Assembly (NCBI GenBank): GCA_028286725.1 | Contig: JAQBQZ010000001.1 | Location: 1 to 32,379 of the forward strand | DNA from: Candidatus Tayloriibacteriota bacterium | Lineage (GTDB): Bacteria > Patescibacteriota > Minisyncoccia > Phycocordibacterales > CAIRYW01 | Direction: 5' to 3' | Length of the DNA stretch: 32,379 nucleotides | Shown here: positions 1-32,379 of the stretch, one piece after another | Layout of the letters: every line of letters starts with the position of its first letter | Numbering within the stretch: position 1 is the first letter of the stretch | Position numbers and translations under genes: made by a program | The notes under the pieces: model-generated | The model's input: the letters and a program-made list of their open reading frames with translations, nothing else | What the model was told of the DNA's origin: nothing | Databases searched by the model: none

Positions 1-66
1 CTCGAAGGGATATTATGAAAAAAAATACAGGAATTCCTGTATTTTTTTTCATAATATCCCTTCGAG
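1..66. repeat. Perfect 66-bp palindrome containing the tRNA-Arg terminator
   Basis: Bases 1-33 are the exact reverse complement of 34-66, with no spacer. The core (about 18-49) is a terminator-like hairpin with A8 and T8 tracts. The outer part of the right arm is the 3' acceptor strand and two T-stem bases of tRNA-Arg on the minus strand. The left arm begins at the window's first base, so the symmetry may continue beyond it. Confidence 0.9.
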
Positions 67-128
67 AGGAATCGAACCTCTATCGCATCCTTCGCAAGGA
101 TGTGTCCTATCCATTGAACGACAAAGGG
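57..128 (-). tRNA. tRNA-Arg, anticodon GCG
   Basis: The minus strand folds into a 72-nt cloverleaf. The acceptor CCCTTTG pairs with CGAAGGG (one G-U). The D stem is GTTC/GGAC, the anticodon stem CATCC/GGATG with loop TTGCGAA, and the T arm AGAGG-TTCGATT-CCTCT; the discriminator is A. Anticodon GCG reads CGC and CGU. Most bacteria read these codons with an ACG anticodon deaminated by TadA, so GCG is unusual. CCA is not encoded. A 9-bp hairpin (127-135 with 147-155) ends on the first bases of the tRNA, and the downstream palindrome overlaps its 3' end. Confidence 0.93.
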
Positions 129-155
129 GTGACATCAAATTATCACATGTCACCC

Positions 156-189
156 AAAAACAAAACCCGCTTTCGCGGGTTTTGTTTTT
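156..189 (-). terminator. rpsT terminator
   Basis: GC-rich stem CCCGC/GCGGG extended by A-rich and T-rich flanks that also pair, just downstream of the rpsT stop. It separates rpsT from tRNA-Arg on the same strand. Confidence 0.8.
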
Positions 190-192
190 GTC

Positions 193-456
193 TTACTTTG
201 AGTTCTTTATAAACTTTGAGAGTCTACTTTTCTTTCTTGATGCTGTGTTCTTGCTGAGAGTATTTAGCTTTGCTGCCTTGTCATACGCTTGGTATGCCTT
301 CGGGAGAAGCTTTGTTGCCTCTTCCTTTTTGTTAGCTTTGACTAGTTTTTTGATCTCGTGAACAACAGTATCAACCCCCTTCTTTCGGCGAATATTGTAT
401 ACCGCCTTCTTCTTAGAAGCTCGCTGTGCTTTTTTTGCTGATGATGTAATTGGCAT
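193..456 (-). CDS. rpsT: 30S ribosomal protein S20 (bS20)
   Basis: Small, very basic 87-residue protein starting MPITSSAKKAQRASKKKAVY, the S20 pattern of an N-terminal Ser/Lys/Arg-rich helix that binds 16S rRNA in the 30S body. It continues with the usual long helices (VHEIKKLVKANKKEEATKL) and a basic tail (RKKSRLSKFIKNSK). The ATG at 456 is preferred over an in-frame ATG at 480 because S20 begins there and a TATATT hexamer lies exactly 6 nt upstream, predicting a leaderless transcript. It is monocistronic, with its own terminator before tRNA-Arg. Length is normal for the family. Confidence 0.95.
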   Translation of the reverse strand: MPITSSAKKAQRASKKKAVYNIRRKKGVDTVVHEIKKLVKANKKEEATKLLPKAYQAYDKAAKLNTLSKNTASRKKSRLSKFIKNSK

Positions 457-468
457 TGGAGTAATATA
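457..468 (-). promoter_or_regulatory. -10 element of leaderless rpsT
   Basis: On the minus strand TATATT (463-468) is followed by 6 nt and the rpsT ATG, so the predicted first transcribed base is the A of ATG. No Shine-Dalgarno sequence fits in between. Confidence 0.55.
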
Positions 469-547
469 ACATATCCTCATTAAATATCAAGCGTAATAGG
501 TGTCCTGACATAGGGCCAAAATACTAGATACTCTATAGCACATACTA

Positions 548-559
548 TATACTATATTT
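548..559 (+). promoter_or_regulatory. -10 element of leaderless ruvA
   Basis: TATACT (548-553), 6 nt, then the ruvA ATG at 560. It lies in an alternating TA-rich stretch (ATACTATATACTATA) that resembles the sequence upstream of pilB at about 15470-15500. Confidence 0.55.
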
Positions 560-1117
560 ATGATAATTCACCTCAAAGGCACTGTTTTAGACCGATCAGA
601 GCGTTTCCTCGTCCTTGAGGTCAACAATATAGGCTACAAGGTATTTGGGACCACAGAAACAATAGAGAGTGGCACCGTAGGTCAGACGCGGTCTCTCTGG
701 ATACACCATGTCGTTCGTGAAGATGTAGAAGATCTCTTTGGATTTGATACCAAAGACGAGCTTGAGTTCTTTGAGCTCCTTATCGGCATCTCAGGTATTG
801 GCCCACGAACTGCACTCGGAATACTCAATGTCACTACAATTAGTGCCCTCAAAAAAGCGGTCTCCTCTGGAGACACGAGCCACCTCACCAAAGTTTCCGG
901 TATCGGCAAAAAGAATGCAGATAAAATAGTTCTCGAGCTTAAAGGTAAATTTGAACACGATGATAGTATTGGGCACGGAAGTGGAGATGTGGATGTGGTT
1001 GAAGCCCTCCAATCACTTGGATACAGTCAGAACGATGCACGAAAAGCACTCAAAGAAATCGATGGAGGAACAACACAAGAAAAGATCAAGCAAGCACTAA
1101 AAATACTTAATAAGTAG
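560..1117 (+). CDS. ruvA: Holliday junction branch migration protein RuvA
   Basis: 185-residue DNA-binding subunit of the RuvAB branch-migration motor, acting with RuvB (17877) and RuvC (19246). The N-terminal OB fold starts MIIHLKGTVLD. Two helix-hairpin-helix motifs follow: LLIGISGIGPRTALGIL (about residues 74-90) and TKVSGIGKKNADKIVLEL (about 110-127). The C-terminal domain III (DVVEALQSLGYSQNDARKAL) contacts RuvB. Length is close to the usual 190-200. The start follows a -10 hexamer by 6 nt with no room for a ribosome binding site. ruvA stands alone, 17 kb from ruvB and ruvC, instead of forming the frequent ruvCAB operon. Confidence 0.96.
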   Translation: MIIHLKGTVLDRSERFLVLEVNNIGYKVFGTTETIESGTVGQTRSLWIHHVVREDVEDLFGFDTKDELEFFELLIGISGIGPRTALGILNVTTISALKKAVSSGDTSHLTKVSGIGKKNADKIVLELKGKFEHDDSIGHGSGDVDVVEALQSLGYSQNDARKALKEIDGGTTQEKIKQALKILNK

Positions 1118-1130
1118 AATAAAGATTTTT

Positions 1131-1199
1131 GATTATAGATTATAGAATAATCCAATACTTAAGAATCCGAATTCATTCAAAATTCAATAATCTATAATC
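1131..1199. repeat. 13-bp inverted repeat between ruvA and the NUDIX gene
   Basis: GATTATAGATTAT (1131-1143) and its exact reverse complement (1187-1199) bracket about 43 nt. It could be a weak terminator for ruvA, and the right arm holds a TATAAT (1193-1198) that could be the -10 of the NUDIX gene. Confidence 0.5.
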
Positions 1200-1214
1200 T
1201 AAATTCAACCCAAT

Positions 1215-1808
1215 ATGTCTCGACCAAAACCACACAACCATCATCCCCTACCCGACCATGCCAAGAAAGTTTTTCAAGGAGATCGCTGGTCTATATATCA
1301 ATGGGAACAAAAACAATTTGACGACAGCACACTCATATTTGAATCAATAAAGAGATTCGACAGCGTGATCATATATCCAATCATTGATGAAAAGGTGGTA
1401 ATACTTGAGGAACAGCAGCCACACTGGGCAAAACCGAGCGACTCAATAGTGGCCGGAGGAGTGAATGATGATGAAGATATATTTGATGCTGCTAGGCGAG
1501 AACTAGAAGAAGAAACAGGGATGGTATTCGAAAATTTTTATTTAGTAAGTTCAGAGCAGAAATCAAAAGATATCCATTCGAATGTCTATGTATTCATAGC
1601 AAAAAACTTGATCGCAAAGAAAGATGTAAAACTAGATGCAGGAGAAAGAACAACACCAAGAGAAGTGAGTTTTGAAGAGCTCATCGCACTCACGAGACAA
1701 AGAGTATTTTTTCACAAACCAACATTCGTTGATGAATTCATCATCCAAGATAAAATTGATACCCTCTTCGAGGTATTCAGAAACCCAGAAAAATATAGCA
1801 TATTATAG
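1215..1808 (+). CDS. NUDIX hydrolase (ADP-ribose pyrophosphatase-like)
   Basis: 197-residue protein with a complete Nudix box, GGVNDDEDIFDAARRELEEE followed by TGM (about residues 86-108), matching GX5EX7REUXEEXGU with all metal-binding glutamates. The flanking pattern (W.IYQWEQKQFDDS, then EEQQPHWAKPSD) resembles ADP-ribose or nucleoside-diphosphate-sugar pyrophosphatases. It probably hydrolyses a nucleoside diphosphate linked to another group, and the exact substrate cannot be read from sequence. It lies between ruvA and mutM on the same strand with a 36-nt gap to mutM, so a sanitising role beside mutM is possible but inferred. Confidence 0.85.
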   Translation: MSRPKPHNHHPLPDHAKKVFQGDRWSIYQWEQKQFDDSTLIFESIKRFDSVIIYPIIDEKVVILEEQQPHWAKPSDSIVAGGVNDDEDIFDAARRELEEETGMVFENFYLVSSEQKSKDIHSNVYVFIAKNLIAKKDVKLDAGERTTPREVSFEELIALTRQRVFFHKPTFVDEFIIQDKIDTLFEVFRNPEKYSIL

Positions 1809-1844
1809 TCTTGATTTTTGATTTATCATTTTTGAATTATTTCT

Positions 1845-2765
1845 ATGCCCGAACTCCCAGAAGTCCAAACAACAGTAAATGGAATCAATACCTATCTCAA
1901 GGGTCTCACTATTTCTGATCTCTGGACCAACTACAGCAATATGAGCGGATTTCACACAGGCAAGGATCATATCAAAGATCCTAAATTCTTTACCTATTTC
2001 AAAAAACAAGTTATTGGTAGAAAAATACAGCAAGCCAAAAGACGAGCCAAGAATATTTTGATCGAACTCGATAATGATGGAACGATCCTTGTTCACCTCA
2101 AAATGACTGGCCACCTTATGTACGGTACATATGTTTTTGATAAAACTGATAAGAAAGATCCGTGGAAAGGTGTCTTCCCCGAATCACTCAAGGATCCGTT
2201 CAATAGACACATCAGATTCATCGTTACTTTTTCTAACGGCAAATATCTCGCACTTTCAGACATGAGAAAATTCGCAAAAGTCACCTACATAGCAAAAGAC
2301 CAAATAGAGAAAACACTTCACCTGAAAGACTTAGGACCTGAGCCACTCGATCCCCTATTTACAAAAGAGGTATTAAAAATGAGATTATTAAAGAGACCGA
2401 ATGGCAAAATAAAAACGGTACTCCTCGATCCAAAGATCGTTGTTGGAATTGGAAATATTTATTCTGACGAAATACTTTGGCGTGCAGGAATTCACCCAGA
2501 AAGAATTGTAAAAAATATAACTGACAAAGAGTTCGGTATCATATTTGAAGCAGCCCAAGAAACACTTAAAAAAGGAATTGATTTTGGTGGAGACTCAATG
2601 AGTGACTATCGAAATATCTTAGGTGAAAGAGGTAAATTCCAAGCCGAGCACAAAGCATATCGAAAAACAGGAACCAAATGTGAAAAGAAAGAGTGCGGAG
2701 GCACGATCAAAAGAAAAGTGATTGGTGGAAGAAGTGCGCATTTTTGTGATATGCATCAGAAATAA
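1845..2765 (+). CDS. mutM: Formamidopyrimidine-DNA glycosylase (Fpg/MutM)
   Basis: Bifunctional DNA glycosylase/AP lyase that removes oxidised purines such as 8-oxoguanine. The N-terminus MPELPEVQT supplies the catalytic proline (after Met removal) and glutamate. HLKMTGHL around residue 86 has the conserved lysine. The helix-two-turn-helix region VGIGNIYSDEILWRAGIHP is clear. The C-terminal zinc finger is C-x4-C-x16-C-x2-H (CEKKEC to FCDMH), so the usual fourth cysteine is histidine. At 306 residues it is longer than the usual 270, mainly from an insertion near residues 94-120. It runs in the same direction as the NUDIX gene and may be cotranscribed. Confidence 0.95.
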   Translation: MPELPEVQTTVNGINTYLKGLTISDLWTNYSNMSGFHTGKDHIKDPKFFTYFKKQVIGRKIQQAKRRAKNILIELDNDGTILVHLKMTGHLMYGTYVFDKTDKKDPWKGVFPESLKDPFNRHIRFIVTFSNGKYLALSDMRKFAKVTYIAKDQIEKTLHLKDLGPEPLDPLFTKEVLKMRLLKRPNGKIKTVLLDPKIVVGIGNIYSDEILWRAGIHPERIVKNITDKEFGIIFEAAQETLKKGIDFGGDSMSDYRNILGERGKFQAEHKAYRKTGTKCEKKECGGTIKRKVIGGRSAHFCDMHQK

Positions 2766-2772
2766 ATCTATT

Positions 2773-2802
2773 AAAAAAACGTTCACACTTTCGTATGAAC
2801 GT
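2773..2802 (-). terminator. Terminator of the 2811-3245 gene
   Basis: A 7-bp stem ACGTTCA/TGAACGT followed on the minus strand by a run of T, between the convergent mutM and hypothetical genes. Confidence 0.6.
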
Positions 2803-2810
2803 CACATTTC

Positions 2811-3245
2811 CTACTTTTTCCAAGGACACTTTCTACAAGAAGCAGATACCATCTTGTAATTGATAGGGCCTTTTTGTATACGAGACGAAGTTCTAATTTC
2901 AAGTAAACACTGCTTGGAAGCAACAATCACTTGATATACAGTTCGGACCGTCGGTCCGCTTCGTTTCGATCTCAGCACACGCCATCCCGTACCAACAATA
3001 ATCGAAGAATACGGCACACTTTTTTTCTTAATGATCGCTCCAAAACGTAAAAGGGTGCGCACACTTGGATCAATACTACCTGAGAAAAAGGTAATTCTTT
3101 TTCGTTTTGAGACCTTCTTTCTGGTGGGCACAATCTTCTTTTGTGTCTCGAATCGCTTCTTCATTACCACTTCACGAGCCTTTTTCTTTGCTACATGAGT
3201 GGGGACGGTCTTTGAGGCTCTTGCAGGAACAGATTTTGGTTTCAT
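2811..3245 (-). CDS. Basic hypothetical protein
   Basis: 144-residue protein, unrecognised. The first 50 residues are extremely rich in Lys/Arg (AKKKAREVVMKKRFETQKK, RKKVSKRKR), look disordered, and could bind nucleic acid. The C-terminal 90 residues look folded (FSGSIDPSVRTLLRFGAIIK, VPYSSIIVGTGWRVL, TVYQVIVASKQCLLEI) and end in CRKCPWKK with two cysteines. The reading frame is intact, follows a TAATAT hexamer 4 nt before the ATG, and has its own terminator, so it is probably a real gene. A ribosome- or DNA-associated role is only a guess from charge. Confidence 0.65.
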   Translation of the reverse strand: MKPKSVPARASKTVPTHVAKKKAREVVMKKRFETQKKIVPTRKKVSKRKRITFFSGSIDPSVRTLLRFGAIIKKKSVPYSSIIVGTGWRVLRSKRSGPTVRTVYQVIVASKQCLLEIRTSSRIQKGPINYKMVSASCRKCPWKK

Positions 3246-3311
3246 GGGAATATTAAGGTTGTTCTATTTCAGAGGATACTCCTAAAACTCAAATTTGCAA
3301 ATAGTGTGGTA

Positions 3312-3323
3312 TATTGTCTAAAT
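3312..3323 (+). promoter_or_regulatory. -10 element of leaderless rluF-like gene
   Basis: TATTGT (3312-3317), 6 nt, then the ATG at 3324 that begins the S4 domain. This spacing supports 3324 over the upstream in-frame ATG at 3306. Confidence 0.5.
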
Positions 3324-4043
3324 ATGAGAATAAACAAATACCTCGCAGACCAGAATATTGCCTCTCGTCGAAAAGCAGATGAGATGATCAAAGCTAAAAG
3401 AGTGTCGATCAATGGCAAGATCGCACAATTAGGTGACGATGTAAAACCGACCGACAAAGTGACTGTCAAAAAGGATTCCAAAGAAATTGGACATCTTTAT
3501 TTTGCATACAACAAACCTCGAGATGTGCTCACACACTCTGCCAAAGGAGATGACATGGATATCAACAAGATGGTCAAAGGCAAGACAGAAGGTGCCAAGG
3601 TCTTCCCTCTTGGACGACTCGACAAGGATTCGCATGGACTCATCATCCTTACTAATGACGGACGAATCACAGGCAAACTCCTGAACCCTGAGGAGAATCA
3701 TGAAAAAGAGTACATCGTAGAAACAGATACAAAAATAGACGAAGCCTTCGCCAAAGCACTCGAAAAGGGCGTGGTCATCAAAGAAGAATATTCAAAACTC
3801 ACTTACAAAACAAAACCTTGTCTTGTAACCATTCTTGGATACCGAAAATTCAGTATCGTCATAACAGAAGGAAAAAAGAGACAAGTTCGAAGAATGGTGG
3901 AAGCACTCAAACACCAAGTAAAGGACCTTACTCGAGTTCGAATCATGAATATCAAAGTTGGCGCAATGAAAGAAAACACCGTTCGAAGAATCACTGGGGG
4001 TGAGCTCCAGCAGTTTCTTACAGATTTGGGAATGAAGAAATAG
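3324..4043 (+). CDS. 23S rRNA pseudouridine synthase, RluF-like (RsuA family)
   Basis: 239-residue enzyme of the RsuA/RluB/RluE/RluF family. The N-terminal S4 RNA-binding domain is MRINKYLADQNIASRRKADE to about residue 60. The catalytic domain carries the aspartate motif GRLDKDSHGLIILTNDG, then NHEKEYIV and GKKRQVRRM. The GRLDKDS form and the TRVRIMNIKVG tail resemble RluF (which modifies U2604 in E. coli 23S rRNA) more than RluB (GRLDVNTSGL), but the family assignment is safer than the exact target. The start at 3324 is chosen from the S4 domain and promoter spacing. The gene ends in a hairpin shared with the convergent methyltransferase. Confidence 0.88.
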   Translation: MRINKYLADQNIASRRKADEMIKAKRVSINGKIAQLGDDVKPTDKVTVKKDSKEIGHLYFAYNKPRDVLTHSAKGDDMDINKMVKGKTEGAKVFPLGRLDKDSHGLIILTNDGRITGKLLNPEENHEKEYIVETDTKIDEAFAKALEKGVVIKEEYSKLTYKTKPCLVTILGYRKFSIVITEGKKRQVRRMVEALKHQVKDLTRVRIMNIKVGAMKENTVRRITGGELQQFLTDLGMKK

Positions 4044-4050
4044 ATTTAAA

Positions 4051-4091
4051 AAACAAAAGAGCGGCAGCCTACGGCTGCCGCTCTTTTGTTT
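4051..4091. terminator. Bidirectional terminator, 19-bp perfect stem
   Basis: Arms 4051-4069 and 4073-4091 are exact reverse complements with a 3-nt loop. A- and T-rich ends allow termination on both strands for the convergent rluF-like and trmH-like genes. It overlaps the stop codon of the latter. Confidence 0.9.
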
Positions 4092-4563
4092 AAATATTCA
4101 GCATTCTAAACATCGCCACACCACAGGCAACTGAAACATTCAAAGACTCCTTCCCTCCTCTCATCGGAATCTCTGCGACAACATCACAAAATTTTAAAAT
4201 ATTTTTGTTTACTCCATCCACTTCGTTTCCGAGTACGAATGCCACACACCCTTTCGGTTTTATTTTTTTATAATCAATCGAATTTAATGATTGCTCAATT
4301 GCAATAATCTCTACTCCACTCTTTTTTAGTTTTTTGATTACACTGCCTGTTGTTTTTGAATACTCCCAAGGAATACTTTTTTCTGCTCCGAGAGCAGTCT
4401 TTGCTATTTCCCCTACAGGTCTTTCAAATCTATCAATCGGTTTTGGTGTTGTGCCACAAAGGTATATCTTTGATACCCCGAGCGCATCCGCAGTACGGAA
4501 AATAGAGCCCACATTATGGTTGCTTCTAATGTTGTCTAAAACTATATATATCTGTTTTTCCAT
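4090..4563 (-). CDS. SpoU/TrmH-family RNA 2'-O-methyltransferase
   Basis: 157-residue SPOUT methyltransferase that uses S-adenosylmethionine to methylate a ribose 2'-hydroxyl in tRNA or rRNA. The three family motifs are visible: motif 1 NIRSNHNVGSIFRTADALG (near residue 11), motif 2 AFVLGNEVDGVNKNIL, and motif 3 IPMRGGKESLNVSVACGVAM, which form the trefoil-knot cofactor site. There is no N-terminal substrate-recognition domain, so the target is not predictable. ATG 4563 (MEKQIYIVLDNIRSNHN) is preferred over 4587, because the latter would overlap the divergent doxX start; a TAGTAT hexamer sits 7 nt upstream. Confidence 0.88.
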   Translation of the reverse strand: MEKQIYIVLDNIRSNHNVGSIFRTADALGVSKIYLCGTTPKPIDRFERPVGEIAKTALGAEKSIPWEYSKTTGSVIKKLKKSGVEIIAIEQSLNSIDYKKIKPKGCVAFVLGNEVDGVNKNILKFCDVVAEIPMRGGKESLNVSVACGVAMFRMLNI

Positions 4564-4581
4564 TTGTTGTATACTATACCT
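4564..4581. promoter_or_regulatory. Overlapping bidirectional -10 between trmH-like gene and doxX
   Basis: Only 18 nt separate the two ATGs. TATACT (4570-4575) is 6 nt from the doxX ATG on plus, and TAGTAT (complement of 4571-4576) is 7 nt from the methyltransferase ATG on minus. Both promoters share one near-palindromic TA core. Confidence 0.5.
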
Positions 4582-4986
4582 ATGCAAAGCATATTTCCAT
4601 ACCTCTTAAGCTGGGGCCTTATCGTACCATTTATCCTCCGAATTGTAGGTGGAGCGTATTTTGTTTATTTTGGTTACAAAGGCATGACCTCAGAGTGGCA
4701 GCACAAACTCACATTCTTCAAAGAGATTCATTTCAAACCTGCTGAATTCTTCGCTTATGTCATCACTATCGGGGAACTCTTGGGAGGAATAATGCTCCTT
4801 ATGGGATTCATGACTCAGCTCGTCGCTCTCATACTCTTTATTATTTGCATCGTAAGCCTACTCATTCAAAAGAGCGGATCAGCAACAATTGAGAGAGATC
4901 TTAATCTTTACATACTCCTTGGTGCAATAATGCTTTCCCTCTTTATATCTGGAGCGGGATACTATGCGATTGATTTGATGATTTAG
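4582..4986 (+). CDS. DoxX family membrane protein
   Basis: 134-residue integral membrane protein with four predicted transmembrane segments: IVPFILRIVGGAYFVYFGYK, FAYVITIGELLGGIMLLMGF, MTQLVALILFIICIVSLLIQ and LYILLGAIMLSLFISGAGYY. The first helix (LRI.GG.YFVYFGY.G) and the GELLGG motif of the second are typical of the DoxX/DoxD-like family. Family members are linked to thiosulfate:quinone oxidation or redox membrane complexes, but most are uncharacterised. ATG 4582 is chosen over 4564 from the -10 spacing. No partner gene is adjacent. Confidence 0.82.
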   Translation: MQSIFPYLLSWGLIVPFILRIVGGAYFVYFGYKGMTSEWQHKLTFFKEIHFKPAEFFAYVITIGELLGGIMLLMGFMTQLVALILFIICIVSLLIQKSGSATIERDLNLYILLGAIMLSLFISGAGYYAIDLMI

Positions 4987-5096
4987 ACGTCTCAGAATTC
5001 TGACTTTGATTTTCAACGATTTTTCGTATTTTTGTGCCCAAGTTGGACAGTATTGGAATCAAATTATTAAAAGTATAAATTTATACGAAATAAAAA

Positions 5097-5124
5097 GACC
5101 TATCCAACAATTGCTGGATAGGTC
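5097..5124 (-). terminator. Terminator of the 5166-5450 gene
   Basis: Perfect 10-bp stem GACCTATCCA/TGGATAGGTC with an 8-nt loop, followed on the minus strand by T5. Confidence 0.85.
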
Positions 5125-5165
5125 GACTTTTCTTGGACTATGCAATCCAAGGTGAAACTGATAGG

Positions 5166-5450
5166 TTACCAGGCAAATGAGAAACGGCGAGGCGAATACT
5201 CATGAGTCACGGGGCGCCGCCGATTTTCATCGTAGATGCGTTCATCAAGAGTCGCTGCCCGTTTTTTGTAAACGTCCATCCAGTTATGCTGACGATCCAG
5301 GGGGAGACGGTGAAACCACCGCTTTGCACTTTTCGAGAAAGCTTTTGGAAGTGGGCGGATCTGAGTGTCACTAGGCTTCCCCTTGTTGATGAGAGTGACT
5401 TCAGCCGTTGTGAGGCTTGTTGTTTGAGATTGAGGATGTCGATAGTTCAT
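5166..5450 (-). CDS. Hypothetical protein
   Basis: 94-residue basic protein, unrecognised. It contains KAFSKSAKRWFHRLPLDRQ and ends RRRPVTHEYSPRRFSFAW; no signal peptide or membrane segment. The base composition is more GC-rich than neighbouring genes, like pyrD/pyrC. ATG 5450 is chosen because its leader (TCAACTCCAACATCATT) resembles the pyrC leader; an in-frame GTG at 5474 with GAGAAG before it is an alternative. A TATAAT lies at 5517-5522 on the minus strand. A good terminator follows. The overlapping plus-strand frame (5202-5492) is treated as a shadow. Confidence 0.6.
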   Translation of the reverse strand: MNYRHPQSQTTSLTTAEVTLINKGKPSDTQIRPLPKAFSKSAKRWFHRLPLDRQHNWMDVYKKRAATLDERIYDENRRRPVTHEYSPRRFSFAW

Positions 5451-5588
5451 AATGATGTTGGAGTTGACCAGCACGCACTTCTCACTTGGTAGTTCAAAGA
5501 GCGTTGATTAAAATGGATTATACATTTAAAATATTGTATGTAAAGGGAGTGATTTTAGTTACATATTAATTGGAATGTTCTAAAGATT

Positions 5589-5741
5589 TTATTTGGTTTC
5601 AAAAAGAGCGGTTGGTCCAATTGGACCGCGAGTACGCATATTGAATTTCTGGTCACCAGTTTTTGCTTCACTTGTCACTACAAGCCCAAAGTAAAAACTG
5701 TTCGATTCCAACGCAAAAACCTTCGATTTTCTTGGATGCAC
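5589..5741 (-). CDS. Small hypothetical ORF downstream of tRNA-Lys
   Basis: 50-residue reading frame with a GTG start and TAA stop. It reads MHPRKSKVFALESNSFYFGL, then VVTSEAKTGDQKFNMRTRG and PIGPTALFETK. The composition and codons look protein-like, but the family is not recognised. The GTG and next two codons lie in the left arm of the palindrome behind tRNA-Lys, and the frame is closed by TGA just upstream, so the N-terminus may be wrong or the gene truncated. No ribosome binding site is seen. Confidence 0.4.
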   Translation of the reverse strand: MHPRKSKVFALESNSFYFGLVVTSEAKTGDQKFNMRTRGPIGPTALFETK

Positions 5742-5796
5742 ACATATGAAAAAATCTCACCAAATTGGGTGAGATTTTTTCATATGTGTGCATCCA
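5733..5796. repeat. 29-bp inverted repeat spanning the tRNA-Lys 3' end and terminator
   Basis: Arms 5733-5761 and 5768-5796 are exact reverse complements with a 6-nt loop. The inner part (A6 stem T6) is a terminator-like hairpin for tRNA-Lys on minus. The outer 7 bases of the right arm are the tRNA 3' acceptor strand, and the symmetry ends exactly at the acceptor/T-stem junction. Confidence 0.92.
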
Positions 5797-5861
5797 GTTG
5801 GAATCGAACCAACGACCGTCTCCTTAAAAGGGAGCTGCTCTACCGACTGAGCTATGGATGC
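5789..5861 (-). tRNA. tRNA-Lys, anticodon TTT
   Basis: 73-nt cloverleaf on minus: acceptor GCATCCA/TGGATGC, D stem GCTC/GAGC, anticodon loop CTTTTAA, T arm GTTGG-TTCGATT-CCAAC, discriminator A. The top pair of the anticodon stem (G27-A43) is a mismatch. CCA is not encoded. The 3' acceptor strand also belongs to the downstream palindrome. Confidence 0.96.
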
Positions 5862-5903
5862 GATAGGAGAAAATATATCAGAAAATCAGAAAATGTCCAT
5901 GTT

Positions 5904-6497
5904 CTATATTGATTCAGATCGAAAGACTCTTTTTCTATAAATACAAAATATAATCACTGAATCCACAAGGAAAAGATAAATTTGAAATGCAGTGTTTTGA
6001 ATATCAAATACTTTTATTGTTGGAATAATGACAATAAGGCTTAATATACCCATAATGTAATTTATTCCCGTTTCGCTCTCTGGATTTGTCCATGATTTTC
6101 TTATTGTAGGAATCGAAGCAAATAGATCCGCCGTTACTGCAAATAAGATTGCGTAGATTGGAAGATCAGCGATGAGCCAAAGGACGATGGCTAGCAAAGA
6201 AAAAAGGCCACATACATAATCAAATTTTGTGGTTTTCCAATAGCCGATTTTATTTGCAAATGAAGTAATAAAAATAATAAGCGGTACGAAACCTGCCATG
6301 AATATTCTTACAGTCGTCAAAACTTCTGCGCCAGAAGCCAGGGCTGCGCCTACGCCAATAAGGGAAGTCAGAGCCCAAAGACCTTGAGAAACTCTATTAG
6401 GTCTCGTAGTTCCCTTAATTGTATCGCGGACATAGTTATAACTACCGAATAACGAGAGACAGACTGAGATTAAAACTAAAATAATATCGAGTGACAT
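5904..6497 (-). CDS. Multi-pass membrane protein (PQ-loop-like)
   Basis: 197-residue integral membrane protein with about six or seven hydrophobic helices. Two related halves are visible: TRPNRVSQGLWALTSLIGVG in the first and FASIPTIRKSWTNPESETG followed by another helix in the second. The internal repeat with a Pro/Asn-containing turn resembles PQ-loop/SemiSWEET-type transporters, but a transport function is only suggested. It is transcribed alone toward tRNA-Lys. A TACTAT hexamer lies 12 nt before the ATG, and an ACTCCT stretch directly precedes the start. No clear terminator is seen. Confidence 0.7.
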   Translation of the reverse strand: MSLDIILVLISVCLSLFGSYNYVRDTIKGTTRPNRVSQGLWALTSLIGVGAALASGAEVLTTVRIFMAGFVPLIIFITSFANKIGYWKTTKFDYVCGLFSLLAIVLWLIADLPIYAILFAVTADLFASIPTIRKSWTNPESETGINYIMGILSLIVIIPTIKVFDIQNTAFQIYLFLVDSVIIFCIYRKRVFRSESI

Positions 6498-6581
6498 AGG
6501 AGTGATCCAATAGTATCACTTTCTGCACAAAACAAAACCATGTAATATTTAGATCTTTTTTTATGCTATTATTTATTCACC

Positions 6582-7406
6582 ATGAAACGAAAGCATTTCA
6601 TACTCATTCCCATTTTATTTGCAGTAGTCCTATTTTTTCAAACAAGAATAGTTGCGGTTGCGTCAGTTGATTCTCAATTCCTTACCGATCTCCACCTAGG
6701 CTCGACTCACCCTGATGTCCTACTTCTTCAAAAATATCTCAACGCACAAGGTTTTATCGTAGCACCAACTGGTCCTGGATCAATCGGAAATGAAACCTTA
6801 CATTTTGGATCCGGAACAAAGAGCGCGCTTATCGCTTTTCAAAATACACACAAAAATGAGATCCTTATTCCTTCTGGATTGATCCAAGGTTCTGGCAACT
6901 TTTTCTCCGCGACAAGAAATTTTGCAAACACTCACCCCTTAATTACTGCAACATCAACTCCCATCATCCTGTCTTCGTCTGTAGAAGTTTATCTATCTGG
7001 CGCTACCACGACATCAGAAGCAATATCTTTCCCACCTCCTCCATCTTTTGGAATAAATCTTACTCCATCTACCACTATCTATCGCAACCATCATCGCCAT
7101 GTATCAACACCAACACTTATAGATCCGACTATTATGTTTAGTGGTACGTCTGGTTTAAACGATGGAGTATCTTTCCCTTACCTTGTCGCTACCGTTCATG
7201 CTTTTTCAAACAGCCCTGGTGCAATAACTTATTCCCTTTCATCAGGCGACCCATCACAGTTTTCAGTAAATGCGACAACAGGACAGATCTATGCACTCCG
7301 AGCAGATTCATCAGGAGCAATTCAAATCCAGGCAACGCAAGCTGTATCAGGATCTTATGGTACAAAAATAGTGACAGCCAATGTAACTATTTTCTCACTC
7401 TCTTAA
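6582..7406 (+). CDS. Exported peptidoglycan-binding-domain protein
   Basis: 274-residue surface protein. It has an N-terminal signal or anchor (KHFILIPILFAVVLFFQT). A peptidoglycan-binding domain 1-like fold follows at about 35-120: DLHLGSTHPDVLLLQKYLNA, GFIVAPTGPGSIG, then FGSGTKSALIAFQNTH. A Thr/Ser/Pro-rich linker of about 70 residues leads to a C-terminal beta-rich domain (ITYSLSSGDPSQFSVNATTG, QIYALRADSSG) that resembles cadherin- or Ig-like repeats. It probably sits in the envelope and binds peptidoglycan; this architecture is common in Parcubacteria. A TATGCTATTATT stretch lies shortly before the ATG and a terminator follows at once. Confidence 0.75.
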   Translation: MKRKHFILIPILFAVVLFFQTRIVAVASVDSQFLTDLHLGSTHPDVLLLQKYLNAQGFIVAPTGPGSIGNETLHFGSGTKSALIAFQNTHKNEILIPSGLIQGSGNFFSATRNFANTHPLITATSTPIILSSSVEVYLSGATTTSEAISFPPPPSFGINLTPSTTIYRNHHRHVSTPTLIDPTIMFSGTSGLNDGVSFPYLVATVHAFSNSPGAITYSLSSGDPSQFSVNATTGQIYALRADSSGAIQIQATQAVSGSYGTKIVTANVTIFSLS

Positions 7407-7407
7407 A

Positions 7408-7433
7408 AAAACCATCTCTCTCGAGATGGTTTT
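7408..7433. terminator. Bidirectional terminator
   Basis: Perfect 11-bp stem AAAACCATCTC/GAGATGGTTTT with a TCTC loop between the convergent 6582-7406 gene and msrB. Confidence 0.88.
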
Positions 7434-7443
7434 CTTTTAGAAT

Positions 7444-8049
7444 TTATTTCTTATCAGGTATAAATACGAGCGCTACACCATTCATGCAATATCTGTCCCC
7501 TGTCGGTGTCTGCGGAGCATCGTGAAATACATGCCCCAAATGACTATGACAAATTGTAGAGACAACTTCAGTTCTCTCAATACCTAGAGACATGTCGCTC
7601 CTTTCTACCACCGATCCTTTGATCGGTTCAAAGAAACTTGGCCATCCTGTGCCAGAATCAAATTTTGTTTCTGATCTGAACACTGGCTCACCACAATCTG
7701 CTGTAACAAATGTACCTGCGCGAGTTTCATGCAAAAGATCACTACTATATGGCGACTCTGTTCCGCCTTCTCGGAGTACTGAATATTGATCTGGACTTAG
7801 GATCTTTTTCCATTCTTCATTCGTTCTTAAAGAAGAATCTTTTGTGATCGAAGTTGTCGTTGCCTTAGACTTCAAGAGAGACACCTGTGGTGCTACCATC
7901 GCGTTTTGAACCACCTGATCCTTACCTTCTGTAACCAAAGAATCTTTTACATTCTTCATTCCACTCATCACTGTCCACTCATAAATCCCAGCCCCCAAAA
8001 TAATACCAACAACGATAATAATTGATAATATACCTTTAGAGTTTTTCAT
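7444..8049 (-). CDS. msrB: Peptide-methionine (R)-S-oxide reductase MsrB, membrane-anchored
   Basis: 201-residue protein with an N-terminal transmembrane anchor (GILSIIIVVGIILGAGIYEW), an 80-residue linker and a C-terminal MsrB domain. MsrB reduces methionine-R-sulfoxide; with the anchor it would repair envelope proteins. Motifs: GTESPYSSDLLHETRAGTF, FDSGTGWPSFFEP, SHLGHVFHDAP and GDRYCMNGVAL with the catalytic cysteine. The two structural CxxC pairs of zinc-binding MsrBs appear as TADC and STIC, so each keeps only its second cysteine and zinc is probably not bound in the usual way. The remaining ones could serve as resolving cysteines (inference). Confidence 0.93.
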   Translation of the reverse strand: MKNSKGILSIIIVVGIILGAGIYEWTVMSGMKNVKDSLVTEGKDQVVQNAMVAPQVSLLKSKATTTSITKDSSLRTNEEWKKILSPDQYSVLREGGTESPYSSDLLHETRAGTFVTADCGEPVFRSETKFDSGTGWPSFFEPIKGSVVERSDMSLGIERTEVVSTICHSHLGHVFHDAPQTPTGDRYCMNGVALVFIPDKK

Positions 8050-8210
8050 ATAATTTATTGTGACAATAGAATTAAATTAATAACGTAAGTCAAATCATTT
8101 AAAGAGAGGCACCTATCGTTCCGATCACTGAGCTGCCATTCAACACAAGTCTATCATTAACTTTAGTTATTTTCAGCAGCATATATTCAATGACTAATTA
8201 ATTCTTAATG

Positions 8211-8246
8211 AAAACAAAACCACCTTTCTCAAGGTGGTTTTGTTTT
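8211..8246. terminator. Hairpin terminator in the msrB-DUF5666 gap
   Basis: Perfect 16-bp arms (8211-8226, 8231-8246) with a 4-nt loop and A/T-rich ends. It lies between two minus-strand genes and probably ends the DUF5666 transcript. The rest of the gap (8050-8326) shows two weaker hairpins (about 8267-8286 and 8300-8319) and nothing else recognised. Confidence 0.82.
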
Positions 8247-8326
8247 CGAATGTCATCTTACCTTTACCCTAAAACATCCAGGCTCGGATGTTCAGGCTAT
8301 CAATTTTGATTACAAAATTGATTTAG

Positions 8327-9121
8327 TTAGAATCCGAAGATCTTTCCAAAGAATCCTCTGATTGCCCCGAAGAATCCCGGATGCTCCTGTCCACCATTCT
8401 GACCTCTCTGACCATTAGAGTCACCTCCATTATTTGCAGGTGCTTTTTGATCAATCACTGTTGTTGCAGTAATCGCATTTCCATTTACTGTCCCCTGCAC
8501 AACAACATGATCACCGAGAGCAACATCTGAGAGAGCTCCAGCATCTTTTCCTTTCATCACCTTTGCATTAGTTGCATCGATTGTATAAGTCACATTACTT
8601 GTATTTGAGATTGTGATTGTAGAACCGCTCACTCCAGTAACGCTCCCCGCAACCACAGGCTGACCATTGCCTGAAAATCCTTCTGGCATTGCACCCTCAC
8701 CTTCCTTTCTCATCATACCCATTCCGTCACGAATTGTTTTTGCTACCACATTTGTACCTGTTACAGTTCCCTGTACCATTACATTATCTCCAACCACAAG
8801 ACTTGAGATCGTACTTGTTGCATTTGATTTAAAAACAGTCGCGTTTGTTGCATCAACTGAATATGTAGTTGTCGCAGTATCTTTGCCGAATCCTCGAGCT
8901 GCTACTGTAAGAGTATTGCCTGAGATAGATTCGATCTTGCCCATAACAGCAGGCCTTTGCATTGTTCCCTTGCCGCTCTGACCCATCATTCGAGGACCTC
9001 CTCTCTGCCCACCATTTGGACTGCCTTGATTACCCTGATTTGTATCTGCTGAAACATTTGAAACGGCAAAAACCGCCATCACTGCTAACATTCCTAATGT
9101 AAAAATTCTTTTTTTAAACAT
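8327..9121 (-). CDS. Exported DUF5666 repeat protein
   Basis: 264-residue secreted protein with a clear signal peptide (IFTLGMLAVMAVFAVSNVSA, cleavage likely after SADT or nearby). A Gly/Asn/Gln-rich stretch leads into two DUF5666-type beta domains: VMGKIESISGNTLTVAARGF to VVGDNVMVQGTVTGTNVVA, and SVTGVSGSTITISNTS to ALGDHVVVQGTVNGNAITA. A second Gly/Asn-rich linker precedes a C-terminal GFFGAIRGFFGKIFGF tail. The tail is a recurrent Parcubacteria ending, possibly a membrane-associating helix. Function unknown; a cell-surface structural role is inferred. A 32-codon ORF ends 3 nt before its ATG. Confidence 0.82.
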   Translation of the reverse strand: MFKKRIFTLGMLAVMAVFAVSNVSADTNQGNQGSPNGGQRGGPRMMGQSGKGTMQRPAVMGKIESISGNTLTVAARGFGKDTATTTYSVDATNATVFKSNATSTISSLVVGDNVMVQGTVTGTNVVAKTIRDGMGMMRKEGEGAMPEGFSGNGQPVVAGSVTGVSGSTITISNTSNVTYTIDATNAKVMKGKDAGALSDVALGDHVVVQGTVNGNAITATTVIDQKAPANNGGDSNGQRGQNGGQEHPGFFGAIRGFFGKIFGF

Positions 9122-9124
9122 AAT

Positions 9125-9223
9125 TTATATATTACTAGTAGTACCAAGCTGGACTACAGCTTGTGATAATTGATACGAAGCAGGAGCAAAAACGGGTGCA
9201 ACAAAATAAGTGAGAGTTTCCAT
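9125..9223 (-). CDS. Possible 32-residue leader or small membrane peptide
   Basis: ATG to TAA frame encoding METLTYFVAPVFAPASYQL followed by SQAVVQLGTTSNI. The moderately hydrophobic first half could be a small signal or membrane segment. Its stop lies 3 nt before the DUF5666 start codon, compatible with translational coupling. No recognised family; it may be chance. Confidence 0.3.
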   Translation of the reverse strand: METLTYFVAPVFAPASYQLSQAVVQLGTTSNI

Positions 9224-9283
9224 TTTAGATAGATATATGTTAAAAATAACGAGGTTAGGAAACACTCAACACGCTCATTCACC

Positions 9284-10327
9284 ATGTTCTATAAAAATAT
9301 CATCCGCCCACTACTGTTTCGGTTGTCCCGCAAGGACCCCGAAACCGCGCACCATCTGGTCATCACTCTGTTGGCCCTCATGGGAAAACACCGAACTTCC
9401 TGCCAGCTTGTCTCGACACTCTGGGGAACAAAACCAGAAAAGAAACTCGAAAGGACTGCAATGGGGCTCAAGTTCCCTCACCCAGTCCTGCTGGCTGCAG
9501 GCTTCGACAAAAATGCTCTGGCAATTCGAATGCTTGCCGAAATCTTTGGTGGTGTCGAGATTGGCACCGTCACAAATGAACCACAAATCGGCAATCCGAG
9601 ACCACGGATGTTTCGTCTCTCTGAAGATGAAGCACTCATCAACCGTATGGGTTTCAACAACGATGGAGCAACGCAGGTCGCAGAAAGACTTGCAGAAATC
9701 TTGAAAGGAGGCCAACTCAAAGTGCCCCTCGGTATCAGTTTTGGAAAGAATAAAGACACACCTGCCAATAACATCGATGCGGTCATCGACAATCATCTGG
9801 AAGGTTTTCGAAAACTGGCTCGTTTTGCGAACTACGCCGTACTCAACTGCGCAAGTCCGAACACACCAGACCTGAGAACGCTCCTTGAAAGGGGTCCGCT
9901 CGGAAGCCTGATTGAGGAAGTTCAAAAAACTAAGCGAAGTCTGGGACTAGCCTCATTGCCACTTGTCGTCAAACTCTCGCCAGACATGGATTGGGACCAG
10001 ATCGAAGCCGCTCTGGAAGTTTGCAACCAGTTTGGTGTGGCAGGAATCATCGCTGCCAACACCTCTCTTGGTCGCGAATCGCTCAAAAGTTCTACACGAA
10101 GCGAAATAGGTGGACTCTCCGGTGCACCGATTTATCATCGTGCCCTGGAATTGGTTCGCCATGTTCGTAAAGAGCTTCCCAATATCTGTGTGATTGGTTC
10201 CGGCGGTATCAACAGCCCCGAGCGAGCAACCCGGATGCTTGATTTTGGTGCTGATCTGATTCAAATCTACACAGGATTTGTGTACGAAGGACCATCCTTT
10301 GTCCGCAGTATTACACAAGCAATCTGA
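9284..10327 (+). CDS. pyrD: Dihydroorotate dehydrogenase (quinone), class 2
   Basis: 347-residue flavoenzyme oxidising dihydroorotate to orotate with quinone as acceptor, fourth step of UMP synthesis. The N-terminal helical extension of class 2 enzymes (MFYKNIIRPLLFRLSRKDPE, AHHLVITLLAL) indicates membrane association. The FMN barrel shows LLAAGFDKNA, VEIGTVTNEPQIGNPRPRMF, NRMGFNNDG, NCASPNTPDLR with the catalytic serine, VVKLSPD, IAANTSLGR, GGLSGAPI, IGSGGINSPERA and IQIYTGFVYEGP. Length is normal. The gene is clearly more GC-rich than its neighbours and stops at TGA, unlike almost all others here, which suggests horizontal acquisition together with pyrC. Confidence 0.96.
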   Translation: MFYKNIIRPLLFRLSRKDPETAHHLVITLLALMGKHRTSCQLVSTLWGTKPEKKLERTAMGLKFPHPVLLAAGFDKNALAIRMLAEIFGGVEIGTVTNEPQIGNPRPRMFRLSEDEALINRMGFNNDGATQVAERLAEILKGGQLKVPLGISFGKNKDTPANNIDAVIDNHLEGFRKLARFANYAVLNCASPNTPDLRTLLERGPLGSLIEEVQKTKRSLGLASLPLVVKLSPDMDWDQIEAALEVCNQFGVAGIIAANTSLGRESLKSSTRSEIGGLSGAPIYHRALELVRHVRKELPNICVIGSGGINSPERATRMLDFGADLIQIYTGFVYEGPSFVRSITQAI

Positions 10328-10350
10328 TGCAACTTCTGGATTGATATTAC

Positions 10351-10384
10351 GTGCTCATCTTTTCGGAGATGGGCACTTTTTTTT
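10351..10384 (+). terminator. pyrD terminator
   Basis: 10-bp stem (10351-10360 with 10367-10376, one G-U pair) followed by T8. Confidence 0.88.
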
Positions 10385-10467
10385 ATATTTGCAAAATATT
10401 GTTGAAAGAGTAGTATTCGATTCAGTCGCTCATTGAGAGCTCAATCCACTCCATCAACTCCACCACT

Positions 10468-11538
10468 ATGTCCACGCCCGCCATCAACACACTCGAGGTT
10501 TCCCTCTTCGATCGCCACACTCACACCAGAAACCTTCCGTTCTCAGAACATGTGATTCCATTCGTCACCAAGCATTCTTGGGGCAGCCTCGCAATGCCGA
10601 ACACCGCACCCAAACTCAAAACTTGGCAGGAGGCAGCGGAGTATAAAAAAATGCTCCAACGCTTCTCACCACCAGGATACGTTTGGATCGTCACGTGCTA
10701 TCTCACCGATATCACCGATCCGAGCAACCTTGAGGAGGGATTCGCAAACGGAACCTGGCAAGCAGCCAAGCTCTACCCCGCCGGTATGACGACCAATTCT
10801 GACGAAGGAGTGACCAATGTGCGTAAGCTTCAGAAAGTTTTGGAACGTATGGCGAAAATCAATATGCCACTTCTCGTGCATGGCGAAAAAGCCTGTGCCG
10901 AATGTCATCCAGATCACGCCGAAGATCGTTTCATGACCGATGAACTTCCTCACCTTGTTCAAGCCGGTGGTCCAATCATCCTCGAGCATGTGAGTGCTGG
11001 TGCGACTGCAAACATGGTCGCAACGGAGCAATATCCGAACATTGTCGGTGCCACACTGACTCCTCAACACTTACTCTTCGACAGCGGCGCTCTCACTCAG
11101 ACCACACGCTTTCATCCCAAATTTGAGCGTGGTGGAATGACGCACATGGTTTGCATGCCCACACTCAAAATGCCATCGCATCGAAACCAAATCCTCGACG
11201 CGGTCAGGAAAAATCCTAAAAAGTTTGGTGCCGGGTCCGACATCGCTTTCCATCAGCAAGCCGCTAAACACAGACGAGTGGCTGCCTGCGGTTGTGCGAC
11301 ACCTCGTCGAGTGGAACTGTGGGCAACAGCCTTCGATGGGGCCGGCATCTTGCCACTTCTGCCAGATTTCTTGGGGAAAAATCTTTTGGAGTACTATGGT
11401 CTCGCACAAGTACCAAACCATCTGATTTTGACTCGCGAAGATTGTGACAGGGAAGAAGCGATCGGCATCGATGAATTCACTGTGGACAGCATGTCTGCGG
11501 GAATGAAACTCCCATGGACCTGTCGCCCCCTTTGGTGA
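10468..11538 (+). CDS. pyrC: Dihydroorotase, type II (homodimeric PyrC)
   Basis: 356-residue zinc enzyme that cyclises carbamoyl-aspartate to dihydroorotate, third step of pyrimidine synthesis, upstream of PyrD. Metal-site motifs are present in order: FDRHTHTRN (His17/His19), the lysine to be carboxylated in AAKLYPAGMT, LLVHGE, IILEHVS and the aspartate in GAGSDIAFH. MPNTAP and TPQHLLFD also match PyrC. Length is near the usual 345. High GC, TGA stop and an own terminator match pyrD. The leader CATCAACTCCACCACT has no Shine-Dalgarno. The other four UMP-pathway genes are absent from this window. Confidence 0.95.
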   Translation: MSTPAINTLEVSLFDRHTHTRNLPFSEHVIPFVTKHSWGSLAMPNTAPKLKTWQEAAEYKKMLQRFSPPGYVWIVTCYLTDITDPSNLEEGFANGTWQAAKLYPAGMTTNSDEGVTNVRKLQKVLERMAKINMPLLVHGEKACAECHPDHAEDRFMTDELPHLVQAGGPIILEHVSAGATANMVATEQYPNIVGATLTPQHLLFDSGALTQTTRFHPKFERGGMTHMVCMPTLKMPSHRNQILDAVRKNPKKFGAGSDIAFHQQAAKHRRVAACGCATPRRVELWATAFDGAGILPLLPDFLGKNLLEYYGLAQVPNHLILTREDCDREEAIGIDEFTVDSMSAGMKLPWTCRPLW

Positions 11539-11563
11539 GAGATGGGTTTTGAGCATCACCCAC

Positions 11564-11598
11564 GCCGGCACGATGAAAATCGTGTCGGCATTTTTATT
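11564..11598 (+). terminator. pyrC terminator
   Basis: 11-bp stem (11564-11574 with 11579-11589, one G-U), GAAA tetraloop, then a T-rich run. Confidence 0.88.
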
Positions 11599-11599
11599 T

Positions 11600-12316
11600 T
11601 TATATTTTCAAAACCCACCTCTCAAGTTCTGTTTCAAAATTTACTTGTCCTCGATGAGCTTTGTGATACATATCAATGAGGCTTGATATTGCATTATTTA
11701 ATTCCTGCTCTTCCCAATTTCGAGAGAATGATTTTGCCTTGCTGTAGACATAGGGATTCAATCCCGCCTCGTCTGCACCTTTTGTTTTCTTTGCAAGAAG
11801 GATTGATTTCATCTGCCAGAATATTGTTCCATGAAGTTCTTCATCGGCAGTACCGTTATCGAGCTCACTTCGCAAGAGCACCCACGCATTCTTTTTGTCT
11901 TTGTCCCCTATCGCATCAGTCATCTTGAAAATGCTTGGGAATTTCTTTTCGGCTTTTTGTTTGACTCCGAATTCTTCCACCTTCTCTGCGTACTTTTTTA
12001 TTTTCTCAAGCGGTGCTTTGTTTACTTCACCTTCTGACCAAACAATAATATTCTCCGTCGCTTTCATTTCTTTGAGGAATTTTTGTATCATCTCTCCTTT
12101 TTCTTTATCGTCCAAAATGTCAGCAATCTTCGCGACAACCTTTCGTTCAAAAAGTCCTTGAGAAGCCGTGATCTCCTGGAGTACATTTTCGTCAATATTT
12201 TCTACACCAAAAGAAACAAAGCTCGCATCTGGCTTTTTCTTCTGCAACGCATCAAAAGTTGCTCGTGCAGTCTTTTGAATCTTTTCTCTGTCTGTTCCGT
12301 AATAAAAAAATATCAT
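11600..12316 (-). CDS. holA: DNA polymerase III delta subunit (clamp loader)
   Basis: 238-residue clamp-loader subunit that would open the DnaN ring (dnaN is at 25464). It begins MIFFYYGTDREKIQKTARAT, the HolA N-terminal pattern in which the P-loop is degenerate, and continues with LQEITASQGLFERKVVAKIA, ENIIVWSEGEVNK and the C-terminal collar helices (GTIFWQMKSILLAKKT, ISSLIDMYHKAHRGQVNFE). It is about 100 residues shorter than E. coli delta, as is common in CPR. The ATG follows the 3' end of structured element A by 4 nt; AGG at 12321-12323 on minus is the only Shine-Dalgarno-like sequence and lies in the base stem. Confidence 0.82.
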   Translation of the reverse strand: MIFFYYGTDREKIQKTARATFDALQKKKPDASFVSFGVENIDENVLQEITASQGLFERKVVAKIADILDDKEKGEMIQKFLKEMKATENIIVWSEGEVNKAPLEKIKKYAEKVEEFGVKQKAEKKFPSIFKMTDAIGDKDKKNAWVLLRSELDNGTADEELHGTIFWQMKSILLAKKTKGADEAGLNPYVYSKAKSFSRNWEEQELNNAISSLIDMYHKAHRGQVNFETELERWVLKI

Positions 12317-12320
12317 TTAT

Positions 12321-12539
12321 CCTAGAAAGTTTTATCCATTAAAGGCTTAATAGTAAGCATATTATGCTATAAATTAATGTTAAATTTAAGTATAGAGTTA
12401 TTGATGTTATTTGTCGAACAGCCTTTTTGTTATGCAACAGTGGTGATTAAAACATAAATATTACAAACTCTTCTCCATGTACAAATTAATCCATTCGCTA
12501 TTAAGGGCGGTTGCATAACGATGGATAAAATTTTAGAGG
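12321..12539 (-). ncRNA. Structured intergenic element, copy A (candidate cis-regulatory RNA)
   Basis: Fills the polA-holA gap. Plus-strand coordinates of the pairings: P1 12321-12339 with 12521-12539 (19 nt, mismatches at three positions), P2 12429-12438 with 12510-12519 (perfect GTTATGCAAC/GTTGCATAAC), P3 AAAGGCT 12341-12347 with 12420-12426. One nucleotide joins P1-P3 and one joins P2-P1, giving a tight three-way junction. Copy B (24675-24875) shares the ends, the AAAAAG joint and the P2 sequence, while stems covary. Read on minus it starts just after the polA stop and ends in CTAGG four nt before the holA ATG, so P1 would mask the Shine-Dalgarno. Function unknown. Confidence 0.65.
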
Positions 12540-12545
12540 ATGAAT

Positions 12546-14927
12546 TTATTTCAAATTCCCCCAATCATCTCCACATGATGCGTTCGCTACGATTGGTACA
12601 CCCTTGGCCATCTTTGAATCCATTATATTCTCCATCACACTCTTTATCTTTTCTGACACTTCTTTAACTTTACTTTCCTTGATTTCATAGATGAGTTCGT
12701 CGTGAATTTGAAGGAGGAGTCGCACATCTTTATCTTCTCCATAAATGCCGTCTATTTCAGTCATCGCAAGCTTCACAATATCTGCCTGTGTCCCCTGGAT
12801 CGGCGCATTGATCGCCATTCGCTCTGCCGCAGCACGGATAAACGGAAGATGGGATTTGATACCTTCAAAATATCTACGTCTCCCGTACATCGTTGTCACA
12901 AAGCCATTTTTGAGCGCGTCTGCCTTTACCCCTTCGAGATATAGAGCTAAAGTCGAGAATGTTTTGAAATAGTCATCATAAAATCTCTGTGCTTCTTCAC
13001 GAGAGCTTCCAAGGTTTGTTTTCAAGGCATTTACTCCCATCCCATAGAGGATTCCGAAGTTAATCACCTTTGCCTTTCGTCGCATATCTTTAGTGACCTC
13101 AGTTATCAGTACTCCAAACACTTGTGATGCAACCCCCGCATGGACATCCTCTCCACTCTTAAAAATCTCTTGAAGCTTCTGGTCATCTGAAAGAATCGCA
13201 GCAATTCGAAGCTCAATCTGTGAATAGTCAAAAGCGCAAAGTTTGAATCCTTTTTTTGCAATGAATGCATTTCTGATTGCTCGTCCAAGTTCTGTCTTGA
13301 TCGGGATATTTTGTACACCCGGATCCTTTGACGCCATTCTGCCTGTCGCAGCCCCTGTCTGAATAAATGTTGGATGGAGTCGCCCCTCTTCATCAAGAAG
13401 AGTTGGAATGACATCAATATAAGTACCGAGGAGTTTGGCGAGTTCTCGATGTTCCATAATGAGAGAAATGATCGGGTGCAAGTCTTTGAGTTTTTCGAGC
13501 TCGCTTTCTTTTGTCGACTTCGCTCCTCCTGCAGTTTTTTTCATATTCTTGCCGACGAGATTTAATTCATCGTAAAGCACAACACCAAGCTGTTTTGGTG
13601 AATCAACATTGAACTCATGTCCTGCATGTTCAAATATTTTCTTGTCTATTTTGTCGAGTTCTTTGTGATAATCTTTTGCAAGTTTTTTAAGATAGTCAGC
13701 ATCAATAGCAACACCTATGTCATGCATCTTTTTGATGATTGGAATGAGCGGCAGCTCAATCTTTTCGTATACAAATTCAAGCCCTTTCTTTTTGATCTCG
13801 TTTAAAATATTTTTCTTTGCTTCATCCGCATCCTCATGTTCAGAATATGCGAGCACATCTGATAGTTCAGGATTACTGATCGTTGAATTTAATACGAATG
13901 TCGCGATCTTTAGTTTTTCGATTTCTTCTTCGGAAAGATTGTGAGTTATTGTTTTAATCTCTTTTTTTGAATTATCTTCTTCACTTTCACCCACTTCACT
14001 ATTTCCATTCCCAAAGACAACATCGACTCTTGGTACCATACTTCGAAAATCAAATGATTTCAACATATTTTTGACATTATCAATCACAATATGTTCTCTC
14101 CAGGTTGTTTCAGGGAGTTTGAAATCGATCGGTGCATCACGACGAATCGTTGCGAGCATCTTTGAAAACACCGCTTCGTCTTTGTTGTTGGCAAGAAGTT
14201 CATAAATTCTTTCGGTTACTCCAATCTTTTTGAATTCTTCTTTTTTTCCTGCCTCAATCTTTTCATACATTTTTTCGATCGTTCCAAATTCCTGAATGAG
14301 TGTTGTTGCAGTTTTCTCTCCGATGCCTTTGATACCGATAATGTTGTCAGATGTATCTCCTCGAAGTCCCTTGTAATCTGTAAGTTGTAGAGGCTTAAAT
14401 CCAAATCTTTCTACCACTTCTTTTTCACCATAAGTCACCGTGTCTTTCACACCTTTTTTGAGAGTAAATACCCTCACACGCTCTCCTTCAATGAGCTGCA
14501 TCGTATCCATATCCCCTGACGCGATCACAATCTCAATTCCTTTTTCATCTTTCATTTGCTCAACAATAGTTCCAAGCATATCATCAGCTTCAAATCCTTC
14601 TTTGTCATATTCTGGAATTGAAAATGCGCGAAACACTTCTCTTGAGCGAATGATCTGAGACACAAGAGCATCATCAGTTTTTTTACGCCCCGCTTTGTAA
14701 GCATCATATGCGAGATGTCTATAGGTAGGCTTTGGAAGATCAAAACAAGCCGCAATGTAATCCGGCTTAAAATCTTCAATGAGTTTGAAAAGCATGAGAC
14801 AAAGACCATAGAGAGCCCCCGTCGGTTCACCTTTACTCGAGGCAAAGTCAGGCAACGCATGATATGCACGGTGAATAATTGCATGCACGTCGAGGAGAAC
14901 CAGTGTCTTTTTGTTGGATTTTGACAT
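12546..14927 (-). CDS. polA: DNA polymerase I, without a 3'-5' exonuclease domain
   Basis: 793-residue repair polymerase for gap filling and primer removal. The 5'-3' exonuclease (about 1-290) has LLDVHAIIHRAYHALP, KPTYRHLAYDAYKAGRKKTD, EGFEADDMLG, IASGDMDTMQL, GLRGDTSDNI and the GIKGIGEKTA helix-hairpin-helix. The family-A polymerase domain has motif A FDYSQIELRIAA, motif B RRKAKVINFGILYGMG and motif C LLQIHDELIYEI. Between them only a short linker with no DxE exonuclease motif remains, so proofreading is lost and the domain largely deleted. Start: TAAAAT lies exactly 6 nt before the ATG. Structured element A follows the stop, then holA. Confidence 0.96.
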   Translation of the reverse strand: MSKSNKKTLVLLDVHAIIHRAYHALPDFASSKGEPTGALYGLCLMLFKLIEDFKPDYIAACFDLPKPTYRHLAYDAYKAGRKKTDDALVSQIIRSREVFRAFSIPEYDKEGFEADDMLGTIVEQMKDEKGIEIVIASGDMDTMQLIEGERVRVFTLKKGVKDTVTYGEKEVVERFGFKPLQLTDYKGLRGDTSDNIIGIKGIGEKTATTLIQEFGTIEKMYEKIEAGKKEEFKKIGVTERIYELLANNKDEAVFSKMLATIRRDAPIDFKLPETTWREHIVIDNVKNMLKSFDFRSMVPRVDVVFGNGNSEVGESEEDNSKKEIKTITHNLSEEEIEKLKIATFVLNSTISNPELSDVLAYSEHEDADEAKKNILNEIKKKGLEFVYEKIELPLIPIIKKMHDIGVAIDADYLKKLAKDYHKELDKIDKKIFEHAGHEFNVDSPKQLGVVLYDELNLVGKNMKKTAGGAKSTKESELEKLKDLHPIISLIMEHRELAKLLGTYIDVIPTLLDEEGRLHPTFIQTGAATGRMASKDPGVQNIPIKTELGRAIRNAFIAKKGFKLCAFDYSQIELRIAAILSDDQKLQEIFKSGEDVHAGVASQVFGVLITEVTKDMRRKAKVINFGILYGMGVNALKTNLGSSREEAQRFYDDYFKTFSTLALYLEGVKADALKNGFVTTMYGRRRYFEGIKSHLPFIRAAAERMAINAPIQGTQADIVKLAMTEIDGIYGEDKDVRLLLQIHDELIYEIKESKVKEVSEKIKSVMENIMDSKMAKGVPIVANASCGDDWGNLK

Positions 14928-14939
14928 AGGTCTATTTTA
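14928..14939 (-). promoter_or_regulatory. -10 element of leaderless polA
   Basis: On minus, TAAAAT (14934-14939), 6 nt (AGACCT), then the polA ATG. Confidence 0.55.
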
Positions 14940-14960
14940 GCAGAAAAAGTAGAAAGAATC

Positions 14961-15410
14961 TTACAAGAAATTATCCCCTATTTCATATTGATGCTCGTCA
15001 TTTTCGAGCAGCTCACATCGGACTTTTATAGCAGCTTCCGGTATCACCTCTTTGATTTTCTCTGCCCATTCAATACAAACAAGATTTGTAGGATCAATAA
15101 AGATATTTTCGAGTTTCAAGATCTTAGCTTCATCAATATGTTCTATTCTATACGCATCAATATGAACCAATGTCTTAAATAAAGGATGTTTAGTCTTGTA
15201 TGACTTCATTATGACAAATGTCGGACTCTGTATAATTTCCGTTACTCCGAGCTCGCTACCTAACATCTGCACAAGAGTCGTCTTCCCTGCACCCAAATCC
15301 CCTTTCAAATCCAAGATGGTGGCTTTGTCAGTTATTTTTTTTGATATTTCAATAATCAAATCCTTTGCGAATTGTTTTGTATTCTCGAGAGTTTTGGCGA
15401 TTATTTTCAT
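14961..15410 (-). CDS. tsaE: tRNA threonylcarbamoyladenosine biosynthesis ATPase TsaE
   Basis: 149-residue ATPase of the TsaBDE complex that makes the t6A37 modification in tRNAs reading ANN codons. The P-loop LKGDLGAGKTTLVQMLG (about residues 36-52), SPTFVIMKSY (switch-like region), HIDAYRI with the conserved aspartate, and CIEWAEKI near the C-terminus are all typical. Length is normal. The ATG at 15410 (MKIIAKTLEN) is chosen over the GTG at 15416 because TAATAT ends exactly 6 nt upstream. It faces away from pilB and lies downstream of no other gene on its strand, 34 nt from the polA start. Confidence 0.93.
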   Translation of the reverse strand: MKIIAKTLENTKQFAKDLIIEISKKITDKATILDLKGDLGAGKTTLVQMLGSELGVTEIIQSPTFVIMKSYKTKHPLFKTLVHIDAYRIEHIDEAKILKLENIFIDPTNLVCIEWAEKIKEVIPEAAIKVRCELLENDEHQYEIGDNFL

Positions 15411-15422
15411 ACACACATATTA
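15411..15422 (-). promoter_or_regulatory. -10 element of leaderless tsaE
   Basis: On minus, TAATAT (15417-15422), 6 nt (GTGTGT), then ATG at 15410. Confidence 0.5.
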
Positions 15423-15493
15423 GCACGTCTTTCTTACATTTTTATACTCTCCTTTTCGGCAGACGGGCTAGATACTACATACTATATACGATA

Positions 15494-15506
15494 TACTATT
15501 CAGCAT
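15494..15506 (+). promoter_or_regulatory. -10 region of pilB
   Basis: TACTAT (15494-15499), 7 nt, then ATG 15507, at the end of a TA-rich tract (ACATACTATATACGATATAC) similar to the one before ruvA. Confidence 0.4.
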
Positions 15507-17225
15507 ATGACAATCATCTTCGATGAAGATAAACAAGGGGCGCAAATAGATACTCTCCGCAAAAAGGAAGAGGAAGAGCTTGCCGAAATACTTTCAAAAA
15601 AATACGGAGTTGAATATGTAGACCTCTCAGGAATCACGATCAACACTGATGCGCTTCGACTGATCCCGGAAGATCGAGCTCGAGCTACAAAATGTGCAAC
15701 ATTTAAGATGGTGGGTAAAATTCTCTCCATCGCAGTTCAATCTCCAAATAAAGAAGATGCAAAAAAAATAATAAAAGAGCTCGAAGAAAAGGAATACCGA
15801 GTAAATGTGTACATGGTATCTATGGCGAGTCTTGAAAAAGCATGGGGGCGATACAAAGATCTTTCTTTTGCAATGGCAACAAAAGCCGGGTCTCTCGATA
15901 TTTCAAGTGAAGAAATCCAGGACTTGAGCGCAAAAGTAAAATCAATTGCAGATATTCAAAAGCTTGTTGACGAAACGATTGCAGTCAAAAGAGTATACCG
16001 AGTATCAAAGATTATTGGGATCATCATGGCGGGTGCCATATCGCTTCGAGCATCCGATATTCACATTGAGCCTGAAGAAAAGGTCACGCGCCTCAGATAC
16101 CGACTCGATGGTGTGCTTGTAGATATCATTAATTTTGATAATGAAACATACGATCTCCTCGTTTCTCGTATCAAACTTCTTTCAAACCTCAAACTGAACA
16201 TCAAACAGAATGCCCAAGATGGGCGATTTAGTGTGAAGCTTGAAAAGGAAGAGATTGAGATCCGAACATCATTACTCCCAGGAGCATATGGCGAATCGAT
16301 CGTGATGCGAGTTTTGAATCCTGATTCTATCTCTACCCCGCTTGATGAATTAGGAATCCCAGAAAAGCTTTTGAAGATCTTTACTCACGAGATGTCAAAA
16401 CCATCAGGACTTATCCTCACTACAGGACCAACAGGATCTGGTAAAACAACCACTCTCTATGCATTCTTGAAAAAAGTATACGAGCCAGGAGTAAAAGTAA
16501 TCACCATCGAAGACCCTATCGAATACCACCTCGAAGGAATTGTGCAGACACAAGTGGAATCTGAAAAGGGATACACATTTGCGGCCGGACTTCGTTCCAC
16601 TTTGCGACAAGACCCTGATGTGATTCTTGTGGGAGAAATTCGAGATGCAGAAACAGCAGAGATTGCGATGCATGCGTCTCTCACTGGACACTTAGTGTTC
16701 TCTACCCTTCACACCAACAATGCTGCAGGAGCATTTACTCGTCTTATCGACCTAGGTATTAATCCAAAGATTCTGACATCAGGTATCTCTGTATCAATCG
16801 CTCAGCGACTTATCCGAAAAGTATGTAGTGGATGTGCAAAGAGAGTTCCAATCCCTGAAGACAAAAAAAGTGTTATCAGCTACCATACTGCAAATATTAA
16901 AAGAAAAGGCGAACAAGTTCTCCAAGAGATTGAGGTATTCGAGGCTAACAAAACTGGATGCGAACTTTGTAACGGTACAGGATATAAAGGACGAGTAGCA
17001 GTGTATGAAGCGATCATCATCGACAAGCCAGTTGAAGAAGTAGTATTTCAAAACCCAAGTGATCGAGAGATTGCGAAAGCTGCAGACCACCAGAATATCT
17101 TGAACCTTCAAGAAGATGGTGTGCAGAAAGTATTGAATGGAATAAGTACAATAGATGAGCTTGAGCGAGTGATCGATATTACTCCAGATACAGATGAGTT
17201 TGTGAGTGAAGTGACGGGGTTATAG
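15507..17225 (+). CDS. Type IV pilus/type II secretion assembly ATPase (PilB/GspE family)
   Basis: 572-residue hexameric ATPase that drives pilus extension or pseudopilus assembly at the inner membrane. An N-terminal GspE/MshEN-like domain (about 1-150) precedes the catalytic core: ASDIHIEPEE, Walker A GPTGSGKTTTLYAFL, Asp box TIEDPIEYHLEGIVQTQV, Walker B DPDVILVGEIRDAET and His box GHLVFSTLHTNNAAGAFTRL. A CxxC pair (VCSGCAKR) and a second one (CELCNGTGYKGR) form the PilB/GspE zinc site. The ATG at 15507 gives the expected N-terminus; an upstream in-frame extension to 15372 overlaps tsaE and is rejected. Other pilus genes are not in the window. Confidence 0.93.
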   Translation: MTIIFDEDKQGAQIDTLRKKEEEELAEILSKKYGVEYVDLSGITINTDALRLIPEDRARATKCATFKMVGKILSIAVQSPNKEDAKKIIKELEEKEYRVNVYMVSMASLEKAWGRYKDLSFAMATKAGSLDISSEEIQDLSAKVKSIADIQKLVDETIAVKRVYRVSKIIGIIMAGAISLRASDIHIEPEEKVTRLRYRLDGVLVDIINFDNETYDLLVSRIKLLSNLKLNIKQNAQDGRFSVKLEKEEIEIRTSLLPGAYGESIVMRVLNPDSISTPLDELGIPEKLLKIFTHEMSKPSGLILTTGPTGSGKTTTLYAFLKKVYEPGVKVITIEDPIEYHLEGIVQTQVESEKGYTFAAGLRSTLRQDPDVILVGEIRDAETAEIAMHASLTGHLVFSTLHTNNAAGAFTRLIDLGINPKILTSGISVSIAQRLIRKVCSGCAKRVPIPEDKKSVISYHTANIKRKGEQVLQEIEVFEANKTGCELCNGTGYKGRVAVYEAIIIDKPVEEVVFQNPSDREIAKAADHQNILNLQEDGVQKVLNGISTIDELERVIDITPDTDEFVSEVTGL

Positions 17226-17242
17226 CGAAAACAAATAACCAT

Positions 17243-17281
17243 AAACAAAACGCCGCACCCTTTGGGCGCGGCGTTTTGTTT
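17243..17281 (+). terminator. pilB terminator
   Basis: 18-bp stem (17243-17260 with 17264-17281, one A-C mismatch), TTT loop, T-rich 3' end. Confidence 0.88.
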
Positions 17282-17285
17282 TGAG

Positions 17286-17835
17286 TTTGTGCTCTATTTC
17301 TTTTTGTTTCCTTCCCTTCGTTTGGTATCCGTTATATTAGATTTACCTATTTTAGCAAAATCATTATCCTTTTTTTCAATAAATTAGTTGAGGGACTTTA
17401 TAATTTTTACTTTAACAATACCAAACGAAGAGAGAGAATTTCCGCTAAATCAAGCGAAAATCTTCCACACAAAAATCTTTTTTCGTAAAGATTACAAACG
17501 AGTAACGAATAGTATACTAACTATAGATTCAATTCTGTTCCAAGAGAGATTCGACTATATAAATCTCTGAGCAATACTTTTAATGCTAGATTAAAAGTAA
17601 AATAGTGTTCTGAGGATGGCTTCAGTGAAGACTAGGCAAACCAAAGCGTCCTTTAAACAATATCAAAAGACAATAAATTGTCCCATTGCTTAGAGATTTA
17701 TAGCGTCGAAACTGCATAGATGATGCAGGATCTAAATATGTGAGATCAGGGGTCTTTAACGAACAGTGAGATAATATTAGCATGCCCCCACTTATTTGTC
17801 AAGCATACAAATAATTCCCTCTTTTTGGTCTCCAA
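17286..17835. other. Gene-less stretch with inverted repeats
   Basis: About 590 bases separate pilB from ruvB and no convincing CDS, tRNA or known RNA was found. Contents: a 13-bp perfect inverted repeat CTTCGTTTGGTAT (17316-17328) with 17418-17430, enclosing 89 nt; a 7-bp hairpin AGAGATT/AATCTCT near 17545-17570; an 8-bp hairpin ACTTTTAA/TTAAAAGT near 17577-17599; CTGCAT/ATGCAG near 17714-17730; and TTATTTGT/ACAAATAA near 17791-17813. A weak TTG-start frame (17388-17570, 60 codons) is not credible. The density of small hairpins suggests a non-coding RNA or a decayed element. Confidence 0.5.
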
Positions 17836-17864
17836 CTGACCTCAGTTACTAAAAGTGATACAAT
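17836..17864 (+). promoter_or_regulatory. ruvB promoter
   Basis: CTGACC (17836-17841), 17-nt spacer, TACAAT (17859-17864), with the ATG 12 nt after the -10, so the leader would be only about 6 nt. Confidence 0.5.
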
Positions 17865-17876
17865 GATCTTATAAAT

Positions 17877-18878
17877 ATGAGTAATCCAGAAGAGAAAAAA
17901 CAAGGTGCGGAGGACAAAGTGCTTGATCAGGCGCTTCGTCCTGCGATGTGGGATGAATATATTGGGCAAGAACCAATAAAGAAAAATCTCAACATCCTTC
18001 TTGCTGCTGCAAAAGAAAGGAATCATATTCCTGAACATATTCTTTTTTATGGTCCGCCTGGACTTGGTAAGACCACGCTCGCTCACCTCATCGCAAAAGA
18101 ACAAGGCGCTCAAATGAAATCAACATCAGGACCCGCTATCGAAAAAGTGGGTGACCTTGCATCAATCCTCACAAACCTCACACCCGGAGATATTCTTTTT
18201 ATCGATGAGATACACCGTCTCAACAAAACGATCGAGGAAGTCCTCTACCCCGCAATGGAATCAGGAGTATTGGATATTATTATTGGCAAAGGCCCAAGTG
18301 CACGAACAATCCAACTCGAGCTTCCACCATTTACACTCATCGCAGCAACAACACGTATCGCAATGATCTCTTCCCCTCTCCGATCTCGATTTTCTGGTGG
18401 TGTATATAGACTTGAATTCTATTCTGAGAAAGAGATCGAAAAGATCATTGAAAGGTCTGCAAAAATTTTGGGAATTAATATTACAGACGAAGGTAAAAGA
18501 GAAATAGCAAAACGAAGCCGAGCGACTCCACGTACCGCCAACTATCTTTTAAAACGTGTCCGCGACTTTGCACAAGTACATAAAGCAGAAGTGACCGATA
18601 CTGTCGTTGATGAAGCTTTGGCGCTCCTTGGTATTGATTCACTCGGGCTTACTGAACAAGATATAAAAATACTCGAAACTATTATAGAAAAATTTAAAGG
18701 AGGGCCTGTTGGCCTCAATACTATTGCCGCTTCCCTTTCAGAAGAAGAAGCGACGATCGAAGAATTTAATGAACCATATCTACTCCAACTTGGACTCATG
18801 GAAAGGACTGCTCGAGGAAGAGTCGCAACAGAAAAAGCGTACGACCATTTAGAGATTGATTATCCAATCGAAAAATAA
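17877..18878 (+). CDS. ruvB: Holliday junction branch migration ATPase RuvB
   Basis: 333-residue AAA+ motor that, with RuvA (560), drives branch migration at Holliday junctions. It has the RuvB N-terminus DQALRPAMWDEYIGQEPIKK, Walker A FYGPPGLGKTTLAH, Walker B ILFIDEIHRLNK, sensor 1 IAATTRIAMISSPLRSRF with the arginine finger, sensor 2 SRATPRTANYLLKRVRDF and the C-terminal winged helix (GGPVGLNTIAASLSEE, LGLMERTARGRVAT). Length is normal. It is followed by the divergent Zn-ribbon gene and ruvC, not by ruvA, so the three ruv genes are separate units. Confidence 0.97.
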   Translation: MSNPEEKKQGAEDKVLDQALRPAMWDEYIGQEPIKKNLNILLAAAKERNHIPEHILFYGPPGLGKTTLAHLIAKEQGAQMKSTSGPAIEKVGDLASILTNLTPGDILFIDEIHRLNKTIEEVLYPAMESGVLDIIIGKGPSARTIQLELPPFTLIAATTRIAMISSPLRSRFSGGVYRLEFYSEKEIEKIIERSAKILGINITDEGKREIAKRSRATPRTANYLLKRVRDFAQVHKAEVTDTVVDEALALLGIDSLGLTEQDIKILETIIEKFKGGPVGLNTIAASLSEEEATIEEFNEPYLLQLGLMERTARGRVATEKAYDHLEIDYPIEK

Positions 18879-18885
18879 ATCGAAA

Positions 18886-18906
18886 TAAAAAACCCGCCGA
18901 GGCGGG
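18886..18906 (-). terminator. Terminator of the Zn-ribbon gene (and facing ruvB)
   Basis: CCCGCC/GGCGGG stem with a GA loop; on minus it is followed by T6. It lies between the convergent ruvB and 18943-19170 genes. Confidence 0.8.
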
Positions 18907-18942
18907 AGTATACAGTGATATATAAAAACAGGAAATGTAGCC

Positions 18943-19170
18943 TTAGGCAGAGGAATTAGAAGGTTTAATACCTTTCCCTTGGCAGTCTGGGCAACTTGCC
19001 GTTTCCCTATAACCAAGACAGCTTGAGCAAACGGGTAATTTCCGCTCATCAGGAGTCATGATCTCACCAAAAACATCTACTTGTTTTATAGAAAGAGCAG
19101 GGGCACCACCAAACAAGAATCCAATCGAAGCAATTTGATATGTGAGGGGGACAGATTTCATACTAATCAT
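18943..19170 (-). CDS. Small protein with a DnaJ-type zinc ribbon
   Basis: 75-residue protein, unrecognised as a whole. The C-terminal part contains CSSCLGYRETASCPDCQGKG, two CxxC pairs in the style of the DnaJ central zinc repeats (CxxCxGxG), which usually bind one zinc ion and mediate protein contact. The N-terminal 45 residues (YQIASIGFLFGGAPALSIKQ, VDVFGEIMTPDER) could be a small beta domain. ATG 19170 is chosen; a nearby ATG at 19161 is an alternative. An extension to 19329 would overlap ruvC and is rejected. It is divergent from ruvC, with 75 nt between their starts. Confidence 0.6.
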   Translation of the reverse strand: MISMKSVPLTYQIASIGFLFGGAPALSIKQVDVFGEIMTPDERKLPVCSSCLGYRETASCPDCQGKGIKPSNSSA

Positions 19171-19209
19171 AAAATTACTCTTCTGAAACAAAATGTCAAT
19201 TCGGTTCAC

Positions 19210-19245
19210 TTGATACTTTCCTCCTGAAACTTGTATACTTCTCCT
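19210..19245 (+). promoter_or_regulatory. Leaderless ruvC promoter
   Basis: TTGATA (19210-19215), 18-nt spacer, TATACT (19234-19239), 6 nt (TCTCCT), ATG. This is the only leaderless case in the window with a recognisable -35 as well. Confidence 0.6.
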
Positions 19246-19722
19246 ATGAAGATAATTTCTATCGACCCAGGATACGAACGACTCGGCATTGCCATCATTG
19301 AAAAAGAAAAAGGTGGCAAGGAAATTCACCTCTTTTCAACCTGCGTCAAAACATCAAAAACACTTGAGCATAGCCAGAGACTTAAAATCCTTGTTGAGGA
19401 AATAAAAAAGATTATAGATATATGGCATCCAGAATGTCTCGCGATCGAAAAGCTTTTTCTCGCTACCAACCACAAGACCGTGATGCTCGTTGCCGAAGCA
19501 AGAGGCGTCATTCTTTCTGAGTGCGCCCGAAATGGACTCAAGGTATTTGAATACTCCCCACCCCAAATCAAACTCGCAGTATGCGGCAACGGTGCAGCCG
19601 ACAAAAAATCAATTATAAAAATGGTTCCATTACTTATTAAAGTACCTACATCTGTAAAAATTGACGATGAATTCGACGCTATTGCAATAGGTCTAACTTT
19701 TTTTGCGATAGAAAGACAATAA
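19246..19722 (+). CDS. ruvC: Holliday junction resolvase RuvC
   Basis: 158-residue metal-dependent endonuclease that cuts Holliday junctions processed by RuvAB. RNase H fold with four acidic residues: Asp7 in MKIISIDPGYERLG, the glutamate in CLAIEKLFLATN, and the aspartates in DDEFDAIAIGL. VAEARGVIL and FEYSPPQIKLAVCGNGAADK are standard RuvC segments. Length is normal. The start is at 19246 (MKIISIDPG), 5 codons inside the longer frame, supported by the TATACT-6-ATG spacing. Confidence 0.96.
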   Translation: MKIISIDPGYERLGIAIIEKEKGGKEIHLFSTCVKTSKTLEHSQRLKILVEEIKKIIDIWHPECLAIEKLFLATNHKTVMLVAEARGVILSECARNGLKVFEYSPPQIKLAVCGNGAADKKSIIKMVPLLIKVPTSVKIDDEFDAIAIGLTFFAIERQ

Positions 19723-19734
19723 AATCCCGCCAGC

Positions 19735-19757
19735 GAGGCCGGCGGGAGGAGGTGCAA
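19735..19757 (-). terminator. Terminator between ruvC and the 19772 gene
   Basis: TCCCGCC/GGCGGGA stem with a 9-nt loop; on minus it is followed by TTTTA. Convergent genes flank it. Confidence 0.75.
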
Positions 19758-19771
19758 GATATAAAAGGGCG

Positions 19772-20131
19772 TCATGTTATTTTTCGACGTCTCACCATAT
19801 CACAAGGACGGGCACAAATACGAGGAAGCTCATTTAGCACCTGTTCCATCTTTCTGTAATAATGTCCTCGAATCAACCAACTTTGACCACCCTTGGCAAA
19901 TAAGGCAGAATCAAAGTGAGTGATAGCCGGAACATCGGATAGTTTGAGAGCATCCAAAGATGCTTGCTTCAGCTCGGCACAGAGTAACCCAAGCTCCTCT
20001 TCGGTTTGAAAAGAGAGAATGAGAATACCAAATGGTCTTGTTACTTTCATTTGGATTCCTTTGTTGGTTGCCCAATCTTTTGCCGCCTCAATGAACGAAA
20101 TAAACACTGAACCTATAATGAGTGTGTGCAT
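19772..20131 (-). CDS. Hypothetical protein with canonical promoter and Shine-Dalgarno
   Basis: 119-residue soluble protein, unrecognised. It starts MHTLIIGSVFISFIEAAKDW, continues with FGILILSFQTEEELGLLCAE and QSWLIRGHYYRKMEQVLNEL, and ends basic (CDMVRRRKIT). It looks like a single alpha/beta domain. Unlike most genes here it has an extended -10 (TGGTATAAT at about 20158-20166) and a good Shine-Dalgarno AAAGGA (20138-20143) 6 nt before the ATG, with a leader of about 20 nt. This different expression layout, like the 5166 gene and pyrD/pyrC, hints at a different origin or strong translation. Confidence 0.6.
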   Translation of the reverse strand: MHTLIIGSVFISFIEAAKDWATNKGIQMKVTRPFGILILSFQTEEELGLLCAELKQASLDALKLSDVPAITHFDSALFAKGGQSWLIRGHYYRKMEQVLNELPRICARPCDMVRRRKIT

Positions 20132-20137
20132 AGTAAT

Positions 20138-20166
20138 TCCTTTGTTGAACCAAATACATTATACCA
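20138..20166 (-). promoter_or_regulatory. Extended -10 and Shine-Dalgarno of the 19772-20131 gene
   Basis: On minus, TGGTATAAT (20158-20166) then AAAGGA (20138-20143), 6 nt before the ATG. It is one of the few canonical ribosome binding sites in the window. Confidence 0.6.
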
Positions 20167-20279
20167 CTATCACACTCCACTTTTCCCCACTTGCATTCTT
20201 TTTTAGATTTGATAAAACTATAGCAGTCCTTTTAGGAGAGATCCTTGAGACTAAATTAAAAAAATAAATTGAACACACA

Positions 20280-20480
20280 ATGAGTGACCACGATGAAGAT
20301 GAGTTAAAAGATGACCCTTTTGCTGCCAAAAAGCCATCTGATGGCAATGATGAAGACGAAGTCGAGGACGATGAACTTTTAGACGAAGCAGATGCTGATG
20401 ATACTGACGTGGATGAGGATGCAGACGAAGAAGATGAAGAGTTTCTTGATTGGGAAAACGAAGATGAGGAAATAGGATAA
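20280..20480 (+). CDS. Small highly acidic protein
   Basis: 66-residue protein made mostly of Asp and Glu (for example DEDEVEDDELLDEADADDTD), with a short DDPFAAKKPSDG insert and an EEFLDWENEDEEIG end. It is presumably disordered and strongly negative. Proteins of this kind are common in Parcubacteria, without known function. It could be a charge-mimic or a partner of basic proteins; that is speculation. An AGGAGAGA stretch lies about 45 nt upstream, not at the start. A perfect 27-bp hairpin follows. Confidence 0.7.
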   Translation: MSDHDEDELKDDPFAAKKPSDGNDEDEVEDDELLDEADADDTDVDEDADEEDEEFLDWENEDEEIG

Positions 20481-20489
20481 TAAACAAAT

Positions 20490-20546
20490 AAAAACTCTTA
20501 ACAAAATACAGCGCCCTTCGGGCGCTGTATTTTGTTAAGAGTTTTT
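20490..20546. terminator. Bidirectional terminator, 27-bp perfect stem
   Basis: Arms 20490-20516 and 20520-20546 are exact reverse complements with a TTC loop. They sit between the acidic-protein stop and the tyrS stop. The core ACAAAATACAGCGC is identical to the terminator at 30477-30531. Confidence 0.92.
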
Positions 20547-20554
20547 ATTGTAGC

Positions 20555-21778
20555 TTATTTGTTATTAATTATTTTAACAAATCTATGCTTTCCTATCTTA
20601 TATGTACCTTCTATTGCTTTGAAATGTATGTCGGGAACTTTTTCATTCGTATCAAGGTTTGTGATGGCACCTTCTTTTACCAATCTCGCAAAATCAGATT
20701 TCGACGAGAGTGTTTTGTTTTTAACTAAAACATCCGACAACAATTCACCATCTGCATACTTTATTTTAGGAACATCTTTTGGTGTTTCCTTGTTGCTAAA
20801 TACTGAGACGAAATTTTCTTCTGCTTTTTTTCCAGCAGCCTCTCCATGAAACATAGTGACAATATCACGTGCCAATAGCATCTTAAGTTCTTTTGGATTT
20901 GTTCCTGCTCCAATCTTATTCTTTGCATCTTCGATGAATTCCATCGTTCTGTCGGTCGTCATAAGAAAATACTCTTCGAGAAGTTCATCTTTTATAGACA
21001 TCACCTTTCCATACATATCATTAGGAGCATCATTTATTGCGATAATATTACCCCAGCTTGATGACATCTTTCGTCCATCAGTTCCAGAAAGCATCTTAAA
21101 TGTAATGATGTTTTGTTCTGGCTGCCCAAAATGTCTTTGGATCACTCGTCCGGCTTTCAAATTAAAGAGCTGGTCAAATCCTCCGATCTCAATATCTGCC
21201 TTGAGTGCCACAGAGTCATATCCCTGCATCAAAGGATACATAAGCTCACGAAGCGAGATCTCCTCACCCTTTTCGATTCTGTCTTTAAAATTTCTTCGTT
21301 CGATCATTTGCTGAAGAGTAAATGTTTCAGCAAGTTCACACACATCTTTGAAATTAAGTTTTGAGAGCCATTTGCTGTTGTAGTGAAATTCAGCTTTTTT
21401 TAGATCGAGGATTTTGCCCACTTGCTCTTTGTAAGTTTTGAGATTCAGGTTTACCTGTTCTGCCGTAAGCATTGGTCGCTTTGAGAGCTTATCTGATGCA
21501 TCGCCAATAAGTGCTGTAAAGTCTCCTACAAGAAAAACCACTTGATGCCCCATATCTTGAAGCTTTCGAAGTTTTCGAAGAGGAATAGCTCTTCCAATGT
21601 GGATATGGGGAGAGGTTGGATCGACTCCAAGTTTTATTCGAAGCACTTTGCCTCCAAGGAGTTTTTTGCGGAGATCGTCTTTTACAAAAACATCCTCTAC
21701 TCCTCGAGACAAGAATTCATCCACCTGTGCCTCTGACACATTTATATTCCGATTTTTATTATTGAGTCCAAAAACCAT
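20555..21778 (-). CDS. tyrS: Tyrosyl-tRNA synthetase
   Basis: 407-residue class I synthetase charging tRNA-Tyr. The HIGH motif appears as PHIHIGRA (about residues 57-64) and KMSKS as GRKMSSSWGN. LVGDFTALIGDASDKLSKRP and YPLMQGYDSVALKADIEIGG (with GGFDQLFNL) form the tyrosine pocket of the TyrRS2-like (YadB/Thermus-type) branch. A C-terminal S4-type RNA-binding domain follows (about 345-407: LLSDVLVKNKTLSSKSDFAR to GKHRFVKIIN). The ATG at 21778 is chosen; a frame open to 21841 would run into the promoter of the divergent PBP gene. TATGAT and TAAAAT lie close upstream. Confidence 0.95.
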   Translation of the reverse strand: MVFGLNNKNRNINVSEAQVDEFLSRGVEDVFVKDDLRKKLLGGKVLRIKLGVDPTSPHIHIGRAIPLRKLRKLQDMGHQVVFLVGDFTALIGDASDKLSKRPMLTAEQVNLNLKTYKEQVGKILDLKKAEFHYNSKWLSKLNFKDVCELAETFTLQQMIERRNFKDRIEKGEEISLRELMYPLMQGYDSVALKADIEIGGFDQLFNLKAGRVIQRHFGQPEQNIITFKMLSGTDGRKMSSSWGNIIAINDAPNDMYGKVMSIKDELLEEYFLMTTDRTMEFIEDAKNKIGAGTNPKELKMLLARDIVTMFHGEAAGKKAEENFVSVFSNKETPKDVPKIKYADGELLSDVLVKNKTLSSKSDFARLVKEGAITNLDTNEKVPDIHFKAIEGTYKIGKHRFVKIINNK

Positions 21779-21878
21779 AATTGGGTTAATTTTATCATAA
21801 AACCCCTCTTCTCGCATCATTTGTGGTAAAATGTATGGCAAGCAATCTCAAAATTAACCACTATATAAAAATACTAAA

Positions 21879-24353
21879 ATGTTAAAAACAATAGACAAAT
21901 ATCTACGGAAGATCGAAGACTTTATAATAAATGGGGTCAAAAAAATGGTCGGAAAAGGCAAAAAAACAAAACAAAGAAAAAACATCTGGAAAGAGATCCT
22001 TTTTATTGTTATTGCTCTATTCCTACTTTGTGTTGGAGGCGCCCTTTTATGGTTCTCATCAATCGAAATCCCAGATCTCGCTTCATTTGACCAGAGAATC
22101 CTTGGCCAATCAACAAAGATCTATGACAAAACAGGTCAAATCCTTCTTTATGATCTTAATAGCAGTGTTCGAAGAACCGTTGTTCCTTTTGATCAGATTT
22201 CAGACAATGTAAAGCACGCAACGCTTGCGATCGAAGATCCAGAATTCTACCAGCACGGCGGTATCAAAATAACAGCGATCATCAGAGCAGTTTTTGCAAA
22301 CCTTTCAACAATGGAATTCTCACAAGGAGGATCAACAATCACACAACAGGTGGTTAAGAACTCTCTTCTCACTCGAGAAAAAACAATCACAAGAAAAGTG
22401 AAGGAATGGTTCCTCTCGATCAAGCTTGAAAAAACATTAACTAAAGATCAGATTTTGAATCTTTATTTAAACGAATCACCATACGGTGGAACTATTTATG
22501 GTATTGAGGAAGCTTCAATGGCTTACTTCAATAAAAAATCGAGTGATCTTGATATTGCAGAGAGTGCTTATCTCGCCTCAATCCCAAAATCCCCAACTAC
22601 TTACTCACCTTTTGGGAATCATAGAGACGAGCTGGAAGCGCGAAAGAACCTAACACTTTCAAAAATGAAAGAGGTGGGTTACATCACAGATGCAGAATAT
22701 CAATCAGCAAAGGATGAAAAAGTAACTTTTTCTGCAGAACAAACTGGCGGCATCAAAGCTCCTCATTTTGTTATGTACATCAAAGATTATCTCCAAGAAC
22801 AATATGGTGACAAGATGCTTACCGAAGGCGGCCTCAAAGTTATCACAACGCTCGACTATGATATGCAGAAAAAAGCAGAGGAGATCGTAAAAGCAAAAGC
22901 AATCGAGAATGGAAAACTTTGGCATGCAACCAATGCCGCACTCGTTGCACTTGATTCAAAGACAGGACAAATTCTCACTATGGTAGGATCTCGAGATTAT
23001 TTCGATAAAGAAATCGATGGTAACTACAATGTTGCAACAGCAAAAAGACAGCCAGGATCATCATTCAAACCAATCGTTTATGCAAAGGCATTCGAAATGG
23101 GATATCGGCCTGAGACAACACTCTTCGACACAGAAACACAATTCTCAACAACTTGTGCAGCAGATAATACAACAAGTGACGATCCTTGTTATTCGCCAGG
23201 CAACTACGATGGTAAATTCCGAGGACCAATCACACTCCGAAACGCGCTTGCACAGTCGATTAACATTCCCGCTGTAAAACTTCTTTATCTTGTTGGAGTT
23301 AATAATGCAATCGACCTCGCAGAAAAAATGGGTATTTCAACACTCGCTGACCGCGCACGGTTTGGACTCTCGCTTGTCCTTGGAGGTGGTGAAGTTACCC
23401 TTCTGGATCTGACGGGCGCATACAGCGTATTCTCTGATAACGGAATGAAACACCAAACAACTGGAATATTAAAAATAACAGACCAGACAGGAAAGGTTCT
23501 CGAGCAATATACGGACAACAGCGAGCAAGTGCTTGAGCCAGATACAACACATCTTATTTCTGACGTACTTTCTGACAACGTGGCGCGAACTCCGATATTC
23601 GGAGCTGCATCAAGCCTTTATTTCCCTGACAGACAAGTTGCTGCAAAAACAGGAACAACCAACAACTATCGAGATGCCTGGGTGATCGGATACACACCAC
23701 AGATTACGGTAGGCGCATGGTCAGGTAACAACGACAATACCCCTATCGCAAAGCAGGTAGCAGGATATATCGTAGCTCCAATGTGGCATGAATTTATGAA
23801 TGCAATACTTCCTTCTCTTCCTGATGAAAGATTTACAAAGCCGGATGAAAAAGATCTTTCTGACCTTAAGCCTATACTTCGAGGTGAGTGGCAAAATGAT
23901 GCTGGGGTACACTCAATACTTTATTACATAGACAAATCAGATCCGCTTGGTCCTGCACCAACAAACCCTGCGAATGACCCCCAGTTCTCTCATTGGGAAT
24001 ATGGAGTACAAAAATGGCTTGGTACTCAAGGGATTCTCCCAACTCAAACTCCAACTACAAGTGACACAACACAACAAGGTATTCAACTTAGTGTCATAAC
24101 ACCTATAAATGATACTCATATAAAAACAGGAGATAAAATAGTGGTAAATATAAAAACAGTTTCAAATAGCCCTATCAAAAAAGTAGACTTCTTCTTGGCA
24201 GGAACATTCCTTGGATCGTCAGAATTCCCGCCATATGGATTTACATTTGTGGTCGGAGACAGAGTATCTCTTGGTAATAATATCTTGAGTATTGTAGCCA
24301 CAGATTCAACTGGTGCACAGAAATCAGTTGGTACGGAATTAATTAAGGAGTAG
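21879..24353 (+). CDS. Class A penicillin-binding protein (PBP1a-like)
   Basis: 824-residue bifunctional peptidoglycan synthase. A basic cytoplasmic tail precedes the transmembrane segment (ILFIVIALFLLCVGGALLWF, about 40-59). The GT51 glycosyltransferase shows AIEDPEFYQHGGI (catalytic Glu), FSQGGSTITQQVVKNSLL, RKVKEWFLSIKLEKTLTKDQ and LNLYLNESPYGGTIYGIEEA. The transpeptidase shows RQPGSSFKPIVYAKAF (active-site Ser-x-x-Lys), ALAQSINIPAVKL and AAKTGTTNNYRDAW. A Thr/Gln-rich linker and an Ig-like domain (ITPINDTHIKTGDKIVVNIK) complete the C-terminus. A TGGTAAAAT extended -10 lies about 45 nt upstream. Confidence 0.96.
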   Translation: MLKTIDKYLRKIEDFIINGVKKMVGKGKKTKQRKNIWKEILFIVIALFLLCVGGALLWFSSIEIPDLASFDQRILGQSTKIYDKTGQILLYDLNSSVRRTVVPFDQISDNVKHATLAIEDPEFYQHGGIKITAIIRAVFANLSTMEFSQGGSTITQQVVKNSLLTREKTITRKVKEWFLSIKLEKTLTKDQILNLYLNESPYGGTIYGIEEASMAYFNKKSSDLDIAESAYLASIPKSPTTYSPFGNHRDELEARKNLTLSKMKEVGYITDAEYQSAKDEKVTFSAEQTGGIKAPHFVMYIKDYLQEQYGDKMLTEGGLKVITTLDYDMQKKAEEIVKAKAIENGKLWHATNAALVALDSKTGQILTMVGSRDYFDKEIDGNYNVATAKRQPGSSFKPIVYAKAFEMGYRPETTLFDTETQFSTTCAADNTTSDDPCYSPGNYDGKFRGPITLRNALAQSINIPAVKLLYLVGVNNAIDLAEKMGISTLADRARFGLSLVLGGGEVTLLDLTGAYSVFSDNGMKHQTTGILKITDQTGKVLEQYTDNSEQVLEPDTTHLISDVLSDNVARTPIFGAASSLYFPDRQVAAKTGTTNNYRDAWVIGYTPQITVGAWSGNNDNTPIAKQVAGYIVAPMWHEFMNAILPSLPDERFTKPDEKDLSDLKPILRGEWQNDAGVHSILYYIDKSDPLGPAPTNPANDPQFSHWEYGVQKWLGTQGILPTQTPTTSDTTQQGIQLSVITPINDTHIKTGDKIVVNIKTVSNSPIKKVDFFLAGTFLGSSEFPPYGFTFVVGDRVSLGNNILSIVATDSTGAQKSVGTELIKE

Positions 24354-24360
24354 AAAGATC

Positions 24361-24407
24361 AAAATAAAAAAGCACGACACTCAAACGGTGTCGTGCTTTT
24401 TTATTTT
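24361..24407. terminator. PBP terminator, 20-bp perfect stem
   Basis: Arms 24361-24380 and 24388-24407 are exact reverse complements, loop 7 nt, with T6 on plus and the mirrored run on minus. It serves the PBP gene and the convergent 24413 gene. Confidence 0.92.
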
Positions 24408-24412
24408 ATTTT

Positions 24413-24670
24413 CTACCTTATATCACCCACCTTAAATCCCTTTTCTTTCAAAGTTGTAAGAATCATTTCTTTTCTCATAAAAATCTCAGTCTTCATATAC
24501 CCCGAAACATTAATATATAAAATATCAATTTTCAGATCAACTGTTTCAAACGGAATTTCAAACCCAGAGCACTCTGTGAGAGTCGCTACAAGCCTCTCCC
24601 TCTCTTCTCGAGGGTTCTTAAGATGGCGAAATTTCTCTAAAAGAGATGAAAGTGAGGATAGGTTGTACAT
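24413..24670 (-). CDS. Small DUF721-like protein
   Basis: 85-residue protein: helical N-terminus (SSLLEKFRHLKNPREERERL), then ECSGFEIPFETVDLKIDILY and VSGYMKTEIFMRKEMILTTL. The pattern of a short helix, a KxxxLYIxVSGxxKTEIFxRKxxIL strand-helix and a closing LKEKGFKV resembles short DUF721/DciA-like proteins found next to replication genes in CPR genomes. DciA is a DnaB helicase loader; this relation is tentative. The ATG lies 4 nt after structured element B, whose AGG is the only Shine-Dalgarno-like sequence. Confidence 0.55.
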   Translation of the reverse strand: MYNLSSLSSLLEKFRHLKNPREERERLVATLTECSGFEIPFETVDLKIDILYINVSGYMKTEIFMRKEMILTTLKEKGFKVGDIR

Positions 24671-24674
24671 TTGC

Positions 24675-24875
24675 CCTAGAAAATTTTAGCTGTTAAAAAG
24701 TCGATTGATTTACACCACAACATTGATATCCTGCCCCAATAATAAGCCTAGCAATTTAATTTTATCACAAAACTGAATCGACTTTTTGTTATGCAATATT
24801 AAACACGTAAATTCACACCAACCTTACATTGCGATACGAATACATATTACATAACGACAGCTAAAACTTTAGAGG
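24675..24875 (-). ncRNA. Structured intergenic element, copy B (candidate cis-regulatory RNA)
   Basis: Same architecture as copy A at 12321-12539. P1 24675-24693 with 24857-24875, P2 24788-24797 with 24846-24855 (one C-A mismatch), P3 24695-24706 with 24776-24787 (perfect 12 bp). Junction nucleotides match copy A: one base P1-P3, one base P2-P1. P1 differs from copy A at three positions, each compensated on the partner strand. On minus it begins shortly after the CYTH-gene stop and ends CTAGGGCAA-ATG at the DUF721-like gene. Confidence 0.65.
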
Positions 24876-24887
24876 GTGAATTTAAAA

Positions 24888-25421
24888 TTAATTCTTCCTT
24901 AACATAAGGATATCATACCCCTCAAAAACTCGGTCTTCCTTTTTAACTCCGAGTGATTCTAGAAATTCAAACATCTCATCTTGAATTTTTTCTGCGCTTC
25001 CTTCATCCATTATTCGCTCAACTTCGATAAAATCTCCTAAATCTTCAACATTATCAACGCAGATTTCGAATTCTTTATAATGAGTGGTAATTCTTTTTTT
25101 ATTAACAGTTACCGCTGGAAGATATTTGAGAAGTTTTAGTATGCTTTCCATCTCCCCTTCTGAATTTATTTCTATCTCATGTTCTATTTTCGAAAGACTA
25201 TTTTCACCATTCGTTTTTAATGTAAAAATTATTTTATTATTACTTTTCCGAATTCTTAAAAAGATTTTGTTAGATGAAAAGGTATTTATATCTCCCACTT
25301 TTTCAACATACACCATATCATGTTGGGTTTTAGGTTCTTCAAAAACACACCCGAGTGATTCAAGCTTACTTACAACACCATCTTTATTTATTAACCTTGC
25401 TTTAACTTCAATCTCTCTCAT
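24888..25421 (-). CDS. CYTH domain protein (class IV adenylate cyclase-like)
   Basis: 177-residue CYTH (CyaB/thiamine-triphosphatase) protein. The signature ExExK is REIEVKARL at the N-terminus. The tunnel strands carry alternating charged residues: KIFLRIRKSNNKIIFTLKTN, SKIEHEIEINS, KKRITTHYKEFEICVDNVED and GDFIEVERIMDEGS. Such enzymes bind a triphosphate and divalent metal inside a beta-barrel and act on ATP, thiamine triphosphate or polyphosphate. The substrate here is not predictable. The form resembles archaeal-type CyaB. It sits 42 nt downstream of dnaN and may be in the same operon. Element B follows the stop. Confidence 0.85.
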   Translation of the reverse strand: MREIEVKARLINKDGVVSKLESLGCVFEEPKTQHDMVYVEKVGDINTFSSNKIFLRIRKSNNKIIFTLKTNGENSLSKIEHEIEINSEGEMESILKLLKYLPAVTVNKKRITTHYKEFEICVDNVEDLGDFIEVERIMDEGSAEKIQDEMFEFLESLGVKKEDRVFEGYDILMLRKN

Positions 25422-25463
25422 TTGTATTTATTTTTAATCTCTAATTTTTGAGTTTTGATCTAC

Positions 25464-26564
25464 TTATCTATTCATCGACATCACAAGATAGGTAAAGAGA
25501 GTATTATTTGAAGGATTTATAATCATAGGACGTCCTTGCCCCGCAATCTTTAATATTACAGAATCACTTTCAATAACCGAAAGACAATCCAAAATATATC
25601 GGTGATTAAATGACATAGTAAGCTCTTCACCCTCTACAGTTCCTTTAATAGACTGTTTCCCTTCCCCAACATCATTGTTTTTAGTTGAAAGATCTAGAGT
25701 TTTTGTTCCAGGATTAAAGGAGACGGTGAGCTGATTGAATGAGTTCGAAAAAATACTTGAGAGTTTCAAAGCTGAAACGAGATCAGACTTCAAAATTGTT
25801 GCTTTTGTACTAAACTCCTTTGGAATAATCTGTCTGTAATCTGGAAAATTACCATCAACCACTCGAGACGAAAGATGAATGTCCCCTGTTGTAATAGAGA
25901 GTTGATTCTTTGAAATAACAATCTCCAAATCCCCGCTCATATTCTCAAAAGTTCGAACGATTTCCAAAGCGTTCTTAAATGGAATAAGAATCGGATCAAA
26001 TCCTGTCACTTTCTTTACTTTTACCCTTCTTTCAGCAAGGCGAAATGAGTCTGTTGCCACAAAGACAAGATCTTCGTTATCTTCGTATATATAAACACTT
26101 GAAAGTTCTGGCTTAATAGTAGAAACCGCAGAACTCCACACAACAGACTTAAGACCCGTTATAAGTTCTTTGGATCCTATATTAAAACTCTTTCCGTCAG
26201 TCACACGAGGAATCACCGGAAAATCTTCTACAGACATAGTATTGAAGGATGCCTCACTTTGACCCGAAACTACAGTACACACAGATCCAATATTCTCTAT
26301 AGTAATAGTTTTACTTTGAACAGAGTTTGAGAGGAAAGATTTCATAAGCGAACCAGATACTGCAACTGCTCCCTCTTCTGATATTTTAGCTTGTACAGAG
26401 ACTTCGATACCCACATCAAGGTTTGTTGCCTTTACCACAACCGAGCTCCCCTTCGCCTCTATAATCACATAAGAGAGTATTGGAAGTGAAACATGTTTAC
26501 CTGCCACTCGCTCTGACTGACTGACTGCTTCAAGGAATTTTTCTTTTATTATTTCAATCTTCAT
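25464..26564 (-). CDS. dnaN: DNA polymerase III beta subunit (sliding clamp)
   Basis: 366-residue processivity clamp with the usual three-domain fold. It starts MKIEIIKEKFLEAVSQSERV and carries LPILSYVIIEAKGSSVVVKA (domain 1), TDSFRLAERRVKV (domain 2), FPDYRQIIPKEF (domain 2-3 junction) and ends PMIINPSNNTLFTYLVMSMN R, close to the universal P-M-x-L/R C-terminus that forms the client-binding pocket. Length is normal. It lies downstream of dnaA with a 264-nt gap that holds the proposed origin. A TATAAT (about 26578-26583 on minus) could be a local promoter, with a leader of about 8-14 nt. Confidence 0.96.
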   Translation of the reverse strand: MKIEIIKEKFLEAVSQSERVAGKHVSLPILSYVIIEAKGSSVVVKATNLDVGIEVSVQAKISEEGAVAVSGSLMKSFLSNSVQSKTITIENIGSVCTVVSGQSEASFNTMSVEDFPVIPRVTDGKSFNIGSKELITGLKSVVWSSAVSTIKPELSSVYIYEDNEDLVFVATDSFRLAERRVKVKKVTGFDPILIPFKNALEIVRTFENMSGDLEIVISKNQLSITTGDIHLSSRVVDGNFPDYRQIIPKEFSTKATILKSDLVSALKLSSIFSNSFNQLTVSFNPGTKTLDLSTKNNDVGEGKQSIKGTVEGEELTMSFNHRYILDCLSVIESDSVILKIAGQGRPMIINPSNNTLFTYLVMSMNR

Positions 26565-26593
26565 ATATAAAAAGTCTTATTATAATAATGCTC

Positions 26594-26828
26594 TGTGGAT
26601 TTGTGGATAACACTCAATTCTCTTTAATTAATAATGGTTTTATGGTCGTCTTTATTCCAATTTCTCCTGTAAGGCAATTGTTGATATTTTTTTAGAAAAA
26701 ATAAAAACAAAATATTTTCTTTCTTTCCAACATCTTTTCAACATACTTTCTCACACCTTATTCACACCTTGTCCCCACTTTAATAAATAAAACATTTTTT
26801 AATTAATTTTATTTATTTTTTTCTCTAT
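26594..26828. other. Candidate oriC, dnaA-dnaN side
   Basis: Holds a perfect DnaA box TGTGGATAA (26602-26610) with a near copy 8 bp earlier (26594-26602). Three 9-mers follow at 11-bp steps: TTTCTCACA (26747), TTATTCACA (26758, matching TTATNCACA) and TTGTCCCCA (26769). A very AT-rich stretch of about 50 bp (26777-26826) adjoins this array and could be the unwinding element. Confidence 0.65.
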
Positions 26829-28184
26829 CTACAACATTGCTCGGATCTGATTTACTTCTTGCAACAATTGATTACTGTTTTTAAGATCATTCTTTACTTT
26901 CTCACATGAGTGAATGACTGTTGTGTGGTCTCGTCCACCCATCTTTTGTCCTATAGAAGGATAAGAGACGCCGTAATCTTCTCGGAGGATATACATTGCA
27001 ATCTGTCGCGGCTTCACCACCTCCTTCTTTCTTGTCTTGTCCGTTATAGATGCTTCTTCAATGTCATAGAAACTTGAAATGGCTTTTATAACATCTTTAA
27101 CTGAGACAGATTTTGTTGGCTTTGCTGTGTCTTTTATAAGATGTTTTATTTCAGACAGTTCGAGCTGACGTCCTTTAAGTTCCATCTGACAAGTAATGTT
27201 ATTTACTAGTCCTTCAAGCTCTCGGATATTACCCTCTGTGTTTGTGGTGAGGAATTCTATGATCTCGGGATCAAGGTCAATGTTTCGAGATTTGATTTTG
27301 TTTTTAATGATCGCTGAACGGGATTCATAGTCAGGCTCCGGGATGTCCACAATCATTCCTGCAACGAATCGAGACTTCAGTCGGTCCTCAAGGTCATTAA
27401 TGTAGTTTGGGTGTTGGTCTGAAGAAAAGATAATCTGCTTGTTGTTGTCATTTAGGTGATTGAAAAGATGGAAAAGTTCTTCCTGGGTTTTTTCTTTTTT
27501 TGAGAGGAATTGAATATCATCCATTATAAATACATCGTACTTCTTGTATCTATCTTTAAAGCTATTTATCTTACCTTCCTGCATCGCAGAAGCAAACTCT
27601 TGGTAGAATTTATCAGAAGTGATGTAGTATACCTTTTTGTTTGGGTCATTTTGCTTCAAATGGTTGCCTATTGCCTGAATGAGATGAGTCTTCCCTCTTC
27701 CTGTATCACCATAGAAGAAAAGAGGGTTATAAGATACTGGTTTTTTGATGATTGCTTGGGCTGCAGCATGAGCGAGCTCATTGAAAGGGCCGATAACAAA
27801 GTTCTCGAATGTATATCGAGGGTTTAGGTTATCCTCTTTGTTTATATAGAAGTCGTTCAAAGGAAGTTCTTGGCCAATTGTTGACTTAAAACTGTTCTTT
27901 TTTCGCTCATTATCCTCCATTTCCTTTCTTCCTTCGCTCTTTACAATCATATATTCAATAGATCGGACTGTTTCTGAGGCATCTCGGAGAGATTTGAATA
28001 TCATTTTATGATATTTGTTCGCAAACCATTCCTTTATAAAGGCACTTGGAACACCGATGTGCACTACTCCATCTTCTATTTTGACGATGAAAGTATCTTT
28101 AAACCACATTGCAAAATTTATTTTGGAAAGTGTAAGCTCCATTTCAGCGAGCACTTTGTTCCACAATGTTTCTTTTTCTTCCAT
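26829..28184 (-). CDS. dnaA: Chromosomal replication initiator DnaA
   Basis: 451-residue AAA+ initiator. Domain I (LWNKVLAEMELTLSKINFAM) is followed by a short acidic linker, Walker A FFYGDTGRGKTHLIQAIG (the usual GGVGLGKTHL is GDTGRGKTHL here), Walker B VFIMDDIQFLSKKE, sensor 1 and arginine-finger region (IFSSDQHPNYIND, LKSRFVAGMIVDI) and the domain IV DnaA signature GGRDHTTVIHSCEKV that contacts the DnaA box. Length is standard. TATAAT at 28226-28231 (minus) is the probable -10, with a leader of about 35 nt. A DnaA-box-like TTCTCCACA (28235-28243) lies between -10 and -35, suggesting autoregulation. Confidence 0.97.
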   Translation of the reverse strand: MEEKETLWNKVLAEMELTLSKINFAMWFKDTFIVKIEDGVVHIGVPSAFIKEWFANKYHKMIFKSLRDASETVRSIEYMIVKSEGRKEMEDNERKKNSFKSTIGQELPLNDFYINKEDNLNPRYTFENFVIGPFNELAHAAAQAIIKKPVSYNPLFFYGDTGRGKTHLIQAIGNHLKQNDPNKKVYYITSDKFYQEFASAMQEGKINSFKDRYKKYDVFIMDDIQFLSKKEKTQEELFHLFNHLNDNNKQIIFSSDQHPNYINDLEDRLKSRFVAGMIVDIPEPDYESRSAIIKNKIKSRNIDLDPEIIEFLTTNTEGNIRELEGLVNNITCQMELKGRQLELSEIKHLIKDTAKPTKSVSVKDVIKAISSFYDIEEASITDKTRKKEVVKPRQIAMYILREDYGVSYPSIGQKMGGRDHTTVIHSCEKVKNDLKNSNQLLQEVNQIRAML

Positions 28185-28225
28185 GAAGTTTAAAATTTAA
28201 GTCTTACTAAGTTATGTTCAGACGT

Positions 28226-28297
28226 ATTATACCTTTCTCCACAGGTTTTGCTCTACTTCCAAGTGAGAGATAAGTATGTTGATAAGTATGTTGATAA
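28226..28297 (-). promoter_or_regulatory. dnaA promoter and DnaA-box-like array
   Basis: On minus: TATAAT (28226-28231), a one-mismatch DnaA box (28235-28243), and two TTATCAACA 9-mers (28277-28285, 28289-28297) at a 12-bp step with a third degenerate unit at 28265-28273. The gap 28185-28344 has no gene. Confidence 0.55.
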
Positions 28298-28344
28298 CTC
28301 ATAACATAATTTCATTATCTAAAATTCACCTTATTTTATAAGGC

Positions 28345-28560
28345 TTAAATTGGTATTAAAAAACCACCCGGTTTAAGAGGTGGATTAAAGGAAATAAACG
28401 TTCTATTGTCTCCAAAGTTGTGTTTAGGATCTACTGCATCTGCTAGAATTGAATGATGTTGGTTAAGGTAATATTTCCAACCCGCCTTTTTCACCACCCT
28501 TTTGATCAGGCGGGATTTTGTTGAGATGAAAGCGGTTGATACTTTTGGAATCAAAAGCAC
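28345..28560 (-). CDS. Possible small protein between dnaA and rpmH
   Basis: 71-codon frame with a GTG start and TAA stop: [20 protein letters not shown], then [20 protein letters not shown] and [20 protein letters not shown]. Codon content looks protein-like, but no family is recognised. Its 3' end coincides with a hairpin (CCACC..GGTGG near 28361-28382). It may be real, decayed or chance; the region is otherwise intergenic in most bacteria. Confidence 0.35.
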
Positions 28561-28637
28561 TGAACCTTTTAGAAGAAAAGTATAAACATAAGCCTAAAAT
28601 CTTGTCAAAAAAAGGGTTTAATGATAAAGTACCCTAT

Positions 28638-28775
28638 ATGTCAGTTACATATCAACCTAAAAAAAGAAGAAGAGCAAAGGCTCACGGATTCCTATCTCGA
28701 AGCAAGACTGCTTACGGTAAGAGAGTTCTCCGAAAGAGAATGCAGAAAGGACGAAAAAGACTTACTACTGTCTAA
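28638..28775 (+). CDS. rpmH: 50S ribosomal protein L34 (bL34)
   Basis: 45-residue, strongly basic protein: [20 protein letters not shown], then [20 protein letters not shown] and RLTTV. It matches the L34 pattern (TYQPSKRKRKRTHGFL...GR.VL..RR.KGRK.L). The start at 28638 is the family start; a longer in-frame ORF from 28536 is rejected. TAAAGT lies 7 nt upstream. It is 8 nt from rnpA, the conserved rpmH-rnpA pair beside dnaA. Confidence 0.96.
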
Positions 28776-28783
28776 ATCGCCTT

Positions 28784-29104
28784 ATGTTTCCACAATCCCA
28801 TCGTCTATCACGAGCGGATGTCTCAAATGTAATAAAAAGCGGGAGGGTTATCCATACCCTCCTGTTTTCTGTTCGTATACTTTCTGTAGTGACTCCTCAT
28901 TTCAAATGCGCGTTTGTCATATCAAAAAAAGAACTTAAGCTCAGTGTGGATAGAAATATGGCTAAAAGAAAGGCTAGAATGGTGTTAAGAGAGATTTCCA
29001 CAGAGTTATCCCCAGTGTATTTTGTGGTCTTTGTGAAGAAAACAATACTCAAAGCAGATTTTAAGGAGGTTGTGGATGAATACCGGAAGGTATTCAAAGC
29101 TTAG
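28784..29104 (+). CDS. rnpA: Ribonuclease P protein component
   Basis: 106-residue protein subunit of RNase P, which matures tRNA 5' ends. The family fold is recognisable from FPQSHRLSRADVSNVIKSGR, the central strand FSVRILSVV and VISKKELKLSVDRNMAKRKA with RMVLRE in place of the RNR signature. It is divergent but in the canonical place after rpmH. Its stop lies inside a 20-bp inverted repeat that continues into the terminator region. A TTATCCCCA (29006-29014) in the gene resembles a DnaA box. Confidence 0.9.
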   Translation: MFPQSHRLSRADVSNVIKSGRVIHTLLFSVRILSVVTPHFKCAFVISKKELKLSVDRNMAKRKARMVLREISTELSPVYFVVFVKKTILKADFKEVVDEYRKVFKA

Positions 29105-29211
29105 AAGCGAGGAAGCTCAGGGCTTAGAAGGAAAATACCGCAGCTTTGCTGCGGTATTTTGTATTTAAAGCTTTCAAGCTCCTAAGTTCTAAGCTTCCTC
29201 GCTTCTAAGCT
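29098..29211. repeat. 20-bp inverted repeat enclosing the rnpA terminator
   Basis: Arms 29098-29117 and 29192-29211 are exact reverse complements. Nested inside is a 13-bp perfect hairpin (29132-29144 with 29148-29160) with TTT loop and T4, the probable terminator. GCTTAGAAG occurs twice in the left half. The left arm contains the rnpA stop codon. Confidence 0.88.
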
Positions 29212-29236
29212 GGTAGCCCCATCCCCTCTTTTGGTG

Positions 29237-29248
29237 TAGAATAAGTCC
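29237..29248 (+). promoter_or_regulatory. -10 element of leaderless yidC
   Basis: TAGAAT (29237-29242), 6 nt (AAGTCC), then ATG 29249. Confidence 0.5.
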
Positions 29249-29968
29249 ATGTTCAATACATTATTTTACGCCCCTATATACAACGTTTTGGTCTGGTTTA
29301 TCGATATTATTCCCTCTCACGATGCTGGGATTGCACTTGTTTTAGTGACTTTATTGGTAAGCACACTCCTTTTTTCAGTATCAAAGAAAGCTATTAAGAC
29401 TCAAATTGGTCTCAAAGAGATCGAGCCTGATATAAAGAAGATTAAAGAAACTATCAAAGATCCTGCCGAACAGGCTCGACAGACCATGGCTTTGTACAAG
29501 AAACATAAAGTGAATCCTTTCTCAATGATCCTTCTCATTTTGATCCAGTTTCCTGTTCTTATTGCTCTCTATTATATGTTTTTCTACGGACTTCCCGTTA
29601 TTCACACAGAACTCCTCTATTCATTCGTTCAAAATCCTCCAGTTGTGAATATGAATTTCCTTGGAATTGTTGATTTGAGCCACAAAAGTATTGTTCTTGC
29701 GGTTTTGGCTGGACTAACTCAGTTTATCCAAGCTTATATTATGTCAAAGAGAACTGTGGCGGCGGCACCGGCGGCTGGTCAAAAGAGATCTATGCAAGAA
29801 GAGTTTGCTCACTCTATGCAGGTGCAGATGAAATACTTCCTCCCAGTCATTATAGGGCTCATCAGTATGGGTCTACCGAGCGCTCTTCCTCTTTATTGGT
29901 CTGTACGAAATCTATTTAGTGCAGGACAAGAGGTGTTCATTATGAAAGACAAGAAGGTCAATAAATAA
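29249..29968 (+). CDS. yidC: Membrane protein insertase YidC/OxaA
   Basis: 239-residue insertase that places membrane proteins into the bilayer with or without SecYEG. It has the short Gram-positive-type form without a large periplasmic domain. Five hydrophobic segments: IYNVLVWFIDIIP, GIALVLVTLLVSTLLFSVSK, FSMILLILIQFPVLIALYYM, IVLAVLAGLTQFIQAYIMSK and YFLPVIIGLISMGLPSALPL. The cytoplasmic coiled loop (EIEPDIKKIKETIKDPAEQA, LYKKHKVNPF) and the YWSVRNLFSAGQE end are typical. The start is fixed by the -10 spacing. It follows rnpA and precedes jag. Confidence 0.95.
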   Translation: MFNTLFYAPIYNVLVWFIDIIPSHDAGIALVLVTLLVSTLLFSVSKKAIKTQIGLKEIEPDIKKIKETIKDPAEQARQTMALYKKHKVNPFSMILLILIQFPVLIALYYMFFYGLPVIHTELLYSFVQNPPVVNMNFLGIVDLSHKSIVLAVLAGLTQFIQAYIMSKRTVAAAPAAGQKRSMQEEFAHSMQVQMKYFLPVIIGLISMGLPSALPLYWSVRNLFSAGQEVFIMKDKKVNK

Positions 29969-30011
29969 TATTTGATTTGACTTCAAGCGAAACCTGACTA
30001 ATATAGTATAT

Positions 30012-30479
30012 ATGGAAGATATTAAAGAAATCACAAAATCTCTCATAGATATGCTCGGTGTAGTCGAGACTACGATTGAGATTGTGGATCACAATGGCGG
30101 ATTTCTTATAAATATAAAATCTCCTGAAGAATATTCTCTTATTGGCCGAGAAAATGAGAAGTTTGAAGCGTTTTCTCATCTTGTTAAGAGAATGGTAGCA
30201 AAGAAGCGTGGTGAAGAGGTTCGAATCATAGTAGACATAAATGGTGTGAGGGCACAGAATGACGAACTTATAAAAAGTAAAGCAGCTATGCTTGCAGAGC
30301 GAGCACGGTCGTTCAAGATTGATGTTGAGATGGATCCGATGACCTCTTATGAACGAATGCTTGTCCATTCTCACTTAGAAGGACGACCGAATATAAAGAC
30401 TGAATCGATTGGTGAGGGAAAAGAAAGAAAGCTTGTGATTAGATTTGTAGAGGACATTGCTTCAGAGGATAAAATATAA
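30012..30479 (+). CDS. jag: RNA-binding KH/R3H protein Jag (KhpB)
   Basis: 155-residue RNA-binding protein, the usual partner gene of yidC (SpoIIIJ-associated protein; KhpB in pneumococcus, involved in cell elongation and sRNA binding). A KH-like domain covers about 1-80 (DMLGVVETTIEIVDHNGGFL, REVDINGVRAQ region), and a C-terminal R3H domain has ERMLVHSHLEGRPNIKTES and GEGKERKLVIRF. It lacks the N-terminal Jag_N domain seen in longer homologues. TAATAT ends 7 nt before the ATG. The stop codon lies in the 26-bp arm of the following terminator. Confidence 0.9.
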   Translation: MEDIKEITKSLIDMLGVVETTIEIVDHNGGFLINIKSPEEYSLIGRENEKFEAFSHLVKRMVAKKRGEEVRIIVDINGVRAQNDELIKSKAAMLAERARSFKIDVEMDPMTSYERMLVHSHLEGRPNIKTESIGEGKERKLVIRFVEDIASEDKI

Positions 30480-30531
30480 ATAAAACAAAATACAGCGCAC
30501 CCGAAGGGTGCGCTGTATTTTGTTTTATTTA
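30477..30531. terminator. Bidirectional terminator, 26-bp perfect stem
   Basis: Arms 30477-30502 and 30506-30531 are exact reverse complements with a GAA loop. It runs from the jag stop codon to the stop codon of the convergent gene, and its core ACAAAATACAGCGC is the same as in the 20490-20546 terminator. Confidence 0.93.
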
Positions 30532-31878
30532 CTATTGTTTGATCGTCAGATCTATTCCCCACAATGTAAGATCTCTTTTGTTTATGAAAGTTAGATATTT
30601 GTCGGTTGATGAAATCTGTAGATTTGTCGCGTCAATAATTTGTGAACTTTCTATAGAAAGATTTGAGATGAGATTGGTCTCGCCAGTCTTCACATTTATT
30701 TTCCAGAGCGAATCATTGAAAGACATTTTTCCTTTATACCAATCATCCGGATAAACAGCTCTTGGGATAGATTTTGGCACCGCACAATAAACAATACTTG
30801 TTGATACGTTTGACCATACACATTTTTCAGGCAAAGTGTTTATTGAAAGGCCGCTCAAAGAAGAATCTTTCGAATTAAGTACAGATAGTTTTAATGTTTC
30901 TGACGCATAGCCTACAAGATATGAGCTTAAGTCTGTGTTCGGCAGTACTGTCATGCCGAGAATATTTCCCACGAGCTTCGTCATAGATCCTGTAGCTATA
31001 TTTAATATATATGAATACCCATAAGTAGTACCGGATGGTTTTGTAGTGATAATTGCCTTTGTATCAGTTGGATATGAGAGGAGCCATTCGCGAAGCGGAC
31101 TTGCAAGTACTGTTTTTGGCTTCAAAACATTTGTGTCGAGAGTTGAAATGATCCCGCCGTTTGATCCGTACACAAGCTGCAGTATTTTTTTACCACTTGC
31201 TCCAAGCGCGAGTTCTCTAATATTTTGTGTTAGATATGTTCCTGTTACATCCTTAAATTGAAGCGCTGCACTCGCTTGCTTTGCGGCGACAGTGTCAGCA
31301 GTTGAAGTTGCTATTTTTACAGAAGTTGTAGCAACACTCGCCTTCTTGTCTTTGAGAGTTATAAAATAAGTGAGAATGTTTTCATTTGCATCAAGAAACC
31401 TTGCGACGAGCGAATCACCTCCTGGTGTAAATGTTGCTTCGTACACTTTTGGAATTGTAGTGTTGGAAATTTTCTTTGCTGTTTCTGCATTTGTTGCGAT
31501 GTCATACATGTGCCCCGTTGCCCGATCCATATATCGAAGAGAGGTTTCTTTGATTGTTGTCTTTACTCTATCCTGAATCACGTCTTTGTCTTTTTCTGTA
31601 ATGATATCTCCTGCTGTCGGCTCTGTTGTGTAATGTCGGAGTCGTGGAAGTGATTTGAGTGTATTTGTTCCATCAGAATTTGATCCACCTCCTATGATGA
31701 GCGGTGTGTCGCTGGCGTTATTTGATGAAGTGTTGTTACTTCCGAATGGTAAAAGACTTTTAAAAAAACCTCCTGTGGTGTTGTTGGAAGTTGGAGTTTT
31801 AGAGAAATAAAAGTAAAGCATGCTCGCGATTGCGAGGATGATTGCGAGAGTCAAAGCTAAAATAACTTTTCGATTCAT
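30532..31878 (-). CDS. Anchored extracytoplasmic protein, beta-propeller-like
   Basis: 448-residue protein with an N-terminal anchor (MNRKVILALTLAIILAIASM, then LYFYFS), a Ser/Asn/Gly-rich linker (about 30-75), and a large beta-rich outer domain. Short repeating units appear, such as RYMDRATGHMYDIATNAETA, DSLVARFLDANENILTYFI, KKILQLVYGSNGGIISTLDT and YGYSYILNIATGSMTKLVGN, ending DKYLTFINKRDLTLWGIDLT. These look like TolB/WD-type propeller blades that lost strong consensus. The protein is common in Parcubacteria, with no known function. It lies 39 nt after the 31918 gene on the same strand and may be cotranscribed. Confidence 0.65.
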   Translation of the reverse strand: MNRKVILALTLAIILAIASMLYFYFSKTPTSNNTTGGFFKSLLPFGSNNTSSNNASDTPLIIGGGSNSDGTNTLKSLPRLRHYTTEPTAGDIITEKDKDVIQDRVKTTIKETSLRYMDRATGHMYDIATNAETAKKISNTTIPKVYEATFTPGGDSLVARFLDANENILTYFITLKDKKASVATTSVKIATSTADTVAAKQASAALQFKDVTGTYLTQNIRELALGASGKKILQLVYGSNGGIISTLDTNVLKPKTVLASPLREWLLSYPTDTKAIITTKPSGTTYGYSYILNIATGSMTKLVGNILGMTVLPNTDLSSYLVGYASETLKLSVLNSKDSSLSGLSINTLPEKCVWSNVSTSIVYCAVPKSIPRAVYPDDWYKGKMSFNDSLWKINVKTGETNLISNLSIESSQIIDATNLQISSTDKYLTFINKRDLTLWGIDLTIKQ

Positions 31879-31917
31879 TTATTATATTGTATCGCAAAAA
31901 ATGCGCGTTAGGAAGAA

Positions 31918-32379
31918 TTATTGTTGGGGTGGAGGTAAGGCTGGAAGTAGCGCATTTGGAGCATCAGTATTTGATCCTGTTTCCCTCGTTGGCATCTCGT
32001 ATGTTGGAGGAAGAGGGGGGAATTCACCTGAGTTATTAGATGAGGATGTTTGCGCAGATGTATTTGTTGGTAAAGTTGGTGAACTACCCAAATCTCCACC
32101 GAGACTACCGCTTGTGTCTGGTGTATTTTGTGATGGTAGATTTGGTTGATTATTTACTGCACCACCCATTGCCCCCAGTGATCCATTTACTTGTGAGTTT
32201 GATGATTGAGAATACTGAGGAGCTACTCCTTTATCTACTGCATTACTTGTAAACGTCTCAAACTTACCCTGCTGCACCGTCAAATTCCCTAAATTAAAAT
32301 TCAAATTTAAAAGATCTTTGTTCACGGTCGAAAGAATGATATATGATCCTAAAGCCAAAAGTAATCCCATGATTGAAGC
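31918..32379 (-). CDS. C-terminal part of a TrbC/VirB2-like or pilin-like protein (cut by window end)
   Basis: The frame is open through the last base (32379) and so partial at its 5' end. The visible part begins ASIMGLLLALGSYIILSTVN KD, a hydrophobic helix ending in a polar NKDLL motif, as in TrbC/VirB2-like Parcubacteria membrane proteins. A long low-complexity tail rich in Asn, Ser, Gln and Pro follows (NNQPNLPSQNTPDTSGS, GEFPPLPPTYEMP, ALLPALPPPQQ), which is presumably disordered and outside the membrane. Identity of the missing N-terminus cannot be known from here; assignment is tentative. Confidence 0.5.
   Translation of the reverse strand, partial: ASIMGLLLALGSYIILSTVNKDLLNLNFNLGNLTVQQGKFETFTSNAVDKGVAPQYSQSSNSQVNGSLGAMGGAVNNQPNLPSQNTPDTSGSLGGDLGSSPTLPTNTSAQTSSSNNSGEFPPLPPTYEMPTRETGSNTDAPNALLPALPPPQQ

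Follow-up and report, generated by a model that had tools for sequence, protein, structure and literature searches.

What occupies the gap between polA and holA on this Candidatus Tayloriibacteriota contig, where 229 nt fold into three helices around a three-way junction? The first-pass annotation of the window (the whole 32,379-nt stretch of DNA analysed) had described a two-copy structured RNA or folded DNA under selection, without a named family. We therefore ask what kind of element copies A and B represent, at what level their pairing is maintained and how they came to lie beside their neighbouring genes.

Two folded copies in the window

The three helices of copy A lie at the positions first proposed, approximately so for P2, and those of copy B bear out the claim that the two copies are laid out alike (Table 1). 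Copy A folds better than its dinucleotide shuffles (z = -2.9 for the minus and -5.0 for the plus strand), as does copy B (z = -5.6 and -5.8, respectively), and a covariance-model search of the window against Rfam 15 returned two tRNAs only, leaving the element unmatched. Loops were correctly described as lacking conservation, and consist of decayed or replaced coding sequence. A conserved middle portion, GTTATG..CATAACAAAAAG, had been taken as unpaired; it belongs to P2 and the 5' strand of P3, and in complete copies it is coding sequence of a nuclease (ATG CAA TAT ... TTG CAT AAC AAG AAA). The A of the holA ATG is the last A of copy A (12316), and AGGA in the right terminal inverted repeat is a candidate that may serve as the holA Shine-Dalgarno sequence. 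Elsewhere in the window, two perfect long hairpins with a common AACAAAATACAGCGC (20487-20549 and 30477-30531), with few other, weak matches in the genome, are possibly terminators.

Table 1. Positions of element copies A and B, their helix strands and the genes flanking copy A within the window
Feature	Position	Strand	Sequence	Remarks
Element copy A, non-autonomous	12316..12544	-	TTCATCC...GGATAAA	229 nt, between polA stop codon and holA start codon
Copy A P1 5' strand	12521..12540	-	TCCTCTAAAATTTTATCCAT	left terminal inverted repeat
Copy A P1 3' strand	12320..12339	-	ATGGATAAAACTTTCTAGGA	right terminal inverted repeat
Copy A P2 5' strand	12508..12519	-	GTTATGCAACCG	contains ancestral nuclease start codon (ATGCAA)
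Copy A P2 3' strand	12429..12440	-	CTGTTGCATAAC	counterpart of nuclease codons L29-H30-N31
Copy A P3 5' strand	12420..12426	-		
Copy A P3 3' strand	12341..12347	-		
Element copy B, non-autonomous	24670..24880	-	TTCACCC...GGGCAAA	211 nt, CYTH-domain gene on one side, ORF with ATG at 24670 on the other
Copy B P1 5' strand	24857..24876	-	CCCTCTAAAGTTTTAGCTGT	
Copy B P1 3' strand	24674..24693	-	ACAGCTAAAATTTTCTAGGG	
Copy B P2 5' strand	24844..24856	-		
Copy B P2 3' strand	24787..24799	-		
Copy B P3 5' strand	24774..24786	-		
Copy B P3 3' strand	24695..24708	-		
polA	12546..14927	-		DNA polymerase I, upstream of copy A
holA	11600..12316	-		DNA polymerase III delta, downstream of copy A

A multicopy family with a nuclease gene in its complete copies

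DNA searches of the whole genome (906 kb in 14 contigs), first with copy A and then with a query made by joining conserved arms, recovered 14 copies rather than the two first annotated. All 14 possess the long terminal stem P1, and most have the inner stems P2 and P3 around a three-way junction. Left arms follow the consensus TTCAYCC-TCTAAAG-TTTTATCTAT and right arms ATAGATAAAA-TTTTCT-AGGRTAAA, or clear variants of these, with a degraded left arm in one copy (C9, 174 kb), giving the general form TTMAYCC...GGRTAAA; loop length is strongly variable. We infer the exact ends from conservation together with a few interspecies empty sites rather than from recent insertions within a strain. A -10-like box (GATATACT or similar) lies in the P3 loop of many non-autonomous copies in this genome (L009, L010, L017, L018 and others), its distance to the right arm being nearly constant at 27-31 nt, and is absent from both coding copies.

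These two longer copies (C12, 62.57-62.87 kb; C6, 11.69-11.99 kb) carry an intact 84-codon ORF that matches the GIY-YIG profile PF01541 at 50.8 and 44.2 bits (cut-off 22.6). Residues Y3-Y5, Y16, G18, R26 and R61-E62 are invariant in the nuclease alignment, comprising a YVY...YIG-type motif, an arginine and a glutamate for which catalytic roles are suggested by analogy. The nearest solved structures are UPF0213 proteins or small GIY-YIG proteins (1ZG2 and 1YWL), and no NCBIfam model matches the nuclease. A phage origin was rejected, as neither a PHROGs family nor a phage record matches the nuclease. Purifying selection acts on the ORF, with dN/dS values of 0.09-0.14 across five comparisons.

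A complete element measures ~300 nt and has this ORF as its sole gene. The start codon falls within the 5' strand of P2 and the stop codon within the 3' strand of P1, so that the helices are built largely from coding sequence: the three-way junction arises from the nuclease gene and the terminal inverted repeats together, with P1 joining the ends, P2 the start to the middle and P3 the middle to the end of the gene. In the non-coding copy C9 (126 kb), the 5' half of the ORF is decayed but still recognisable, with 77% identity over ~121 nt. Given this remnant and the intact ORFs under purifying selection, copies A and B are degenerate, non-autonomous derivatives of the complete coding element.

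Filled and empty sites among relatives

Among six species of one genus, copy numbers estimated from the matches listed were roughly 25-30 in G353, ~14 in G369, ~six in G294 and ~five in G189, and no copies were found in G221 and G149 at the search threshold. Several copies in this multi-copy genus are ~139 nt long and have lost one inner arm. In G353 (C63; L064, L150), neighbouring elements abut directly, the junction reading CGGGTTCACCCG, as if one had inserted in another's end.

Orthologous empty sites were identified for polA/holA, ruvA, parB and hpf. At ruvA, the filled site in G294 reads ..GTAGTATCA[TTAACCCG..CGGGTAAA]TGATATCAAAAAT (element in brackets), G149 has the two flanks directly joined (82% identity over 400 nt), and G189 has an empty site (..TTGCATGATATCAAAAATT) that matches the prediction from the joined flanks; for parB and hpf, empty sites are likewise found in relatives. 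In G003, of the same family as our genome, polA and holA overlap (TAATGATTT) where the genome studied here has TAAA[TTCATCC..GGATAAA]TGATATT. The polA-holA stop-start junction of G002 (L291) and G013 (L310) holds elements that belong to this class but are of other types (TCCCGTTAGAGGTC.. and TATCCCGTACGAAAT..); it has been hit independently and is a recurrent target. The element, autonomous or degenerate, is therefore a mobile DNA element: it is multicopy, has inverted-repeat ends and is present or absent at orthologous sites. ATGAT or TAAAT can be read as a target-site duplication at single sites, yet these belong to the element, because, over 41 copies, most left ends read TTCA or TTAA and most right ends TAAA; no consistent duplication was found.

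Insertion at start codons

The right end adjoins an ATG in 13 of the 14 copies in the genome, 4-6 nt from AGG and with the gene on the same strand. Across several genomes, TG directly follows GGRTAAA or a variant in 34 of 41 copies (a set selected for an ATG within 12 nt), the element's last A thereby completing the ATG; without that filter, three of 46 copies have no ATG within 12 nt (C5b and the two tandem copies in L064). Among nuclease ORFs bearing type I repeats (the type in this genome), 12 of 15 have a gene start at their right end, compared with one of 15 at the left. The downstream genes are mutually unrelated, many of them housekeeping genes, and the 14 sites share no flanking homology. 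One orientation and a fixed spacing would not be expected from a randomly inserting DNA transposon; by analogy with IS200/IS605, a single-strand mechanism with an asymmetric target would give both.

A nuclease ORF inside the element also invites comparison with a free-standing homing endonuclease gene, which would cut empty sites and be copied in by double-strand-break repair, the stems being cruciforms or by-products. GIY-YIG is a homing nuclease fold, and the intergenic insertion resembles that of phage seg genes. Homing, however, needs homologous flanks and would place copies at homologous sites only, whereas the 14 copies here occupy unrelated sites, with unrelated flanking genes at every one; non-autonomous copies have spread as well, and compensatory changes maintain the stems even where the ORF is gone. 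We consider homing unlikely.

Pairing probably at the level of DNA

The compensated P1 changes originally seen between copies A and B are real, and the signal became far stronger once more copies were added. In P1, 97.4% of cells are paired and double-sided changes occur at 12 of 18 pairs, amounting to 75 double-change cells (28 distinct arm pairs) that far outnumber single-sided intermediates. The stems covary very strongly, with a P1 covariation score of 0.43 against 0.143 in shuffled and 0.04-0.05 in slid alignments. Arms of the same copy match each other better than arms swapped within the same genome, the observed value being reached in three of 5000 permutations for our genome and in none of 5000 for genus g121.

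RNA pairing is expected to tolerate G-U on the transcribed strand. With positions 5, 6 and 10 set aside, P1 has three G-T against two A-C among 782 cells (769 of them Watson-Crick), P2 has nine G-T against 26 A-C, and none of P1, P2 and P3 shows an excess of G-T over A-C; pairing thus looks to be at the DNA rather than the RNA level. Mismatches at P1 positions 5-6 (CT/CT) persist in nearly all copies, and position 10 is G-T in 34 of 46 copies and A-C in five. As palindrome correction would erase them, these retained irregularities are probably recognition marks. In a few copies (L018 at C5 83.2 kb, L147, L173 and L064), the left and right arms have exchanged the inner portion of P1 that bears the mismatches, with the core orientation unchanged and A-C replacing G-T. 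Covariation in P2 spans the coding boundary (ATGCAA/TTGCAT, ATGCAG/CTGCAT, ATGCAT/ATGCAT, GAATTATG/CATAATTC and GCATTATG/CATAATGC), with amino-acid changes in the nuclease following the pairing, and in L031, L148 and L197 P2 is entirely replaced by unrelated sequence that still pairs.

Template-switch (quasipalindrome) correction of inverted repeats may itself generate many of the double changes, and part of the covariation may come from this process instead of from selection on the fold. Taken further, the element would be mobile but its palindromes passive, all covariation arising by correction and the three-way shape having no function, as the vast excess of double changes over single-sided intermediates might suggest. 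Correction would, however, remove the mismatches at positions 5-6 and the G-T or A-C at position 10, all of which persist; the tracking of P2 pairing by nuclease residues and the rebuilding of P2 from unrelated sequence also count against passive palindromes, which we regard as an improbable account.

A structured cis-regulatory RNA would be a 5' leader common to 13 genes, in which P1 would control translation by holding the AGGR close to the start codon in a helix. Such a leader would fit the uniform orientation with the right end beside start codons, the folding better than shuffles, the pairing of right-arm AGGR with left-arm YCCT and the -10-like box that many non-autonomous copies have in their P3 loop. 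It accords poorly with downstream genes that have nothing in common, with complete copies filled by a nuclease gene, with presence or absence between congeners and with G-T no more frequent than A-C, and we judge it very unlikely. The initial description holds for the structure and for the lack of an Rfam match, but its reading as structured RNA under selection finds no support in that form: the element is mobile, carries a nuclease gene when complete, varies in presence between orthologous sites and has no G-U excess over A-C. An integron attC site was dropped as a candidate: the ORF lies in the inner stems, and there is no cassette array.

Distribution across the order and beyond

Homologues, for which a search of related genomes had been suggested, were found across the order, including its other families, and elsewhere in the phylum. 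The nuclease profile matches in 207 of 397 genomes of the order (E <= 1e-12), and inverted repeats enclose almost all of its 20 best matches. Of 90 ORFs examined across the order, 50 have flanking repeats at z > 4 against a null of shuffles; pairing flanks across loci is unsuitable as a null, as loci have repeats in common. Several repeat types occur: type I, with CCCT/G..A/CGGG and a long P1, and others with ATCCCGTTAGAGAT..ATCTCTAACGGGAT, ACCCTGTTAAATAA.. or CCCGTACGAA... Carriers of type I nucleases include Candidatus Taylorbacteria and Zambryskibacteria, and outside the order the phylum has a further type I element (L316). In some GIY-YIG loci (L142, L130, L119 and L093), the start of the ORF (ATGCCCTATTTTGTT) is repeated in inverted form directly after the gene, as another structural type of element. 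Small GIY-YIG genes also lie between long inverted repeats in Chelativorans (L283), Clostridia (L285) and Verrucomicrobiia (L236), e.g. GTCATCCTGAGCGAGG...CGAAGGATCTC. The repeat-flanked GIY-YIG class may be general beyond Patescibacteria. A literature search yielded no account of a GIY-YIG element in bacteria that is bounded by terminal repeats.

A proposed mechanism of movement

We propose, with a probability of roughly 0.6, that copies A and B descend by degeneration from a minimal mobile element that is moved as a folded single strand by its GIY-YIG nuclease and inserted in one orientation at A|TG. The chemistry of this movement, as we infer it, would begin with recognition of the folded single strand by the nuclease, the conserved P1 mismatches (CT/CT and G-T) marking strand and end. 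The nuclease would nick the element ends as well as a target at A|TG. Repair or ligation by the host would complete the oriented insertion and leave no obvious target duplication, the terminal A of the element rebuilding the ATG. GIY-YIG enzymes hydrolyse DNA and cannot join strands, and insertion would therefore need a partner. Intact copies would supply the nuclease that moves degenerate ones in trans. Insertion would be nearly harmless even in a tightly packed genome, because the stop codon of the upstream gene is retained and the ATG rebuilt. A regulatory side effect is conceivable, in that transcripts initiated upstream would pair AGGR with YCCT, while the -10-like box in the P3 loop could yield a transcript without the left arm.

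To the broader proposition we assign somewhat less than an even chance: that this is a new class, widespread in Patescibacteria, in which a stand-alone 84-residue GIY-YIG nuclease, as the sole encoded enzyme, mobilises its own self-folding gene, along with decayed copies of that gene, as single-stranded DNA that enters start codons and rebuilds the ATG. If true, small GIY-YIG nucleases, which are common in annotations and mostly without a known role, would be tied to the mobility of folded DNA without a recognised transposase, and selfish DNA would be seen to survive in genomes nearly free of intergenic space through stop/start insertion and a restored ATG. A coding sequence paired with its own non-coding ends also provides a clean test of DNA-fold against protein constraint, and related repeat-flanked GIY-YIG genes may exist well outside the phylum.

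Comparison with known systems

As in bacterial MITEs, short non-coding copies with terminal inverted repeats derive here from a coding element. Unlike MITEs, however, the element sharing their ends encodes only a GIY-YIG protein and no DDE transposase, there is no clear or consistent target duplication, inner stems are kept as well and insertion targets start codons. Phage seg genes are likewise intergenic selfish nuclease genes and fungal mitochondrial double-hairpin elements likewise mobile hairpin DNA, but the present element is bacterial, occupies many unrelated sites per genome and folds its terminal repeats with coding sequence. The UPF0213 and small GIY-YIG proteins (1ZG2, 1YWL) belong by sequence to the same family as the nuclease, whereas their entries are hypothetical proteins with no surrounding element described.

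Ssn proteins are GIY-YIG nucleases that are site-specific for single-stranded DNA and have repeated cognate sites, such as the NTS in Neisseria. Our nuclease is similarly a small stand-alone GIY-YIG protein with multicopy repeats near genes: repeats near the nuclease gene and genome-wide (14 copies here and roughly 25-30 in G353) are candidate cognate sites. In contrast to Ssn, the nuclease gene lies within the repeat pair and the whole unit is mobile, with degenerate derivatives, a three-way junction and a start-codon target. IS200/IS605 and REP/RAYT systems transpose as single strands through terminal or subterminal hairpins with conserved mismatches, and, like this element with its own mismatch-bearing hairpins, keep a fixed orientation to a short target, leave no obvious duplication there and have non-autonomous derivatives; complete copies of the present element nevertheless lack an HUH/Y1 transposase and encode a GIY-YIG ORF only. 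We conclude that the element, which may form a separate class, resembles in its working a single-strand transposon that has MITE-like derivatives and lacks an HUH or DDE enzyme, and that its nuclease is similar to the Ssn family in size and in its candidate cognate repeats.

Follow-up and report, generated by a model that had tools for sequence, protein, structure and literature searches.

Two short repeats preceding start codons in a Candidatus Tayloriibacteriota genome as probable members of a GIY-YIG-linked inverted-repeat element family

The window analysed here, that is, the whole stretch of 32,379 nucleotides from a Candidatus Tayloriibacteriota genome (905,920 bp, or 0.9 Mb, in 14 contigs), contains two structured intergenic sequences, referred to as copies A and B, each of which ends on a Shine-Dalgarno (SD)-like motif ahead of a start codon. 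This raises the question of whether they are leaders controlling the genes that follow them, as proposed in an initial annotation of this DNA, or whether they are of a different nature. On the basis of the data discussed below, we suggest that A and B very likely belong to a family of elements bounded by terminal inverted repeats (TIRs) and linked to a GIY-YIG nuclease, which targets start sites and one end of which doubles as a Shine-Dalgarno sequence. According to this idea, the two copies would be short non-coding (MITE-like) derivatives of very small mobile elements, whose full form would consist of the TIRs and one gene coding for a single-domain GIY-YIG nuclease.

The two copies and their family

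Copy A (12317-12545, minus strand) is a short non-coding element located between polA and holA, which in several relatives are adjacent, with a small gap or none at this site. Its left TIR (ATTCATCCTCTAAAATTTTATCCAT) spans positions 12521-12545 and its right TIR (ATGGATAAAACTTTCTAGGATAA) positions 12317-12339, directly before the ATG of holA (DNA polymerase III delta; 11600-12316, minus strand; Pfam PF21694); the SD-like AGG is at 12321-12323. Copy B (24671-24881, minus strand), also short and non-coding, sits between an upstream CYTH-domain gene and a downstream small ORF of 85 aa (24413-24670, minus strand). Its left TIR (24857-24881, ATTCACCCTCTAAAGTTTTAGCTGT) represents the 5' strand of the stem P1 and its right TIR (24671-24693) the 3' strand, which terminates with CTAGGGCAA directly before the ATG; these are followed inwards by the hairpins P2 (24787-24856, CGTTATGTAATATG...AATATTGCATAACA) and P3 (24695-24787, AAAAAGTCGATT...AATCGACTTTTT), the latter covarying among copies, and the SD-like AGG is at 24675-24677. 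The initial annotation had correctly read, on the minus strand, CTAGG, four nucleotides and ATG in both copies (CTAGG-ATAA-ATG in A, with the ATG at 12314-12316, and CTAGG-GCAA-ATG in B, with the ATG at 24668-24670), as well as a P1 5' strand beginning with CCTCTAAA. The statement that this strand directly follows the stop of the upstream gene holds for A, which starts a few nucleotides past the polA stop, and only loosely for B, where the distance from the stop of the CYTH gene is about 13 nt. The "DUF721-like" gene downstream of B has no family match in Pfam or NCBIfam. The scarcity of SD sequences elsewhere in the window was also borne out, an SD-like 4-mer preceding only 2 of the 28 ORFs of at least 130 aa, one of which is holA itself, behind copy A.

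The right end of the family matched 14 sites genome-wide (up to 3 mismatches in 21 nt), the reversed control pattern none, and 13 of the 14 ends directly precede an ATG. The exception (L208, C5:83213-83400) is situated between two convergent genes, and its P2 and P3 are inverted relative to the ends; the gene next to it appears to obtain its stop codon from the left end of this copy. In another copy (L019, G000:C9:174340-174584), the left end is missing, whereas P2 and P3 are retained together with a right end that precedes an ATG. The copies at C6:11684 and C12:62569 each measure 295 bp and harbor an intact ORF of 84 codons, starting inside P2, on the strand corresponding to P2 of copy B, and stopping inside P3/P1; both ORFs encode a GIY-YIG domain (Pfam PF01541, E-values 2e-11 and 2e-13). 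The short copies, A and B included, share the same ends and the same P2 and P3 with these coding copies; they are about 210-240 bp long (mostly 225-240 bp) and embed no ORF, and in most of them the P3 loop has been shortened to a similar length.

This organization is not restricted to the source genome. Close relatives of the nuclease were found in 46 of the 297 genomes of the order (E <= 1e-20), and more than 500 relatives were retrieved from GTDB genomes; the best 80 of these belong mainly to Patescibacteria and also to Omnitrophota, Planctomycetes, Verrucomicrobia, Desulfobacteria and others. No relatives of the protein were found in the viral contigs searched. In about 70 genomes (Patescibacteria, Omnitrophota, Planctomycetes and others), the related genes are bounded by TIRs of the form TTYACCC.../...GGGTRAA, with the consensus ends TTYACCCYGTTARATA.../...TATYTAACGGGGTRAA (TTCAYCCTCTAAAG.../...TTTTCTAGGRTAA in the source genome), and in an automatic test the TIRs of most of about 100 related loci, distributed over many phyla, scored better than 60 out of 60 shuffled sequences. 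In the sister genus G001, where one decayed coding copy and two short copies were found, P2 of the short copies is unrelated in sequence and still forms a proper hairpin, which indicates that the fold is kept while the sequence changes.

The comparison of related species also points to mobility. In G010, an element precedes an htpX-like gene and its congener G093 has none there; conversely, G093 possesses a copy, 78% identical to that of G010, before a dnaX-like gene, a place where G010 and G191 have no element (both gene names were read off translations). At one site in another genus, a full element (G194), a roughly 78-bp deletion form (G276) and no element at all (G297) were found. Judged from these sequences, presence and absence at three loci between congeneric species shows gain or loss of the element. 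The loci L199-L206 of G093 also revealed a second, unrelated palindrome family (AACATTATTTAAgATAGCTATAGCTATcTTAAATAATGTT), with five or more occurrences in this genome.

Position of the elements relative to start codons

The link between the element end and a start codon, noticed in the two copies, extends well beyond the window. When ORFs of at least 60 codons were considered, 56 of 86 elements had a co-oriented start codon no more than 15 nt from their right end (ATG in 51 of these 56), against 8 of 86 for the left end and the opposite strand, random positions giving 14%; the 86 elements are not independent draws, since they are related to each other and were selected for having TIRs. The claim that the end supplies an SD paired in the full-length RNA also holds outside the window. 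The initial annotation had set mobile-element boundaries and target duplications, or a placement without relation to start codons, against its own regulatory reading: the homologues are mobile elements, some of them showing target duplications and matched by empty sites in sister species, but they are closely placed relative to start codons.

Part of this placement is exact, the spacing GGGTAA-ATG being found at 26 right ends and the overlapping GGGATGA at another 8. In the CCCGTTAGAG class, ATGAR direct repeats occur on both sides of the element at about six loci, several of which lie 6-9 nt downstream of a -10 box; about half of the loci of this class have no clear duplication. A global scan of 70 elements revealed no convincing duplication offset, and no target duplication was detectable in the subclass containing A and B. 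Considering all the elements, -10-like hexamers accumulate just to the left of the insertion, with 27 in the adjacent 15-nt bin vs. 8.7 per bin further upstream, an excess that is in truth smaller, since about nine of the 27 use the T of the TIR itself. The empty sites read TATACTTTTCTT-ATG, TATACTATTTCT-ATG and TATAATATTCTTCTA-ATG, and the gap between -10 box and ATG is of only 6-9 nt. Such a spacing would suit leaderless genes, and we infer that the start site of these genes is the insertion target.

One might argue that the bias reflects selection only, that is, that the elements insert at random and survive only before those genes for which their end offers a ribosome binding site. This explanation, which we regard as possible and rather doubtful, takes advantage of the fact that these genomes are gene-dense, so that insertions inside genes would be lost, and of the resemblance between the element ends and SD sequences. 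On the other hand, it does not readily account for the 26 right ends of exact spacing and the 8 overlapping ones, for the lack of any such bias at the left ends, for a start-codon duplication that puts the cut in the first codons, or for the short gap at the empty sites. Part of the start-codon bias may nevertheless come from the selective retention of insertions at harmless positions.

We therefore retain targeting of start sites as the preferred reading, according to which insertion would occur at host gene starts, often just past the -10 box, where the start codon is likely also the transcription start (leaderless genes). The right end, ...(A)GGGTAA or ...GGGA, would abut or restore the start codon and provide a Shine-Dalgarno sequence, so that the host gene would stay expressible; some short copies would in addition contribute a -10-like box located about 40 nt ahead of the SD. 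The recognised feature might be melted DNA or the start-site sequence, and the element ends might act as a working ribosome binding site or promoter. A further possibility, a start-codon capture by which the GIY-YIG ORF would be read from the duplicated host ATG, was considered and rejected as a general mechanism, since the ORF is in frame in L102, L160, L189 and L223 and out of frame in L221 and L224.

Stems, access to the Shine-Dalgarno sequence and possible use by the host

Folding predictions assign to both copies a three-way junction, with P1 formed by the two ends and followed by P2 and P3. Compared to dinucleotide shuffles, the fold of copy B has a z-score of -5.2 (0 of 200 shuffles as stable) and that of copy A of -3.0 (1 of 200). 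The expectation that P1 pairing would hide the AGG agrees with these predictions, the last four nucleotides of the SD being unpaired with a probability of about 0.01 in the full-length RNA.

These structures give room to the idea that the short copies, although mobile in origin, have been co-opted by the host as cis-regulatory leaders and are now kept for the control of the downstream gene, P1 masking the SD when transcription reads through the element, and exposure depending either on a promoter inside the element or on a factor bound to it. We consider this tentative and rather doubtful. In its favour, the stems of the short copies are 93% identical while their loops are at chance identity (i.e., that of shuffled sequence), and compensatory changes among copies affect 61 of 65 pairs in P3 (0 of 20,000 permutations; anchored count). 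Since loops have diverged to this extent while stems have not, the short copies look old, and stems preserved in old copies imply a continuing constraint that mobility alone does not plainly explain. Moreover, six copies of the source genome have a -10-like box at nearly the same distance (39-43 nt) before the SD, and for a leader whose transcription starts past this box the predicted access to the SD rises from about 0.01 to about 0.5 on average, since such a transcript would be devoid of the P1 5' strand.

Other data are less easily reconciled with co-option. The clustered -10 boxes occur in fewer than half of the copies, and coding elements of distant phyla carry the same kind of ends. The right ends are SD-like in almost all classes (AGGA, AGGG, GGAGG, GGGG), where "SD" means likeness in sequence, the exact 16S-tail pattern being unmatched in the source assembly and uninformative either way; the pairing of the SD may be a by-product, since TIRs pair by construction. 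Furthermore, the genes behind the copies of the source genome have no common function: besides those mentioned above, they include ComM/Mg-chelatase-like and homoserine dehydrogenase-like genes, GuaA, FtsA, riboflavin synthase, an MFS transporter, PLD, UppP, a PIF1 helicase and a methyltransferase. The link to replication that the initial annotation had considered possible for the two downstream genes is thus not recovered among the genes behind the other copies. The constraint on the stems might derive either from the renewal of the family by continued movement or from host use of the structure; a local effect on the translation of the downstream gene, and with it some regulation of host genes by the element, is possible.

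The nuclease and comparison with known systems

A remaining question concerns the enzyme moving these elements. We propose that the GIY-YIG protein would carry out the cutting and would mobilise the short copies in trans. Its Pfam match exceeds the cut-off, its core (YVYIL...LYIG) has the catalytic Arg and Glu (R26 and E50) invariant in the alignments, and a weak match to 1zg2 (UPF0213) was found. It is less probable, and on the whole unlikely, that the GIY-YIG genes are hitchhikers in TIR elements moved by another enzyme (e.g., a resident transposase) or copied by replication slippage at palindromes. Such a scenario would fit the prevalence of non-coding copies in the source genome, which has only two close GIY-YIG genes, and palindromes can be copied by several routes; catalysis by the nuclease is itself putative. 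However, a single-domain GIY-YIG ORF of 84-90 aa is the sole ORF between the TIRs in many phyla, and the length of the coding elements is nearly constant (mostly 263-310 bp). The two coding copies differ with a dN of 0.15 and a dS of about 1.06, which reveals purifying selection on the protein, and in the CCCGTTAGAG class the right (3') TIR encodes the C-terminus of the nuclease itself (...FLSLTG*). No gene for a DDE, HUH or serine/tyrosine transposase was found between the ends, where PF01541 was the only ORF.

The family shares features with several known systems. Similarly to MITEs, the short copies are non-coding, TIR-bounded, dispersed and apparently derived by internal deletion from a longer, putatively autonomous relative with the same ends (C6:11684 and C12:62569); unlike MITEs, this relative codes for a GIY-YIG nuclease instead of a DDE transposase, the placement at start codons is oriented, and the internal hairpins P2 and P3 are conserved. 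In REP/REPIN sequences and their RAYTs (REP-associated tyrosine transposases), structured repeats between genes are likewise accompanied by a few copies of a gene for a small cognate nuclease, but the RAYT is an HUH/Y1 enzyme; to our knowledge, REPs do not sit at start codons and provide them with an SD. TIR-only hairpins exist here too: TTCACCCCGTTAGATA-cgaag-TTATCTAATGGGGTGAA and similar hairpins, which seem to be minimal, REP-like forms derived from the family ends, either flank or enclose coding elements at L137, L105 and L106. Free-standing and intron-encoded GIY-YIG homing endonucleases (Seg, I-TevI) belong to the same nuclease superfamily and are mobile; they are copied into the cognate allele via flanking homology, whereas the present family occupies many unrelated sites, has TIRs and lacks any domain beyond the catalytic one. 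Rfam models detected no group I or group II intron core in the element. GIY-YIG genes have also been reported in insertions of CPR rRNA genes; these insertions were described as distinct from group I and group II introns and as apparently not relying on homing for their spread, and no mention of TIRs, non-coding derivatives or placement at start codons was found (PMC11270868). Translational riboswitches and RNA thermometers resemble the short copies in having the SD paired in the full-length RNA; here, however, the pairing comes from the TIRs, and neither a conserved ligand core nor a core conserved across genomes upstream of related genes was found. Rfam searches at gathering and relaxed thresholds returned nothing relevant, the matches being tRNAs and a single chance match. 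Control of a replication regulon by a riboswitch, a thermosensor or a leader that binds a protein, as the initial annotation proposed, is therefore very improbable despite the stable three-way junction and the SD at the 3' end of P1, since the genes behind the copies are unrelated and known RNA families unmatched, and it sits badly with TIR-bounded relatives encoding GIY-YIG nucleases, with empty sites and with the unrelated P2 sequence of the sister genus.

GIY-YIG genes that are small and stand alone abound in many uncultured bacteria with no role assigned to them; many of them can now be tested as mobile elements, since they are found between inverted repeats at gene starts. No earlier description of TIR-bounded GIY-YIG elements was found in the open-access papers searched. 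We give about even chances to the broader idea of a new class of transposable elements of about 280 bp, in which a stand-alone GIY-YIG nuclease would recognise leaderless start sites, duplicate the start codon and give it back to the host along with an SD, the short derivatives spreading promoter/RBS cassettes in reduced genomes. If so, the element would be among the smallest that would be autonomous, and it would illustrate how leaderless, SD-poor genomes can gain Shine-Dalgarno sites and promoters via insertion. If the nuclease alone moves elements of less than 300 bp, it would represent a transposition enzyme of an unlisted kind; we know of no GIY-YIG enzyme among the known bacterial transposases.

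Two minor observations concern neighbouring sequences. At L185, a related GIY-YIG gene has a tRNA-like sequence (GGCTGAGTAGCTCAGTTGGTTAG) on either side, which suggests a relative associated with tRNAs. Within the window, positions 20487-20549 and 30477-30531 form two perfect hairpins having ACAAAATACAGCGC in common, possibly terminators or another dispersed hairpin repeat.
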